Positions 1 through 58,829 of a stretch of DNA of 58,829 nucleotides are shown piece by piece. Position numbers and translations under genes: made by a program. Numbering within the stretch: position 1 is the stretch's first letter; each line of letters starts with the position of its first letter. The notes under the pieces were generated by a model that was not told the DNA's origin, did no database searches, and saw only the letters and a program-made list of their open reading frames with translations. The stretch is taken from NCBI GenBank assembly GCA_947624875.1, contig CANQMA010000007.1:1-58829 (forward strand), given 5' to 3'. The DNA comes from an uncultured Lachnospiraceae bacterium. Lineage in GTDB: Bacteria > Bacillota > Clostridia > Lachnospirales > Lachnospiraceae.

Positions 1-64
1 GCTCAGCTGGGAGAGCATCTGCCTTACAAGCAGGGGGTCACAGGTTCGAGCCCTGTAGGTCCCA
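1..64 (+). tRNA. tRNA-Val (anticodon TAC), 5' end outside the window
   Basis: The D arm, an anticodon loop reading TTACAAG (anticodon TAC), a T arm with GGTTCGAGCCC and the 3' acceptor strand AGGTCCC plus discriminator A are visible. The 5' acceptor strand lies before base 1. No CCA is encoded. It is the first of five tRNAs in tandem, so the window opens inside a tRNA cluster. Confidence 0.93.
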
Positions 65-100
65 CTCGTACATTAAAATGTACAGTGATAAAAGAAATGT

Positions 101-173
101 GCCGATGTGGCTCAATTGGCAGAGCAGCTGATTTGTAATCAGCAGGTTAACGGTTCGAGTCCGTTCATCGGCT
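101..173 (+). tRNA. tRNA-Thr (anticodon TGT)
   Basis: The acceptor arms GCCGATG and CATCGGC pair fully, followed by discriminator T. The anticodon loop is TTTGTAA, giving anticodon TGT, and the T loop is GTTCGAGTC. CCA is not encoded. Confidence 0.95.
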
Positions 174-178
174 TATGT

Positions 179-260
179 GGGCAGATTCCCGAGTGGCCAA
201 AGGGGACAGACTGTAAATCTGCTGCAACTTGCTTCGGTGGTTCGAATCCACCTCTGCCCA
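179..260 (+). tRNA. tRNA-Tyr (anticodon GTA)
   Basis: The acceptor arms GGGCAGA and TCTGCCC pair, followed by discriminator A. The anticodon loop is CTGTAAA (anticodon GTA). The long variable arm, TGCAACTTGCTTC, is the class II form expected of bacterial tRNA-Tyr. The start was set by acceptor pairing. Confidence 0.94.
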
Positions 261-280
261 CTTTTTTAATTTCATAATGT

Positions 281-354
281 CGCGGGGTGGAGCAGTCTGG
301 AAGCTCGCCGGGCTCATAACCCGGAGGTCGTAGGTTCAAATCCTACTCCCGCAA
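281..354 (+). tRNA. tRNA-fMet (initiator, anticodon CAT)
   Basis: The 5' strand CGCGGGG faces TCCCGCA, leaving the C1-A72 mismatch diagnostic of bacterial initiator tRNA. The anticodon loop is CTCATAA, and the anticodon stem carries the three initiator G-C pairs (GGG/CCC). Confidence 0.95.
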
Positions 355-364
355 TTGATTACAT

Positions 365-437
<73 letters not shown>

Positions 438-482
438 TCTTTTTATGCAAAAATATTGAATGTTCTACATAAAAATTTATGA

Positions 483-650
483 AAAAGAGAGAACGATAAA
501 TTTGGTGAAGTTTTTAAAGATTATGATATTACGATTTCAATTGATAGTTACGGTCAGGGCGATATCAATGCAATGGATGAAATGATTGATTTGTATTATC
601 AGGGAGATGAAATTGTCTATGATGTGAGAAATAATATAGAAGTCTATTAA
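483..650 (+). pseudogene. C-terminal scrap of an unidentified small acidic protein
   Basis: After an in-frame TGA at 480, an open frame of 55 codons runs to TAA at 648-650. It has no plausible ATG near its 5' end and encodes an acidic, Tyr-rich stretch including DYDITISIDSYGQGD and YYQGDEIVYDV. It is followed directly by a good intrinsic terminator. This looks like the 3' end of a gene whose front was lost beside the tRNA cluster. I do not recognise the family. Confidence 0.35.
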
Positions 651-651
651 T

Positions 652-681
652 AAAAGCATCAACATGGTTGGTGCTTTTATT
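652..681 (+). terminator. Intrinsic terminator after the gene scrap
   Basis: AAAAGCATCAAC pairs with GTTGGTGCTTTT around an ATG loop (one G-U pair), followed by ATTT. It sits two bases after the stop of the 483-650 remnant. Confidence 0.6.
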
Positions 682-1126
682 TGCAAAAAACCACGGTAAA
701 ATCAATATAAAGCTGTGGTTTTGGATTTTTTACATGATGAGAAAACAGTTTTCTCATCCGCCGGTCAATATCGGTAATATAACCGTTCAGCCTGCAGGAA
801 GTTAATGGATAGTAATATAAAAGATGTTTGCAAGGTGCAAAATCTTAGAGGAATATGTTATACTGATAGATACGATAAGAGAAAAAATTTTTAAGGAGCC
901 AAGTAGAATGGAAGATAATCCTGAATGTCAAAGGGCTGTCCCAAGAAAAATGAAACAAGATTGAGCAGGGTGAACTATAAACTGCAGGTATGGGTGATTT
1001 AGAAATGATAAATCAATAATATTTTAGTGAAACCATTGATGCAGGTGCTTTTTGTACATTTTTAATATAAAGAATTATTTCAAATAAAAGCTGGAACCAA
1101 GACTAATTTTTAAAAGGAGAAAAAAG
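682..1126. other. Gene-poor stretch with decayed sequence
   Basis: No intact gene is visible here. A 19-codon frame at 908-964 has a decent ribosome site (AAGGAGCC) and reads MEDNPECQRAVPRKMKQD, then stops. Its AGGGCTGTCCC segment resembles the ends of some insertion sequences, so this is probably the start of a gene cut by a lost element. AAAAGGAG at 1114-1121 is the ribosome site of the next gene. Confidence 0.4.
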
Positions 1127-1657
1127 ATGAATGAAACATTACAGGTGATTGAACAAAGGAGCTCTACACGTGGATACACCACAGAACTGTTGACAAAAGA
1201 AGAAATAGACTGTTTAGTTCGGGCGGGACTTCAGGCGCCGACTGCTACCAATCGAAGAGAAATTCATATTACGGTTGTAGATGGAGACAATCCAATTCTT
1301 TCTGAAATTGAGCATTTGAAAAATCAGACTTTTGGAAACCCAAGACCCGAACATAATTTTTACTATGAAGCGCCGACAGTACTTTTTTTAAGCGCAGAGG
1401 AAACATTTGCATGGAGTAGTGTCGATGCGGGAATTGCAGTAGAAAATATTGCTCTGGTAGCAGAAGCGATGGGACTTGGCAGTGTTATTATCGGTTGTGT
1501 TAAAACTGCACTGACCGGAGAACAGAAAGCATATTTTAGCGAAAAATTGAAATTTCCAAAAGGGTATGTATTTGAAATTGCCATTGCCATAGGGCATAAG
1601 GCTATTACCAAGCAGCCCCATGAATATGATATGGAACAGAATGTATCTTATATATAA
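1127..1657 (+). CDS. Nitroreductase family protein
   Basis: The 176-residue protein fits the flavin-dependent nitroreductase family, homodimeric FMN enzymes that reduce nitro groups, quinones or other acceptors with NAD(P)H. The N-terminal signature IEQRSSTRGY (residues 8-17) is the usual R-R-S-x-R phosphate-contacting motif. LVRAGLQAPTATNRR (31-45) matches the A-P-S/T-A-x-N-x-Q region, and EAMGLGSVIIG (124-134) is the conserved late glycine motif. The length is typical of the short subfamily. An AAAAGGAG ribosome site lies 6 bases before the ATG. It stands alone between decayed sequences, so its substrate cannot be inferred from context. Confidence 0.85.
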   Translation: MNETLQVIEQRSSTRGYTTELLTKEEIDCLVRAGLQAPTATNRREIHITVVDGDNPILSEIEHLKNQTFGNPRPEHNFYYEAPTVLFLSAEETFAWSSVDAGIAVENIALVAEAMGLGSVIIGCVKTALTGEQKAYFSEKLKFPKGYVFEIAIAIGHKAITKQPHEYDMEQNVSYI

Positions 1658-1839
1658 AGTATCAATTTTAAATTACGTGAATTGAAAAATGTATATAAGA
1701 AGTGTAGAAAATTGAGGAGTGGTTACCTTAAAGAATATAGATTAGAGTTTTTGTCAGTTGAATAAAAATAAAAATGAGAAAGGTCCTCTTATAAGTTATA
1801 ATGGTTTCAACGAAAAATCATTAAAGGAGGATCTTTTTC

Positions 1840-1977
1840 ATGGATATTGTAACATTATTAGAGACTTTAGTTAAGGGGTTAAATGAAGCAGAGGAAAAAT
1901 CTTTTGAAAATCCTAAAGACTTTTATTCTTTGGAGACCTCAGTTAAGAGCAAAACCAGATTAGACAGAAAGAAGTAA
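1840..1977 (+). pseudogene. Truncated transposase-like N-terminus (insertion-sequence remnant)
   Basis: A strong ribosome site (AAAGGAGG) precedes ATG at 1840. The frame MDIVTLLETLVKGLNEAEEK continues for 45 residues and then stops. The sequence feels like the start of a UPF0236/ISLre2-type transposase, but I hold that only loosely. The rest of such a gene (over 400 codons) is absent. The remnant lies directly before the CRISPR-Cas locus. Confidence 0.35.
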
Positions 1978-2188
1978 ACATAGGGAATCAAATCGAAACG
2001 AATTATATCTAAGAGTTCTCCGACCTTTCCCAACTGACAATCAGTTTACTCTATCGGAATAGAAGACGAAGGTTTACAATCTATGTTTTCATATGTTATA
2101 ATTGTGTCAGTTTTTAGTGGACGTGAAAATAAGGGGGATTGATTTAGAAAAGCAATCTGAAGTTTTTTTTAATTCTGTTCGGGATAAT
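1978..2188. other. Non-coding spacer between the IS remnant and the tracrRNA
   Basis: No open frame of useful length is present. The segment contains short scraps without start codons, for example a frame ending in FSGRENKGD before TGA near 2140. It probably belongs to the decayed element upstream. Confidence 0.4.
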
Positions 2189-2293
2189 AAAAAAAGACTC
2201 AAATATAAAATTTAAGTCTTTTTATCATATGCAACAAGCATGCCTTTCGGCGATTTCGGATAAATCCTTATTTGAACTCACCTTGTAAATTAC
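2189..2293 (-). ncRNA. tracrRNA of the type II-A CRISPR-Cas9 system
   Basis: Reading the minus strand from about 2293, the anti-repeat (2292-2270) pairs with the first 21 bases of the CRISPR repeat. A 13-bp upper stem (TAATTTACAAGGT against ACCTTGTAAATTA) and a 6-bp lower stem (TCAAAT against GTTTGA, one G-U) flank a bulge with GA on the crRNA side and GAGT on the tracr side. This is the same layout as the SpCas9 repeat:anti-repeat duplex. Next come a short nexus hairpin (GGATTTATCC), a GCC-GAAA-GGC hairpin and an ATGC-TTGTT-GCAT hairpin. An intrinsic terminator follows (AAGACTTAAAT pairing with ATTTGAGTCTT, then seven T). The transcript would be about 105 nt, encoded divergently from cas9. 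Confidence 0.93.
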
Positions 2294-2299
2294 ACCATC

Positions 2300-2328
2300 A
2301 ATTTAACATCAAATCAAATATGTGTCAA
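2300..2328 (-). promoter_or_regulatory. tracrRNA promoter
   Basis: On the minus strand, a perfect -35 box TTGACA (2328-2323), a 17-bp spacer and a -10-like TAAATT (2305-2300) place the start near 2293, the first base before the anti-repeat. The promoter lies between the tracrRNA and the cas9 ribosome site, so tracrRNA and cas9 transcription diverge within about 60 bp. Confidence 0.8.
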
Positions 2329-2362
2329 TACATTTCAGAAAAAATTCATGGAGGAAATGCAA

Positions 2363-5300
2363 ATGAAATACTATTTAGGACTTGATATGGGGACTTCGTC
2401 TGTGGGTTGGGCAGTCACTGATGAAAAATACAATCTTATTAGAAAAAAAGGAAAAGATTTATGGGGCGTTCGATTATTTAGTGAGGCAAAGACTGCTGCA
2501 GATCGGAGAAGTCATAGGGTATCAAGGCGGCGTCTGCAAAGAGAAAAGGCAAGGGTTGGTTATTTAAAGGAACTTTTTGAAGAGCAAATTAATCAACGCG
2601 ATGCGGGATTTTTTCAAAGACTTGAAGACAGTAAATATTTTGAGGCAGATAAAGCGGAGCACCAGCCTTTCGCCCTGTTCGCAGATACAGGATATACGGA
2701 TAAGCAGTATTATCAGGATTATCCGACAATTTTTCATTTGAGAAATGAACTGCTTCATTCCAAAGAACCTCATGATGTAAGACTTGTTTTTCTGGCAATT
2801 TTAAATATGTATAAACATCGCGGACATTTTCTGAATGCAAGTTTGGGAGAAAACGGAACACAGGATATTAACGCGTTAAGCCAGTCATTGAGCGAAGAAT
2901 TATCATTGGTATGGGAAGAAACAACACTCAACGATATAAATGCAGACGGCAGACTGATGCAAATTCTATCTTCTAAAGAATACTCCAGCAGCAGAAAACA
3001 CGAAAAACTGCTTGAAGCATTACAGCTCAACAAAAAAAGTGATAAGAAAGAAGCGGAGCTGTTGAAGTTAATCTGTGGATTGACTGCCACGATTGCAAAC
3101 ATATTTGTCACTGAAAACTTTGAAGATGAAAATAAGAAATTTAAGATTTCATTTAAAGATGGAAATTTTGATGAAAAGTGCGGACAGGTTGAAGAAATGC
3201 TGAGTCCGGAAGCTTATGAAGTGTTCCTGACTTTAAAGGAAATATACGATGCCGGTGTTTTGGCGAATATTATGCAGGGCGAAAATAAGACTTATCAGTA
3301 TTTGTCTGAGGCAAGGGTTGATTTGTATGAAAAGCACCAAAAAGATTTGATTATATTGAAACGGGTGTATAAGAAATATGCGCCTGAAAAGTATGACACG
3401 ATGTTCCGGACAATGGAAGAAAACAATTACAGCGCCTATGTCGGTTCTGTAAATTCCGGAAAAAAGAAGGAACGGAGAGGAGCAAAATCGCCGGACTTTT
3501 TTACGAATGTGAAAAAAGCAGTCGGCGATATGCCGGAAGATGAAGATACCGGATATATTTTACAGGAATTGGAGAAAGATGCTTTTCTTCCAAAGCAGCT
3601 TACTTCTGCAAACGGCGTAATTCCAAATCAGGTACATAAAGCAGAAATGAAAAAGATTTTGGAAAATGCGGAGAGTTATCTGCCATTTTTAAAGGAAACA
3701 GATGAAACGGGACTCTCTGTCAGCGAAAAAATTGTGCAGATGTTTGCGTTTCAGATTCCTTATTATGTCGGGCCGTTGCGCAATAATGGGCAAGGCAACG
3801 CATGGTCGGTCAGAAAGGAATCCGGAAGAGTTTTCCCATGGAATTTTGAGCAGAAAATAGACACAAAAGAATCCGCTGAAAGATTTATCAGCAAGATGGT
3901 AAAACGCTGCACCTATTTATCAGGGGAAAATGTTCTGCCGAAAAACTCTCTTTTGTATGAAAAATTTATGGTATTGAATGAACTGAATAATTTAAAAATA
4001 AACGGCGAAGAGGTTTCGGTTTCTTTAAAACAGGGTATTTATAATCATCTGTTTAAAAAAGGAAAAAAAGTAACTGCAAAAAAACTGATAGAATATTTAA
4101 AAAAGAATGCATATGTGGAAAATCAGGCAGAGATAGAAATTACGGGCATTGATGGTGATTTCACAAACACGTTGTCAAATTATGCAAAATTTACGGCAGT
4201 TTTCAATGCGGAGACGCTTACCTTTGAACAGGAAAAAATGGCAGAAAATATTATTTTCTGGTCTACGGTTTATGGGGATTCCAAATCTTTTCTGAAGGAG
4301 AGGATTCAGGAAACCTATGGAGATGTTTTATCCAAAGAACAGATTAAAAAAATCATGGGGTATAAATTTAAGGACTGGGGCAGATTGTCAAAAGCTTTTT
4401 TGGAGATTGAAGGAGCAGATACGGAGACCGGAGAAGTTTTATCCATTATACAAAGAATGTGGAACGAAAATTATAATCTTATGGAGTTGCTCAGCAACCG
4501 GTTTACATATAGAGATGAAGTCGAAAAGCAGGCAAGCGCAATAGAAAAAACATTGTCAGAGGTTGAATATGAAGATTTAGAAGATTTATATCTGTCTTCA
4601 CCGGTAAAGAGAATGATCTGGCAGACCATTAAAATTCTGAAAGAATTGGAAAAGGTATTAGGAGAAGAGCCTGCGAAAATCTTTGTTGAGATGGCAAGAG
4701 ATGTCAATGCAGAAAAAAAGAGAACAGACAGCAGAAAAAAGAAATTTTCAGAATTATATAAAGGCTGTAAAGACGATGGAAAGAACTGGAGTAAAGAAAT
4801 TGCCGATACAGAAGAATATAAGTTTAGAAGTAAAAAGTTGTATCTGTATTATATGCAAAAAGGAAAATGTATGTATACAGGAGACCGGATAGAATTATCT
4901 GACTTATTTAATGATAATCTGTACGACATCGACCATATTTATCCACGACATTTTGTCAAAGATGACAGTCTGGAAAACAATCTTGTACTTGTAAAAAAGG
5001 AAAAGAATGCTCATAAAAGTGATAATTATCCTATCGAGTCTTCCATCAGAAACGCTATGCATGGCTGGTGGAAAACCTTAAAAGAAGGAAAATTTATTAC
5101 AGAAGAAAAATACAAGCGGTTAATGAGAAAGGAAGAGTTTACAGATGATGAAAAAGCCTCCTTTATCAGCAGACAGATTGTAGAAACAAGACAGGGGACA
5201 AAAGTCATTACCGGTTTGTTTGAGCAGACATTCCAGCATAGTGAAATTGTTTATGTAAAAGCCGGAAATGTAAGTGCATTTCGTCAGAAATATGACATCG

Positions 5301-6418
5301 TAAAATGCCGAAATGTCAATGATTATCACCATGCGCATGATGCGTACTTAAATATTGTGGTCGGAAATACTTATCATGTTAAATTTACAAAAAATCCGAT
5401 TACCTTTATTAGAGAATACCGCAGAGATGCCAAAAAAAATCCGTATCATATGTACAAAATATTTGACTATACAGTACAGAGAAACGGCGAGGTCGCTTGG
5501 AATACGGAAAACAATGAGAGTATCCGGATTGTAAAAAAAGCGCTTAACATAGGCAGACCATTAGTTACCCGAATGAACTATGAAGAACATGGAGGGCTTG
5601 CTGACCAGACCATATACAGCGCAAAAGAGGCGCAAAGTAAAAATGCAGAGGGTTATATTTCTGTGAAAGCCTCAGACAGCAGATTATCTGATATATGTAA
5701 ATATGGCGGATATAAAAAATATACAGGCTCGTATTTCTTTTTAGTGGAATATACAAAAAAAGGAAAAAGAGTGCGCAGTCTGGAAGCCATGCCTTTGTAC
5801 AGAAAAGAGCAACTAAATACTACGGAGAAAATGGAAGAATACTGCCGGACATTTCTGGGATATGAAGAACCGGTAATCAGACTAAAGAAAATAAAGATGT
5901 ATTCTCTGATTAAAGTAGATGGATTTTATCTGTATCTGACCGGTAGAACTGGAAATCGGTTAGCAGTTACGAATGCAGTAGAATTAAGTTTAGACTATGA
6001 ACAGATGTGTTATGTTAAGGCAATTACGGGCGCTTCGGATAAAAAAATGACAGACGAGCAGTTAGACCAAAGTAAAGATATTAGTAGAGAGCGGAATATT
6101 CTATTATACAATATTCTGAAAGAGAAACATCAGCAGACAATTTATAAAAACAGACCAAATCCGGTTGGAGATAAGTTGGAAGAATGGCAGGAAGCGTTTG
6201 AAAACCTGTCAATCAGCAACCAGATATATGTATTGCTGCAGATATTACAGTTATCACAACAGGCAAATGCAGGTGTGGATTTAACTTTAATTGGTGGAAA
6301 GAAAAAAACAGGAGTATCTTTAGTTGGAAAAATACTTTCTGGAAAATCAGAATTTAAGTTAGTGAATCAGTCCGTTGCAGGTCTTTATCAAAATGAGATT
6401 GACCTGCTGACGATATGA
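2363..6418 (+). CDS. cas9: CRISPR-associated endonuclease Cas9 (type II-A)
   Basis: This is an RNA-guided DNA endonuclease using crRNA:tracrRNA to cut invading DNA. The product is 1351 residues, a typical II-A size. RuvC-I is LGLDMGTSSVGWAV (Asp8). The Arg-rich bridge helix RRSHRVSRRRLQREKARV follows at about residues 51-68. RuvC-II PAKIFVEMARD carries Glu776. The HNH centre YDIDHIYPRHF has His858, with Asn872 and Asn882 in ENNLVLVKKEKN. RuvC-III YHHAHDAYLN has His990 and Asp993. All catalytic residues are present, so the nuclease should be active. The C-terminal third should hold the PAM-interacting domain. ATG 2363 was chosen because GGAGG ends 8 bases before it; an in-frame ATG at 2348 has no ribosome site. 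The stop overlaps cas1 by 4 bases. Confidence 0.97.
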   Translation: MKYYLGLDMGTSSVGWAVTDEKYNLIRKKGKDLWGVRLFSEAKTAADRRSHRVSRRRLQREKARVGYLKELFEEQINQRDAGFFQRLEDSKYFEADKAEHQPFALFADTGYTDKQYYQDYPTIFHLRNELLHSKEPHDVRLVFLAILNMYKHRGHFLNASLGENGTQDINALSQSLSEELSLVWEETTLNDINADGRLMQILSSKEYSSSRKHEKLLEALQLNKKSDKKEAELLKLICGLTATIANIFVTENFEDENKKFKISFKDGNFDEKCGQVEEMLSPEAYEVFLTLKEIYDAGVLANIMQGENKTYQYLSEARVDLYEKHQKDLIILKRVYKKYAPEKYDTMFRTMEENNYSAYVGSVNSGKKKERRGAKSPDFFTNVKKAVGDMPEDEDTGYILQELEKDAFLPKQLTSANGVIPNQVHKAEMKKILENAESYLPFLKETDETGLSVSEKIVQMFAFQIPYYVGPLRNNGQGNAWSVRKESGRVFPWNFEQKIDTKESAERFISKMVKRCTYLSGENVLPKNSLLYEKFMVLNELNNLKINGEEVSVSLKQGIYNHLFKKGKKVTAKKLIEYLKKNAYVENQAEIEITGIDGDFTNTLSNYAKFTAVFNAETLTFEQEKMAENIIFWSTVYGDSKSFLKERIQETYGDVLSKEQIKKIMGYKFKDWGRLSKAFLEIEGADTETGEVLSIIQRMWNENYNLMELLSNRFTYRDEVEKQASAIEKTLSEVEYEDLEDLYLSSPVKRMIWQTIKILKELEKVLGEEPAKIFVEMARDVNAEKKRTDSRKKKFSELYKGCKDDGKNWSKEIADTEEYKFRSKKLYLYYMQKGKCMYTGDRIELSDLFNDNLYDIDHIYPRHFVKDDSLENNLVLVKKEKNAHKSDNYPIESSIRNAMHGWWKTLKEGKFITEEKYKRLMRKEEFTDDEKASFISRQIVETRQGTKVITGLFEQTFQHSEIVYVKAGNVSAFRQKYDIVKCRNVNDYHHAHDAYLNIVVGNTYHVKFTKNPITFIREYRRDAKKNPYHMYKIFDYTVQRNGEVAWNTENNESIRIVKKALNIGRPLVTRMNYEEHGGLADQTIYSAKEAQSKNAEGYISVKASDSRLSDICKYGGYKKYTGSYFFLVEYTKKGKRVRSLEAMPLYRKEQLNTTEKMEEYCRTFLGYEEPVIRLKKIKMYSLIKVDGFYLYLTGRTGNRLAVTNAVELSLDYEQMCYVKAITGASDKKMTDEQLDQSKDISRERNILLYNILKEKHQQTIYKNRPNPVGDKLEEWQEAFENLSISNQIYVLLQILQLSQQANAGVDLTLIGGKKKTGVSLVGKILSGKSEFKLVNQSVAGLYQNEIDLLTI

Positions 6419-7287
6419 GTTGGCGGACGGTTGTAATATCAAAGAATGCCAAATTGGATTATCAGATGGGGTATCTTGTGGTCAGAGGGCAGGATACCAA
6501 GAAAATCTATTTGAATGAAATAGGAATTTTAATCATAGAGAGCACCGCTGTTTCGCTTACAGCTTATCTGCTCAGCGAGTTGGTGAAGAAAAAAATTAAA
6601 GTGATTTTCTGTGATGAAAAAAGAAATCCGAGTGCTGAACTGTTACCGTATTATGGAAGTCATGACACCAGTATAAAGGTAAAAAGGCAGACCGATTGGG
6701 ATAAAGATGTAAAATCAATGATCTGGACGGAAGTCGTTACGGAAAAAATACGTCAGCAGGCAGGCTTGTTGGAAAAATTACAAAAGCCGGAAGCGGAGAT
6801 GCTACATTCCTATATTGATGAAATAGAATTTGGAGATGTTACAAATCGTGAAGGACATGCGGCAAAAGTATATTTTAATGCCTTATTTGGGAAAAAATTT
6901 ACCAGAACGGAAGAATGCCCTGTCAATGCCGCGTTAAATTACGGATATAGTCTGATTTTATCTGCTTTTAACAGAGAAATTGTTGCAAATGGCTATCTTA
7001 CCCAGATTGGGCTCTTTCATGACAATATGTTTAATCAGTTTAATCTGGCTTCTGATTTAATGGAGCCTTTTCGCCCGTTGGCAGATGAAAAGGTGTATTA
7101 TTTAAAGCCTGAAAAATTTGAAACAGATGAAAAATATATGATGCTGGGACTTCTGAATGAGGAGGTATTGATTGCAGGAAAGAGGGAATATTTTCTTAAT
7201 GCGGTCAAACTTTATGTAAAAAGCGTGTTTGATGCACTAAATGAAAAAGATTCTTCCCTGATTCGGTTTTATACAAATGAGTTATAG
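6415..7287 (+). CDS. cas1: CRISPR-associated endonuclease Cas1 (type II)
   Basis: Cas1 is the integrase subunit that joins new spacers to the leader-proximal repeat, acting as a Cas1-Cas2 complex. The 290-residue length and the opening [16 protein letters not shown] are typical of type II Cas1. The metal-binding triad is visible: Glu146 ([11 protein letters not shown]), His202 (IGLFHDNMF) and Glu217 (DLMEPFRP). Its ATG overlaps the cas9 stop (ATGA), implying coupled translation, and its end overlaps cas2 by 11 bases. Confidence 0.96.
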
Positions 7288-7597
7288 ATATATGAGAGTA
7301 ATTGTGATGTTTGATTTACCGGTAGTAACAGATAGCGACCGTCGTGAATATACGCTTTTTAGAAAATATTTAATCAAAAACGGCTTTCTTATGATGCAGG
7401 AAAGTATTTATTGCAAACTGGCGCAAAACATGACGATAGCGGACGCTATTATAGAGAATGTAAGAAAGCATAAACCAAATAGGGGATTGGTTCAGGTGAT
7501 GAAAATTACGGAAAAACAGTTCTCAAAAATTGAGTACATTGTAGGCGAAGTTTCAAGGGAAGTGCTGGACAGCGATGAGAGGCTGGTAATTTTATGA
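7277..7597 (+). CDS. cas2: CRISPR-associated protein Cas2 (type II)
   Basis: This small structural partner of Cas1 in spacer acquisition has 106 residues with a ferredoxin-like fold. [10 protein letters not shown] (residues 7-16) holds the conserved strand-1 Asp13, and [12 protein letters not shown] (34-45) is the standard second motif. It overlaps cas1 by 11 bases without a clear separate ribosome site, so translation is probably coupled. ATG at 7292 (residue 6) is an alternative start. It overlaps csn2 by 4 bases. Confidence 0.95.
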
Positions 7598-8265
7598 AGT
7601 TGGTAAATGGAAAATATAGTCTGATTATAAATATGCAGGAAAATATGGCGGATACGTTGGTGCTTGAAAATGAATCAGTGATGACAGAATTTGTGGAACA
7701 GTTATATTTTCAGTCGTTCGGGCAGGAAGGGGACTTTGTATTATCTGACAATGATGAACTGCTGGAAATTCAAAAAACACTTGAAATCATCATAAATCCA
7801 TTTGCGCTTGATTTTAATAATAAAAATGTACTGAAAAAACTTTATTCGGAGTTGAGCGGGCTTGGCAATGAACTTCTTATGGAGAAGAACAGTTTGAATG
7901 CACAAATCTGTCATTTACTTGAAACATTGATTAGTCGGGCTGCTTATAATGATATTTCTTATCAGAATGATTATGAGTGGGTAGATTTATTTAAATTTTA
8001 TGGAATTAAAATCGAGCCATATTGTGATACTTTGTCACAAAAAATAATTGAGTATATTAAACTGACATCTCAGTTACAGTTAAATAAGATTCTCTGCTTT
8101 GTTAATCTGAAACAATATTTAAACAAATCTGAACTTCAGAATTTGTATCAGATGGCTTTTTATAGTAAAATACAATTATTACTGATTGAGTCTTATGAAA
8201 AAGAACAACTGGATAATGAAAACGTCTATATTATTGATAAAGATAGATGTTTAATTATAAAATAG
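7594..8265 (+). CDS. csn2: Type II-A CRISPR-associated protein Csn2
   Basis: Csn2 forms a ring around free DNA ends and is needed for adaptation in II-A systems; its presence defines the subtype. The 223-residue protein opens [13 protein letters not shown] and ends in a short strand [13 protein letters not shown], both typical of the short Csn2a branch. The central part is helical and acidic, matching the Csn2 helical leg domain. It overlaps cas2 (ATGA), completing a four-gene operon. The CRISPR leader starts immediately after the stop. Confidence 0.92.
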
Positions 8266-8323
8266 AGCTTTTTATGATTTCGCCATTGTCGAATGGGTAG
8301 GTTCGGTGATAATCTCATTTGAG
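8266..8323 (+). promoter_or_regulatory. CRISPR leader with array promoter and leader-anchoring motif
   Basis: The 58 bp between csn2 and the first repeat hold a promoter-like pair, TTGTCG (8286-8291) and GATAAT (8308-8313), 16 bp apart, which would start transcription near the first repeat. The last seven bases, ATTTGAG (8317-8323), equal the leader-anchoring sequence known from streptococcal II-A systems, where it directs integration of new spacers at the first repeat. Confidence 0.82.
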
Positions 8324-10736
8324 GTTTGAGAACCTTGTAAATTATGAAGAGTGTAAAACAGAAATCCAAATATAAATACCTCATATATAGTTTGAGAACC
8401 TTGTAAATTATGAAGAGTGTAAAACAATTAAATTATCAATCTTAAACGCTACGATGTTTGAGAACCTTGTAAATTATGAAGAGTGTAAAACCGAACGAGA
8501 GAATAAACGATTATATAAATTGTTTGAGAACCTTGTAAATTATGAAGAGTGTAAAACAAATCCTGTAACGCTTAAAAACTCATTGATGTTTGAGAACCTT
8601 GTAAATTATGAAGAGTGTAAAACTCCGCCTAAATCGTGCCATAGAGTAGTCCCGTTTGAGAACCTTGTAAATTATGAAGAGTGTAAAACTTTATTCGGCG
8701 TTCCTCCGCCTATAGTTACGTTTGAGAACCTTGTAAATTATGAAGAGTGTAAAACGGTAAACATTATGAGCAATAATTTTAATTGGTTTGAGAACCTTGT
8801 AAATTATGAAGAGTGTAAAACCAAGTCATGAGACTTTTCAAAATCTTCTTAGTTTGAGAACCTTGTAAATTATGAAGAGTGTAAAACAAGCTCAAGAGAA
8901 ATTAAAATGTCTCTTTTGTTTGAGAACCTTGTAAATTATGAAGAGTGTAAAACAATTTACGCCGTCAAACACTGTACCGCGTGGTTTGAGAACCTTGTAA
9001 ATTATGAAGAGTGTAAAACCAAAACTTTAAAATTAAGGGGGTATACTTGGTTTGAGAACCTTGTAAATTATGAAGAGTGTAAAACAAGACCCGGGAGAGT
9101 TGGGGAAGCGTGACGTTTGAGAACCTTGTAAATTATGAAGAGTGTAAAACCCTCCTTAATATTTATTACTACTTTTTTATGTTTGAGAACCTTGTAAATT
9201 ATGAAGAGTGTAAAACAAGGGTATCAAAACTTACATCTACAACTCCGTTTGAGAACCTTGTAAATTATGAAGAGTGTAAAACCTTACCTCCTTAATATTT
9301 ATTACCTTTTATGTTTGAGAACCTTGTAAATTATGAAGAGTGTAAAACTTACCTCCTTAATATTTATTACCTTTTTATGTTTGAGAACCTTGTAAATTAT
9401 GAAGAGTGTAAAACAGTACAAACAAAGGAAGCGGCGAGATCCTAGTTTGAGAACCTTGTAAATTATGAAGAGTGTAAAACGGTACTTATGATATACCGCG
9501 CCTCTTTTCTGTTTGAGAACCTTGTAAATTATGAAGAGTGTAAAACCTAGACTGCGCGGATGAATTGGGAAAGAGAGTTTGAGAACCTTGTAAATTATGA
9601 AGAGTGTAAAACTAATATTCCTGAAAACTGTTTTGAAGATGGGTTTGAGAACCTTGTAAATTATGAAGAGTGTAAAACGGGGGCTTCAAAGTGAAAGAGT
9701 TTGAACTGGTTTGAGAACCTTGTAAATTATGAAGAGTGTAAAACTTATCTGACTACTGAAAGTGACGTATTACTGTTTGAGAACCTTGTAAATTATGAAG
9801 AGTGTAAAACACGTGTCCTCATGTGATATAAGCACGATATGTTTGAGAACCTTGTAAATTATGAAGAGTGTAAAACGAACAGGCAAGACCAAAGTTGCGC
9901 TTGATTTGTTTGAGAACCTTGTAAATTATGAAGAGTGTAAAACGGCGGCACTGTTGCAACAACTAACGTGACAGTTTGAGAACCTTGTAAATTATGAAGA
10001 GTGTAAAACGAATTTTTTTGCCTCTTTATCTCGCATATAGTTTGAGAACCTTGTAAATTATGAAGAGTGTAAAACACTGTTAAATCTGGTACATATACCT
10101 TTGATGTTTGAGAACCTTGTAAATTATGAAGAGTGTAAAACAATTGTCTGTTTGTTTCTCTTTCTTTCTATGTTTGAGAACCTTGTAAATTATGAAGAGT
10201 GTAAAACTGTATTTGAAAACCTAATAAAATCATAATTGTTTGAGAACCTTGTAAATTATGAAGAGTGTAAAACTGCAGACTTTTAATCGTGCAATACATT
10301 CTTGTTTGAGAACCTTGTAAATTATGAAGAGTGTAAAACAATAATATCTTTGCGTCAAGTCCTCGGCTAGTTTGAGAACCTTGTAAATTATGAAGAGTGT
10401 AAAACGGTGAAAGTGCAGAAAAAATGGAACTATCAGTTTGAGAACCTTGTAAATTATGAAGAGTGTAAAACTCGAAACTGCAAATAAAATACATGAAAGC
10501 GGTTTGAGAACCTTGTAAATTATGAAGAGTGTAAAACAAGTACGTGTTTGTGTGTCCGTTAGACGGTGTTTGAGAACCTTGTAAATTATGAAGAGTGTAA
10601 AACTTGCAACCGTCAAGAATCATCTCGACCATCGTTTGAGAACCTTGTAAATTATGAAGAGTGTAAAACTGTTCCTGATGTCTTTGTGGGATTCCCCATT
10701 GTTTGAGAACCTTGTAAATTATGAAGACAGTAAAAC
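8324..10736 (+). CRISPR. Type II-A CRISPR array: 37 repeats of 36 bp, 36 spacers
   Basis: The repeat begins GTTTGAGAACC and ends AGAGTGTAAAAC. I followed 37 copies at 8324, 8390, 8456 and so on in steps of about 66 to 10701. Spacers are 30 bp except spacer 12 (29) and spacers 24 and 36 (31). Repeats 1-36 appear identical. The last (10701-10736) carries two substitutions (repeat positions 28-29, GT to CA) outside the anti-repeat-pairing part, as is usual for the leader-distal end. Spacers 13 (9151-9180), 15 (9283-9312) and 16 (9349-9378) are variants of one target; the other spacers look unrelated. The array is read in the same direction as cas9. Confidence 0.98.
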
Positions 10737-11230
10737 TTGCAGACGGAATCAAAGCAGGAAGTAATACCATATGGCAGAGTGCTCAAGGGGAGAAGAAAAT
10801 TCCTTTTTTCAAAGTACGCAAAAAGCCTCTTTTTCAAAGATAGAACCTTATACATGGACAAATTGAGAATGGCAGACAATATTGATGAAATTGTTCCTGC
10901 ATCAGGAGATTATGTAAATGAGGAATTAAAGCATTCGAGAAAGACGGTATAAAAGATTTTACACTGGGAACGGTGAATATACGTATTGGAGAAAAATGAT
11001 TACAGCACAGAGGTCGTTATCGCAAATACCGGAACAAGATTGTATTTATATGATGTCGTGAAACTAAAGAAAATACATATCAAAGAAAGAAGAAGCTACC
11101 AACAGCGGTATTCCCAAAAAGGGAAGATGCTGAAGAGTGTAGCTCCTTCTGATAATAGTATATTCCAAAATTCTGAAAAATGGCAATATAAAATTAGGTG
11201 GATTTCCAATGCCAAGTATCGCCATAACTA
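10737..11230 (+). pseudogene. Degenerate gene remnant beyond the CRISPR array
   Basis: Three overlapping frame pieces follow the last repeat without a shared start. One reads AGSNTIWQSAQGEKKIPFF (near 10758), one DEIVPASGDYVNEELKHSRK (near 10886) and one STEVVIANTGTRLYLYDVV (near 11002). The last segment, up to DNSIFQNSEK near 11160, resembles parts of large phage or conjugative-element polyvalent proteins, where a nuclease-like domain is followed by an N-S-I-x-Q-N motif. That is a weak impression. The repeated frame changes argue for a pseudogene. Confidence 0.35.
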
Positions 11231-11308
11231 AGGTCAAACAAGGATATACTGATTTTGGGGATATATCGTAGCAGGGTAGGAGGAAAGCTGCAAAGGCAGT
11301 GATGAAAT

Positions 11309-12727
11309 ATGGATAAAAGCAGTTTAAAAAATGCCCTAATTTCATATGGCAGGAAGGGGAGATATCCGCTTCATATGCCCGGACATAAAAGGAATTTGAA
11401 ACTGTTAGAGGGAATGGATCCTTTTGAAATTGATATTACGGAAATCGAAGGGTTTGATAATCTGCATTATCCGATGGGGATCATTCAGGATGCGATGGAG
11501 CGCGCGCGGGCATTTTATGGAACGAAACGTTCGTGGTTTCTGGTCAATGGGAGCACCTGCGGCATTTTGGCGGCAATCAGTGCAGTGACAGAAATTGGCG
11601 ACACGGTTTTAGTGGGAAGAAACTGCCATAAATCTGTTTATCATGCTCTCAAACTGAGAAATCTCCAAGCCAAATATGTTTATCCCGAGTTGATAGAAGA
11701 CTATGGCATCTATGGCGGATATGATGCGGAAAAAATCAAAAAAATCCTGGATCAAGAGAAGAAAATCAAAGTTGTGATTTTGACATCGCCGACTTATGAG
11801 GGGATAGTTTCCGACATTAAAAAAATTGCGGAGATTGTTCATCAGAGAGATGGAATTTTGATTGTGGACGAAGCGCATGGGGCCCATTTTGGACTGGGTC
11901 TGCAAACGCCGAAGCCGGCGTACCGCCTGGGAGCGGACATTGTTGTTGAAAGTTTACATAAAACATTGCCGGCGCTGACACAGACGGCGATTCTTCATTT
12001 GATGGGAAATCGGGTTTTGGCGGACCGCATCGAAGAGTTTTTAGGAATATTTGAAACCAGCAGTCCTTCTTATGTGCTGATGGCATCCATAGACCAGTGC
12101 GTGGATATGATTGCCAAAGAGGGAATGGAAAAAATGGCGGAACTGCAAAGTCAGATGAAAGATTTTCGCAGCGATGCGGAGAATTTTTCGCATATCAGAA
12201 TTCCGGGCAGGGAACTTAAGGGAACCTGTTCCGTGTTTGATGTTGATGAGACAAAACTGGTTTTCGACGTGGGCAAAACAGAGATGACAGGAAAACAGCT
12301 CTCAGAAAAATTACGGACAAAATATGGTTTTGAATTGGAACTGGACGCCCCGACATATGCGCTTGCAATCTGTACAATCTGCGATGACCCCACACAACTG
12401 GATCGTCTGAAAAGTAGTCTGCGGGAAATTGACCGGACATTGAGTTTTGCAGAGAAAACATATGACTGTTCTCTGCCGGAGAACAGGGCATTTTATTCGG
12501 TATATGAGGCTTCCGTCAGGAAGAGGGAACGTGTTCGCATTGATGCGGCGGAGGGAAGGATTTCCGCAGAATTTCTATATTTATATCCACCGGGAATTCC
12601 TCTTCTTGTACCCGGCGAAGAAATTTCAGGAGGACTCATCGAAAGAGTTCAAAATTATCTGCGGCAGGGCTTTTGCATAAACGGGCCGGCAGATAAAAAA
12701 AATGAGTGGATTGAGGTATTACGATAA
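11309..12727 (+). CDS. Orn/Lys/Arg decarboxylase family PLP enzyme (YaaO-like)
   Basis: The 472-residue cytosolic protein belongs to the fold-type I PLP enzymes of the ornithine/lysine/arginine decarboxylase family. RYPLHMPGHKRN (residues 18-29) is the family's opening motif, VDEAHGAHFG holds the cofactor Asp and His, and VESLHKTLPALTQTA carries the Schiff-base Lys. The small C-terminal domain ends in PPGIPLLVPGE. The substrate (arginine, lysine or ornithine) cannot be told from sequence. It heads the operon with the kinase, holB, ricT, trmN6 and rsmI, the position yaaO has in B. subtilis. GTAGGAGG lies about 25 bases upstream and no stronger site is nearer, so ATG 11309 is the longest supported start. 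Confidence 0.88.
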   Translation: MDKSSLKNALISYGRKGRYPLHMPGHKRNLKLLEGMDPFEIDITEIEGFDNLHYPMGIIQDAMERARAFYGTKRSWFLVNGSTCGILAAISAVTEIGDTVLVGRNCHKSVYHALKLRNLQAKYVYPELIEDYGIYGGYDAEKIKKILDQEKKIKVVILTSPTYEGIVSDIKKIAEIVHQRDGILIVDEAHGAHFGLGLQTPKPAYRLGADIVVESLHKTLPALTQTAILHLMGNRVLADRIEEFLGIFETSSPSYVLMASIDQCVDMIAKEGMEKMAELQSQMKDFRSDAENFSHIRIPGRELKGTCSVFDVDETKLVFDVGKTEMTGKQLSEKLRTKYGFELELDAPTYALAICTICDDPTQLDRLKSSLREIDRTLSFAEKTYDCSLPENRAFYSVYEASVRKRERVRIDAAEGRISAEFLYLYPPGIPLLVPGEEISGGLIERVQNYLRQGFCINGPADKKNEWIEVLR

Positions 12728-12743
12728 AAGGATACAGTCAGAT

Positions 12744-13346
12744 ATGGGTAAGATATTTTTTGTTTTAGGAAAAAGCAGCAGTGGCAAAGATACGATTTTT
12801 GGGAGGCTGAAGGAGGATAGTTCGCTGCGATTAAAAACGGTTGTCGGATACACGACAAGACCGATACGCTCCGGAGAAAAAAACGGAGTGGAGTATTTTT
12901 TTGTGAGCCCGCAGGAACTTCAGAAGCTGAAGGAATCCGGGAAAGTGATTGAATGCCGCGATTACAATACTGTTCATGGCATCTGGTCTTATTTTACGGT
13001 GGATGACGGACAGATTGATTTGGCAGATGGAAATTATTTATATATCGGCACCCTGGAATCTTTTGTCAAAATGGCAGCTTATTACGGAAAGTCTTCGGTT
13101 GTGCCGGTATATATTGAAGTTGAGGCTGGGGAGCGGCTTCTAAGAGCAGTCAAACGCGAGCAAAAGCAGCAGGAGCCAAAGTATGCAGAGTTGTGTCGGC
13201 GTTTTCTTGCGGATGAAAAAGATTTTGATGAGAAAAATATTATTGCAGCGGGAATTGAACAGCGGTTTGAGAATAGAGACCTGGAACGCTGTATTTGTGA
13301 GATTAAAGCGATGATTTCAGAGCAGATTGGCGAATCTTGTGTTTAG
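12744..13346 (+). CDS. Guanylate kinase-like protein
   Basis: This P-loop kinase of the guanylate kinase type has 200 residues. FVLGKSSSGKDTIF (residues 6-19) is the Walker A loop, VVGYTTRPIRSGEKNGVEYF is the GMP-binding segment, and the C-terminal lid region is Arg/Lys rich. The usual reaction is ATP plus GMP to ADP plus GDP. In B. subtilis the same operon slot, between yaaO and holB, holds thymidylate kinase, so this may be a diverged paralogue with another role. ATG 12744 was chosen over the upstream in-frame ATG at 12702, which lies inside the preceding gene. Residues before 12744 do not fit the family. Confidence 0.8.
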   Translation: MGKIFFVLGKSSSGKDTIFGRLKEDSSLRLKTVVGYTTRPIRSGEKNGVEYFFVSPQELQKLKESGKVIECRDYNTVHGIWSYFTVDDGQIDLADGNYLYIGTLESFVKMAAYYGKSSVVPVYIEVEAGERLLRAVKREQKQQEPKYAELCRRFLADEKDFDEKNIIAAGIEQRFENRDLERCICEIKAMISEQIGESCV

Positions 13347-13400
13347 GCAGGGTTTTGTGATATGATAGATAACAGCAGATTTTTGGCTGTGGGAGAAATG

Positions 13401-14414
13401 ATGGAAACAGATAGAGTGCCGGGACAAGATCATATTGTAAAACATTTTGAAAATGCAATTCGTATGGGAAAGATTTCTCATGCCTACATTATCAATGGTG
13501 AAGCAGGCATGGGGAAACTGACACTGGCAAGAAATTTTGCGAAAGCGCTGCAGTGCCGGGATAATGCGCCGGAGAAAGAACCAAAGACCGGCAGGGCATG
13601 TCAGGAATGTAAATCCTGTAAACAGACAGAGTCCCTGAATCAGCCGGATATTTTGTATGTGACATATGAAAAGACCGGAATTGGAGTAGATGAAATCCGT
13701 ACGCAGATTAATGCGGATATTGAGATAAGACCATACAGCAGTCCCTACAAAATATATATTGTACCGGACAGTGAAAAAATGACGGTGGCAGCGCAGAATG
13801 CACTGTTGAAGACGATTGAAGAACCGCCGGAATACGCGGTGATTATTTTGTTGACAACCAATGCAGATGTATTTCTTCCGACAATCTTATCACGGTGTGT
13901 ACTCTTAAACATGAAGCCGGTAAAAGAAAAACTGATTCAGGACCGGCTCATGGCAATGTATGGACTCAGTCCGCACGAGGCGAAAACAGCGGCAGTGTTT
14001 TCCGGAGGAAATCCGGGGAAGGCGGAGAGACTTGCGGTTTCTGAAGATTTTCGGGAATTGAAAAGCTGTGTCGTGGATACGCTCATGTCTCTGCAGAATG
14101 CCGGTATGGATGCTGTTAGTGCGAATGTGAAACGCGCCGTGGAGTTTAAAAAGGAAATTGGAGAGTATTTTTCGCTGATGCGCAGCTGGTTCCGGGATGT
14201 GCTATCGAAAAAAGCCTTAAAAGACGAGGCGGTTTTGATTTTTGAGGAACAGGAGCGTGCGGTTGACCGGATGGCAGCGCAGTGTTCTTACGATGATATT
14301 GACAGGATGTTAAAGAGTATCGGGCAGGCGGAAAACAGAATACGTTCGAATGTTAATTTTGATTTTACAATAGAGGTGCTGTTGCTGGCATTGAAAGAAA
14401 GGATTCGAAAATGA
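13401..14414 (+). CDS. holB: DNA polymerase III delta' subunit
   Basis: The clamp-loader delta' subunit helps open and load the sliding clamp. VPGQDHIVKHFENAI opens the AAA+ module. The P-loop is modified (GEAGMGKLTLARNF), a zinc-binding set is visible (CRDNAPEK...RACQECKSCKQTE), and NALLKTIEEPPE plus LPTILSRC (sensor and SRC motif) are present. The long frame starts at 13362, but GGGAG at 13391-13395 sits 5 bases before ATG 13401, which also matches the family's usual distance to the G-Q motif, so 13401 is used. The stop overlaps ricT by 4 bases. Confidence 0.92.
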   Translation: METDRVPGQDHIVKHFENAIRMGKISHAYIINGEAGMGKLTLARNFAKALQCRDNAPEKEPKTGRACQECKSCKQTESLNQPDILYVTYEKTGIGVDEIRTQINADIEIRPYSSPYKIYIVPDSEKMTVAAQNALLKTIEEPPEYAVIILLTTNADVFLPTILSRCVLLNMKPVKEKLIQDRLMAMYGLSPHEAKTAAVFSGGNPGKAERLAVSEDFRELKSCVVDTLMSLQNAGMDAVSANVKRAVEFKKEIGEYFSLMRSWFRDVLSKKALKDEAVLIFEEQERAVDRMAAQCSYDDIDRMLKSIGQAENRIRSNVNFDFTIEVLLLALKERIRK

Positions 14415-15304
14415 TTAAGGTAATTGGAGTAAGATTCAGACAGGCGGGAAAAATTTACTATTTTGACCCGGCAGGTCTTGACATAAAAAGAGAGGATCAT
14501 GTCATCGTGGAAACGACGAGGGGCGTAGAGTACGGCAGAGTTGTGGAAGGCGTGAAACAGGTCTCAGATGATGAAGTGACAACGCCTTTAAAACCGGTGA
14601 TTCGCCTTGCAACAAAGGAGGACGATCAAAAGGCGCAGAAAAACAAGGAGAAGGAAAAAAAGGCATTTAAGATCTGTAAAGAAAAGATTGCAAAACATGG
14701 CCTGGAAATGAAACTGATCGATACGGAATATACATTCGATAACAATAAGATTTTGTTTTATTTTACCGCGGATGGGCGAATTGATTTTCGTGAACTTGTG
14801 AAAGACCTTGCAGCAGTATTTAAAACGAGAATTGAGCTGCGTCAGGTCGGCGTGCGCGATGAGACGAAAATGATTGGCGGAATTGGAATCTGCGGCAGAC
14901 CGCTTTGCTGCAATTCGTATCTGTCTGATTTTATTCCGGTATCGATTAAGATGGCAAAGGAACAGGATCTGTCCTTAAATCCTACAAAAATATCGGGCAT
15001 TTGCGGAAGACTGATGTGCTGTCTGAAAAATGAGCAGGAGGCATATGAACAGTTAAATTCCAATCTGCCAAATATAGGGGAAACGGTTAAAACGCTGGAC
15101 GGATATAAGGGCGAAGTCACCAGCGTCAATGTACTCCGGCAGAAGGTAAAGATTGTCGTGGAAGAAAATGACGAAAGAGAAATCCGGGAATATTCAATCA
15201 AGGAATTGAAATTTAAGCCGAAGAAAAAGAAGTTTGATCTGGCTTCGGAAGAATTAAAAGCATTGAAGAATCTTGAGGACAAAGAAGAATCCAAATTGGA
15301 TTAG
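14411..15304 (+). CDS. ricT: Regulatory iron-sulfur-containing complex subunit RicT (YaaT, PSP1 domain)
   Basis: RicT is part of the RicAFT (Y-) complex that promotes RNase Y-dependent mRNA maturation and affects sporulation and competence in B. subtilis. The 297-residue protein has the PSP1 domain (VIGVRFRQAGKIYYFDP, then EYGRVV) and the conserved cysteine-rich core GIGICGRPLCCNSYL and ISGICGRLMCCLKNE, which bind Fe-S in the family. A basic-acidic C-terminal tail follows. It overlaps holB by 4 bases, as part of the same operon. Confidence 0.93.
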   Translation: MIKVIGVRFRQAGKIYYFDPAGLDIKREDHVIVETTRGVEYGRVVEGVKQVSDDEVTTPLKPVIRLATKEDDQKAQKNKEKEKKAFKICKEKIAKHGLEMKLIDTEYTFDNNKILFYFTADGRIDFRELVKDLAAVFKTRIELRQVGVRDETKMIGGIGICGRPLCCNSYLSDFIPVSIKMAKEQDLSLNPTKISGICGRLMCCLKNEQEAYEQLNSNLPNIGETVKTLDGYKGEVTSVNVLRQKVKIVVEENDEREIREYSIKELKFKPKKKKFDLASEELKALKNLEDKEESKLD

Positions 15305-15313
15305 AGGAATATT

Positions 15314-16051
15314 TTGAAAGTAGAATTAAAGGAAAAGGAACAGCTGGTCGATTTAGAGCGTAACGGCTATCAGATTATTCAGGACAGGGAGCGGTTCTGC
15401 TTTGGGATGGATGCAGTTCTGCTATCCGGATTTGCGGAGGTAAAAAAAGGGGAACGGGTGCTCGACCTTGGAACCGGAACGGGCATTCTTCCGATCCTAT
15501 TGGAGGCAAAGACGGATGGAGGGCATTTTACCGGACTGGAAATCCAACCGGAAAGTGCGGACATGGCAAGGAGAAGCGTAGCGCTCAATCATTTGGATGA
15601 GAAAATTGAAATTATAGACGGCGATATCAAAGAGGCTTCGAATATTTTTGGCGGAGCCGCTTTTCATGTTATCACGACAAATCCGCCTTATATGACAGAA
15701 AATCACGGGTTGAAAAATCCAAAGGATGCAAAGGCGGTTGCACGGCATGAAATTTTGTGTACGCTGGAAGATGTTTTGCGGGAAAGCGCAAAAATGCTTA
15801 TGCCGCAGGGAAGGTTTTATATGGTACACCGACCGAGGAGACTGGTGGAAATCATTACGTTGATGAGGAAGTACCGGATTGAACCAAAGCGGATCCAGAT
15901 GGTCTACCCGTTTGTGGACAGGGAGGCGAATATGGTACTGATTGAAGGAAGAAAAGGCGGCGGAGCCATGATGAAAGTTATGGAACCCTTGATTGTATAT
16001 GAAAAGCCGGGCGTATACACTAAAAAAATTTATGAATTATACCGGTTCTAA
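15314..16051 (+). CDS. trmN6: tRNA1(Val) (adenine(37)-N6)-methyltransferase family protein
   Basis: This is a SAM-dependent methyltransferase (245 residues) related to YfiC/TrmN6 and B. subtilis YabB, which modify A37 of tRNA. FGMDAVLLSGFAEV precedes motif I VLDLGTGTGILPILL, and TTNPPYM is the catalytic N-P-P-Y motif of adenine-N6 enzymes. The start codon is TTG, supported by AGAGGA ending 5 bases upstream. It lies 9 bases after ricT and one gene before rsmI, as in B. subtilis. Confidence 0.88.
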   Translation: MKVELKEKEQLVDLERNGYQIIQDRERFCFGMDAVLLSGFAEVKKGERVLDLGTGTGILPILLEAKTDGGHFTGLEIQPESADMARRSVALNHLDEKIEIIDGDIKEASNIFGGAAFHVITTNPPYMTENHGLKNPKDAKAVARHEILCTLEDVLRESAKMLMPQGRFYMVHRPRRLVEIITLMRKYRIEPKRIQMVYPFVDREANMVLIEGRKGGGAMMKVMEPLIVYEKPGVYTKKIYELYRF

Positions 16052-16133
16052 ATAGACGGCAAAGAGCGTTTCGGGTATGATTTACCGCAGGAAATATGGG
16101 TGGAATTTTACCGGAATCATCAAAGGGGTAACG

Positions 16134-16973
16134 ATGACAGGAACATTATATTTGTGCGCCACGCCGATTGGCAATCTGGAGGATATGACCTACCGGGTGG
16201 TGAGAACATTAAAAGAAGTGGATTTAATTGGCGCGGAGGACACCAGAAACAGCAGAAAACTGTTGAACTATTTTGAGATTAAGACGCCGATGACCAGTTA
16301 TCATGAATTTAATAAATATGATAAGGCAAAGGTTCTCGTACAGAAAATGCTGGAAGGGAAAAACGTTGCGCTGATTACGGACGCGGGGACGCCGGGCATT
16401 TCAGACCCCGGGGAGGAACTGGTGCGGCAGTGCTATGAAGCAGGAATTACGGTAACATCTCTTCCGGGAGCTGCGGCATGTGTCACAGCGCTTGTCATGT
16501 CGGGTCAGGAAACCGGACGGTTTTGTTTTGAGGCCTTTCTGCCACATGAGAAAAAAGAAAGAGTGCGGCGGCTGGAAGAACTGAAAAATGAGACGAGAAC
16601 CATAGTACTCTATGAAGCGCCGCACCGCCTTGTCAAAACGCTGCATGAACTTTTAGAGGCGCTTGGGAACCGCTCGGTCACGCTCTGCAGGGAACTGACG
16701 AAACGCTACGAAGAAGGAATCCGGACGACGATATCCGAGGCGCTTTCATTGTATCAGGAAAAGGAGCCGAAGGGAGAGTATGTTTTGGTGATTGCCGGAA
16801 AGCCTCAGGAAGAACTAGAGGAAGAGCAGAGAAAAAAATGGGAAGCAATGACGATTGAGGAACATATCGATTATTATACAGAGCAGGGATACGATAAAAA
16901 GCAGGCAATGAAACTGGCCGCGAAAGACAGAGGCGTATCAAAGAGGGATATATATAATGAACTATTATCATAG
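16134..16973 (+). CDS. rsmI: 16S rRNA (cytidine(1402)-2'-O)-methyltransferase
   Basis: RsmI methylates the ribose of C1402 in the decoding centre of 16S rRNA. The 279-residue protein opens MTGTLYLCATPIGNLEDMT and contains GAEDTRNSRKLLNYF, ALITDAGTPGISDPGEELV (SAM-binding signature) and LPGAAACVTALV. All are hallmark motifs of the tetrapyrrole-methylase-like RsmI fold. The C-terminal helical domain ends at a KDRGVSKRDIYNEL helix. ATG 16134 is preceded by AAGGGG at 5 bases; the frame opens earlier at 16077 but without family similarity. It is the last gene of the operon and is followed by a strong terminator. Confidence 0.95.
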   Translation: MTGTLYLCATPIGNLEDMTYRVVRTLKEVDLIGAEDTRNSRKLLNYFEIKTPMTSYHEFNKYDKAKVLVQKMLEGKNVALITDAGTPGISDPGEELVRQCYEAGITVTSLPGAAACVTALVMSGQETGRFCFEAFLPHEKKERVRRLEELKNETRTIVLYEAPHRLVKTLHELLEALGNRSVTLCRELTKRYEEGIRTTISEALSLYQEKEPKGEYVLVIAGKPQEELEEEQRKKWEAMTIEEHIDYYTEQGYDKKQAMKLAAKDRGVSKRDIYNELLS

Positions 16974-16978
16974 CGAAA

Positions 16979-17005
16979 GAGCTGCCATAAGGCAGCTCCC
17001 TTTTT
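16979..17005 (+). terminator. Intrinsic terminator of the decarboxylase-rsmI operon
   Basis: GAGCTGCC pairs with GGCAGCTC around ATAA, followed by CCTTTTTG. Confidence 0.9.
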
Positions 17006-17086
17006 GTTTGAATTCAATTGTCAAATTTGTATATTGATCACTGCCCGGAGCAATGCACCGAAGCAATGGGATTGTCTGACGCAGTC

Positions 17087-17317
17087 TTAGCAGGTATATT
17101 CGCTAAGGGATTCAGCAATTACCTCAGCGTTGTCAGCGCTGTGAATATTTAACTGAACAGGTTTTGAAAGGTCCAAAGTAAAAATACCCATAATGGACTT
17201 TGCATCAATTGAACGATGACCGGATACCAGATCAAAATCATTGCTGTACTGACTAATGTCCTTGACGAAGGACTTTACTTTGCCAATTGAATTCAAGTTT
17301 ACAGTAACTGTCTTCAT
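17087..17317 (-). CDS. HPr-like protein with regulatory Ser but no catalytic His
   Basis: The 76-residue protein has the length and strand pattern of HPr, the PTS phosphocarrier. The regulatory-serine segment DAKSIMGIFTLDL (Ser41) matches HPr Ser46 almost perfectly. The active-site loop (G-x-H-A-R-P in HPr) is replaced by NSIGKVKSF, with Lys13 where the phosphorylated His should be. It therefore cannot carry PEP-derived phosphate, but could be a target of HPr kinase and a CcpA partner, like B. subtilis Crh. The frame extends upstream to 17398, but AAGGAGG at 17324-17330 sits 6 bases before ATG 17317. It is transcribed alone on the minus strand. Confidence 0.82.
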   Translation of the reverse strand: MKTVTVNLNSIGKVKSFVKDISQYSNDFDLVSGHRSIDAKSIMGIFTLDLSKPVQLNIHSADNAEVIAESLSEYTC

Positions 17318-17650
17318 AAAGTGCCTCCTTTTTGTTGAGCTTATTACTACTTGAATGGGGTCTCCTTTATCCTTCATTCGCATAAATCTTAAATCCAAAG
17401 CCGCATCCAGTCAAGGTGGTAAATTTACCAAAGATATTATGTAAATCTAAAAAATTATGGCTAATATTTTTTGGAACTCTAAAAAATTGAGAAATCTGCT
17501 ACAACAAATGGGGGAAAAAGATTATAACTTCAGCATTTTTTATGAAAAAATGTACAGAAATGTTAATAACTCCTGCGATAAAAGCAAAAAAACTGCATAG
17601 AAAAAAATTTCGTCCATAAGATATTGTAAAAGAAAAAATAAAGTGAAAAA
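17318..17650. other. Divergent intergenic region between the HPr-like gene and spmA
   Basis: No gene is seen. The HPr-like ribosome site (minus strand) is at 17324-17330. On the plus strand, GCATA (17595-17599), 15 bp, then CATAAGAT (17615-17622) loosely resembles a sporulation SigE promoter, which would suit spmA. It is only a pattern match. The rest is A/T-rich without clear hairpins. Confidence 0.3.
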
Positions 17651-18241
17651 ATGCTGAATTATATATGGACAGGAATGATTGTGGTGGCAGTCATTTATGG
17701 AGTACTTACAGGAAATATCGGGGAGGTCGGCAATGGCGCCGTAGAGTCGGCAAAAGAGGCGGTCGAGCTTTGTATTACCATGCTTGGAGTCATGAGTTTA
17801 TGGATGGGGCTGATGGAGGTGGCAAAAACAGCAGGAGTCATTCGAAAACTGGAACATTGGATGAAACCATTGATTCGATGGCTGTTTCCAAATCTTCCGG
17901 AGGAACACAGCGCCAGAGCGCACATCGCAACGAATATTGTGGCAAATTTATTGGGATTGGGCTGGGCGGCAACTCCGGCAGGCTTGAGAGCAATGGAAGA
18001 ATTGGCAAAACATCCGACAAACGGAAAGAGGCCATCTCATGTGGCAACAGACGAGATGTGCACTTTTTTGGTATTAAACATTTCCTCCCTGCAATTGATT
18101 CCGGTAACCATCATTGCATTTCGAAATCAGTTTGGCGCGCAGAATCCGTCAGCAGTCGTGCTCCCGGCAATTATTGCAACATCCGTGAGTACCGGAGTGG
18201 GGATTTTGTATTGTAAACTCAAATCAAAGCGAAAGTATTGA
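17651..18241 (+). CDS. spmA: Spore maturation protein A
   Basis: SpmA is a nucleoside-transporter-fold (Gate domain) membrane protein that works with SpmB in spore core dehydration and heat resistance. The 196 residues form about five hydrophobic segments. AKEAVELCITMLGVMSLWMG and NIVANLLGLGWAATPAGLRA are characteristic, with TDEMCTFLVLNISSLQLIP later. The ATG has only a weak upstream purine run. In most Firmicutes spmB follows directly. Here the downstream partner is 7 kb away at 25262, beyond the cobalamin cluster. Confidence 0.93.
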   Translation: MLNYIWTGMIVVAVIYGVLTGNIGEVGNGAVESAKEAVELCITMLGVMSLWMGLMEVAKTAGVIRKLEHWMKPLIRWLFPNLPEEHSARAHIATNIVANLLGLGWAATPAGLRAMEELAKHPTNGKRPSHVATDEMCTFLVLNISSLQLIPVTIIAFRNQFGAQNPSAVVLPAIIATSVSTGVGILYCKLKSKRKY

Positions 18242-18290
18242 CGATTACTGCCAAATCAAGTAGTATAAAATTGTCTATTTGATAAGAAAA

Positions 18291-18465
18291 GTTGTGGTCT
18301 GGGGCGTGAGCCGCCAGTTTAAGGGAAGTCCGGTGAGAATCCGGCACAGTCTTTCTCTACTGTATGAGGGACGAACAAAGCATGATGCCACGGGAGACAT
18401 GGTTACAAAACCAGCCTGGAAGGCGCTTTTAGTAGGAGGAACTTAAGTCAGGATATGTCAACACA
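18291..18465 (+). promoter_or_regulatory. Cobalamin riboswitch
   Basis: The conserved elements appear in order: AAGGGAAGTCCGGTGAGAAT with TCCGGCACAG (the GGGAA...GGTG-AA-TCC core, about 18320-18350), CTACTGTA, then GATGCCACGGGAGACATGG, CAGCCTGGAAGGCG, and the 3' signature AAGTCAGGATATG (18445-18457). GTTG at the 5' end can pair with CAAC at the 3' end as P1. Adenosylcobalamin-type corrinoids normally turn the downstream genes off through this element. It controls the gene run from 18621 to 25198. Confidence 0.95.
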
Positions 18466-18506
18466 GCTTTACCGGAATTCGTAAGCAAGACGAAGAGGAA
18501 ATAAAA

Positions 18507-18527
18507 GGCGCCTGCGGCGTCTGTTTT
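18507..18527 (+). terminator. Possible expression-platform terminator of the riboswitch
   Basis: GGCGCC pairs with GGCGTC (one G-U) around TGC, followed by TGTTTT. It lies 40 bases after the riboswitch core and about 95 bases before the first gene, where a transcription-off hairpin would be expected. The T run is short, so antitermination is plausible but not certain. Confidence 0.5.
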
Positions 18528-18620
18528 GACGTGTCAATATCGCGAAACAATCAAAGTCTTGCAGAAATGCAGGGCTTTTTCCTTTTTCTGGAGAATCAAA
18601 GGACAGAAAGGAGATTTACG

Positions 18621-20159
18621 ATGAACAGAGTAACAAAATTTTTTGTGTCAGTGGTATTGACCGTGGCACTGATCGGAACTGCCTTTGTAGGAGATTTTGC
18701 AAAGGCTGAGGGAGCGCAGGAGACGGTAACGGCTGTCTTTACAGCAGAAAAGTTTGTAATCGGCCAGGGATTTCTGGTCGAGCCAAAACAGGTTACCCTG
18801 CAGCAGGGTTCTTCGATTGCGGACCTGTTTAAGAAGGTAATGGATGAGGAAGGATATTCCTACACGGCCAGTGAGGGCGGCGGATTTTACCTTGAAGGAA
18901 TCAATGATGCTGACAATGGGGCGGCAACAATCCCTGAAAGTATTACAGGACTGGCAGGGTATCTGGAAGACTGGGAACCAAACGAGGATGCCAATTTGGA
19001 AGAAGGAGATTATACAATGTTTTCCGGTTGGATGTTTTCCCAAAATGGAGAGACATTGGATGATTTGTGCAGTACAGTGACCGTGCAGGATGGAGATGTC
19101 ATCCGTCTTCAATTTACGCTGATTTGGGGCTCCGACATCGGTTTGGGAGACGAGACGTGGACGGGAATTCCAAATGCAGAGTTGGCTGATAAAGAAGAAT
19201 TGATACGAACTGCCGCCAATATTAACAGTCTGGAAAATGCTGATGAAGAAATCAAAACTGTTTACGAAAAGGCAATTCAGGCTCTGGAAAATTATGACGC
19301 CACGCAGCAGGAAATTGATGAGATTTATGCGAAATTAAAAGAATTGGAAAGCAATCCGGCAGAACCAAGCACGAAAGAACCGGAAAGCATACCAGCAGAA
19401 AGCGGCACGAAGGAACCGGAAAGCGCACCGGCAGAAACAAGCACGAAAGAACCGGAAAGCGCACCGGCAGAAACAAGCACGAAGGAACCGGAAAGCACAC
19501 CGGCGGAAAGCAGCACAAAGGAACCGGAAAGCGCACCGGCAGAAACAAGCACGAAAGAACCGGAAAGCGCACCGGCAGAAACAAGCACGAAGGAACCGGA
19601 AAGCACACCGGCGGAAAGCAGCACAAAGGAACCGGAAAGCACACCGGCAGAAACAAGCACGAAAGAACCGGAAAGCACTCCGGCGGAAGTAAGCACGACG
19701 ACACGGGAAGGTAATGAACAGACCCAAGGTGCGATTCAGACTGGCGCGCAAAATCAGAATGTCGCCGCAACGACTACGGCAAATATTGCGCAGAAGACCA
19801 CAGCAACAGATGTAACGAACAGCAGATTGAGCGTATTCAAAAAGAGTGGAAAGCCGAAAATCAAGAAGATAACCAAAAAGAAATCTGCAAAAAAAGCAAT
19901 GATTATTCTCAAAGAGAAAATCAATGGAGCAGACGGTTATCAGGTGCGGTTCTACAAAACGCGGAAAGCCGCAAAGAAGAACAAAAAAGCAGTTGCAAAG
20001 ATTTTTTATAAGAAAAATAAAAAGAAGTTTACGGTAAGCAGTACAAAAATCAAAAACAGGAAAAAACTGTTTGTCAGAACGCGCGCATATTGTGTGAACC
20101 ATGGAAAGAAACAATATGGGAAATGGTCAGATAGTTATACGGTACAGGTTGTAAAGTAA
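18621..20159 (+). CDS. DUF4430 (transcobalamin-like) secreted protein with repeat linker and wall-binding-like C-terminus
   Basis: The 512-residue protein starts with a signal peptide (MNRVTKFFVSVVLTVALIG, cut near AKAEG). Next is a DUF4430 domain, about residues 45-180, the fold of the C-terminal beta domain of animal intrinsic factor and transcobalamin; GSSIADLFKKVMDEEGY, SGWMFSQNGE and VQDGDVIRLQF are typical. A short helical segment leads to nine 12-residue repeats of the PAETSTKEPESA type. The C-terminal domain of about 110 residues is very basic and looks fibronectin-III-like (NGADGYQVRFYKTRKAAKK, then VRTRAY and YGKWSDSYTV), as in many Lachnospiraceae wall proteins. AAAGGAGA supports ATG 18621. 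The riboswitch suggests corrinoid binding at the cell surface. Confidence 0.82.
   Translation: MNRVTKFFVSVVLTVALIGTAFVGDFAKAEGAQETVTAVFTAEKFVIGQGFLVEPKQVTLQQGSSIADLFKKVMDEEGYSYTASEGGGFYLEGINDADNGAATIPESITGLAGYLEDWEPNEDANLEEGDYTMFSGWMFSQNGETLDDLCSTVTVQDGDVIRLQFTLIWGSDIGLGDETWTGIPNAELADKEELIRTAANINSLENADEEIKTVYEKAIQALENYDATQQEIDEIYAKLKELESNPAEPSTKEPESIPAESGTKEPESAPAETSTKEPESAPAETSTKEPESTPAESSTKEPESAPAETSTKEPESAPAETSTKEPESTPAESSTKEPESTPAETSTKEPESTPAEVSTTTREGNEQTQGAIQTGAQNQNVAATTTANIAQKTTATDVTNSRLSVFKKSGKPKIKKITKKKSAKKAMIILKEKINGADGYQVRFYKTRKAAKKNKKAVAKIFYKKNKKKFTVSSTKIKNRKKLFVRTRAYCVNHGKKQYGKWSDSYTVQVVK
19356..19697 (+). repeat. 36-bp tandem repeats encoding a Pro/Thr/Ser/Glu linker
   Basis: Nine complete units and a partial one encode P-A-E-x-S-T-K-E-P-E-S-x. 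The sequence suggests a higher-order 108-bp (three-unit) duplication. The repeat probably forms an extended stalk that carries the DUF4430 domain away from the wall. It also opens long artificial reading frames on the opposite strand. Confidence 0.92.
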
Positions 20160-20244
20160 CAAAAATTACAGTCAGATATTTTGGGATTTTTTGTTTTCAT
20201 CATCTGATTTCAGAATATCGACATTGTAAATGGAGGAAAACAGA

Positions 20245-21645
20245 ATGAAATTTTCGAAACAAAAAGCAGCAGGACTTATTTTTGTATTTTGTTTTCTTTT
20301 TCTATTGACATTTACTGTTCCAACAAGCGCAAAGACTGTTCTGGGAAAAAAAGAGACAGAAGCCTACCTGAAAAAAACGGCAGATTTCCTGATTCAAAAT
20401 AATCCCGACCCCGGTTATGGGAGTACCGGAGGAGAATGGGCAATGATTGGTCTGGCAAGGTCCGGATATCTGCCGGATGAATATAAGGAAAAATATCTGC
20501 AAAATCTGGATGAAAAACTAAATGAATGTGATGGCGTGTTGCATCAGAAAAAATATACAGAGTATTCCAGAGTGGTCATTGCCTTGACTGCACTTGGACT
20601 GGATGCTGCGGATTATCACGGTTATCAACTGGTCCGGCCATTGTCCGAGATGGATACGGTAAAGCGGCAGGGAGTGAATGGCACAGCATATGCGCTCATT
20701 GCCTTAGATTGTGGAAACTATACCATACCGGAAGCCAAAAGTGATTATAAAGGCATTTTGACGACACGGGAAGGGCTCATTGCATCAATGCTTGAAAGTC
20801 AGACAGAGGAAGGTGGATGGAATTATGCCGGATCAAAAGCAAATGCAAGTGCTGATGTGACCGCTATGGTGATTCAGGCGTTGGCGCCATATTATCAATC
20901 AAAAGACAACGTCAGAGAGGCGGTAGACAGAGGACTGCTTTGTTTGTCAAAACTGCAATGTTCCGATGGGAGCTTTTCCGATGGAAAGACAGAGAATTGC
21001 GAGAGCACGGCGCAGGTACTGACCGCAATGGCTGCGATCCATTTGGATATAGAAGACGAGAGGTTTGTGAAATCCGATCATACAGTATTGGACGGGCTTC
21101 TCTTATACAATAAAGACGGAGGTTTTTGCCACCTGCAGACGGGAAATGTCAATGTGATGGCAACAGAGCAGGCATTGTATGCCCTGACTGCATACAGCCT
21201 GAATCTGTCTGGCGAAGAGGAACTTTATGAGATTGTTAAAGAGAACAGACAAAAAACAACTCAAATACAAAAAGAAACAACCAAAAAGGCTAAGAAACAA
21301 AAAAATCTGAAAAAGAATCGGAGCAAAGCGAAATCTAAAAATCAAAAATCACACAAAGCGGCAAGTCAATTGCAGACCGGGCAGACCGCTGTTTTGAGGG
21401 AGCCGGCACAGACGCAGAAGACGTCTGAAAAAGGAACTCCGGCAGCGGGTCAAACAGTAGAAAGAGCAGAGAGCAGCAGTGCAATGATTACAGATGAAAT
21501 TCAGGAAAAGACAGAAAATGCGACGAATGAAATTACGAAAAAGGAAGATCAAACGCCGGATAATACGAATATCTTTGCCGGACTTATTTTTGTGGGAGCT
21601 GTTTTAGCAATTGGATTTGTGATTTATAAAAAAGGACGGAGATAA
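20245..21645 (+). CDS. Membrane-anchored alpha/alpha-barrel protein (intrinsic factor / prenyltransferase-like fold)
   Basis: The 466-residue protein has a signal peptide (GLIFVFCFLFLLTFTVPTSA). About 300 residues follow with helical repeats carrying glycine-aromatic turns (YGSTGGEWAMIGLARSGY, EEGGWNYAG, DGSFSDGK, KDGGFCHLQTG). That pattern belongs to the alpha6/alpha6 barrel shared by prenyltransferases, terpene cyclases and the cobalamin-binding N-terminal domain of intrinsic factor. A Lys-rich linker (about 345-380) precedes one C-terminal membrane helix (IFAGLIFVGAVLAIGFVIY) with a basic end. GGAGG ends 8 bases before ATG 20245. Downstream of a B12 riboswitch and beside two DUF4430 proteins, it probably binds corrinoids; the ligand is inferred. 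Confidence 0.8.
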   Translation: MKFSKQKAAGLIFVFCFLFLLTFTVPTSAKTVLGKKETEAYLKKTADFLIQNNPDPGYGSTGGEWAMIGLARSGYLPDEYKEKYLQNLDEKLNECDGVLHQKKYTEYSRVVIALTALGLDAADYHGYQLVRPLSEMDTVKRQGVNGTAYALIALDCGNYTIPEAKSDYKGILTTREGLIASMLESQTEEGGWNYAGSKANASADVTAMVIQALAPYYQSKDNVREAVDRGLLCLSKLQCSDGSFSDGKTENCESTAQVLTAMAAIHLDIEDERFVKSDHTVLDGLLLYNKDGGFCHLQTGNVNVMATEQALYALTAYSLNLSGEEELYEIVKENRQKTTQIQKETTKKAKKQKNLKKNRSKAKSKNQKSHKAASQLQTGQTAVLREPAQTQKTSEKGTPAAGQTVERAESSSAMITDEIQEKTENATNEITKKEDQTPDNTNIFAGLIFVGAVLAIGFVIYKKGRR

Positions 21646-21646
21646 A

Positions 21647-22153
21647 ATGAAGCAAACCATCAGAATATTGACAACAATTTTTTTGATATGCGGGTGTATC
21701 TTATTTTTCGGATGCAGCAATCAACATGCTTCTTCGGAAAACGGAAATCAATACTGCACGCTCAGCGTGGACTGTTCTGAAGCGATAAAACATTCAGAGC
21801 AGTTAAGTGCGGGATTGTCAGAGTATCTGCCAGAAGATGGAAAGATTTTTCAGAAGACCAATATTAAAGTCGAAGATGGAGACAGCGTATATGATATTTT
21901 AGAACGGTCGCTGCGAGAAGAAGGGATTTTAATGGAAGCGTCCTTTACAGGAGACAGCGCCTATGTGGAGGGAATTGATAATCTATATGAGTTTGATTGC
22001 GGGGAGGTATCCGGCTGGACGTACTATGTGAACGGGGAAAGCCCGCAGGTGGGCTGCAGTAGTTATAAGGTTCACGACGGAGACCGTATCGAATGGAACT
22101 ATTCCTGCAATTTTTGGAGTGATTTAGAGGAAAACACGGAAGGAGTATCATAG
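21647..22153 (+). CDS. DUF4430 lipoprotein (transcobalamin C-terminal-like)
   Basis: The 168-residue protein has a lipoprotein signal (MKQTIRILTTIFLICGCILF, lipobox FFGC). One DUF4430 domain follows: VEDGDSVYDILERSLREEGI, VSGWTYYVNGESPQVG and VHDGDRIEWNYSC. It is likely tethered to the outer face of the membrane near the transporter. It starts one base after the alpha/alpha-barrel gene ends, with GGAG upstream, and its stop overlaps the ecfT start codon. It may act as the final corrinoid hand-off protein. Confidence 0.85.
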   Translation: MKQTIRILTTIFLICGCILFFGCSNQHASSENGNQYCTLSVDCSEAIKHSEQLSAGLSEYLPEDGKIFQKTNIKVEDGDSVYDILERSLREEGILMEASFTGDSAYVEGIDNLYEFDCGEVSGWTYYVNGESPQVGCSSYKVHDGDRIEWNYSCNFWSDLEENTEGVS

Positions 22154-23022
22154 TGGCGGACGAATTTTCAAGATTTCATCCAATCGTAAATATCTTATTT
22201 TTTTTCAGCGTTCCGGTACTCGCAATGCTTCGGATGCAGGCGGGGCTGACGGTTATTTCTCTTGGCAGCGCAGCAATTTATTATTTCTATTTAAAGGGGA
22301 CTTCCGGCCTGAAATATTTTGGAGTTATTCTGGTCATGTTTTTACTGACGGTGATGATTAATCCGTTATTTTCCCACAAAGGAGCAGATCTGCTGTTTTA
22401 TCTGCCAACCGGGAATCCGGTCACAAAAGAATCGGTGCTCTATGGCATTTTTATGGGCATTATGCTTTGCGGAACATTATTGTGGATTTCCTGCATGAAC
22501 CTTGTTGTGACACAAGACCAATGGATTGAATTTGCCGGAAGATGGATTCCGCATTTTGCACTTCTGCTTTCTATGATTTTTTCATTTATTCCGAAGTATA
22601 CCCGGCAGATTCAAAAGATTCATCTTGCCGGAAAAGCAGTGAACGGAGAGCCGCTGGGAAAGAAAGCAAAATTAAAGAATGCGTTTTTGACCTTTTCCAT
22701 TGCGACAACATGGGCGTTGGAAAATTCTGTGGATACGGTTAATTCCATGAGGGCGCGGGGATATGGATCAGGAAAAAGAACGACATTTCACCGATATCGG
22801 ATAACCGTCAGGGATGGCATCACAATAGCATGGATTTTGTGCTGCGGCATTCTTGTTGTCACAGGACTGGTTGGTGGACGGACAGGAACCCTGTATTACC
22901 CTTATTATGTAGTATGGGGAGATGCGGTTACTTATTCGGCATATTTTCTGCTCTGCATGACTCCGCTGGGCATTAATGGAAGGGAGGCGCTTCGATGGCG
23001 CAGATTGAAATTCAAAATTTAA
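22153..23022 (+). CDS. ECF transporter T component (EcfT/CbiQ family)
   Basis: This is the transmembrane coupling protein of an energy-coupling-factor vitamin importer, 289 residues. N-terminal hydrophobic helices are followed by SMIFSFIPKYTRQIQKIHLA and SMRARGYGSGKRT. The A-R-G motif of the coupling helices that dock on the ATPases is intact. It starts with GTG; AGGAG ends 7 bases before it, and its first base is shared with the previous stop. It overlaps the ATPase gene by 28 bases. Confidence 0.9.
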   Translation: MADEFSRFHPIVNILFFFSVPVLAMLRMQAGLTVISLGSAAIYYFYLKGTSGLKYFGVILVMFLLTVMINPLFSHKGADLLFYLPTGNPVTKESVLYGIFMGIMLCGTLLWISCMNLVVTQDQWIEFAGRWIPHFALLLSMIFSFIPKYTRQIQKIHLAGKAVNGEPLGKKAKLKNAFLTFSIATTWALENSVDTVNSMRARGYGSGKRTTFHRYRITVRDGITIAWILCCGILVVTGLVGGRTGTLYYPYYVVWGDAVTYSAYFLLCMTPLGINGREALRWRRLKFKI

Positions 23023-24596
23023 GTTTCTTTTATCCAAACGAAATCAGTCCCGCAGTCGAAAATGTTTCTTTGAAGATTCATCAGGGAGAATATGTCGTTT
23101 TGTGCGGCAGGTCGGGAAGCGGGAAAAGCACACTGCTCCGGAGCCTGAAACCTGTGTTGCGCCCTTACGGGAAAGTGGAAGGAAGTGTTTTTTTTGAAAA
23201 CTGTGATTTGGAGCAGGTCAGTGAAGCCGTTCAGGCAAAAAAAATCGGATTTGTCATGCAGTCTGTGGAACACCAGCTGGTAACGGATAAAGTATGGCAT
23301 GAATTGTCTTTTGGATTGGAAAATCTGGGCTGCCGGCAGCAGGTGATCCAGGCGCGGGTGGCGGAAATTGCAGAATATTTTGGCATTACAGACTGGCTGA
23401 ACAATTGTGTGAGCCGGTTATCCGGAGGGCAGAAACAACTGTTAAATCTTGCGTCAGTGATGGTTTTCAATCCGGATATTTTAATCATGGACGAGCCGAC
23501 GGCACAGCTGGATCCGATTGCTGCCGAGCGCTTTTTGGAGATGGTTCAAAAAATCAATCAGGATTTCGGCATTACAGTGCTGTTGTCAGAACACAGACTT
23601 GGAGACGTGCTGCAGGCAGCAGACCGGCTGGGGATTATGGAGCACGGGAAACTGATAGATTTTGGAGCAGTAACAGAGGTGCTTCAAAAGAATAGAAATC
23701 GGGAACTCATAAAACTGATGCCGGATTGCGCGCAGATTTTTTATCAGGTGGAACACGATTTGAATCAGGAAGTACCAATCTCTGTAAAACAGGGGAGAAA
23801 CTGGCTGAAACAAAAAGCGCCGGACTTAAGAACCGAAAGTCCGGTTTCCTTTGGCGCACCAAAGCAAAGAACGAATCAAAAATCCGAACAGGCAGTCCGC
23901 TGTTCCCATATATGGTTTCGGTATGAACGGACCGGACGGGATATTATCGAAGATCTCAGCTTTCAGGTAAATCGGGGAGAAATCTATGCAGTTTTAGGTG
24001 GAAACGGAACCGGGAAAACGACGGCGATGTCAGTCCTGGCAGGAGTGTATAAGGCATACCGGGGCAGAATGAAAATCAATGGAAAAACATCGCTGCTTCC
24101 ACAGGACGTACAGACTCTTTTTTGCAAAGATACTGTCGGGGAAGAATTAGAGGAGGTCCCTCAAAATATTCAGGATTTCGTACAGCTTCAGGAACTGCTG
24201 CAGAGACATCCCTATGATTTGAGCGGAGGGCAGCAGCAAAAACTCGGACTGGCAAAAGTGCTTGCATCCGGCGCGGACATATTACTGTTAGATGAACCGA
24301 CAAAAGGGCTTGACGGTTTTTCTAAGGAGCAGATGGGAAAAATGTTAAAGGAATTAAAAAACAGAGATAAAACAATTATTCTGGTGAGCCATGACATTGA
24401 TTTCTGTGGAGCGTATGCAGACCGCTGCGGGCTGTTTGCAATGGGAAGAATGGTGTCGGAAGGAACCGTGCAGGAGTTTTTCTGCGAAAACCGGTTTTAC
24501 ATAACAACCATCAGAAAAATGACAGAAGGAATTGTACAGGGAATGGTCAATAAGGAGGAATTACGATGTTTTTTGGCGGGGGAAACAGCTATCTGA
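22995..24596 (+). CDS. ECF transporter ATPase, two ABC domains fused
   Basis: The 533-residue protein has two complete ABC ATPase domains. Domain 1 (about 1-230) has Walker A GRSGSGKST, signature SRLSGGQKQ and Walker B ILIMDEPTAQLD. Domain 2 (about 300-520) has GGNGTGKTT, DLSGGQQQK and ILLLDEPTKGLD. Both look able to hydrolyse ATP. A linker of about 65 residues joins them. It replaces the separate EcfA1/EcfA2 pair of other ECF systems. It overlaps ecfT by 28 bases and the S component by 31 bases, so the three are translated together. Confidence 0.93.
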   Translation: MAQIEIQNLSFFYPNEISPAVENVSLKIHQGEYVVLCGRSGSGKSTLLRSLKPVLRPYGKVEGSVFFENCDLEQVSEAVQAKKIGFVMQSVEHQLVTDKVWHELSFGLENLGCRQQVIQARVAEIAEYFGITDWLNNCVSRLSGGQKQLLNLASVMVFNPDILIMDEPTAQLDPIAAERFLEMVQKINQDFGITVLLSEHRLGDVLQAADRLGIMEHGKLIDFGAVTEVLQKNRNRELIKLMPDCAQIFYQVEHDLNQEVPISVKQGRNWLKQKAPDLRTESPVSFGAPKQRTNQKSEQAVRCSHIWFRYERTGRDIIEDLSFQVNRGEIYAVLGGNGTGKTTAMSVLAGVYKAYRGRMKINGKTSLLPQDVQTLFCKDTVGEELEEVPQNIQDFVQLQELLQRHPYDLSGGQQQKLGLAKVLASGADILLLDEPTKGLDGFSKEQMGKMLKELKNRDKTIILVSHDIDFCGAYADRCGLFAMGRMVSEGTVQEFFCENRFYITTIRKMTEGIVQGMVNKEELRCFLAGETAI

Positions 24597-25198
24597 TTTC
24601 GCTGGGAATCATTCTTGCAGCCATCCTGTGGTTTATGGTCTCTTTTGAGCGGAAAAAGCCGAGGGAGCGGGAGGTTGTCCTTCTGGCGGCGATGACAGCG
24701 ATTGCAATTGCCGGCAGAGTGGCCTTTTTTATGGTTCCGCAGGTAAAACCGAGCACTGCGATCATTATCATTACCGGCATTATGCTTGGAAAACAGGCAG
24801 GTTTTTTATGCGGGGCGCTCACAGCCTTTATTTCAGACTTTGCATTCGGACAGGGGCCGTGGACTCCATGGCAGATGGCAGCATTTGGACTAGTGGGATT
24901 TACGGCGGCATTGATATTCCAACATCGGGAATCTCTATATCATCATAAAAGCCTCTTATGTGTGTATGGTTTTTTGGGAACGGTATTGATTTACGGTCTT
25001 ATCATGGATACCGGAACAGCGCTTACGCTTACAGGAGAACTGAGCGGACAGCGGTTGACTGCCACGTATCTGGCAGGGATTCCCTTTAATGTGATTCATG
25101 GGGTATCTACGGCCGTGACCTTATGGATTTTTGCTGTTCCGATGTTTCATAAACTGGATCGAATTAAAATGAAATATGGAATGTATTATCAGCGCTAA
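24566..25198 (+). CDS. ECF transporter S component, probable corrinoid specificity
   Basis: The 210-residue integral membrane protein is the substrate-binding subunit. VVLLAAMTAIAIAGRVAFFM (about 38-57) is the standard S-component first-helix region with the small-residue face that binds the T protein. MLGKQAGFLCGALTAFISDF and FGQGPWTPWQMAAFG follow, similar to CbrT-like and related S components. AAGGAGG lies about 8 bases before ATG 24566. Corrinoid specificity is inferred from the riboswitch and DUF4430 neighbours; queuosine or another vitamin precursor cannot be excluded from sequence alone. Confidence 0.85.
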   Translation: MFFGGGNSYLISLGIILAAILWFMVSFERKKPREREVVLLAAMTAIAIAGRVAFFMVPQVKPSTAIIIITGIMLGKQAGFLCGALTAFISDFAFGQGPWTPWQMAAFGLVGFTAALIFQHRESLYHHKSLLCVYGFLGTVLIYGLIMDTGTALTLTGELSGQRLTATYLAGIPFNVIHGVSTAVTLWIFAVPMFHKLDRIKMKYGMYYQR

Positions 25199-25210
25199 GA
25201 CAGATATAAA

Positions 25211-25262
25211 CGCCTTGATTTTGTCATATATTTTTTTAAGGACAAAATTGAGGTGTTTTTTT
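25211..25262 (+). terminator. Terminator of the cobalamin operon overlapping the spmB ribosome site
   Basis: CGCCTTGATTTTGTC (25211-25225) pairs with GACAAAATTGAGGTG (25241-25255) over 15 bp, with wobble-type mismatches, followed by seven T. The 3' arm contains GAGG, the probable ribosome site of spmB, so the hairpin would both end the upstream transcript and hide the spmB start in read-through RNA. Confidence 0.8.
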
Positions 25263-25777
25263 TGAGCAGACTATCGGATTATATTATCCCCGGACTGATT
25301 GTCGTGGTCGTTCTGTGCGGCATGATGCAGAAAAAGGACGTTTATGAGGATTTTATCAGAGGAGCAAAGGAAGGACTTCCCACGGTATTAAAGGTGATGC
25401 CGACATTGATTGGACTGATGATTGCCGTCGGAATGCTTCGCGCCTCCGGATTTATGGAGGCGGCAGGAACTTTTCTGGGGCAGTGGACAGAAAAAATCGG
25501 ATTTCCCGGAGCGTTGGTTCCGCTTACTTTTGTAAAAATATTCTCCTCTTCCGCAGCGACAGGAATGTTAGTCGATGTGTATAAAAATTATGGGGCAGAC
25601 TCTTACATTTCGAATATTGCTTCCATTATGATGAGCAGTACAGAAACCGTGTTTTATACAATGTCTGTCTATTTCATGGTGGCGAAAGTAACAAAAACCC
25701 GCTGGACACTTATGGGAGCAATGCTTGCAACACTGGGCGGGACGGTGGCAAGTGTTTATCTGGCGGGAATGATGTAA
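25262..25777 (+). CDS. spmB: Spore maturation protein B
   Basis: SpmB is the partner of SpmA in spore dehydration. The 171-residue membrane protein reads SRLSDYIIPGLIVVVVLCG, then VYEDFIRGAKEGLPTVLKVMP, TLIGLMIAVGMLRASG, and FVKIFSSSAATGMLVDVYKN, all hallmark SpmB motifs. TTG 25262 was chosen because GAGG ends 8 bases before it and the resulting start matches the family; GTG at 25253 is the longer alternative. It lies 63 bases after the cobalamin S component instead of next to spmA. Confidence 0.92.
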   Translation: MSRLSDYIIPGLIVVVVLCGMMQKKDVYEDFIRGAKEGLPTVLKVMPTLIGLMIAVGMLRASGFMEAAGTFLGQWTEKIGFPGALVPLTFVKIFSSSAATGMLVDVYKNYGADSYISNIASIMMSSTETVFYTMSVYFMVAKVTKTRWTLMGAMLATLGGTVASVYLAGMM

Positions 25778-25788
25778 ATGCATGTATT

Positions 25789-25827
25789 AATATAGTGGAT
25801 TATTAAAACAATAAAATATACTATATT
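25789..25827. promoter_or_regulatory. Inverted repeat upstream of the XRE regulator
   Basis: AATATAGT and ACTATATT form an 8-bp inverted repeat separated by 23 bp. It lies about 115-150 bp before the XRE gene and may be its operator or a weak terminator for spmB. Nothing further in this A/T-rich stretch is recognisable. Confidence 0.3.
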
Positions 25828-25940
25828 GATACTTTTGTATAAAAAGCCAAAAAAAGGTCAAAAATTGTCCTATTTTGTCTATGGAATCTCAAAGAAAAAA
25901 ACGGTAGCATTTTATAAAAAAAGGAAGGGAGGGGGACGAC

Positions 25941-26327
25941 ATGGAAAATTTTACAAAAGAAGAACAGATACAGCAGTCCATTCGATTAAAAAACTTCCGT
26001 CACCAGACGGGGATGTCCGTAGAAGAATTTTCAGAACGTATTGGAATTTCCGTTTCCGGGTATCAAAAGGTTGAAAATGGACAAAATGCAATATCCAAAA
26101 AAATGCTCCGCAGCATTAGAAGGGAGTTTTATGGTTCGGCAGACTATTTTTTGTTTGGGGACGAAGGAAGTATCAGCAGCATTATCACCGAGATAGGAAA
26201 GTGTAAAGACTATGAAAAAATGTGGATTCTCATGTATTTAGTAAAGTATTTTGCCATAAAGCCAAACCAGAATTTGGAAATAGGCGATTGGGAAATGTAT
26301 CTGAAAATCAAGGAGTTTATCAAATAA
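25941..26327 (+). CDS. XRE-family helix-turn-helix regulator
   Basis: The 128-residue protein has an N-terminal Cro/C1-type DNA-binding domain, residues about 13-65: IRLKNFRHQTGMSVEEFSER, then IGISVSGYQKVENGQNAISKK. A C-terminal region of about 60 residues (KCKDYEKMWILMYLVKYFAI) shows no family I know. GGAGGGGG lies shortly before the ATG. It is followed after 48 bases by the LytTR response regulator with a similar purine-rich ribosome site, so the two are probably co-transcribed. Target genes are unknown. Confidence 0.8.
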   Translation: MENFTKEEQIQQSIRLKNFRHQTGMSVEEFSERIGISVSGYQKVENGQNAISKKMLRSIRREFYGSADYFLFGDEGSISSIITEIGKCKDYEKMWILMYLVKYFAIKPNQNLEIGDWEMYLKIKEFIK

Positions 26328-26375
26328 GAAGGAGACGTATGAAAAAGAAATAAAAAGAAAAGGGGGACAAACTGC

Positions 26376-27113
26376 ATGAAACATATTATGGTTTTGGACG
26401 ATAAACAAAATTATAGGGAAAAAGTCAGAAAAATTATAGAATCTCTCGAAGAAAAAACATATGTATTTTACATTAAATCCGTGAGTAAAGCTTATGAAGT
26501 TGCAGAAAATAATAAGATTGATTTATTCTTAGTGGATATTGTGCTGCAGCCCGGGAATCCATCGGATGTTTCAGGATTAACATTTGTAGAAAATATTCGG
26601 CATATGGAAAGATATAAGTATACGCCGGTCATTTTAATGTCGGAACTGGAGGACCCAAAATTGTATGCATTCCGGGAATTAAGGTGTTTCAGCTATATTC
26701 ACAAACCATTTGAAAACAAGGAACTGCAAAATGAATTACAGAGCGCTCTCGAACTTCCGGTGGCGCATACGAAAACCAGAATGTATTTTCGCAATGAAGG
26801 AGTTCTTTATTTTGTCAATTCCGATGATATTGTTTATGTGGAAGTGATTAAAAGAAAACTGTTTATTTATACGACTTCGCAGCGCCTTACAATGAGTTAT
26901 GAAACGGCAAAACAGTTTATGCAAAAAATGGATGACGGCAGATTTGTACGGTGCAGCCGATTTGTCATTGTCAATATGGATTATATCGAGCGTGTGGATT
27001 TTACCAACCGGTATGTTCAGATGAAAGGGATGGAGAGGATGCTGGAGATTGGGACTGCCATTAAAGAACGGTTTAAAGAAGAATTAGCGATGCGCGGAGC
27101 GATACTGAATTAA
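26376..27113 (+). CDS. LytTR-family response regulator
   Basis: The 245-residue protein has a receiver domain with acidic pocket Asp8-Asp9, phospho-acceptor Asp54 (DLFLVDIVL) and conserved Lys110 (SYIHKPF). A C-terminal LytTR DNA-binding domain follows from about residue 135, with VYVEVIKRKLFIYTT and GRFVRCSRFVIVNMDYIERV typical. No histidine kinase is encoded nearby. LytTR proteins bind pairs of about 9-bp direct repeats 21-22 bp apart; such a pair occurs 33 bp after this gene. GGGGG precedes the ATG. Confidence 0.9.
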   Translation: MKHIMVLDDKQNYREKVRKIIESLEEKTYVFYIKSVSKAYEVAENNKIDLFLVDIVLQPGNPSDVSGLTFVENIRHMERYKYTPVILMSELEDPKLYAFRELRCFSYIHKPFENKELQNELQSALELPVAHTKTRMYFRNEGVLYFVNSDDIVYVEVIKRKLFIYTTSQRLTMSYETAKQFMQKMDDGRFVRCSRFVIVNMDYIERVDFTNRYVQMKGMERMLEIGTAIKERFKEELAMRGAILN

Positions 27114-27145
27114 AAAAATACAATGAAAATGCGCCAAAAATGAAA

Positions 27146-27210
27146 ATTCGGGACGAAAAAAACATCATTGGGGACGACGGCAACAAAACCGTCCAAAAAA
27201 AGAGTATAAT
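27146..27210 (+). promoter_or_regulatory. Candidate LytTR-dependent promoter with two direct repeats
   Basis: ATTCGGGACGA (27146-27156) and ATTGGGGACGA (27167-27177) match at 10 of 11 positions and start exactly 21 bp apart, the spacing of LytTR sites. TATAAT follows at 27205-27210 without a recognisable -35 box, as expected of an activator-dependent promoter. It would start a transcript near 27217 that ends at the terminator at 27286-27316. Confidence 0.5.
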
Positions 27211-27285
27211 CAAAATACATTCAAGCGGTTTATCGGGGATGTAATAATGGGGGAACGCATCGGGAGATAACACAGCGAGAATGCA

Positions 27286-27316
27286 GGGAGCCTTTTCAGT
27301 CGGGCTCCCGATTTTT
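27286..27316 (+). terminator. Plus-strand intrinsic terminator inside the 3' end of the DUF885 gene
   Basis: GGGAGCC (27286-27292) pairs with GGGCTCCC (27302-27309) around a 9-base loop, followed by GATTTTTA. The T run is on the plus strand only, so it ends rightward transcription coming from the LytTR region. Confidence 0.75.
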
Positions 27317-29068
27317 ATATTGATGCATAATCCATTTTTTGACGATGTCAAAATCTGCGGGGCCAATGGACAACAATGCGTCGTGAAACTGCTTCAGATT
27401 AAAGTCGGCGCCGGTCTGCTCCATAACATATTTCTTCATTTTTTGAATCTCAAGATAACCCACATAATATTTTAAATAATTCGCGGGGTCTTCAAGGACT
27501 GCTTCAAACATACTGTGACAGGAAGCGTCGTCGGTTATATTATAATTGCTCAAAAATGATTTGAGGTCCTGATAGTTCCAGCCCTCGTAGTTTACGCCAA
27601 TATCGCAGAGACAGTAAAGCGCAAGGGAATAAGATTCATTGCAGGCCTGCGCCGCTGCAAGATTTTGGTCGTTGTAGAGATAGTTGTAAGACTGAATTTC
27701 TGCATAGACCGCCCATCCCTCGCTGTATCCGCCGCAGCCAATCAGATATCGGATTTTGTTTGGGTTTGTTGCGGCAAAAAATGCATTTTGATAAAGATGT
27801 CCGGGAATCCCCTCATGGGCAAGCGTAGTATACAAATCATCCGTCGTCTTTTTCGGATTGATATAAATAATGTTTCTATCCAGACAATCCAGAGGAGGAG
27901 AAATATAAAATGCCGGACTCAGATAGTCCTGAAGCTGTTCGTCAACAGTTTTCAGGGTGTATTGGAGATTTGAAATTTCAGAAAAATCCTTCCTTGATTT
28001 TTGGGTCAGTTCGGTCAGAATTTTATCGGCATCCATGGAGGGCTGGCTTTCTGATATTTTAGATTCCAATTCGGGAGATATCGTATAGAGGGAGTATAAC
28101 TGCTTGATATCCCGGACAACCTGTGTCTGAATCATTGCTTTGATTTCGGGAACAGTCAGGGAACTGCCGGTTTCATTTTTGACAAGATATTCATAGTATT
28201 CTCTGCCGTGATCAAGATATGCCAATCCATTTTCATTTTTACACGCGCCATCTGCTTTCAGCGTTGAAAGCGTATCGATGAGATGGACGTAGGCAGGAAA
28301 GACATTGGATTCGAGCAGCGCTTTGTTTTTATCAGAAAAGGAGCGCCGCTCTTTGTCTGAAATTTTTTTACAGTGATCTAATTTATTTTGAAAAGAAGTG
28401 TATAAGAGATTCTCTTCAATATTGCTGTCGTCTAAAAAATCTTTACATTGCGTGATAATGGCGTCGCAGACGCTACCGCTGATAAAACAGTTTTTTTCGG
28501 CTTTTAATTTTTGAAATTCACAGATTCCGTTAAAGTAGGGCTGCACACTTCCTAATAACTGCAGATAATTTTCAATATCCTGCCTGGACGTAAAATCATA
28601 TTCAGAAAGCAGGACCGGGAGCTGCGCCTGTATTCCGAGGGTTGGACTTAAATCTTCAGAGAGCAGGCAGAAGTCAGAAAAATCCAATTGGCTTTGAAAG
28701 GAATGCATCAGTACGTCATAAGTCATCTGCCTCTCAGAATCAAGGGCCTGATAATCAATCTTCTTCAGTTCTTCAATTTTTGCAATGCAAAACGGCTGGA
28801 TTTCCTGCATACTTTCGTAGGAGTACTCTCCCAAAGACATGGAGGCGTCAGCGTAATCAGAAGTATCCTCCAGAAGAAAATGAAGATTTAGCCCGCTGCC
28901 AAGCAGCTGCTCCTGAAAATAATTTTCCGTAAACCGGTCAAATTTTTTTTCGGCAGAGTTTGATAAAGTGTCGCCGGATTGTTGGTTTTGCTGACATCCG
29001 GGAAGAAGGAAAATAAAGCTGAGAACGACAATCAGAGAAGTAATCCTTTGATACTTAGAAAAAAACAT
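27296..29068 (-). CDS. DUF885 family lipoprotein, putative zinc peptidase
   Basis: The 590-residue protein starts with a lipoprotein signal (SLIVVLSFIFLLPGC, Cys25). The body is largely helical. TTLAHEGIPGHLYQNAF carries the H-E-x-x-P-G-H motif of DUF885 proteins, and GGYSEGWAVYAEIQSY provides the later conserved Glu. This gives a gluzincin-like active site, so a surface-attached peptidase is likely. Substrates are unknown. The gene is monocistronic on the minus strand, convergent with the LytTR region, and its last 21 bases overlap a plus-strand terminator. Confidence 0.87.
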   Translation of the reverse strand: MFFSKYQRITSLIVVLSFIFLLPGCQQNQQSGDTLSNSAEKKFDRFTENYFQEQLLGSGLNLHFLLEDTSDYADASMSLGEYSYESMQEIQPFCIAKIEELKKIDYQALDSERQMTYDVLMHSFQSQLDFSDFCLLSEDLSPTLGIQAQLPVLLSEYDFTSRQDIENYLQLLGSVQPYFNGICEFQKLKAEKNCFISGSVCDAIITQCKDFLDDSNIEENLLYTSFQNKLDHCKKISDKERRSFSDKNKALLESNVFPAYVHLIDTLSTLKADGACKNENGLAYLDHGREYYEYLVKNETGSSLTVPEIKAMIQTQVVRDIKQLYSLYTISPELESKISESQPSMDADKILTELTQKSRKDFSEISNLQYTLKTVDEQLQDYLSPAFYISPPLDCLDRNIIYINPKKTTDDLYTTLAHEGIPGHLYQNAFFAATNPNKIRYLIGCGGYSEGWAVYAEIQSYNYLYNDQNLAAAQACNESYSLALYCLCDIGVNYEGWNYQDLKSFLSNYNITDDASCHSMFEAVLEDPANYLKYYVGYLEIQKMKKYVMEQTGADFNLKQFHDALLSIGPADFDIVKKWIMHQYKNREPD

Positions 29069-29201
29069 AGGTCAGACTCCATAGTCAATTATTACAGCAT
29101 ATGAAAAACAAAAAAAGGTTATGCAGAAAAACAGTTGAAAATAAGATGGAAACAATGTCGGAAATATTTCAGATTTTTCTTTATTTTGCAGTAGAAAGTT
29201 G

Positions 29202-29230
29202 TTGTAAAATTACGCGTTAACATATAAAAT
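29202..29230 (+). promoter_or_regulatory. Promoter of ptsHI
   Basis: TTGTAA (29202-29207), a 17-bp spacer and TAAAAT (29225-29230) precede a leader of about 125 nt before ptsH. Confidence 0.55.
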
Positions 29231-29294
29231 ATTACATATAAATGTGGAACGAAAAAAGAACGATATTAAAAGATTCAAGCAAAAAATGATGCTG

Positions 29295-29321
29295 TAAGAC
29301 CGCTGGGAAACAGAGGTCTTA
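29295..29321 (+). other. Hairpin in the ptsH leader
   Basis: TAAGACC pairs with GGTCTTA around a 13-base loop, 40 bases before ptsH. There is no T run after it, so it is more likely an mRNA-stability or regulatory hairpin than a terminator. Confidence 0.4.
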
Positions 29322-29360
29322 TCAATATAATAATGCCATACATAAAGGAGGACGTGAGAG

Positions 29361-29624
29361 ATGGTAAGTAAAACCTTTATTATTGAAAATCCGGAAGGAT
29401 TACATATGAGACCTGCAGGGCTTGTTGCAAAAGAAATGGCAAAGTTTTCAAGCGACGTATTTATTTTGTTCGGGGAAAAGAAGATTAACGCCAAAAGCCT
29501 GATCAATATTATTTCCGCAGGGATTAAAAAAGATTCTGAGGTTACGTTTGAGTGCAGCGGAGATGATGAAAACGATGCGATGGCAAAAGTAGAAGAATTA
29601 GTCAGCCAGAACTTTGGCGATTGA
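29361..29624 (+). CDS. ptsH: Phosphocarrier protein HPr
   Basis: HPr passes phosphate from enzyme I to the sugar-specific EIIA proteins. The 87-residue protein has the active loop PEGLHMRPAGLVAKE with His15 and the regulatory Ser46 in NAKSLINIISAG. The usual K-S-I-M-G after Ser46 is here K-S-L-I-N, a change in the surface that HPr kinase and CcpA read. AAAGGAGG lies 9 bases before the ATG. ptsI follows after 16 bases. Confidence 0.95.
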   Translation: MVSKTFIIENPEGLHMRPAGLVAKEMAKFSSDVFILFGEKKINAKSLINIISAGIKKDSEVTFECSGDDENDAMAKVEELVSQNFGD

Positions 29625-29640
29625 TGAGAGGTGGATGCTT

Positions 29641-31335
29641 ATGTATAAGGGAATTGCAGGCTCCGAGGGAATTGGCATTGGGAAAATTGTGCTGATTGAG
29701 GAGCAGGAGATCCATCTTGAAAACAGGACTGTGGAAGATGTATCTGCCGAACAGAACCGGCTTCAAAGCGCCATTGACAAATTTGTTGCGGACACCACTG
29801 CGATGGCGGACCGTATGGACGCGACGGTCGGAGAAAAGGATGCGGACATTTTGAGAGGTCATATTCAGATGTTACAGGATCCGATGATTGAGGAACAGTT
29901 GACTGCGCTCGTTTCGGGTGAAAAGATGTGCGCTGAAATGGCGGTTGAACAGGTGATGGAGCAGACCGCTGAGATGTTTGCGCAGATTCCGGACGAACTG
30001 CTGCAGCAGAGAGCCACAGACCTGCGTGACATTAAGACCCGCGTGGAAAAAATTCTGTTAGGGATTGAAGATGTAGATATCTCTCAGGTAGAAAAAGGAA
30101 CGGTGCTTGTTGCAAGAGACCTGACCCCATCGATGACTGCCGGAATTGTTCCGGAAAACATTCAGGGCATTTTGACGGAGGCAGGCGGCAGGACGTCTCA
30201 TTCAGCCATTTTGGCGAGAGCGATGGAAATTCCTGCGGTGTTGAGTATCGAAAATATCTGCAGTCTCGTAAAGAATGGAGACAGTGTGGTACTCAATGGT
30301 TCTACCGGTGAAGCAATCATCAATCCGGATGAAGCGGTAACTGCAGAGTATCAGAAATTATATGAAGCATATCAACAAGAAAAGGAACTCTTAAAACAAT
30401 ACAGCGGCAAGCCGACAGTGACAGCGGATGGCGTGACGGTAGAACTGGTCTGCAATATTGGGAAGCCGGAAGATGCTGAAAAAGCGGTAGAATGCGACGG
30501 GGAAGGCGTAGGACTTTTCCGGACAGAGTTTCTGTTTATGGACAGGGACTCGATTCCTACCGAAGAAGAACAGTTTGAAGCATATCGGAGCGTGGCAGAA
30601 ACCATGAAAGGCAAACCGGTCATTATCCGGACCTTGGATATCGGAGGAGATAAAGCGATTCCATATCTGGGGCTGGAGCAGGAGGAAAATCCGTTTTTGG
30701 GCTTTCGCGCGATTCGGTTCTGTCTGGAGAGAAAAGACATTTACGAGACACAGCTTCGCGCGCTGCTTCGTGCCAGCGCATTTGGAAAAATCAAGATTAT
30801 GGTGCCGCTTGTCACCGGAGTCGACGAACTGCGCCAGGTGAAGACGATGGTTGCTGGAATCATGCGTCAGCTGGATGATGAAAATATCTCCTATAATAAA
30901 GAGATTGAAATCGGCGTCATGATGGAAACGCCGGCAGCGTGCATGATGGCGGACGTACTGGCCAAAGAGGCGAAATTCTTTAGCATTGGAACGAATGACC
31001 TGACTGGTTATACGATGGCAGTAGACCGGGGAAATGCCAAAGTCGCTTATCTTTATTCCACATATAATCCTGCAGTGCTTCGTGCGATTGAACGGATTAT
31101 TTCCTGTGGAAAGAAAGAGGGAATTATGGTTGGCATGTGTGGAGAAGCGGCAGCAGATCCAAGACTGATTCCGATTCTGCTGGCGTTTGGCCTTAGCGAG
31201 TTTAGTGTCAGCGCGACAAGCGTGCTCAAGACAAGAAAGACGATTTCCGAATGGAATCTTGCGCAGTGCAGAGCACTGGCGGACAAAGTCATGGCATGTG
31301 CGACAGAGGAGGAAGTTCTGAAACTGTTACCATAG
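29641..31335 (+). CDS. ptsI: Phosphoenolpyruvate-protein phosphotransferase (PTS enzyme I)
   Basis: Enzyme I takes phosphate from PEP and gives it to HPr. The 564-residue protein opens YKGIAGSEGIGIGK. The phospho-histidine motif GGRTSHSAILARAMEIPA carries His187, and the PEP-binding barrel includes GLFRTEFLFMDRDSIP, RTLDIGGDKAIPY and GTNDLTGYTMAVDRGN. The active Cys lies in VGMCGEAAADP. ATG 29641 has AGAGGTGG 6 bases upstream; earlier in-frame starts (29614, 29635) are too close to or before that site. Confidence 0.96.
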   Translation: MYKGIAGSEGIGIGKIVLIEEQEIHLENRTVEDVSAEQNRLQSAIDKFVADTTAMADRMDATVGEKDADILRGHIQMLQDPMIEEQLTALVSGEKMCAEMAVEQVMEQTAEMFAQIPDELLQQRATDLRDIKTRVEKILLGIEDVDISQVEKGTVLVARDLTPSMTAGIVPENIQGILTEAGGRTSHSAILARAMEIPAVLSIENICSLVKNGDSVVLNGSTGEAIINPDEAVTAEYQKLYEAYQQEKELLKQYSGKPTVTADGVTVELVCNIGKPEDAEKAVECDGEGVGLFRTEFLFMDRDSIPTEEEQFEAYRSVAETMKGKPVIIRTLDIGGDKAIPYLGLEQEENPFLGFRAIRFCLERKDIYETQLRALLRASAFGKIKIMVPLVTGVDELRQVKTMVAGIMRQLDDENISYNKEIEIGVMMETPAACMMADVLAKEAKFFSIGTNDLTGYTMAVDRGNAKVAYLYSTYNPAVLRAIERIISCGKKEGIMVGMCGEAAADPRLIPILLAFGLSEFSVSATSVLKTRKTISEWNLAQCRALADKVMACATEEEVLKLLP

Positions 31336-31364
31336 CAAAGGAATATAAAAGAAGATGCTATTTT

Positions 31365-31403
31365 CCGCCGGATGTTGTGAGAAACAGACATCCGGCGGTT
31401 TTC
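31365..31403 (+). terminator. Intrinsic terminator after ptsI
   Basis: CCGCCGGATGT pairs exactly with ACATCCGGCGG, followed by TTTTCT. Confidence 0.9.
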
Positions 31404-31447
31404 TAATGGGGAAATCCCTTAAAATGCAGGGACGCGTATAGAATTGC

Positions 31448-31476
31448 TTGATAAATTCAATACGGTGTTTTATTAT
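31448..31476 (+). promoter_or_regulatory. Promoter of metG
   Basis: TTGATA (31448-31453), 17 bp, TATTAT (31471-31476). The start would lie about 70 bases before metG. I see no T-box or SAM-type element in this short leader. Confidence 0.65.
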
Positions 31477-31555
31477 ATAGTTGTGTATTTTTATGCACTT
31501 TTGATGATACTAATAAGAGTTTGGAGAAATAATTCATAGAAAAAGGAGAGGCAAG

Positions 31556-33499
31556 ATGAATAAGACCTACTATTTAACAACAGCAATTGCATATACTTCC
31601 GGAAAGCCGCATATTGGAAATACGTACGAGGCAATTCTGGCGGACAGTATCGTCCGGTATAAAAGGCAGCAGGGATATGATGTCCGCTTTCAGACCGGAA
31701 CAGATGAACACGGACAGAAAATCGAATTGAAAGCAGCAGAACAGGGAATTACGCCAAAAGAATATGTCGACAATGTTGCCGGAGTAATCCAGAAGATATG
31801 GGACCGGATGAATACCTCTTATGATAAATTTATCCGCACTACTGACGCAGAGCATGAGGCGACATTGCAGAAAATATTTAAAAAATTCTATGATCAGGGC
31901 GATATCTATAAGGGATATTATGAGGGGCTCTACTGTACGCCATGCGAATCGTTCTTTACGGAATCCCAGCTCGTTGACGGGAAATGTCCGGACTGCGGCA
32001 GGGAAGTGACGCCGGCAAAGGAGGAGGCATATTTCTTTAAGATGAGTAAATATGCAGACCGGCTGATTGAGCATATCAATACGCATCCGGATTTTATTCA
32101 GCCGGAATCCAGAAAAAATGAAATGATGAATAATTTTCTTCTGCCGGGCCTTCAGGATCTGTGCGTTTCGCGGACCTCTTTCAAGTGGGGCGTGCCGGTA
32201 GATTTTGATCCAAAGCATGTCATTTATGTGTGGATGGATGCCCTGTCAAACTACATTACCGGATTGGGATATGATGTGGATGGAAATCACGGGCCGCTGT
32301 TTGAAAAATACTGGCCGGCAGACTTGCATCTGATTGGGAAAGATATTTTAAGATTCCATACCATTTACTGGCCAATCTTTTTGATGGCGCTCGATATTCC
32401 GCTCCCAAAACAGATTTTTGGACACCCATGGCTTCTTCAGGGAGACGGGAAGATGAGTAAATCGAAAGGAAATGTCATTTATGCAGATGACCTGGCGGAT
32501 CTGTTTGGCGTTGACGCCGTGCGTTATTTTGTGCTGCATGAGATGCCGTTTGAAAATGACGGAACGATTACATGGGAACTGATGGTAGAGAGAATGAATT
32601 CAGATTTAGCCAATACGCTTGGAAATCTGGTGAACCGGACCATTTCCATGTCAAACAAGTATTTTGACGGAATCGTTGAAGATCAGGGCGCAGCAGAAGA
32701 CGTTGACGCAGATTTTAAGGCTGCGGTTTTAGAAGCGCCGGTGAAAGCCGCTGAAAAAATGGAACACCTGCGTGTGGCAGATGCCATTACGGAAATTTTT
32801 GGTTTGTTTAAGCGGTGTAATAAATATATTGATGAGACAATGCCTTGGGTACTGGCAAAGGATGAAGCAAAGAAGGGTCGTCTGGCAACGGTGCTCTACA
32901 ACCTCATCGAGGGAATCAATATTGGCGCAAGCCTTCTGGAGCCATTTATGCCGGAAACTTCTGCAAAAATCCTGGAGCAGATTCACGCCGTGCCGAGAGC
33001 GTTTGACGACATGACGGAATTTGGCAAGTATGCAGGCGGAAAAGTTACCGAAAAACCGGAGATTCTTTTTGCGAGAATGGATTTGGATGCGGTCATGGAA
33101 GAAGTAGAAAAAATCCGGGCTGCGCAGAGAGCAGAAGCAGAGGAAGAAAAGTATCCGCAGGTAGAAGCAAAGCCGGAAATCTCGATTGAAGATTTTGATA
33201 AGGTGCAGATACAGGTCGGTGAGATTGTTCACTGCGAACCGGTAAAGAAAGCAAAAAAACTGTTGGTTTCCCAGATTCGGATTGGCGCAGAAACGAGACA
33301 GATTGTTTCCGGAATTGCAAAATATTATCAGCCGGAAGAATTGATTGGGAAAAAAGTAGCAGTGATTACAAATTTGAAGCCGTGCAAACTCTGCGGCGTG
33401 GAATCTGAGGGCATGATTTTAGCGGCCGCAGACGACGAGGGAGCATTGTCTGTGATGACGGTGGACAAAGATATTGTGTCCGGCAGTGAAATCTGCTGA
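31556..33499 (+). CDS. metG: Methionyl-tRNA synthetase
   Basis: MetG charges tRNA-Met and tRNA-fMet. The 647-residue protein has the HIGH-type motif GKPHIGNTYEAI, a zinc knuckle (CTPCESFF...GKCPDCGRE), the KMSKS motif GDGKMSKSKGN, and an anticodon-binding helical domain. A C-terminal Arc1p/Trbp111-type tRNA-binding domain runs from about residue 540: DFDKVQIQVGEIVHCEPVKK and GVESEGMILAA. AAAGGAGAGG supports the start. tatD and rsmA follow, the order known from B. subtilis. Confidence 0.97.
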   Translation: MNKTYYLTTAIAYTSGKPHIGNTYEAILADSIVRYKRQQGYDVRFQTGTDEHGQKIELKAAEQGITPKEYVDNVAGVIQKIWDRMNTSYDKFIRTTDAEHEATLQKIFKKFYDQGDIYKGYYEGLYCTPCESFFTESQLVDGKCPDCGREVTPAKEEAYFFKMSKYADRLIEHINTHPDFIQPESRKNEMMNNFLLPGLQDLCVSRTSFKWGVPVDFDPKHVIYVWMDALSNYITGLGYDVDGNHGPLFEKYWPADLHLIGKDILRFHTIYWPIFLMALDIPLPKQIFGHPWLLQGDGKMSKSKGNVIYADDLADLFGVDAVRYFVLHEMPFENDGTITWELMVERMNSDLANTLGNLVNRTISMSNKYFDGIVEDQGAAEDVDADFKAAVLEAPVKAAEKMEHLRVADAITEIFGLFKRCNKYIDETMPWVLAKDEAKKGRLATVLYNLIEGINIGASLLEPFMPETSAKILEQIHAVPRAFDDMTEFGKYAGGKVTEKPEILFARMDLDAVMEEVEKIRAAQRAEAEEEKYPQVEAKPEISIEDFDKVQIQVGEIVHCEPVKKAKKLLVSQIRIGAETRQIVSGIAKYYQPEELIGKKVAVITNLKPCKLCGVESEGMILAAADDEGALSVMTVDKDIVSGSEIC

Positions 33500-33526
33500 C
33501 AGACTTTAGGTAAATGAGGTGAGCGT

Positions 33527-34306
33527 ATGATTTTTGATACCCATGCACATTATGATGATGAGGCATTTGACGAGGATCGGGAAAAACTTTTAGAGCGGAT
33601 GCGTAACCGCGGAGTAGAATATATTGTCAATGCAGGATCCAGTATCAGTTCGTGTAAGAGTACGATTGGTCTGACAAGAAGGTTTCCTTATGTGTATGGC
33701 GCATTGGGAATCCACCCGAATGAGATTGGCGAACTGACGGATGAAGATTATCAGTGGCTGGAAAACAGCGTTTATAAGCCAAAGATTGTCGCAGTCGGAG
33801 AAATCGGATTAGATTATCACTGGAGCGACAACCGCAAAGAACAGATTGCGGCGTTTGAGCGGCAGCTGAATATTGCGCGGGAGGCAAATCTTCCGGTAGT
33901 AATTCATAGCAGGGATGCCGCGCAGGATACTTACGAGGTGATGAAAGAAAATAAAGCCGGCGAATTAGGCGGTGTGGTTCACTGTTTTTCTTATTCAAAA
34001 GAAATGGCTGAAAAGTTCATGGATTTGGGATTCTATCTTGGAATCGGAGGCGCCGTGACCTTTAAGAATGCGCGCAAAATCCGCGAGGTTGTCGAATATA
34101 TGCCGATGGACAAAATGTTACTCGAAACGGATTGTCCGTATATGACTCCGGAACCAAACCGTGGAAAAAGAAATGATTCTTTTCAGCTTCCTTATGTGGT
34201 AAATCAGATTGCGGAAATTAAAGGAATCAGTCCGACAGAGGTGGTGGATATTACCTGTGAAAATGCAAAAGACCTTTATGGAATCGGCAGAAAGAGGTTC
34301 GACTGA
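33527..34306 (+). CDS. tatD: TatD family metal-dependent hydrolase
   Basis: This TIM-barrel metallo-hydrolase of the TatD DNase family has 259 residues. It shows metal ligands HAHYDD (residues 5-10), a Glu in VAVGEIGLDYHW, HSRDA, GVVHCFS and the late Asp in LLETDCPYMTPEP. Family members act as 3'-5' exonucleases or D-aminoacyl hydrolases; the role here is not certain. GAGGTGAG precedes the ATG. Its TGA overlaps the rsmA ATG. Confidence 0.93.
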   Translation: MIFDTHAHYDDEAFDEDREKLLERMRNRGVEYIVNAGSSISSCKSTIGLTRRFPYVYGALGIHPNEIGELTDEDYQWLENSVYKPKIVAVGEIGLDYHWSDNRKEQIAAFERQLNIAREANLPVVIHSRDAAQDTYEVMKENKAGELGGVVHCFSYSKEMAEKFMDLGFYLGIGGAVTFKNARKIREVVEYMPMDKMLLETDCPYMTPEPNRGKRNDSFQLPYVVNQIAEIKGISPTEVVDITCENAKDLYGIGRKRFD

Positions 34307-35178
34307 TGGCTTATCTGGCTTCGCCGAAGGCGACAAAAGAAATTATTGAACAATTTCAGTTTGTGTTTCAAAAGAGGTTTGGGCAAAACTTTCTGGTAGA
34401 TGCAAACATCTTGGAAAAAATTGTTCAGGCGGCGGACATTACAGAGGAAGATTTTGTACTGGAAATCGGACCGGGAATCGGCACGATGACCCAGTATCTG
34501 TGTGAAAGCGCAGGACAGGTCGTAGCAGTGGAGATTGACCGGATGTTAATTCCGATTTTAAACGATACGCTGTCTGAGTACGACAATGTTGAAATTATTC
34601 AGGAAGATATTTTAAAAGCAGATTTGTATGCGCTGTTACAGAAGAGAAGTCACAATCGACCGATCAAAGTCGTTGCAAATCTGCCCTATTATATTACAAC
34701 GCCGATTATTATGCGCTTGTTTGAGAGCGGTATAGAAATCGAAAACATTACGATTATGGTGCAAAAAGAGGTTGCAGAGCGGATGCAGACCGGACCGGGA
34801 AGCAAAGATTATGGAGCGCTCTCTCTGGCTGTGCAGTATTATGCAGATGCAAAAGTGGAACTTCTGGTCTCCGCCTCTTGTTTTATGCCCCGGCCGAACG
34901 TTGACTCGGCGGTGATCAAACTGACCAGACATCCAAAACCGGCGGTAGAGGTCAACGACGAAAAATTGATGTTTCAGATCATCCGCGCATCGTTTAATCA
35001 GAGAAGAAAAACGCTTGTCAACGGGCTGAAAAATGCATCCGGGCTCTCTTTTTCAAAAGAGCAGGTAGCAGCGGCGCTTCAGAAAATCGGAAAACCGGAA
35101 ACTGTCCGCGGGGAAGCGCTGACGCTTTCAGAATTTGCGATGCTGACAAATGAATTATCCAGGAACATAGGAGAATAG
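34306..35178 (+). CDS. rsmA: 16S rRNA dimethyladenosine transferase (KsgA)
   Basis: RsmA dimethylates two adjacent adenosines (A1518/A1519, E. coli numbering) in the small subunit. The 290-residue protein has QKRFGQNFLVDANILEKIV, SAM motif I LEIGPGIGTMTQYL, catalytic NLPYYITTPIIM, and MVQKEVAERMQTGPGSKDYG and SFNQRRKTLVNGL in the C-terminal part. Its ATG overlaps the tatD stop by one base (ATGA-like arrangement), so the two are coupled. Confidence 0.96.
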   Translation: MAYLASPKATKEIIEQFQFVFQKRFGQNFLVDANILEKIVQAADITEEDFVLEIGPGIGTMTQYLCESAGQVVAVEIDRMLIPILNDTLSEYDNVEIIQEDILKADLYALLQKRSHNRPIKVVANLPYYITTPIIMRLFESGIEIENITIMVQKEVAERMQTGPGSKDYGALSLAVQYYADAKVELLVSASCFMPRPNVDSAVIKLTRHPKPAVEVNDEKLMFQIIRASFNQRRKTLVNGLKNASGLSFSKEQVAAALQKIGKPETVRGEALTLSEFAMLTNELSRNIGE

Positions 35179-35184
35179 GGAAAA

Positions 35185-36276
35185 GTGAAAGATAGTTTTA
35201 CAAAACAAGACACACTGGCTGTCAAGGGAGTCGCGATTCTGCTTTTGATGTTTCACCACTGTTTCTTAAGCAGCTCCAGATACCATGGATGGAAATTGGT
35301 ATTTACACCGTTTTCAGAATCACAGATTCATTACCTGGCGGCATTTTCAAAAATCTGCGTTGGAATTTTTGTGTTTTTGACGGCTTATGGAATTACAATT
35401 TCCATTAAAAATAAATACCATACGCTGGCAGTCAGCAGTCAGGAGTTCAAGAAATATACCGTTCACAGATTGATTAATTTATATGCAGGATGGCTGTTCG
35501 TCTTTCTTTTATGCGAGCTTTTTTGTATGATTTATTCCGGACTGCCGCTTGAAACTTATGGCAGTAATCTGCAGGGCGTGATTTATTTTTTACTGGATGG
35601 GCTCGGCGTTGCCAATCTGTTTGGCACACCAACGCTGGTTGCAACATGGTGGTATATGAGTCTGGCGGTAACGCTGGTTTTTTGTATGCCGCTGTTGATA
35701 AAAATATATCAGAAAACAGGATTTGTCATGATGGCAGCGCTGTTTATCATTCTATCAAGGCAGCTCGGCCTTACAGACTCTTCGCTGATTCACTGGATTC
35801 CGGCGGCGCTGTTGGGAATTGTCAGCGCTGATAAAAATCTTCTTGTAAAAATCAGTAATTTTGAACTCATCAAATCAAAAAAAACTGTCAACAAAATTTT
35901 GAAACTGCTGATTGGCATTGTGTTGTTTGGACTGCTGATAAAGTTCCGGCAAAGCGGGATATCCGCGGTGCTGTTTGAGATTAAAGATGGCGTGATTCCA
36001 TTTTTTGTTGTGTGCTTTTCTTATGAATTTATATGCGCAATTAAATATTTGCGCGGGGCTCTGGTGGTGATTGGAAAATATTCCATGGACATTTTTTTGA
36101 TTCACACGCTGATCCGCGCAACTTATTTTAGAAAATTTATTTATGGATTCCGATATGTGCCGCTGATTGTTCTTGTCCTGTTGGGAATCAGCCTGGTGAT
36201 TTCTATACTAATCGAACAGTTAAAAAAATATACGGGATACAATCAGCTGGTCAATAAAATTCAGAAGTATGTTTAG
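35185..36276 (+). CDS. Acyltransferase 3 family membrane protein
   Basis: The 363-residue integral membrane protein has about ten hydrophobic segments. The opening LAVKGVAILLLMFHHCFLSS holds the conserved His pair region of acyltransferase-3 (OafA/WecH-like) enzymes, which O-acetylate surface sugars. VGIFVFLTAYGITIS and YSMDIFLIHTLIRA are also typical. The substrate is unknown. It starts with GTG 6 bases after rsmA and ends at a strong terminator, so it is the last gene of the metG-tatD-rsmA run. Confidence 0.83.
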   Translation: MKDSFTKQDTLAVKGVAILLLMFHHCFLSSSRYHGWKLVFTPFSESQIHYLAAFSKICVGIFVFLTAYGITISIKNKYHTLAVSSQEFKKYTVHRLINLYAGWLFVFLLCELFCMIYSGLPLETYGSNLQGVIYFLLDGLGVANLFGTPTLVATWWYMSLAVTLVFCMPLLIKIYQKTGFVMMAALFIILSRQLGLTDSSLIHWIPAALLGIVSADKNLLVKISNFELIKSKKTVNKILKLLIGIVLFGLLIKFRQSGISAVLFEIKDGVIPFFVVCFSYEFICAIKYLRGALVVIGKYSMDIFLIHTLIRATYFRKFIYGFRYVPLIVLVLLGISLVISILIEQLKKYTGYNQLVNKIQKYV

Positions 36277-36341
36277 GAAAATCAGCATATCCGATGGGAA
36301 AGAACGCCTGTATCAATAGAAAGCAGGCAGGTTCTGAAAAA

Positions 36342-36376
36342 GGAAGTTTCGAGTGATAGAAACTTCCTTTTTTTCA
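36342..36376 (+). terminator. Intrinsic terminator after the acyltransferase gene
   Basis: GGAAGTTTC pairs with GAAACTTCC around GAGTGATA, with flanking A and T runs (TTTTTTT). Confidence 0.92.
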
Positions 36377-36405
36377 TATATTGTAGAAAAAAACATGGAC
36401 GGATT

Positions 36406-37167
36406 ATGCTGACAAACATCTATAATTTTTTAAAGAATAACACCCGGATAGAAATGGTGATGTCCGTTGTGCTGCTGGCGGCCGTCACGGTAATTGCCTG
36501 CAATATGGATAAGGTTACAAAAAAAGATCAAAATAAAATTCAGCAGAGTGAGATGAAAAAAAACATTACGCCGAATGGAAAAACGGTGGTCATTGACCCG
36601 GGACATGGTGGAAAAGATCCCGGGAAAGTGGGAGTCAGCGGACAGCTGGAAAAAAATCTTAATCTGGAAATTGCGCTCTGCCTAAAAGAAATTTTAAAAA
36701 AGAAGGGATATGAGGTGCTCCTGACAAGAGAGGAAGACCGGCATTTGGGAGAGGGAGAAAAATTTAGAAAAACAACGGATTTAAATATGCGGTGCGAGAT
36801 CATCAATACAGCGCTGCAAAAAAATCCGGACACGATTATGGTCAGTATTCATCAAAACAGTTTTCAGAATCAAAATGTGAAAGGAGCGCAGTGCTTTTAT
36901 TATCAGAAATCTGAACAGAGCAAGAGCGCTGCAGAAAAAATACAACAAAAACTGAACGAAAAAATAAATTTGGAGAAAGCGAAAAAAACAAAAGGGAATA
37001 ACAGTTATTATATGCTGATTAACAGCCGCTGCCCGGGAGTTATTATCGAGTGCGGTTTTCTCAGTAACCCCCAGGAGGAGGCAAATCTGGCAGACGGAAA
37101 TTATCAGAAAAATCTGGCGGAAACAATTGCAGAGGGAATAGGCGAATATTATCAGCAGCCGTCATGA
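36406..37167 (+). CDS. N-acetylmuramoyl-L-alanine amidase (Amidase_3, CwlD-like)
   Basis: The enzyme cuts the bond between muramic acid and the stem peptide. The 253-residue protein has a membrane anchor (MVMSVVLLAAVTVIACNM) and a zinc amidase domain from residue about 60: VVIDPGHGGKDPG (zinc His), LEKNLNLEIAL (zinc Glu), SIHQNSF (zinc His) and VIIECGFLSNPQEE (catalytic Glu). Single-domain anchored forms resemble CwlD, which makes muramic lactam in spore cortex, fitting a sporulating host. That assignment is an inference. Confidence 0.9.
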   Translation: MLTNIYNFLKNNTRIEMVMSVVLLAAVTVIACNMDKVTKKDQNKIQQSEMKKNITPNGKTVVIDPGHGGKDPGKVGVSGQLEKNLNLEIALCLKEILKKKGYEVLLTREEDRHLGEGEKFRKTTDLNMRCEIINTALQKNPDTIMVSIHQNSFQNQNVKGAQCFYYQKSEQSKSAAEKIQQKLNEKINLEKAKKTKGNNSYYMLINSRCPGVIIECGFLSNPQEEANLADGNYQKNLAETIAEGIGEYYQQPS

Positions 37168-37223
37168 AAAACAGGCGCGCTGCAAAAAGCATGGAATCCG
37201 CACTGCCGGCGGCATAGAAAAGT

Positions 37224-37252
37224 TTGTGTTTTTTCATTCATTATGATAGAAT
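37224..37252 (+). promoter_or_regulatory. Promoter of the Sua5 gene
   Basis: TTGTGT (37224-37229), 17 bp, TAGAAT (37247-37252), placing the start about 20 bases before the ATG at 37281. Confidence 0.5.
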
Positions 37253-37280
37253 ATGTTGCGTATAGGTCGTGAGGAATGGA

Positions 37281-38348
37281 ATGAATACTGTTATTGAAAA
37301 AACCGGCGAAACGGATATCGACATGCAGATCATCAGGCAGGCAGCGGCAATAATCCAAAAGGGAGGACTTGTGGCATTCCCTACGGAAACCGTTTATGGG
37401 TTAGGGGCAAATGCACTGGACGAGGAGGCTGCAAAGAAAATTTATGCGGCAAAAGGAAGACCTTCGGATAATCCGCTGATTGTTCACATTGCAGATCCGG
37501 GGATGCTGAACCCCTTGATAAAAGAGATTCCGCCGGTTGCAGAAAAACTCATGAAAAAATTCTGGCCGGGGCCAATGACGCTTATTTTTAGAAAGAGCGC
37601 CGCGGTTCCCAAACAGACGACAGGAGGACTGGACACGGTTGCAGTGCGTTATCCGAGCAATCCGATTGCGCTTGCGCTGATTCGGGAAGCAGGCGTTCCC
37701 ATCGCCGCGCCAAGCGGAAATTTATCCGGAAAGCCAAGCCCGACAGAGGGCGAACATATCATAGAGGATATGAATGGGAGAATCGATATGATTATTGATG
37801 GTGGAACGGTAGGTATGGGATTGGAATCCACCATTATTGATGTCACAGAAACTCCGCCGATGATTTTACGACCGGGATTTATTACCAAAGAAATGCTGGA
37901 AGAGGCAATAGGAGAAGTGGATGTTGATCCGGCGGTTTTACACAAGCCGCAAGACGGTTTGAAACCAAAAGCACCGGGGATGAAATACCGCCATTATGCG
38001 CCAATGGCAGACTATCAGATATACAGAGGAGAAACGAAAAAGGTTGCAGAAGCCATTATTCATGCTGCAAATGAAAAAGCGGCACGGGGATTTAAGACCG
38101 GTATTATTACGGTCGATGAGCATTTGAACTTATATTCGGAACAACTAAGGAGCGATGTTCTGGTAGTTTCCATAGGAAATTTAAAAAATCCGGAAACGAT
38201 AGCCAATCATTTGTTTAAAGTACTGAGAAATTTTGATAAAGAAAATGCTGCTTATATTTTTGGGGAAGCATTTTCAGAAGATCATGTAGGACAGGCTATT
38301 ATGAATCGCTTAACAAAAGCAGCAGGCTATCAGGTGATAGATCTGTAA
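37281..38348 (+). CDS. L-threonylcarbamoyladenylate synthase (Sua5/YwlC)
   Basis: This enzyme makes threonylcarbamoyl-AMP from Thr, bicarbonate and ATP for t6A37 in ANN-decoding tRNAs. The 355-residue protein has the YrdC domain: GGLVAFPTETVYGLGANA, AAKGRPSDNPLIVHI, FWPGPMTLIF and PIAAPSGNLSGKPSPT. A C-terminal Sua5 domain follows (APGMKYRHYAPMA onward). The full Sua5 length separates it from the short TsaC form. ATG 37281 has GAGG about 7 bases upstream; GTG 37269 is the longer option. Confidence 0.94.
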   Translation: MNTVIEKTGETDIDMQIIRQAAAIIQKGGLVAFPTETVYGLGANALDEEAAKKIYAAKGRPSDNPLIVHIADPGMLNPLIKEIPPVAEKLMKKFWPGPMTLIFRKSAAVPKQTTGGLDTVAVRYPSNPIALALIREAGVPIAAPSGNLSGKPSPTEGEHIIEDMNGRIDMIIDGGTVGMGLESTIIDVTETPPMILRPGFITKEMLEEAIGEVDVDPAVLHKPQDGLKPKAPGMKYRHYAPMADYQIYRGETKKVAEAIIHAANEKAARGFKTGIITVDEHLNLYSEQLRSDVLVVSIGNLKNPETIANHLFKVLRNFDKENAAYIFGEAFSEDHVGQAIMNRLTKAAGYQVIDL

Positions 38349-38363
38349 AAATTCGGAGGTAAT

Positions 38364-38816
38364 ATGTTAGAATTTTCAAAAATATTATTCGTTACGGACA
38401 CGGATACCTCGGCAGGCCCTTTGGCGGCTGCGCTGCTCAAGCATTATATGCCCCTAGAGCAGGTGCACATTGATTCAAGAGGACTGGCGGTACTGTTTCC
38501 GGAACCGATGAATCCTAAAACAGTGGCCATTGCGTCTTCAAAGGGATTGAATATCGACCGTACATCGATGCAGTTAGAAAGCGGAGATTTTGGACAAGAT
38601 GTACTGGTATTGGTACTGGACGAATTGAAAAAGCAAAGGATTTATGACGATTATGCAGAGGCGGTTAATGTATATACATTAAAGGAATATATTAACGAAG
38701 AAGGAAGTATCAATAATCCTGACGGTGGGGAACTGCCGGATTATGCCAAACTTTATGAGACGTTGGATGAAGTGATTATAAAACTTTCAAACAAGCTAAA
38801 GCAGAACAGAATTTAA
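38364..38816 (+). CDS. Low-molecular-weight phosphatase-like protein without catalytic residues
   Basis: The 150-residue protein follows the fold pattern of low-molecular-weight protein tyrosine/arginine phosphatases (YwlE type), which commonly sit next to Sua5. The phosphate loop, normally V-C-x-x-N-T-C-R-S-P, here reads FVTDTDTSAGPLAAALL: the nucleophile Cys is Thr and the Arg is Ala. The general-acid segment D-P-x-G-G appears as NNPDGGELPDY, with Asn for Asp. It therefore should be inactive as a phosphatase and may bind a partner or phospho-ligand instead. The frame is intact, with GGAGG upstream of the ATG, arguing against simple decay. Confidence 0.75.
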   Translation: MLEFSKILFVTDTDTSAGPLAAALLKHYMPLEQVHIDSRGLAVLFPEPMNPKTVAIASSKGLNIDRTSMQLESGDFGQDVLVLVLDELKKQRIYDDYAEAVNVYTLKEYINEEGSINNPDGGELPDYAKLYETLDEVIIKLSNKLKQNRI

Positions 38817-38838
38817 ACGGAAATATGAGTATTTTTTA

Positions 38839-38872
38839 GAATAGGAAATTCATTTGAATTTCCTATTCTTTG
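38839..38872 (+). terminator. Intrinsic terminator after the phosphatase-like gene
   Basis: GAATAGGAAATTC pairs exactly with GAATTTCCTATTC around ATTT, followed by TTTG. Confidence 0.85.
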
Positions 38873-38954
38873 TAAATGGCGGGACGAGGCATCGTTTCTG
38901 TCATGCCAAAATCTATCCGGCGGTGGGCACCAAGCTCTAAAGAAGATGACTTCA

Positions 38955-38970
38955 CCGCCATAGATGGCGG
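38955..38970 (+). other. Small hairpin in the dCMP deaminase leader
   Basis: CCGCCA pairs with TGGCGG around TAGA, about 30 bases before the comEB ATG. The leader (38873-39001) also holds GGCGGTGGGC near 38919, which could pair with the hairpin's CACCGCC as an alternative fold. No known riboswitch is recognised. Confidence 0.35.
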
Positions 38971-39001
38971 ACGGACATATATTTCATAGGAGGATTTACA
39001 T

Positions 39002-39490
39002 ATGAGTGGAAAAAGAAAAGATTACATATCATGGGATGAGTATTTTATGGGCGTGGCATCCCTATCGGCACTGCGCTCCAAAGACCCGAACACACAGGTG
39101 GGAGCCTGCATTGTCAGCCCCAAAAATAAGATTATGTCCATGGGATATAATGGAATGCCGATTGGCTGTAATGACGATGAATTTCCATGGAACCGTGAAA
39201 GTGAAAATCCTTATGACAACAAATATTTTTATACTACGCACAGTGAGTTGAATGCGATTTTGAATTATCGGGGAGGAAGTCTTGAGGGAGCAAAAATGTA
39301 TGTAACATTGTTCCCATGTAACGAGTGCGCAAAGGCCATTATCCAGAGCGGTATCAAGCAGGTGATTTACGCAGATGATAAATATGCAGACACGTTGGAG
39401 GTCAAAGCATCAAAGCGGATGATGCGCGCCGCAGGAGTAGACTATATTCCATATGAAAAATCCGAAAAAGTGATTAAAATCAACATATAA
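39002..39490 (+). CDS. comEB: dCMP deaminase (ComEB-like)
   Basis: This zinc deaminase converts dCMP to dUMP for thymidylate synthesis. The 162-residue protein contains SKDPNTQVGACIV, the zinc site HSELNAILNY (His-x-Glu) and FPCNECAKAIIQSG (Pro-Cys-x-x-Cys). The length and motifs match ComEB-type enzymes. AGGAGG lies about 9 bases before the ATG. Free cytidine deaminase is less likely because of the DPNTQVGA and PCNECAK pattern. Confidence 0.88.
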   Translation: MSGKRKDYISWDEYFMGVASLSALRSKDPNTQVGACIVSPKNKIMSMGYNGMPIGCNDDEFPWNRESENPYDNKYFYTTHSELNAILNYRGGSLEGAKMYVTLFPCNECAKAIIQSGIKQVIYADDKYADTLEVKASKRMMRAAGVDYIPYEKSEKVIKINI

Positions 39491-39561
39491 GAGTGCGAAA
39501 GAGCAAGAACAATTTGTCAGATTTCGAATAATATAAATTGAGTATTCTTTAGGACTTTTGT

Positions 39562-39960
39562 ATGGATTATCAATATATACCTTTTTATATGCAGGGAAAT
39601 CCAATCGGAGGAATGTATGCCCCGCCAATCGAGGATCGGGATCTTTTGTATGTCAAAGAAATGTACCCTCAGGCATTTTTAAAAATTCAGGAACAGGTCG
39701 ATAAGGAATGTGATAAACAGGAATTTACGGGAAGTATGATGTTTGACGAATATCCGGATAAACTGACTTTATACCGGATTGCAAACCGTATTTTTGACAA
39801 CGTGAAAGAAGAAGAAAAAAACTGCAAAAAAAATTGTGTTCAGTATCCGGATAACCAGTGGTTAAAAGATATTATTATCGTTCTGCTGTTAAACGAAATG
39901 TTTCGCAGGCGTCGTAATCGAAGGAAACCGAGACCGGGAATGGTCAGACCTCTGTGGTAG
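39562..39960 (+). CDS. Hypothetical protein, Pro/Met/Tyr-rich with Arg-rich C-terminus
   Basis: I do not recognise this 132-residue protein. The first 25 residues are aromatic and proline rich (YIPFYMQGNPIGGMYAPPIE). A helical middle follows, with three Cys (KECDKQE, EEKNCKKNCVQYPDN). A hydrophobic stretch WLKDIIIVLLLNEMF leads into the basic tail RRRRNRRKPRPGMVRPLW. The hydrophobic segment plus Arg tail might associate with the membrane. The ribosome site is weak (TTAGGAC). A strong terminator follows 25 bases after the stop, supporting a real gene. Confidence 0.65.
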   Translation: MDYQYIPFYMQGNPIGGMYAPPIEDRDLLYVKEMYPQAFLKIQEQVDKECDKQEFTGSMMFDEYPDKLTLYRIANRIFDNVKEEEKNCKKNCVQYPDNQWLKDIIIVLLLNEMFRRRRNRRKPRPGMVRPLW

Positions 39961-39982
39961 ACCATGATGGGGCACGGCAATC

Positions 39983-40026
39983 AAAAAGGCAGCACAGTGA
40001 ATGAGTTCATTGTGCTGCCTTTTTTA
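39983..40026. terminator. Bidirectional intrinsic terminator
   Basis: AAGGCAGCACAGTGAA pairs with TTCATTGTGCTGCCTT (one G-U or mismatch) around TGAG. A and T runs on both sides allow use by the plus-strand gene before it and the minus-strand genes after it. Confidence 0.9.
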
Positions 40027-40101
40027 CTTCATAAAATCTGCACATTCCGGATTCGCATTTGCAGACATTTTCACAGGACAAACAGTTGATTTACAGCGCA
40101 T
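40024..40101 (-). CDS. Possible 25-residue Cys-containing peptide
   Basis: ATG at 40101 (minus) overlaps the end of the hemolysin III gene by 11 bases. It reads MRCKSTVCPVKMSANANPEC and ends ADFMK, with the stop directly at the bidirectional terminator. The C-x4-C...C pattern is suggestive, but there is no separate ribosome site, so it would depend on coupling. It may equally be chance. Confidence 0.25.
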   Translation of the reverse strand: MRCKSTVCPVKMSANANPECADFMK

Positions 40102-40765
40102 ATAAAATAATGGCGAAAAACTGCAAAATACTCCCTGCCAAAATAAATAAATGAAAAATGGAGTGCATCCATTTCTTTTTTTTGCCAAGTCCGTAAAGAA
40201 TAGAGCCAATCGTATAGGCAATGCCGCCTGTCACGAGAAAGACAATGCCGCCGGCGCCGATGGAGTCGTATGTCTGCCTGACAAAGATAATAATAATCCA
40301 TCCCATTGTCAGATAGCAGATCATTGAAAAAACATTATATTTTTTCAGATCGATTGCAGTCAGGGTGCAGGCAAAAAAAGCGCAGCCCCAGACAATACCA
40401 AAAATGACCCAGGCAAGAACCGGATAATGCGGTCTCATGGAGACCAGCAGAACCGGAGTATAGCTTCCCGCAATCAAAAAATAAATAGAACAATGGTCCA
40501 GCACCTGGAAAACCTTTTTTCCGGTGCCGGGACGCAGGCCATGATAAATGCTGGACATAGTATATAACAAAATCAGCGTAACACCGTAGATACAGCTGGA
40601 AAGTACTCCGATAGTGCTGTGATGCGTGGCGGCGACGATAATACATAAAACGAGCGCGGCAATCCCTAATGCGCCGCCGACAATGTGGGATACCATATTA
40701 AAAACTTCTTCCCCTTTGGAATATTGCGGGAGCTGTCGATTCTTTAATTTTGTTCTTTTTTTCAT
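40091..40765 (-). CDS. Hemolysin III / PAQR-family membrane protein (TrhA-like)
   Basis: The 224-residue protein has seven hydrophobic segments. EEVFNMVSHIVGGALGIAAL holds the first conserved His and SSIYHGL the S-x3-H type motif; HCSIYFLIAGSYTPV and the C-terminal WMHSIFHLFILAGSI complete the metal-binding PAQR signature. Family members influence membrane fluidity or act as putative hydrolases; the haemolysin name is historical. It is convergent with the hypothetical gene at 39562 through the shared terminator. Confidence 0.9.
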   Translation of the reverse strand: MKKRTKLKNRQLPQYSKGEEVFNMVSHIVGGALGIAALVLCIIVAATHHSTIGVLSSCIYGVTLILLYTMSSIYHGLRPGTGKKVFQVLDHCSIYFLIAGSYTPVLLVSMRPHYPVLAWVIFGIVWGCAFFACTLTAIDLKKYNVFSMICYLTMGWIIIIFVRQTYDSIGAGGIVFLVTGGIAYTIGSILYGLGKKKKWMHSIFHLFILAGSILQFFAIILYAL

Positions 40766-41038
40766 AGTAAATCTCCAATCATAACGATTCTAATCTGAAA
40801 AATAAATCCACAATCCGACATGTAGTATTGAAAACTACATGTATTATAAGCGTTCTAAGAAAACCTGTCAAGCAAGGAAAAAATCTCCTCTGTCAAATTG
40901 CCGGCGGAATAAAAAAATAGCGCGAAATTTGTTTTATTTTAAAATTTGAAAAAGTTCTATACTTAAAACTGAAAAAAACAAATAAAATTAAGTTTTGTGA
41001 CAAAAAAAGTTTATTTACAAAATTTGTCAAAAAAGGTA
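40766..41038. other. Divergent intergenic region before the Tad operon
   Basis: A/T-rich with no gene seen. AGTATTGAAAACTACATG with CATGTAGTATTG nearby forms direct and inverted TAGT/ACTA elements upstream of the hemolysin III gene (about 40819-40845). TTGTGACAAAAAAAG and TTTGTCAAAAAAGG near 40994-41034 may be activator or repressor sites for the Tad promoter. These are pattern impressions only. Confidence 0.3.
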
Positions 41039-41067
41039 TAGACATTTCGAATTTTGTCGAATATAAT
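41039..41067 (+). promoter_or_regulatory. Promoter of the Tad pilus operon
   Basis: TAGACA (41039-41044), 17 bp, TATAAT (41062-41067). The spacer contains a short inverted repeat TTCGA-ATTTTG-TCGAA, a possible repressor site between the boxes. Confidence 0.65.
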
Positions 41068-41074
41068 TTGGATA

Positions 41075-41118
41075 CGCTCAAAATCTGAGCGGAGTGCAGA
41101 GGCCGGAGGAACCTCTGC
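41075..41118 (+). other. Two leader hairpins before the Tad operon
   Basis: CGCTCA pairs with TGAGCG (41075-41091), and GCAGAGG pairs with CCTCTGC (41096-41118) with CCGGAGGAA in its loop. The loop has a ribosome-site-like GGAGG, but the chosen start uses a later GGGGG. The hairpins begin within about 10 bases of the predicted transcript start and may protect the 5' end. Confidence 0.4.
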
Positions 41119-41135
41119 GTATGGGGGTATATCGT

Positions 41136-42149
41136 ATGAAAACAGGAATTTTAGCGATCTGTGATTCCGATCAGGATTACGCGCAAAATCTTATGGAGTA
41201 TATCAGTGAAAAGGATGGGATGCCTTTTAAGACCATTGCATTTACAAAGGCAGAGTCCTTATTGGAGTATGCAAAGTCCAGACACATTGATATTCTGCTT
41301 ATTTCAAATTTGGCGATGGATGAGCGCATGGAAGCCTGCGACATTGAGAAAATCATCCTGCTCTCGCCCGGAGAAATCTTTTCAAAATACAAAAGATATT
41401 CCTCAATCTACAAATACCAATCCACAGAAAAAATTATTAGAGAAGTACTGGATTATTATGCAGACATCTGTCAGGAGGAAGGGGGTGTTTTTGCAGCGCC
41501 CGGAAACGCCTCCCTGATTGGAGTCTATTCCTTAGAGGAAGCGGAAAAAAGGACCTTGCTTTCCATTGCTTTGTCAAAAATGTATGGCAGGGAAAATACA
41601 GTGCTGTGTCTGTGCATGGAGGAATTTTCCATTCTCCCGGTGCTGATGGAAAAGGAGTATACCGCAGACTTATCGGATTTAATGTACTATTACAAACAAA
41701 GTCCGGCAAACCTGCACGTCCGTCTGCAAAGTGTGATAGAGCATTATCAGGGCTTTGCCTATATTCCTCCTCCGGCTTTTTCAGAAGATTTACGGAAAAT
41801 CCAAACAGAAGAATGGATAGGGCTCATTCAGGCCATTGATTCGTTCGGCATTTATGACTACATTATTTTAGAAATTAGTCCGATGCTGGAGAGCCCTTTT
41901 GAAATATTAAGTCAATGCCAGACTGTTTATGTGCCGTTTTCAGACACCTATTTATCGAACAGCAGAATGAAGATTTTTGAAAAATATTTACTGACCAGCG
42001 AGCGGGAGGCGCTGCTCAATCAAATTGTCAAAGTCCAAATGCCGGAGAACAGCGATACGGGAACAGGTCAGATTTATCTGGAAAGAAAAATCAAGGGCAT
42101 CATGGAGACGCTCGCACAGTGCGCAGCCGGAAAAGAGGCTGCCCTATGA
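41136..42149 (+). CDS. CpaE/TadZ-like pilus assembly protein without a P-loop
   Basis: The 337-residue protein has an N-terminal receiver-like domain (ILAICDSDQDYAQNLMEYIS to about residue 110) and a C-terminal domain with the MinD/ParA-like strand order of CpaE/TadZ proteins, which position the pilus machine. The K-G-G-x-G-K-T loop is absent (GVYSLEEAEKRTLLSIALSK at the equivalent place), so ATP binding is doubtful. DYIILEISPMLESPF corresponds to the degenerate Walker B segment. ATG 41136 has GGGGG 8 bases upstream; earlier codons cover the leader hairpin. It overlaps the tadA-type ATPase gene by 4 bases. Confidence 0.72.
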   Translation: MKTGILAICDSDQDYAQNLMEYISEKDGMPFKTIAFTKAESLLEYAKSRHIDILLISNLAMDERMEACDIEKIILLSPGEIFSKYKRYSSIYKYQSTEKIIREVLDYYADICQEEGGVFAAPGNASLIGVYSLEEAEKRTLLSIALSKMYGRENTVLCLCMEEFSILPVLMEKEYTADLSDLMYYYKQSPANLHVRLQSVIEHYQGFAYIPPPAFSEDLRKIQTEEWIGLIQAIDSFGIYDYIILEISPMLESPFEILSQCQTVYVPFSDTYLSNSRMKIFEKYLLTSEREALLNQIVKVQMPENSDTGTGQIYLERKIKGIMETLAQCAAGKEAAL

Positions 42150-43366
42150 ACGAAAAGATTATTGATGAAAATGTACTGCGGACGCGCGTCATAGATGCCA
42201 TTGACATGTCGTCACAGACCGGGGACGAGCAGCTGCACGAAATTATAGACAGAGTGCTCTGTGAGTCTTTCAATGTAAAGGCGATGAGTATTTCCCAGAG
42301 ATGCCGGATCCATAAAAAAATCTTTGATTCCATCAGGGGTCTCGGCATTATTGACACATTGATGGAAGATTCCGACATTACGGAAATTATGATTAATGGG
42401 CCAAATCATATTTTTGTAGAGCGCCGCGGAAAAATAGAGCCCATTGATGGCGGGTTTCCTTCGGAGAGCAGTCTGAATAATATTATTCAGAAAATTGTAG
42501 GAAAAAACAACCGGCGGGTGAATGAGAGCCACCCTATCGTAGATACCCGGTTAGACGATGGATCCAGAGTGAATGTCGTTCTTCCGCCTGTGGCATTAGA
42601 CGGCGCAGTTGTTACAATCAGACGATTTCCGAAAAAAAGTATCTGTATGAATGATCTGATACAGTGGAACAGCATATCCAGGGAAGTGGCGGCATTTTTA
42701 CAGACGCTGGTGCTCGCCGGATATAACATTTTTGTCAGCGGGGGCACGGGCTCAGGAAAAACAACATTTCTCAATGTTCTTTCCAACTATATTCCGTCTG
42801 ATGAGAGAGTCATTACCATTGAAGATTCTGCGGAACTCCGGCTGGAGCATGTCCAAAATCTCATACGCATGGAAACCAGACAGGAAAGTGCAGAGGGAGC
42901 AGGTGAAATATCAATCAGGGATTTGATCCGCACTTCACTGCGTATGAGGCCGGATCGGATTATCGTCGGGGAAGTCCGGGGCGCAGAAACTTTGGATATG
43001 CTTCAGGCAATGAACACCGGCCATGACGGGTCGATGAGCACCGGACATGCAAATTCACCGCAGGATATGCTGTCGAGGCTGGAAACAATGGTGTTAATGG
43101 GAGTTGAAATTCCCCTGGCAGCCGTGCGGGCTCAGATTGCATCCGCAGTCGATATCATTGTCCATCTGGGAAGAATCCGGGATAAGACGAGGAGAGTTTT
43201 ACAGATTGATGAAGTGGCGGGATACCAAGGCAACCAGATTCAGTTAAATCCTTTGTACCGGTTTCAGGAGCAAGGGGTGCAAGGGGACAAAATACAAGGA
43301 AATTTTATTAAAGTACAGGAACTGAAAAATGTAGAAAAACTAAAAAAATACGGGGTGAAAAAATAA
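42146..43366 (+). CDS. Tad pilus assembly ATPase (CpaF/TadA)
   Basis: This hexameric secretion ATPase powers Flp pilus assembly. The 406-residue protein has an N-terminal helical domain (LMEDSDITEIMINGPNHIFV). The core has Walker A FVSGGTGSGKTTFLN, an Asp box ITIEDSAELRLE, His box LQAMNTGHDGSMSTGHANS and Walker B DRIIVGEVRG. All catalytic motifs are intact. ATG 42146 overlaps the previous stop (ATGA) and has GAGG upstream; the frame extends to 42119 but inside the previous gene. Confidence 0.95.
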   Translation: MNEKIIDENVLRTRVIDAIDMSSQTGDEQLHEIIDRVLCESFNVKAMSISQRCRIHKKIFDSIRGLGIIDTLMEDSDITEIMINGPNHIFVERRGKIEPIDGGFPSESSLNNIIQKIVGKNNRRVNESHPIVDTRLDDGSRVNVVLPPVALDGAVVTIRRFPKKSICMNDLIQWNSISREVAAFLQTLVLAGYNIFVSGGTGSGKTTFLNVLSNYIPSDERVITIEDSAELRLEHVQNLIRMETRQESAEGAGEISIRDLIRTSLRMRPDRIIVGEVRGAETLDMLQAMNTGHDGSMSTGHANSPQDMLSRLETMVLMGVEIPLAAVRAQIASAVDIIVHLGRIRDKTRRVLQIDEVAGYQGNQIQLNPLYRFQEQGVQGDKIQGNFIKVQELKNVEKLKKYGVKK

Positions 43367-43369
43367 CAG

Positions 43370-44101
43370 ATGATGAAAAACAAATTATCGAAAAGAGAGA
43401 CCGTTCTAACGATTTTTATACTCTCAGGTATCATGCTGACGGTTGCAAAGTTGTTTTATGGAACATTTTTTGCGGCAGTCTTCTTACTTCCTTTCATGAT
43501 TCCACTATACAAACAGAGAAAAAAGCAATTGCTTGAACGCAAAGTACAAAAATATGAAATGATGTTTAAAGACATGCTGATTGCGCTATCGGACGCTCTG
43601 AAGGCAGGATATTCCGTTGAAAATGCCATGATAGAGAGTTATCAATCCGTACAGAATTTATATGGCACGCGCAGCGAAATCTGTGCGGAAATGCGATGGA
43701 TGTTGTCACAATTGCAGCTGAATGTCCCAATCGAACTGATTTTTAAAGAATTTGCAGGCAAAACGAAACTGAAGGATGCAGTACTGTTTTATGAAATTTT
43801 TGCAGTTGCAAAAAAAGTGGGCGGCAATATGAGTATGGTCATCAAGAGTGTGACAGACAGCATTGTATTAAAGGAATCTGTCAAGGCTGAAATTGATGTG
43901 GAAATCAATGGAAAGAAAATGGAACACCGGGTAATGATGGTCATACCAATCTTTCTGATTTTGTATGTCAGCATTTCATCCAAAGGATTTCTTGATGTCA
44001 TGTATGAGACGGTTCTCGGAAAAATCATTATGAGTATCTGCATTTTAGGGTATTGTATCGCGTATTTGTGGGGAGCAAAAATTGTCTGCGTGGAGGTGTG
44101 A
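43370..44101 (+). CDS. Tad pilus inner-membrane platform protein, TadB-like (T2SSF family)
   Basis: The 243-residue protein has two N-terminal hydrophobic segments, a cytoplasmic T2SS-F domain (LIALSDALKAGYSVENAMIE, then KTKLKDAVLFYEIFAVAKKVGGNM) and two C-terminal membrane helices. It forms the membrane platform with TadC above the ATPase. It is shorter than many TadB proteins (about 300), lacking part of the N-terminal region. It starts 3 bases after the ATPase stop. Confidence 0.88.
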   Translation: MMKNKLSKRETVLTIFILSGIMLTVAKLFYGTFFAAVFLLPFMIPLYKQRKKQLLERKVQKYEMMFKDMLIALSDALKAGYSVENAMIESYQSVQNLYGTRSEICAEMRWMLSQLQLNVPIELIFKEFAGKTKLKDAVLFYEIFAVAKKVGGNMSMVIKSVTDSIVLKESVKAEIDVEINGKKMEHRVMMVIPIFLILYVSISSKGFLDVMYETVLGKIIMSICILGYCIAYLWGAKIVCVEV

Positions 44102-44107
44102 AAAATC

Positions 44108-45547
44108 ATGGTATATCAGATTGGTCTTTTCATTCTTTTTGCGGCGTACATTTTGACAGCGCTTTATAGGAGAGAAGACAGGAAGAAGATCTCTAAAAAA
44201 GAACATCGGTTATGGTTCTTATATGGCTTGTCGATGTTTTTGATAGACCGGCTGCCAAAAAAAATAATAAGGAAAAAGACGGCGGCAGGGAAAATGCTGA
44301 AAACACTCTATGTCAAAGAGAATATCCATCAGGAGCAATATTTTTATCTGGTTGAAAAAACGGCGTTGTGCCTGTGCGTTCTATTTCTTACGTGCGGAAT
44401 AGGAACGCTGGTAAGTTTTTCGGAACAGGCGCAGGCCTCGCACAAAATTGTTTCCCTGAAAAGAAAAATTAACAAAGATACCGACTATTCTTTTGTGGCA
44501 GAAAAGACCAATGGGGAAACGGAAAACATTGAGGTAACGCTCCAGAAACAGGAATTGTCTGAGGAAGAAATCCGCGCAGGGCTGGAAAAGAAAAAGAAAA
44601 AACTGCTTCAAATTTTTCTGGGAGAAAATCAATCGGCAGACCACGTTGATATGCCGTTAAATCTTGTCACAAATTTTGGAGAGGAAGATATTTTTGTCAG
44701 CTGGGAACTGGAAAACACGACGTGGGTGGACTATGAAGGAAAACTGGCGGATAACATCCCGGCAGAAGGGCAGCCGGTATCGGTCAGTGCAACCATGACA
44801 TGGAACAATGTAAATACAATTTACGAATTTATCATTTATGTATATCCGCCAAAGGTACAAAATGACCTGCAGTCAAAAATACAAAGTTACGTGAATGAAC
44901 ATGAATTAAATCAGAAAAACGTACTGCTTCCAACCAAAATTGACGGGGAAAAAATAACATATTTTGAGCTGTTTTCCAAAGTGGGCCCATGGATTCTTCC
45001 CATAGGACTGGCAGTGGCGGCGGCAGTATTTTTCTTAAGGGATCAAGATTTAAAAAAGAAAATGCAGGAGAGAAACGTTCAAATGGAACACGACTATCCC
45101 GAAATTGTAAGTCAGATTTTATTGTATTACGGCGCGGGTCTTTCGATGAAGTCCACATTTGAGCAGATTGTTGAGAACTACCGGCATGAAAAACAAAATG
45201 GCGAAAATCAATACCGGTATGTATATGAAGAATTAGAGATGGCATTAACAAAGATGAAAAGCGGAATTTCAGAAATTGTGGCAATCAATGAATTTGGCAA
45301 TCGATGCGGACAGCAGAATTATATCCGGCTTTCAGGAATTATTGAACAAAATCAAAGGCATGGAACAGCAGAACTTAAATACGCGCTCAAAGCAGAACTG
45401 AATCATGCGATGGCAGAAAGGAAAAACGGCGCATTGAAAGAGGGCAGCACAATATCGGCAAAACTGTTGGGCCCAATGGTCTTAATACTGATTATTGTCA
45501 TGATTATCATTATGGCACCGGCGTTTATGTCGATGCAATTCAATTAA
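44108..45547 (+). CDS. TadC-like platform protein with a large extracytoplasmic insert
   Basis: The 479-residue protein has an N-terminal membrane segment (IGLFILFAAYILTALY), another at about residues 85-105 (ALCLCVLFLTCGIGTLVSF), then about 185 hydrophilic residues (110-295), then a helix WILPIGLAVAAAVFFL. The canonical T2SS-F domain follows: DYPEIVSQILLYYGAGLSMK and VAINEFGNRCGQQNYIRLSG. The last helix is GPMVLILIIVMIIIMAPAF. Standard TadC is about 300 residues. The insert is Lys/Glu rich with strand-like ends (EDIFVSWELENTTWVDYEG, NTIYEFIIYVYPPK) and would face outward. Its role is unknown. Confidence 0.82.
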   Translation: MVYQIGLFILFAAYILTALYRREDRKKISKKEHRLWFLYGLSMFLIDRLPKKIIRKKTAAGKMLKTLYVKENIHQEQYFYLVEKTALCLCVLFLTCGIGTLVSFSEQAQASHKIVSLKRKINKDTDYSFVAEKTNGETENIEVTLQKQELSEEEIRAGLEKKKKKLLQIFLGENQSADHVDMPLNLVTNFGEEDIFVSWELENTTWVDYEGKLADNIPAEGQPVSVSATMTWNNVNTIYEFIIYVYPPKVQNDLQSKIQSYVNEHELNQKNVLLPTKIDGEKITYFELFSKVGPWILPIGLAVAAAVFFLRDQDLKKKMQERNVQMEHDYPEIVSQILLYYGAGLSMKSTFEQIVENYRHEKQNGENQYRYVYEELEMALTKMKSGISEIVAINEFGNRCGQQNYIRLSGIIEQNQRHGTAELKYALKAELNHAMAERKNGALKEGSTISAKLLGPMVLILIIVMIIIMAPAFMSMQFN

Positions 45548-45568
45548 TGGAAAACAGGGGGATGAAAA

Positions 45569-45739
45569 ATGAAAGAAAAAATTAAAAAATATTTTAAAGA
45601 AGAAAACGGAATGGGAGTGATCGAAATTGTATTGATTATCGTGGTATTAGTTGGACTTGCACTGATATTTAAAAATCAGATCAATGCGGTTGCAAATGGG
45701 TTATATCAATCCATAAAGGAACAGGTGCAGGAATTTTGA
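45569..45739 (+). CDS. Flp-type pilin (Flp1 family)
   Basis: This 56-residue protein is the probable major pilin subunit. The leader MKEKIKKYFKEENG is followed by MGVIEIVLIIVVLVGLALIF: cleavage after Gly14 leaves Glu at position +5, the rule for prepilin peptidase substrates, and the hydrophobic helix and short amphipathic tail match Flp pilins. AGGGGG lies 7 bases before the ATG. It sits between tadC and the large DUF5702 gene. The prepilin peptidase is at 48476. Confidence 0.92.
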   Translation: MKEKIKKYFKEENGMGVIEIVLIIVVLVGLALIFKNQINAVANGLYQSIKEQVQEF

Positions 45740-47610
45740 TTGGGAAAATGAAAGGAAGCGTCACGATTTACTTCAGTATCATTCTGGTATCTGTTTTAGT
45801 GCTGGTCAGCGTGATTTCTGAAAGCGCAAGAGTCAATGTAATACAGGCTGAGAGTAAAAACTTTACAGTGATGGCAGGAGAATCGGTTTTGGCAGGTTAC
45901 GCCAGACAAGTGCTGAAAGATTATGGAATATTACTTGTATGGGAAAATCAGCCGATTGAGGAACAGGTTAAGACATCCATACAGGCTAATATAAACATGG
46001 CAGACCTTGAAGGACCGGGAACAAATTTTATGAACACAGACGTGGCAGAAGTCACGTCGAATTCAAAACAATACATAACAGAGAATGGGGGAAATGCGTT
46101 TGTAAATCAAATTTTGAAATCCATGACATACGGCGGAGCAATCGAAGCGGCGGACACACTGATTACAGAAATGAACAACATGGAAAATCATCAGGAAGTT
46201 AAATTAAATGCGGGTGATGCCATAGATATAGTTGATAAAAAAGATGAGAATGTTCAGAAACTTGTGACAGAGGCGTATGCAGAGATTGACTCAATAAAAC
46301 AAATCAAACGGTTAAAAACGTTATATGAAAAAGCACAAAAGGATTGCCAGAGCATAAGGGCGATGAAAAGTACTTCATCAAAAGAACTGAAAGAGAAGGT
46401 TTCAGACTTTCATAAGACTTCAGAAAAAATCGATGTTTTCTTAGAAAAAAGGAAAAAGAAAATCGATCAAGCAATGTCCTCTATCACGAAGTATATGGAA
46501 GAGAAAAAACAAATTTTGGAAGAAACCGGTCAAACTTTTGAAGGAAAAGATTTGATGGAAGAAAATCTGGAAGTATTAAACAATATCAAGGAAAAAATAC
46601 AGGAGAATAAAAATCTTTTCGTTTCTAATTGTTCAGGAACATCCAAAGAAGATAAAAATACGTTTGTTGCCTATGTCTCAAATGTCGGTGAAATCATAAC
46701 GCAGTTCCAAAAACTAAAAAGGAATACCGTCACAAAAAAAGATAAGAAAAATCAATCTCTATATGAAAGAGCAAAAGCGCTTCTAACAGACAGCGTATTA
46801 GCGCTGGTAGTAGAAGATGTTTCAAAACTGTCGACCAATACAGTTTCCGACCCGGGTCTGCCATCAAAAAAGGAAAAGGAAAAAGAAAGTCCGCTCATAC
46901 GGTCAATTAAAAATAAGGCATTGCTTACACTTTATGATTCGACAGTGTTTGGAAACTATACGGAAGAAAAAACGGACACTGCACTCAAATATGAGGTGGA
47001 ATATCTGATGCATGGAAAAGATAATGATAAAGAAAATCTGTTAAACACCGTGGAACAGCTGGTAGGGATGAGAAACATTCTTAATGCCGCTTATCTGCTG
47101 ACAGACACACAGAAGATGTCAGAAATCAAAGCGACAGCGCTCTCGGTGGCTGCTGCATTGGCCATGCCCTTTTTAGAACCAATGATTCAGGCGGTTCTCG
47201 TAGAGGCTTGGGCGTTGGCAGAAGCTGTTTCTGACGTTAAGGAATTGCTTCGTGGAGAAAAGGTTGCGCTGATAAAGACCAAGGCTTTATGGCGCACCGA
47301 TTTGCAAAGTTTGTCTGCTGCGGAAAATCATTCCGGCGCAAAGGGACTTACCTATATGAATTATTGTCAGCTTTTATTGATGACAGGGGATTATCAGAGT
47401 ATTCTCTTTCGAATGATGGACTTAATACAAATGAATATTCAAAAAAGATATCAGCCATCCTTTCAGATGGCGCAGTGTGTGACTTCCGTGCATGTCACCG
47501 CAGTTTATCAGATACAGCCAATGTTTACGGCGCTGCCGTGGTGTATTCGTCTCTTGAGCAATGACCGGCAGTCCTATCGGTATCAAGTGTCCTATCAAAA
47601 TGAATATTAA
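45736..47610 (+). CDS. DUF5702 domain-containing Tad-associated surface protein
   Basis: The 624-residue protein has a TadE/TadG-like N-terminal helix (GSVTIYFSIILVSVLVLVSV), an extracellular portion with long Lys/Glu-rich coiled-coil-like stretches (about 200-300), and a hydrophobic segment near 475-500 (ALSVAAALAMPFLEPMIQAV). DUF5702 proteins are found in Gram-positive Tad loci, probably as minor pilins or assembly factors. The TTG start overlaps the flp stop (TTGA); ATG 45748 is an alternative with a weaker upstream site. Confidence 0.75.
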   Translation: MIGKMKGSVTIYFSIILVSVLVLVSVISESARVNVIQAESKNFTVMAGESVLAGYARQVLKDYGILLVWENQPIEEQVKTSIQANINMADLEGPGTNFMNTDVAEVTSNSKQYITENGGNAFVNQILKSMTYGGAIEAADTLITEMNNMENHQEVKLNAGDAIDIVDKKDENVQKLVTEAYAEIDSIKQIKRLKTLYEKAQKDCQSIRAMKSTSSKELKEKVSDFHKTSEKIDVFLEKRKKKIDQAMSSITKYMEEKKQILEETGQTFEGKDLMEENLEVLNNIKEKIQENKNLFVSNCSGTSKEDKNTFVAYVSNVGEIITQFQKLKRNTVTKKDKKNQSLYERAKALLTDSVLALVVEDVSKLSTNTVSDPGLPSKKEKEKESPLIRSIKNKALLTLYDSTVFGNYTEEKTDTALKYEVEYLMHGKDNDKENLLNTVEQLVGMRNILNAAYLLTDTQKMSEIKATALSVAAALAMPFLEPMIQAVLVEAWALAEAVSDVKELLRGEKVALIKTKALWRTDLQSLSAAENHSGAKGLTYMNYCQLLLMTGDYQSILFRMMDLIQMNIQKRYQPSFQMAQCVTSVHVTAVYQIQPMFTALPWCIRLLSNDRQSYRYQVSYQNEY

Positions 47611-47683
47611 GGGGAGGGAGGCAGGGAGATATGCCCTTTTTCAGCCTGCAAAATGTGATGACAGGTAAAAATATATAGAAAGG

Positions 47684-48475
47684 TTGCGATTTTCTCCAAG
47701 TATTATGACCAATTCTAAAAACAAAAAAATAACAAAAAGAAAAAGGGCGTATCTCCCTGCCTTGCATGGCAGTATTTCTTTAGAAGCGGCGGTTGTTGGC
47801 ACAATGTTTCTTTTAATCGTCTTATATCTGCTCAGTATATTGCTGATGATGGGAACCGTCTTTCATAAACAGATGTTTTTCGATCAGATCTCAAAAAAAC
47901 TTTCCAAAGCTGTTTATTATGTTACAGTGGCTGATCAGATTACGGATGAGACGGAATTCCTAAAGGAGGAAAAAGAAAAAATCAGGAAACTTGCGCAGGA
48001 GAGTAAAAATTCCGGTTTTAATCTGCAAGAGGCAATCTATGATCATGGCTATATTGATATCAAGGGATTTTATCCGCTGGAACTTCCCTTTTGGAAACGG
48101 TTTCTTTTCATTCGGCAGCGCTCCAGAATCAAGGATTGGACGGGAGCAGATATCAGTCAGCCGGAGCAGATTGTCTATATTACCAAAACCGGAACCGTTT
48201 ATCATAAATCAAAAGAATGCAGCCATTTAAAATTACATATTCAGCGCGCAGAATATAGGGAGATTTCAGCAATGAGAAATCAAAATGGAGAAAAATATAC
48301 TCCATGTGAAAAATGCGTTAGAGGAACATTGAATGAATTTTCAAATTTATTTGTAACAACGGATGGAAATCGGTATCATACGACGCTGCAGTGTTCAGGC
48401 ATCTCCAGATATATCATTGAAATCAGCATAGACCAAGTGGGAGATAAAAAACCTTGCAGCGAATGTGGAGGGTAA
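47684..48475 (+). CDS. TadE-like pilin-related protein with two Cys/His repeats
   Basis: The 263-residue protein starts with a basic N-terminus and a TadE-type helix (GSISLEAAVVGTMFLLIVLY). The outer part ends in two related motifs: YHKSKECSHLKL...YTPCEKC (about 181-218) and YHTTLQCSGIS...KKPCSEC (about 234-262). Each gives Y-H-x4-C followed by P-C-x-x-C, like Ada-type small metal-binding modules. It may bind zinc or form disulfides. The TTG start follows AGAAAGG directly; ATG 47705 is the alternative, and both leave the helix intact. The prepilin peptidase gene follows at once. Confidence 0.72.
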   Translation: MRFSPSIMTNSKNKKITKRKRAYLPALHGSISLEAAVVGTMFLLIVLYLLSILLMMGTVFHKQMFFDQISKKLSKAVYYVTVADQITDETEFLKEEKEKIRKLAQESKNSGFNLQEAIYDHGYIDIKGFYPLELPFWKRFLFIRQRSRIKDWTGADISQPEQIVYITKTGTVYHKSKECSHLKLHIQRAEYREISAMRNQNGEKYTPCEKCVRGTLNEFSNLFVTTDGNRYHTTLQCSGISRYIIEISIDQVGDKKPCSECGG

Positions 48476-48901
48476 ATGATTTATTTAGTTTGGGTTCTTA
48501 TTTTTGTAGCAGGATGTCTTTTTTCTGATCTGAAAGAAAGAAAAATATATTTATGGTGGTGTATTGCCAATGCATTGGCAGGAAGCTGCGCAAATTTCAT
48601 TTTCAGAGATCATTCTTTTGGGGATTTGGCGTTTGGAACTGTCATTGGATGCAGTTTCATATTAATTGGAATTCTGACAAAAGAAAAAATTGGCATTGGA
48701 GACGGCGTGATTATTTTAACGATTGGACTCATCGCCGGCGGATTCGTTAGTTTCTCCGTTACAGTTTGGGCTTTTGTAATCTGTACGCTATGTTCCATGG
48801 GGTTTATGCTCTTTTTAAAAAAGTCCTGGCATTCCAGCATCCCCTTTACGCCGTATGTATTGATTGGAAGCGTCATTACTTTGTGGCTTCAAGAATGGTA
48901 A
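48476..48901 (+). CDS. Prepilin peptidase (TadV/CpaA type)
   Basis: This aspartic membrane protease cleaves Flp and TadE-like prepilins. The 141-residue protein has several hydrophobic segments with the two catalytic Asp motifs: first in CLFSDLKERKIYLWW (residue 19), second in the GxGD motif KIGIGDGVIIL. The short form without the N-methylation domain is standard for Tad systems. It begins directly after the previous stop. Confidence 0.93.
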   Translation: MIYLVWVLIFVAGCLFSDLKERKIYLWWCIANALAGSCANFIFRDHSFGDLAFGTVIGCSFILIGILTKEKIGIGDGVIILTIGLIAGGFVSFSVTVWAFVICTLCSMGFMLFLKKSWHSSIPFTPYVLIGSVITLWLQEW

Positions 48902-48917
48902 AGGAGGAGTTTAGCTA

Positions 48918-49346
48918 ATGAAGAAAAAGATACAAGGTCAAATAACAATGGAAGCGGCAATTGTAATTCCCATTGTGCTGATGATGGTCGTGGGACTGAT
49001 TGGCATGGTCTTATACAGCCATGATGCGCTTGCGATTACAGCATATGTTTATGGGACGGCAAATGACCATATTAATGAAGGAACGGAAATCTTACAAAAA
49101 TCTTTAGAAGAAAATATCAACAGGGTACCCCTGTTTATCATCCGTCCGGAAATTGAAACAGAGAAAAAAACGGACAGCATTTGTATCAGGATTCAAGGAA
49201 AAAGCAAGAGCAGTTTAAACTGGATGGACAAACTTGTAAGCGAATCGTACCATCCCGATGCAATTACAATAGAACAAAATATGTCTGATGAGATCATTTA
49301 TATTTCACAGACAATTTTAAATCAGATGGAGAAGAAGGAGGCTTAA
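48918..49346 (+). CDS. TadE-like minor pilin
   Basis: The 142-residue protein has a short basic start, then GQITMEAAIVIPIVLMMVVG, the TadE hydrophobic helix with Glu near +5 of the expected cleavage after Gly. A hydrophilic outer domain follows. AAGGAGGAG precedes the ATG. Its stop overlaps the DUF6382 start by one base. Confidence 0.82.
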   Translation: MKKKIQGQITMEAAIVIPIVLMMVVGLIGMVLYSHDALAITAYVYGTANDHINEGTEILQKSLEENINRVPLFIIRPEIETEKKTDSICIRIQGKSKSSLNWMDKLVSESYHPDAITIEQNMSDEIIYISQTILNQMEKKEA

Positions 49347-50203
49347 TGGAAGTAGTATATAGGAAAAATAATATGGAAAGTTTTATGATTATAACTCCTG
49401 AAAATCTAAACGAACAGGATTATAAACTTCAAATGGTATTAAATAATCATATTAAAGGGCTGGTGCCGGTTACGGTTAAAATGCTTGATAATCAAAATAA
49501 ATTGTATTATGACACAACCGCTTTGATTTCGTTAAAATCTTTGTATGCGGCGAAAAAAATAAGCGGAGAAGACATTCTCCAATTTCTGGAAGCATTCAAA
49601 CGATTATCTGAAAATCTGCGGGAATATCTATTGGATTACAGGAATATTATGTACGATTTGGATTACATCTTTGTAAGAGAACCGGATGGACAGTTTTTCT
49701 TTTGTTATGACGCGCAGGGAGATTCCAATTTAAACAAGTGCGCAAAGTTCTTTGACAGCCTGCTGGAATATGTGGATTATGAAGATAAGAAAGCAGTAGA
49801 AATTGTTTACGGAATCCAGCGCATTGTGGCGGGTGGAACTTTTACGCTGCAAAATATATGGGAACTGCTCCAGAGGCAGGATGAAACGGAAGAGGAACCC
49901 TTAGAAGAGCAGAGAGAGATACAGAAAGAATTTATAGAGTTTCCGGAGGAGTTTGTAGAACCGACAGAGAAAAAAGAATTTGGAAAGCAGCTCAAAAAAA
50001 TCTTAGGGAAATGGGGAAAAAAATTGAGAAGAAAGGAGACTTTTGAGCCGCAGGATCCCATGCAGGATTTTTTTGCAAAACAAGATCAAAAAGAAGTTCT
50101 GCGGATGCCTCTGAATTATAAAAGCGTCCGTTTGGAAAAGCCGATTGTCATTATCCCCGGAGCAAACCCATATATCATTAAGGATAGCGGTGAGAGGAAT
50201 TAG
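49346..50203 (+). CDS. DUF6382 domain protein, apparently without FHA domain
   Basis: The 285-residue protein has an N-terminal domain of about 165 residues (ENLNEQDYKLQMVLNNHIKG, then LYYDTTALISLKSLY and GQFFFCYDAQGD) of the DUF6382 type, found last in Tad loci of Lachnospiraceae. Relatives usually carry a C-terminal FHA domain. Here an acidic then basic linker (190-240) leads to only about 45 residues ending VIIPGANPYIIKDSGERN, too short for FHA. It has no signal or membrane helix and is probably a cytosolic regulator of the pilus machine. Confidence 0.72.
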   Translation: MEVVYRKNNMESFMIITPENLNEQDYKLQMVLNNHIKGLVPVTVKMLDNQNKLYYDTTALISLKSLYAAKKISGEDILQFLEAFKRLSENLREYLLDYRNIMYDLDYIFVREPDGQFFFCYDAQGDSNLNKCAKFFDSLLEYVDYEDKKAVEIVYGIQRIVAGGTFTLQNIWELLQRQDETEEEPLEEQREIQKEFIEFPEEFVEPTEKKEFGKQLKKILGKWGKKLRRKETFEPQDPMQDFFAKQDQKEVLRMPLNYKSVRLEKPIVIIPGANPYIIKDSGERN

Positions 50204-50297
50204 GGCAGAGCAGATTTAAAGCGGGAAAGAATTTTCAAGTGGAGTAACCGGTATAGAAGTGATAAAATAAAAATATCAACGGAGAAAGGGGTATATT

Positions 50298-51023
50298 ATG
50301 GACGAGAAGATACTTCAATTAAAAGAAATCATTGACCGCAGTGACAATATTGTATTCTTTGGCGGCGCCGGAGTTTCCACAGAGAGCGGGGTTCCTGATT
50401 TTAGAAGTGTGGATGGATTGTATCATCAGCAATATGATTATCCGCCGGAGACTATTTTGAGCCATACATTTTATCAACAGAATCCAGATGAATTTTACCG
50501 GTTTTACCGAAATAAGATGTTGTTTCCACAAGCCAGGCCAAACAATGCACACAGAGCGCTGGCTGAATTGGAACGGATGGGGAAATTAAAAGCAGTCATT
50601 ACACAAAACATTGACGGGCTGCATCAGGCGGCAGGAAGCAGAGAAGTTTATGAATTACATGGAACAGTGCATAATAATTATTGCGAAAAATGCCGCAAAA
50701 AGTATTCTCTGGAAGATATTTTAAATTCTTCCGGCGTGCCGAAGTGTACTTGTGGAGGGACGATTAAACCGGATGTCGTATTATATGAAGAAGGACTGGA
50801 CCAGAAAACAATCCAAAAATCCGTTCAGGCGATTGCTTTGGCGGATGTGCTGATTGTAGGCGGAACCTCTTTGGCAGTTTACCCGGCGGCAGGACTTATT
50901 GACTATTTTCAGGGAAATCATTTAGTTTTAATCAATAAAAGTACAACATCAAAAGACGCGAGAGCAGATTTGGTCATTCATGATGCGATTGGTCAGGTTT
51001 TGAGTCAGGTTGTGGAACTCTGA
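50298..51023 (+). CDS. cobB: NAD-dependent protein deacylase (sirtuin)
   Basis: The enzyme removes acetyl or longer acyl groups from lysine using NAD. The 241-residue protein has the Rossmann motif FFGGAGVSTESGVPDFRS, TQNIDGLHQAAGS, the catalytic His in YELHGTVHNNYC, and a zinc set C-x2-C...C-x-C (YCEKCRKKY, PKCTCGG). Its length and motifs fit the class U or III bacterial sirtuins. It has its own ribosome site (GGAGAAAGGGG) and may be independent of the Tad operon 95 bases upstream. Confidence 0.95.
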   Translation: MDEKILQLKEIIDRSDNIVFFGGAGVSTESGVPDFRSVDGLYHQQYDYPPETILSHTFYQQNPDEFYRFYRNKMLFPQARPNNAHRALAELERMGKLKAVITQNIDGLHQAAGSREVYELHGTVHNNYCEKCRKKYSLEDILNSSGVPKCTCGGTIKPDVVLYEEGLDQKTIQKSVQAIALADVLIVGGTSLAVYPAAGLIDYFQGNHLVLINKSTTSKDARADLVIHDAIGQVLSQVVEL

Positions 51024-51170
51024 ATATTTTTTTAAGAGATTGCCGTCAAAGATGTTGAAAGGCTGTTATTTTTGTCACTAAAAATAGTGATTTCAGTACA
51101 GCGTTTTGACAAAATCAAACATCCCCCTTGTGCTATGATCGGAGAGAAAGAACAAGAAGGGGGAGGTTTC

Positions 51171-52361
51171 ATGATAGAAAAAGTTTATAGTGGTAAAGAA
51201 CGGGAAAATCAGGAGAATGTCAGAATTCCAAAAAACATTAAACAAATCGGAACAACGACTTCGAATAAAAAAATATACATAGAAGATTATGTAATCAATC
51301 GATTAAAGAAGAGACCGGAAAAGGAAGGCGATATTCGATACGGCGTTCTTTTGGGAATGGTGCAAAACAGTGGTGGAAATTCCTACATATTTATTAAGGG
51401 AATGATAGAAATCCGTGAAGTCATAGAAAATAGTATTATTTTTGATGATGAAATATGGTCCACCGTTTATCAGGATAAAAAGAAGTATTTTGACAAATTG
51501 GATATTGTAGGCTGGTATATTTCTGTTCCATACCGTGTGTCTGATGATATGAACGGAATACGAAAAATTCACTTGGATAATTTTGCCGGAAATAATAAAG
51601 TATGTTTTTTGTCGGACCGTACAGAAAATGAAGATGGGTTTTACCTCTATGAACAGACGTCCTTTTTGAAACAGAAAGGGTATTATATCTATTATGAAAA
51701 GAATGAGAAGATGAAAAAATATGTAAAGAGTCTCGGAAACCAGCAGGGGAAAGAGAAAGAAAAGCAGATTTCTGAAGAAAGCAAAGAAGAAGTTCTGGCT
51801 TCACGAAAAAACGAAGAGATTAAAGAAAAGAAAATTATTCAAAAAAGTCTCGTGGAAGCCGGGATAGAAGGACGCAGGCAGGGAAGACTGGCTTATGGAA
51901 TCAGCGGGATGCTGATTGTTGCCTTATTATTATCAACAGTGGTTATGCTTAACAACTATGGGGAACTAAAAAATATAAAACAGACGTTAGCCAACTATAA
52001 CCTGAAGCAGGAAGCGCAGGCGGTCAATGAAATTATTGACGCATACAGCGGCACAACGACAACGATGCAGCAGAATGCAGAAACAAATGCAGAGACGAAA
52101 ATCATGGAGACAAATTCTGAGCAAACGGTACCCGCAACGTCAAAACAGGTTTCTCAGAATAAAACGACGGTGCAACAAACGCAAAAGGCGGTTGCAAGCG
52201 CTTTTTCCGGAACTTACCATACAGTAGAAAAAGGTCAGACGCTGTACGATATCAGTATGAAATATTATGGGAACAGCAGTATGGTCGATGAAATCAAAGA
52301 ACTGAATCATATTGATGACGACTATACGATTATTGATGGACAAAAGATTTTACTGCCATAA
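51171..52361 (+). CDS. Membrane-anchored LysM protein with an N-terminal degenerate JAMM/MPN-like domain
   Basis: In this 396-residue protein, residues about 30-175 follow the MPN/JAB fold order: YGVLLGMVQN (core strand), then DIVGWYISVP where active JAMM proteases have G-W-x-H-S-H-P, then HLDNFAGNNKVCFLSDRTEN. The metal His pair is missing. An acidic coiled segment follows, then one membrane helix (GISGMLIVALLLSTVVMLNN, about 277-296), a Thr/Gln-rich linker and a C-terminal LysM domain (YHTVEKGQTLYDISMKYYGN) that should bind peptidoglycan. The domain order places the JAMM-like part in the cytoplasm. GGGGGAGG lies 6 bases before ATG 51171. Confidence 0.72.
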   Translation: MIEKVYSGKERENQENVRIPKNIKQIGTTTSNKKIYIEDYVINRLKKRPEKEGDIRYGVLLGMVQNSGGNSYIFIKGMIEIREVIENSIIFDDEIWSTVYQDKKKYFDKLDIVGWYISVPYRVSDDMNGIRKIHLDNFAGNNKVCFLSDRTENEDGFYLYEQTSFLKQKGYYIYYEKNEKMKKYVKSLGNQQGKEKEKQISEESKEEVLASRKNEEIKEKKIIQKSLVEAGIEGRRQGRLAYGISGMLIVALLLSTVVMLNNYGELKNIKQTLANYNLKQEAQAVNEIIDAYSGTTTTMQQNAETNAETKIMETNSEQTVPATSKQVSQNKTTVQQTQKAVASAFSGTYHTVEKGQTLYDISMKYYGNSSMVDEIKELNHIDDDYTIIDGQKILLP

Positions 52362-52457
52362 GGAAATCCCTCGGAAAAGAAAAAAAGATAGTGTTATTCT
52401 TGGAAAGATATTGTATAATCTTTATATATTAACGAAGGGATCAATACGTGAGGACGA

Positions 52458-53645
52458 ATGCGTTCAAGAAAAATACAATCAATTCACCGGCATAGGATTT
52501 CTTTTGAATGGTGGTCGAAAATTCAGTCAGTGCTCAGGAGGCGGAAAGCAGTTGCGATTTTTGTCATACTGATATTGCTTGCAGCGCTTCTTGCTACTTA
52601 TTTGTTTGACCGGTTTTATCACTATAACCATTATAAAGTAATTACGTCAATCGACAATGAGAGTACGGAGAACAGCAAATATGTTCCATTTGGAAACTTT
52701 GTGGTGAAGTATAGCAATGATGGAATTTCCTATATCGATGGGAAGGAAATAAAATGGAATGTGGCGCACGAAATGAAGACGCCAATTGTCGATGTGTGCG
52801 GAGATTACCTGGGCATTGCAGACAAAAGTACAAATGATATTTTTATCTATAATAGAGAAGGAGCAGAAGGGTCGATTACCGTCAATTATCCAATCACAAA
52901 ACTGGAAGTAGCAGAACAGGGCGTTGTGGTAGTCATGGAAGAAGGGAAAAATGCAAATTATATCGAGGCCTTTGATGTTTCCGGGAAAAAACTCATATCA
53001 CATAAAACCCTGATTGATGAAAACGGGTACCCGCTTGATTTTTCACTTTCTGATGACGGGCAGCAGTTAATGGTCTCTTATCTTTCCGTAAAAGGCGGAG
53101 CGTTTAATACTAAAGTAGTCTTTTATGATTTTTCAAAAGATGGAAGTAAATACGACAATCGCATCTCTGCGGAGTTTGACCAATATCAGGAGACCCTGAT
53201 TCCGTCTGTTTCCATTATTTCGAAAGATTGCGCAGTTGCGGTAGGAGAAAACGTCATTTCCATTTATGATATTGGGGGAAAACCAAAATTAAAGGATGAT
53301 ATTCCAATCAAGGATTCGATTGAAAAAGTATTTATGAATGAAAAATATCTGGGAATTGTACAGAAAGCAGATGACAAAAAAGATTCCTATGGAATAGATA
53401 TTTACAACTTTAAGGGGAAAAAGGAAACGACGATCCGGACATCTTTTCATTTTGATAATATTGATTTTTCCGGAGATCAGGTACTGATGTTTGATGATTT
53501 AAACTGCCAGTTGATTTCCTTTAATGGAGTTCAAAAATTTCATTATACATTTAAAGGGGATATCCGCGGATTTATCCCATTAGAAGATGAAAGAGTATTT
53601 ATATTGATAACAAACTCGAAAATACAAAAAATTAAATTGATATAA
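52458..53645 (+). CDS. DUF5711 family membrane-anchored protein
   Basis: The 395-residue protein has a basic cytoplasmic start, one membrane helix (VAIFVILILLAALLATYLF, about 32-50) and an outer beta-propeller-like domain of repeated short strands (YSNDGISYIDGKEIKWNV, FIYNREGAEGSITVNYP, SLSDDGQQLMVSYLSVKGG). DUF5711 proteins have no established function. GAGG precedes the ATG. It is followed after 12 bases by the CvpA-family gene and preceded by the LysM gene, so the three may form one envelope operon. Confidence 0.8.
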   Translation: MRSRKIQSIHRHRISFEWWSKIQSVLRRRKAVAIFVILILLAALLATYLFDRFYHYNHYKVITSIDNESTENSKYVPFGNFVVKYSNDGISYIDGKEIKWNVAHEMKTPIVDVCGDYLGIADKSTNDIFIYNREGAEGSITVNYPITKLEVAEQGVVVVMEEGKNANYIEAFDVSGKKLISHKTLIDENGYPLDFSLSDDGQQLMVSYLSVKGGAFNTKVVFYDFSKDGSKYDNRISAEFDQYQETLIPSVSIISKDCAVAVGENVISIYDIGGKPKLKDDIPIKDSIEKVFMNEKYLGIVQKADDKKDSYGIDIYNFKGKKETTIRTSFHFDNIDFSGDQVLMFDDLNCQLISFNGVQKFHYTFKGDIRGFIPLEDERVFILITNSKIQKIKLI

Positions 53646-53657
53646 CGGAGAAGCAAA

Positions 53658-54341
53658 ATGGGAAACAGTATACTGATAGGAACAGGAATATTTGTAATTA
53701 TCATGGTCCTGCTTGGTTTAAAAAGAGGATTGGTTCGAATGACCTTTTCTCTATTTTCCATCATCATTATTCTGATCTTAATTCATATATTGACACCGGT
53801 TACCAATCAGATTATTAAAAAAACCGTCGTCTATGAAAGCATTCAGACAAGTATTCATGGATATGTTGAAGAAAAAGTAAGAAGCATTACAAAAGAACAG
53901 AAAATCATACAAACCGGAACCGGAAATCAGGAAGCCATTATCGAACACCTGCCGCTGCCAAACAGCATCAAAGAAAATTTAAAAGAGAACAATCAGGATT
54001 ACATTGATATGCAGGTTGATGGGATTGTCGGATATATTACTTCCTATTTAAGTGATTTAGTGTTAAATGCAGTGACCTTCGTGTTGTTATTCGTTCTGTT
54101 ATCTATTTTGTTCCGGATACTCATTGGGGTATTGGATATCTTTACAAAACTTCCGGTGATTCACTTATTTAATACTGCGGGCGGCGCGTTGATGGGATTG
54201 TTTGAGGCGCTTGTGATTTTGTGGATTTTATGTATGATTATTACTGCATGCAGCACCACAGACTGGGGTCAGGCAGTATGTAAAGCGATTTCCGAAAATG
54301 AAATTTTAAGTTTTATATATGACCATAATCCGTTAGGGTAA
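53658..54341 (+). CDS. CvpA family membrane protein
   Basis: The 227-residue protein has an N-terminal helix followed by the conserved GLKRGLVRMTFSLFSIIIIL of CvpA proteins, a hydrophilic loop (about 65-130) and two more helical hairpins (NAVTFVLLFVLLSILFRILI and FNTAGGALMGLFEALVILWI). CvpA relatives are linked to colicin V export or envelope homeostasis; the precise role is unknown. Loop and helix order are as in the Firmicute members. Confidence 0.83.
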   Translation: MGNSILIGTGIFVIIMVLLGLKRGLVRMTFSLFSIIIILILIHILTPVTNQIIKKTVVYESIQTSIHGYVEEKVRSITKEQKIIQTGTGNQEAIIEHLPLPNSIKENLKENNQDYIDMQVDGIVGYITSYLSDLVLNAVTFVLLFVLLSILFRILIGVLDIFTKLPVIHLFNTAGGALMGLFEALVILWILCMIITACSTTDWGQAVCKAISENEILSFIYDHNPLG

Positions 54342-54439
54342 AAGTGCATTTTACAGGAGTCATAACATATAATTTATTATTGACAAATAAGAATTGTTTT
54401 GATAAATTATAAAGGCTGCATTGCATTGCGGCAACGTCC

Positions 54440-54511
54440 GGCTCCATGGTCAAGCGGTTAAGACACCGCCCTTTCACGGCGGTAACAGGGGTTCAAATCC
54501 CCTTGGAGTCA
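54440..54511 (+). tRNA. tRNA-Glu (anticodon TTC)
   Basis: The acceptor arms GGCTCCA and TGGAGTC pair, with discriminator A. The anticodon loop is CTTTCAC (anticodon TTC). No CCA is encoded. Confidence 0.94.
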
Positions 54512-54604
54512 TTTTCGTTAAGAAAGAAAAGAACCGCGGGTGAATGCGGATTCATCTTGACGATAAAAAGAGCCCTTGTTATAATAAAGGAGTTCTAAAT
54601 TTCC

Positions 54605-54675
54605 GGCGAGTTAGCCAAGTGGTAAGGCATCGGTCTGCAACACCGCTATCACCAGTTCAAATCTGGTACTCGCCT
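54605..54675 (+). tRNA. tRNA-Cys (anticodon GCA)
   Basis: The acceptor arms GGCGAGT and ACTCGCC pair, with discriminator T, the identity base of tRNA-Cys. The anticodon loop is CTGCAAC (anticodon GCA). Confidence 0.94.
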
Positions 54676-54678
54676 CTC

Positions 54679-54712
54679 AAGTGGAATCGCAATCTTGTGA
54701 TTCCACTTTTTG
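54679..54712 (+). terminator. Intrinsic terminator after tRNA-Cys
   Basis: AAGTGGAATC pairs with GATTCCACTT around a 10-base loop that can extend pairing, followed by TTTG. Confidence 0.85.
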
Positions 54713-54766
54713 TTAGGATAAAGTTTTCATATTTGAAAAAAAATACAAGAGAAAAAGGAGATTGTG

Positions 54767-56560
54767 ATGTCTTCTATCAATCATCAAAAGAAAAAAAGAT
54801 TGCAGATGGCTGCGTTTGCGCTGATGATATGTATGCTTTTTCCGGTTCCCGTAAGAAGGGCTGATGCGGCAGATATCTCTATTTCATGCAGTCAGCTGAC
54901 CCTTGTAAAGGGAACAAAATATAAATTGCGACTCTACAATATTCCAGAGGGCGCAAAAGTGAAGTGGAGTTCCAGTAACTATTTTACAGCCACGGTATCA
55001 AAAAAAGGAAAAGTAAAAGCGTTAAATTATGGGACAACGACGATTACGGCAAAAGTGAAAAAGAAATATTATACTTGTAAAGTTACGGTTCCGGATTCCT
55101 CCAGAAGCGTAACGCTGAATATGACTACGGCGACATTGATTGAAGGGCAAACGGCACAGCTGACAGCCAGTTCTGTAAAAAAAGTAACGTATCTTTCCTC
55201 AAATACGGATATTGCAAGCGTCGATAAGAATACAGGTCTGGTGACCGCAAAAAATCCGGGGACAGCAACGATTACCGCGAAAAATGCCAGAGGGTTTGCC
55301 CGGTGTACCGTCAATGTAGGTTCTGCGGACTATCAAATTCAACACGCAGTGAATCTAAACAGCCAGACAATTTTTAGATATACATCAAAGAATAAAATTG
55401 TCCGGGAATATATTTCGTGGGCAAAAGGGAAAAAACTGAGACTGATTCTCGCAAATGTAAATGCGGCAACTGTAAAAAAAGTTGTATGGGGCACAAACAA
55501 TCAAACAATTTTATCTGTTCCGAAAGCTGAGACAGACCAAAAGATTGTTGCGAATACAAACACCTTAAAAGAAGGGACTGCGAAGGTCACTGCAAAAGTG
55601 ACTTTTACGAATGGAAGCAGTACAGAGTATTCTGTGGATGTCAGTGTGTCTGATCCAAAGATAAATACAACGGATATTTCTCTGTATAAACCGGATCAAT
55701 CTTTCACACAGTGGCAGAGATATCTGTCGTTTAGCGGACTAAATGCCTCTAGTAAAATCAGCCTGGGGGAATATGATGCCAATTATATTTACACTTCGGT
55801 ATATCATTCTAAGGTTGCAGTCAGTGGGGTAAAAGCCGGCAGCGGCACCATGCAATTGACAGTAGATGGGAAAAAATTTACAGTTACATATCATGTGTAC
55901 GAGCCGCAGATATTACCGCCGCCGTCTGTCGTGAAACTGAATGCTGCATATAACTTCCAAATCAGTGGGATTACAGGGATTACGCCGACATATCGTTCGA
56001 GAAATAAGACCGTTGCCACCATCACAGCGGATGGTACGGTATGGACGAAAAAAGCAGGCGTTTCCTATTTTGATATTTCATTTGGAAATGTTACATGCTC
56101 CTATCGGCTGGAAGTTGCGCCGAAAGGCGTTATGAGAATCATAAAACGCTGTAACTTTATTTTGAATAATTGGAAATATAGTCAGAAGAAAAGACGGAAA
56201 AAAGGCTATTATGACTGTTCTGCCTTGGTTTGGAAAGGATACAAAGTTTATAAGCAATCCCACAAAAAGATCAGCAACATCAATGGACCGCTCTCTTCGG
56301 GAGCAATGTTTGATTATCTGAATTCCAAGGGGAAAATTATTTATTACGGCTATGTAGGAACAGACCAGTTAAAACCGGGAGATCTGATTTTCTATGGCGA
56401 TTATGACGGAGCGGTGCAGTACAGCACGCCGGGAAGGACGCTTGATATTTATCATGTATCCTTATATGTCGGCAATGGAATGATTGCGGAAAAAGAAGGG
56501 CAGACTTTAAATGAGAATAGAATCAAAGATATTGTTGGAATTGGAAGGGTGTTAAAGTAA
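54767..56560 (+). CDS. Secreted NlpC/P60 hydrolase with bacterial Ig-like (BIG2) domains
   Basis: The 597-residue protein has a signal peptide (LQMAAFALMICMLFPVPV, cut near ADAAD). Two BIG2-type domains follow (about 35-105 and 110-180: KGKVKALNYGTTTITAKV, TGLVTAKNPGTATITAKN), then further Ig-like strands to about 450. The C-terminal NlpC/P60 cysteine peptidase has catalytic Cys in GYYDCSALVWKGYKVY and His in DIYHVSLYVGNGMIAE. Such enzymes cut peptidoglycan stem peptides. ATG 54767 has AAAGGAG 6 bases upstream; GTG one codon earlier is possible. Its TAA overlaps the DUF951 start by one base. Confidence 0.9.
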   Translation: MSSINHQKKKRLQMAAFALMICMLFPVPVRRADAADISISCSQLTLVKGTKYKLRLYNIPEGAKVKWSSSNYFTATVSKKGKVKALNYGTTTITAKVKKKYYTCKVTVPDSSRSVTLNMTTATLIEGQTAQLTASSVKKVTYLSSNTDIASVDKNTGLVTAKNPGTATITAKNARGFARCTVNVGSADYQIQHAVNLNSQTIFRYTSKNKIVREYISWAKGKKLRLILANVNAATVKKVVWGTNNQTILSVPKAETDQKIVANTNTLKEGTAKVTAKVTFTNGSSTEYSVDVSVSDPKINTTDISLYKPDQSFTQWQRYLSFSGLNASSKISLGEYDANYIYTSVYHSKVAVSGVKAGSGTMQLTVDGKKFTVTYHVYEPQILPPPSVVKLNAAYNFQISGITGITPTYRSRNKTVATITADGTVWTKKAGVSYFDISFGNVTCSYRLEVAPKGVMRIIKRCNFILNNWKYSQKKRRKKGYYDCSALVWKGYKVYKQSHKKISNINGPLSSGAMFDYLNSKGKIIYYGYVGTDQLKPGDLIFYGDYDGAVQYSTPGRTLDIYHVSLYVGNGMIAEKEGQTLNENRIKDIVGIGRVLK

Positions 56561-56742
56561 TGGAGTATCGTCTTGGAGATCTTGTCGTATTAAAAAAGGG
56601 ACACCCATGCGGAAGCAATGAGTGGGAAATTATCAGAGTCGGAGCAGACATTAAAGTAAAATGCAAAAAATGCGGGCGGCTGGTTATGATGCCGCGCCGG
56701 ACTTTTGATAAAAGCGTTAAGAAGATTATTTCGGAAAAATAA
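56560..56742 (+). CDS. DUF951 family protein
   Basis: The 60-residue cytosolic protein opens YRLGDLVVLKKGHPCGSNEW and contains VKCKKCGRLVMMPRRTFDKS. The single Cys plus C-x2-C and the Arg-rich motif define DUF951, a conserved small Firmicute family of unknown function with a zinc- or nucleic-acid-binding look. It is co-transcribed with the wall hydrolase (one-base overlap) and ends at a terminator. Confidence 0.9.
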   Translation: MEYRLGDLVVLKKGHPCGSNEWEIIRVGADIKVKCKKCGRLVMMPRRTFDKSVKKIISEK

Positions 56743-56758
56743 AACGTTAAAGCAGAAG

Positions 56759-56790
56759 CAGCAGTCCTTACAACAGGACTGCTGTTTTTT
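56759..56790 (+). terminator. Intrinsic terminator after DUF951
   Basis: CAGCAGTCCT pairs with AGGACTGCTG around TACAAC, followed by six T. Confidence 0.92.
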
Positions 56791-56830
56791 CTGTGTGTCA
56801 AAATATGTGTTTTAGAAAATGACAAAAAAG

Positions 56831-56886
56831 TTGACAGATTGTTACGAAACGTGTATTATTGTACTAAGTACTTAATACAATAATAC
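56831..56886 (+). promoter_or_regulatory. Promoter and 34-bp palindromic operator of the GntR-ABC operon
   Basis: TTGACA (56831-56836), 17 bp, TATTAT (56854-56859). A 34-bp palindrome at 56853-56886 has left arm GTATTATTGTACTAAGT matching the reverse complement of the right arm at 16 of 17 positions. It covers the -10 box and transcript start, the place for autorepression by the GntR protein encoded 17 bases later. Confidence 0.85.
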
Positions 56887-56902
56887 AAAAAAGTAGGAAA
56901 TT

Positions 56903-57265
56903 ATGGCATGGAAATTTGAAAACGATAGACCGATATACACACAGTTGTTAGAAAAGATAGAGCAGATGATTATTTCCGGAAAATATCCGGCAGGAGCGAA
57001 ACTGCCTTCCGTCAGGGAACTGGCGGCGGAAGCATCCGTGAATCCGAATACGATGCAGAGAGCCATGGCGGAACTGGAAAACAGAGGGCTGATTGTGACG
57101 AACCGCACCGCCGGAAAAACCGTAACGCAGAATCAGGACATTCTGCAAAAGATGAAAACCGAAAAAGCCGTAAAAAATACGCAGATATATGTGAGGCAGA
57201 TGGAAAGTCTGGGATTTAATAAGGAAGAAATCATAGCGTTGATAGAGAAGGGAGAGAAAAAATGA
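56903..57265 (+). CDS. GntR family transcriptional regulator (YtrA subfamily)
   Basis: The 120-residue protein has an N-terminal winged helix (IYTQLLEKIEQMIISGKYPA, then GAKLPSVRELAAEASVNPNT, MQRAMAELENRGLIV) and only a short C-terminal helical tail of about 45 residues, the YtrA-type layout. These regulators usually repress the operon that carries them, with an ABC exporter, and respond to cell-wall-active compounds. The match is good: the ABC ATPase gene overlaps by 4 bases. Confidence 0.92.
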   Translation: MAWKFENDRPIYTQLLEKIEQMIISGKYPAGAKLPSVRELAAEASVNPNTMQRAMAELENRGLIVTNRTAGKTVTQNQDILQKMKTEKAVKNTQIYVRQMESLGFNKEEIIALIEKGEKK

Positions 57266-57960
57266 GTACAATATTACAGTGCGAGCATTTAACGAAAAGG
57301 TATGGCAGATTTGAGGCTCTGAAAGATCTCAGTTTTTCCATTGAAAGCGGGAAAATTGTGGGACTGCTCGGACCGAATGGCAGCGGAAAGACGACGCTGA
57401 TAAAAATTGCAAACGGACTGCTGACGCCTTCTGCCGGAACCATTTTGATTGGCGGGGAAAAGATTGGGGTGAAGACAAAGAAAATGGTTTCATATCTTCC
57501 TGAGAGAACATACCTGAATCATTCGATGAGGGTAAAAGACACGATTGCATATTTTAAGGATTTTTATGAGGATTTTAATGCGGAAAAAGCTTACGATATG
57601 CTGGATAAATTGAATATCAGCCCAAAGGATAAGCTGAAATCCATGTCTAAGGGAACAAAGGAAAAGGTGCAGTTGATTTTGGTGATGAGCAGGGAGGCGG
57701 ATTTGTACTTTTTGGACGAACCGATTGGAGGCGTCGATCCGGCGGCGCGCGATTATATTTTAAATACGATTATTACAAACTATAATCCAAAAGCGTCGGT
57801 TATCCTTTCTACCCATCTGATTTCCGATATAGAAAATATTTTAGACGAGGTGCTGATGATTCGGGGCGGAACATTTATGCTGCACAAAAGCGTCGATGAA
57901 ATCAGGGAGGAGTATGGCAAATCCGTAGACGAATTATTCAGGGAGGTATTCAAATGTTAG
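57262..57960 (+). CDS. ABC transporter ATP-binding protein
   Basis: The 232-residue protein has Walker A GLLGPNGSGKTTLIKI, a signature region altered to LKSMSKGTKEKVQLILVMS (S-K-G-T in place of S-G-G-Q, common in this YtrB-like group), Walker B ADLYFLDEPIGGVDP and H-loop ILSTHLISD. It is the motor of an efflux or sensing ABC system with the membrane protein that follows. It overlaps both neighbours (4 and 7 bases). Confidence 0.92.
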   Translation: MSTILQCEHLTKRYGRFEALKDLSFSIESGKIVGLLGPNGSGKTTLIKIANGLLTPSAGTILIGGEKIGVKTKKMVSYLPERTYLNHSMRVKDTIAYFKDFYEDFNAEKAYDMLDKLNISPKDKLKSMSKGTKEKVQLILVMSREADLYFLDEPIGGVDPAARDYILNTIITNYNPKASVILSTHLISDIENILDEVLMIRGGTFMLHKSVDEIREEYGKSVDELFREVFKC

Positions 57961-58751
57961 GAAAATTAATCAAAAATGAGTATAAAGCGACAGCCAGAGC
58001 CTTTCTGCCATTGTATCTTGTTCTAATTGTTGTGACGATATTAAATAAAATTATGCTGGAAGTAGAGACGGGCGCCGGAGAGACCGTTTCTTCAAGCAGC
58101 GTCTATACGATAATTACTACGCTGCTGATGATTACGTTTTTCCTGACGCTTTTCGCAGTGGGAGTTCTGACCGTTATTCTGATTATCAAGCGGTTTTACG
58201 ACAATATGCTGAAAGACGAGGGATATTTATCCTTTACGCTGCCGGTTACTACCGGACAACACTTAATCAGCAAAATCTTCGTCAGTTATTCATGGTTTGT
58301 TCTATCCATTCTGCTGATAATTGCGGCTGTGTTTACCGTAGAGAGCGGTTTTGGCGTCTGGCAGGCCTTTACAGAAATAATCCAACCGTTATGGGAAGTG
58401 GTCCAAGACAAATATTTGACAGAATTTATCTGTGTTGCCGTTCTTGTAATCTTTGGAATATATAATGGCATTGTCATGCCGTATACCTGTTTCAGTATCG
58501 GGCAGAGATTTACCAATCATAAGGTGATGGGAGCTTTTTTAACATACCTGGCAATTTACATGATAAATCAGGTGATCGGAATGATATTTCTTTCAGTGAT
58601 GGCATTTACCGGAACGGATATGATGTTAGTGGATGAAACAAAGATGTTACATCACGTGCTGTTTTACAGTTTGGGATTACAGGTAGTGGAAGGCATCGCA
58701 TGCACCGTCATTACCTATTTTATGCTGGACAGGAAATTAAATCTGGAATAA
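57954..58751 (+). CDS. ABC transporter permease
   Basis: The 265-residue protein has six hydrophobic segments (AFLPLYLVLIVVTILNKIML, TTLLMITFFLTLFAVGVLTV, ISKIFVSYSWFVLSILLIIA, and three more towards the C-terminus). It starts MLGKLIKNEYKATAR, the amphipathic opening common in ABC-2-like permeases of YtrA-regulated operons. MLKDEGYLSFTLPVTTGQHL is typical of the group. The substrate is unknown; antimicrobial peptide or wall-stress response is a family-based guess. Confidence 0.85.
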   Translation: MLGKLIKNEYKATARAFLPLYLVLIVVTILNKIMLEVETGAGETVSSSSVYTIITTLLMITFFLTLFAVGVLTVILIIKRFYDNMLKDEGYLSFTLPVTTGQHLISKIFVSYSWFVLSILLIIAAVFTVESGFGVWQAFTEIIQPLWEVVQDKYLTEFICVAVLVIFGIYNGIVMPYTCFSIGQRFTNHKVMGAFLTYLAIYMINQVIGMIFLSVMAFTGTDMMLVDETKMLHHVLFYSLGLQVVEGIACTVITYFMLDRKLNLE

Positions 58752-58770
58752 AAACCAAAATTAAAATTTT

Positions 58771-58806
58771 AAATTCCACTCTCCCATCCTACAGTGGAAT
58801 TTAGTT
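58771..58806 (+). terminator. Intrinsic terminator after the ABC permease
   Basis: AAATTCCACT pairs with AGTGGAATTT around a 12-base loop, followed by AGTTTTAC. The T run is short and interrupted. Confidence 0.65.
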
Positions 58807-58829
58807 TTACATAAGCGGAATTTACCCTT

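Follow-up and report, generated by a model that had tools for sequence, protein, structure and literature searches.

In a 58,829-nucleotide stretch of DNA (hereafter, the window) from an uncultured bacterium whose nearest relatives are Lachnospiraceae, we identified a gene cluster that is probably an operon for the capture and import of corrinoids (the B12 family), in which surface proteins would join around the ligand and one of them, the lipoprotein D2, would hand it over to EcfS, the substrate-binding component of an ECF transporter. The operon is preceded by a cobalamin riboswitch and carries the two folds of the animal B12 carriers on separate proteins, a combination that suggests an undescribed route of B12 capture. 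No description of such a system was found among the literature matches listed, whose coverage is thin for subscription journals and does not extend to bioRxiv preprints.

A cobalamin riboswitch precedes the operon

The preliminary description of this DNA had placed a cobalamin riboswitch ahead of the operon, and a covariance model search located its aptamer (RF00174) at positions 18278-18479 of the + strand; the start first proposed, 18291, falls within it. The match covers model positions 1-189 and scores 55.8 bits (E 3.4e-11), exceeding the gathering score of 31.5 and so placing the aptamer among the cobalamin riboswitches. It is the single RF00174 match in the assembly (1.79 Mb, 84% complete). 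Between the aptamer and the D1 gene sits a terminator-like hairpin (18553-18578, + strand; 11 pairs, then a T-rich tail), a candidate expression platform by consensus match only. Sites fitting the terminator-like consensus numbered 16 in the region, as against 6.8 ± 3.0 in shuffles, while promoter-like sites were at chance level (12 versus 10.5 ± 2.8) and the folding of the hairpin region at 18470-18545 was unremarkable (z -0.38).

The operon encodes two DUF4430 proteins and a barrel protein

Three surface proteins had been anticipated, namely a DUF4430 protein on a stalk, a barrel protein with a C-terminal anchor and a DUF4430 lipoprotein, and all three are present, as judged from PF14478 matches and a predicted barrel fold. 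D1 (18621-20159, + strand) appears to be a secreted protein in which the PF14478 (DUF4430) match, at 28.9 bits against a cut-off of 23.8 and covering profile positions 39-71 of 72, is followed by a stalk of KEPES(A/T)PAE-type repeats and a basic C-terminal part. D2 (21647-22153, + strand), whose gene adjoins that of EcfT, matches PF14478 at 71.2 bits and bears a lipobox-like FFGC, as would befit a lipoprotein. By these matches both proteins contain a ubiquitin-like beta domain of the DUF4430 type; the whole assembly holds two DUF4430 matches, both within the riboswitch operon. A solved structure also matches the DUF4430 domain (TM 0.69-0.72 by target), that of RUMGNA_00854 from Ruminococcus gnavus (3U7Z), whose title goes no further than 'putative metal-binding protein'.

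The third protein, BAR (20245-21645, + strand), is predicted to be secreted and comprises a barrel (about residues 45-330), a lysine-rich linker and a hydrophobic C-terminal segment with a final KKGRR, the putative anchor. Structure prediction (AlphaFold2) supports an alpha/alpha (alpha6/alpha6) barrel, a fold common to many enzymes. The Pfam matches of BAR were all sub-threshold (SQHop_cyclase_C, 24.0 against 26.1; Prenyltrans, 20.4 against 26.5), and a single-sequence search of the PDB returned no relevant match.

Crude anchor patterns were also tallied in the relatives, although no conclusion is drawn from the counts. Among 75 D2-type proteins, 9 had a lipobox-like motif, 65 an N-terminal hydrophobic segment and 1 neither; among 82 barrel ORFs, 33 were SLH-like, 1 LPxTG-like and 10 had a C-terminal hydrophobic segment, with 38 falling into other classes.

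A CbrT-like ECF transporter is encoded downstream

The full ECF transporter claimed in the preliminary description was recovered, its transmembrane component by way of orthologues. EcfT (22153-23022, + strand) had no family match of its own, but PF02361 (CbiQ) was recovered with four of the six orthologues examined, in three cases above the cut-off of 25, and the orthologue in the nearest related locus (L052) scores 36.4 bits. A fused double ATPase, EcfA-EcfA' (22995-24596, + strand), contains two ABC_tran stretches and scores 313.0 bits with TIGR04520, against a cut-off of 315. EcfS (24566-25198, + strand) matches PF07155 (47.9 bits) and PF12822 (33.8 bits), both above cut-off, and in a profile search of the PDB (profile A3) its best match was 6fnp_A (E 8.9e-21), followed by the riboflavin uptake protein 3p5n (E 6.9e-5). 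The structure 6FNP is ECF-CbrT of Lactobacillus delbrueckii, reported in PMC5997447 to be a proven importer of B12 that accepts cobalamin and cobinamide; in that work an E. coli laboratory strain without btuF, btuC and metE was built for CbrT. An S component related to CbrT, a double ATPase and an EcfT assigned through orthologues only together support, at the level of sequence, the prediction of a corrinoid-type ECF importer. Unlike the L. delbrueckii CbrT cluster, given as nrdJ-cbrS-cbrT-pduO in the same source, the window encodes the T and A subunits with the S component, and surface proteins besides.

The gene set recurs in Clostridia and Paenibacillus

To place the operon among its relatives, we compared the best 80 related loci. 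A D2-type DUF4430 gene was found in 75 of them, with a barrel gene directly upstream in 69; EcfT was present in 70, EcfS in 65, and D2, EcfT and EcfS together in 64. In 52 loci, a cobalamin riboswitch lay upstream of the barrel or DUF4430 gene (within 600 bp, same strand), scoring at or above gathering in 47; these were mapped by coordinates over L052-L131, taking the hit contig to be the locus contig, and some of the mapped hits, for example several of those in L059 and L106, probably belong to other contigs. A direct rescan confirmed the riboswitch in seven of eight loci, the eighth (L092) falling below gathering.

Co-occurrence across genomes followed the same pattern. In 150 genomes of the family, the S component was found in 34 and the barrel in 29, with both in 28 (Fisher 2e-23), and DUF4430 was found in all 34 genomes with an S component. 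In 243 genomes of the class, the corresponding numbers were 82 and 69, with both in 66 where 23 were expected (Fisher 5e-40). Of the 69 barrel genomes of the class, 66 thus carry the S component. Given this recurrence in the related loci and the co-occurrence in both genome sets, the gene set is conserved together beyond chance. The system extends over Clostridia and Paenibacillus.

We also viewed eight DUF4430 loci that have no barrel. Seven had an S-like ORF directly after the DUF4430 gene, recognised by profile matches that were weak (E 1e-5 to 7e-10), and five had a cobalamin riboswitch.

Barrel and DUF4430 domain together resemble the animal B12 carriers

Animal intrinsic factor, transcobalamin and haptocorrin (2PMV, 4ZRP, 2BB5, 4KKI) have the same alpha6/alpha6 barrel and ubiquitin-like beta domain, joined in one chain, whereas in the window the two lie on separate genes and separate anchored proteins. 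The splitting of the folds, as first claimed, therefore holds for the window but not as a general rule, since 44 of the 80 related loci also have barrel and DUF4430 domain fused in one ORF. In four loci (L105, L061, L064 and L085) the barrel comes first and the linker is short (9-28 residues), so that these fusions share with the animal carriers a single chain and its domain order.

One such natural fusion was modelled (pLDDT 91) and compared with the PDB by Foldseek; ranks 1-15 were all transcobalamin, intrinsic factor or haptocorrin chains (E 1.3e-12 to 1.3e-10), the next match lying at 2.2e-5. An artificial chain of BAR and D2 from the window likewise placed animal carriers at ranks 1-15 (E 2.1e-8 to 3.5e-6; next match 7.1e-5), and 5no0, a transcobalamin beta domain in isolation, matched its D2 part (TM 0.71 by target, E 3.1e-4, rmsd 3.2). 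Whole-chain TM-scores to the carriers were modest for both models. The models are ligand-free, and their domains appear to be arranged otherwise than in the closed carriers (pTM 0.61 and 0.75), with rmsd values of 13-18 Å for the window pair and about 8-11 Å for the natural fusion.

The barrel taken alone gave a different picture. Its highest structural scores were to terpene cyclases, and barrel profiles A1 and A7, searched against PDB sequences, matched squalene-hopene cyclase, other terpene cyclases, prenyltransferases and alpha-2-macroglobulins but no animal carrier; the barrel by itself is therefore not carrier-specific. The window pair was also compared by VIA-align, where the 50 matches listed were barrel-fold enzymes and carriers were absent, an absence that excludes nothing with this tool. 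BAR had no match to PF01122 at E 0.1, and in contrast to the animal carriers the window has no PF01122 match above cut-off; weak matches (E up to 10, best 1.5e-4) occurred in 4 of 42 relatives, L073, L120 and L117 among them. A trimmed DUF4430 profile (A8) found nothing among PDB sequences up to E 10. Matches of an earlier DUF4430 profile (A2) were discarded as meaningless, low-complexity stalks having spoiled the profile. The notion of intrinsic-factor-like folds is thus supported for barrel and DUF4430 domain in combination, including the predicted BAR-D2 pair, but not for the barrel alone.

Proposed mechanism and alternatives

Judging from the riboswitch class, low corrinoid would allow expression past the riboswitch, and BAR, D2 and D1 would then be displayed at the surface by an anchor, a lipid and a stalk, respectively. 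A DUF4430 domain, like the beta domain of transcobalamin, would take the corrinoid first, and the barrel, like the alpha domain, would close over it, so that proteins with anchors of their own come together around the ligand. D2, encoded beside EcfT, would pass the corrinoid to the CbrT-like EcfS for ATP-driven import. In the case of transcobalamin, PMC5599065 reports that the isolated beta domain binds cobalamin and that the alpha and beta domains, expressed separately, assemble once cobalamin is added; PMC11107200 likewise provides precedent for separated domains that join in a cobalamin-dependent manner. By analogy with this behaviour, a two-part clamp of barrel and DUF4430 protein is plausible. 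We put forward more tentatively, as somewhat less than an even prospect, the broader idea that Gram-positives possess a corrinoid-induced clamp whose two parts sit on separate anchors, and that the bacterial fusions in animal domain order are genuinely related to animal intrinsic factor and transcobalamin and perhaps gave rise to them.

Conceivably, the DUF4430 proteins bind corrinoid unaided, and the barrel serves as an adhesin or scaffold at the surface, such as a glycan or cell-wall binder, that holds them in position, with no clamp being formed. Such a division of labour would agree with the commonness of the barrel fold, the cobalamin binding of the isolated transcobalamin beta domain (PMC5599065), and the S-like ORFs and riboswitches of the barrel-less loci. 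We nevertheless consider it unlikely, given that in most related loci the barrel gene immediately precedes D2, that the S component almost always accompanies the barrel in a genome, and that natural fusions in animal order exist. Moreover, BAR residues W65, R109, D204, T206 and Q309, which may line a pocket, are invariant across 63 of 63 aligned barrels.

Another reading makes the barrel an enzyme (an extracellular terpene cyclase, prenyltransferase or glycan-active enzyme), perhaps one that modifies the corrinoid or what surrounds it; in its favour, sequence searches of Pfam and the PDB linked the barrel to squalene-hopene cyclase and prenyltransferase. The catalytic motif of class II terpene cyclases, DXDD, is complete in none of the 63 barrels, the last position being I, M, V, L or T in every one, and with the motif missing we rate a terpene cyclase low; BAR also appears secreted and anchored, and isoprenoid genes are absent from the family matches of the operon, leaving an enzymatic role very improbable.

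Cobalt transport is also under cobalamin riboswitch control, the EcfT orthologues match a family named 'cobalt transport protein', and 3U7Z bears its metal-binding title, yet we give scant credence to another ligand, be it cobalt, a precursor of the lower ligand or a product of corrinoid breakdown, combined with a riboswitch that merely reports corrinoid status, because EcfS is closest to CbrT, an importer of cobalamin and cobinamide, and its CbiM score (20.8 bits) is below the cut-off of 23.1, and because cobalt by itself would hardly benefit a bacterium whose incomplete (84%) assembly holds one protein with a B12-binding domain, MetH-like, and in which CbiC was not found.

Implications for B12 acquisition

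In the literature surveyed, surface capture of B12-type cofactors by Gram-positives is little described beyond the membrane transporter. A parallel to the proposed corrinoid capture operon is the Bacteroides BtuG/BtuH/BtuJ group, which PMC8941943, PMC13398666 and PMC6977713 present as likewise riboswitch-regulated, with surface-exposed B12 capture beside a transporter. The Bacteroides systems have other folds (a beta-propeller in BtuG2, a DUF4465 beta-jelly roll in BtuJ1) and an outer-membrane BtuB; a Pfam scan of D1, BAR and D2 (E up to 0.1) gave no beta-propeller or DUF4465 match.

If the proposed operon functions as predicted, it would be a Gram-positive counterpart to Bacteroides BtuG/BtuH, and the system of Clostridia and Paenibacillus would rely on the two folds seen in the human carriers. 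A function would then suggest itself for DUF4430, and for those proteins whose present family matches are confined to prenyltransferases or squalene cyclases. Whether these bacteria compete with host carriers for B12 would become testable, and intrinsic factor and transcobalamin may have a bacterial root.

Results

The window contains one operon-like run on the + strand, in which a cobalamin riboswitch (18278-18479, the only one found in the whole assembly) and a terminator-like hairpin 3' of it (18553-18578, a consensus match only) precede six genes. These encode D1 (18621-20159), a secreted protein that carries DUF4430 on a stalk of repeats; BAR (20245-21645), also secreted, which combines an alpha/alpha barrel with a lysine-rich linker and an anchor at the C terminus; D2 (21647-22153), a lipoprotein with DUF4430; EcfT (22153-23022), the membrane part of an ECF transporter; its double EcfA ATPase (22995-24596); and EcfS (24566-25198), the substrate-binding S component. 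Every part of the layout proposed in the preliminary description, from riboswitch through the stalked DUF4430 protein, anchored barrel and DUF4430 lipoprotein to the transporter, was located within 18278-25198. From the end of BAR onwards neighboring genes overlap or almost touch, and both DUF4430 matches of the assembly fall within the operon. On either side lies a Gate-domain gene (17651-18241 and 25253-25777), the two being of SpmA and SpmB size; an SpmA/SpmB pair is usually adjacent. Matches to both genes also flank the operon in four related loci (L052-L055), the match to the second being incomplete in L052 and L054, where it lies close to the end of the locus.

EcfT had no family match of its own, and four of six orthologues tested matched PF02361 (the nearest, L052, with 36.4 bits). 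For the S component, a profile of seven such proteins matched 6fnp_A best in the PDB (E 8.9e-21), with a riboflavin uptake protein far behind (E 6.9e-5). 6FNP is ECF-CbrT, for which its authors report cobalamin and cobinamide import (PMC5997447); judged from sequence, the operon transporter is of the B12 kind.

Within a set of 150 family genomes, BAR was matched in 29, including the window's own. When 20 loci from these genomes were compared with the window proteins by BLAST, a barrel-free ORF matched D2 with E no higher than 1e-10 in 16, EcfT was matched in 16 and EcfS in 15; a cobalamin riboswitch was present in 11 of the 16 scanned with Rfam. A wider scan of species genomes confirmed 561 relatives, of which the best 80 were used; the titles of these 80 name Lachnospiraceae, other Clostridia, Paenibacillus, Terrisporobacter, Clostridium and Ruminococcus bromii; two loci (L086 and L111) come from the same genome. 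Using profiles built from the family loci, we found D2-type DUF4430 (E below 1e-40) in 75/80, EcfT in 70/80, EcfS in 65/80 and all three in 64/80, with the barrel gene directly upstream of D2 in 69/80. Eleven of the 16 loci without the full set do not exceed 10.4 kb; L079 and L128 have barrel and D2, yet no EcfT or EcfS match in the more than 8 kb beyond. The survey of riboswitches beside these folds, suggested earlier and run on the same best 80, mapped one no more than 600 bp upstream of a same-strand barrel or DUF4430 gene in 52/80, at or above gathering score in 47 of these; direct rescanning of eight loci confirmed seven.

Barrel and S component also co-occur across genomes, by Fisher tests that ignore kinship among the genomes. 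The family set held the S component (E 1e-15) in 34, the barrel (E 1e-3) in 29 and both in 28 (2e-23); among 243 class genomes (E 1e-20 for each) the numbers were 82, 69 and 66, with 23 expected (5e-40). Of the six family genomes with the S component only, four were inspected: one (L142) has a divergent barrel missed by the single query, and no barrel was found in the other three. All 34 family genomes with the S component have DUF4430, which occurs in 38 genomes without that component as well.

Seven BAR residues (W65, R109, L151, D204, T206, M208 and Q309) are invariant in 63/63 aligned barrels, as is the DUF4430 SGW in 41/41. In 63/63 barrels the D-x-D-x-T motif is without the final Asp of terpene-cyclase DXDD. 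PF01122, the eukaryotic cobalamin-binding family, weakly matched 4 of 42 relatives (E up to 10), the best at E 1.5e-4 and 21.3 bits vs a cut-off of 25. A further weak match of BAR (20245-21642), with 28.2 bits against a cut-off of 300, was to the membrane-protein family SCO2321 (NF053823), a hint of an actinobacterial cousin, as SCO names denote Streptomyces.

Other layouts exist. In the loci of the best 80 of 561 relatives, 44 have an additional ORF, very large in some cases, that encodes a single protein with both barrel and DUF4430; in none of these 80 was D2-type DUF4430 found fused to a barrel. In seven of eight loci (L133-L140) drawn from the 38 DUF4430 genomes without the operon's S component, a small DUF4430 protein directly precedes a solitary S-like component, assigned by weak profile matches; the one tested with Pfam (L135) had no family match. 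Five of the eight carry a cobalamin riboswitch, and the pair may form a minimal barrel-free layout. Mapped coordinates place three successive cobalamin riboswitches at L115:1333-3586, two of them each leading a 138-aa DUF4430 gene and the other a larger one. One genome with S component and DUF4430 and no barrel match encodes a riboswitch-led surface protein with beta-propeller matches (L144:6084-9602, - strand; PQQ_2, 7.3e-10), reminiscent of BtuG.

As to a need for corrinoid, a single B12-binding-domain match was found in the assembly (84% complete), inside an 823-aa MetH-like protein (498.7 bits to TIGR02082, below the equivalog cut-off of 1010.85). As the match spans positions 3-860 of the 1182-position model, this protein (L132:94-2565) is missing its C-terminal part. 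CbiC had no match in the assembly, which at this completeness is weak evidence of absence.

Discussion

In animal carriers, according to PMC11107200, the beta domain is the first to bind cobalamin, after which the alpha domain closes; PMC5599065 describes how transcobalamin alpha and beta domains expressed apart from each other assemble once cobalamin is added. Given this stepwise binding and assembly, a clamp built of two anchored proteins would be reasonable. We propose as the most likely course that low corrinoid would let the riboswitch permit expression, D1 or D2 would capture the corrinoid, BAR would close, and D2, encoded beside EcfT, would pass the ligand to the S component. The analysis itself establishes the components of this course, how conserved they are and which folds are predicted for them.

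No description of a bacterial DUF4430-barrel B12 system was found among the papers listed. BtuH belongs to a different protein family. The proposed system combines surface capture proteins and an ECF importer with the fold pair of the animal carriers.
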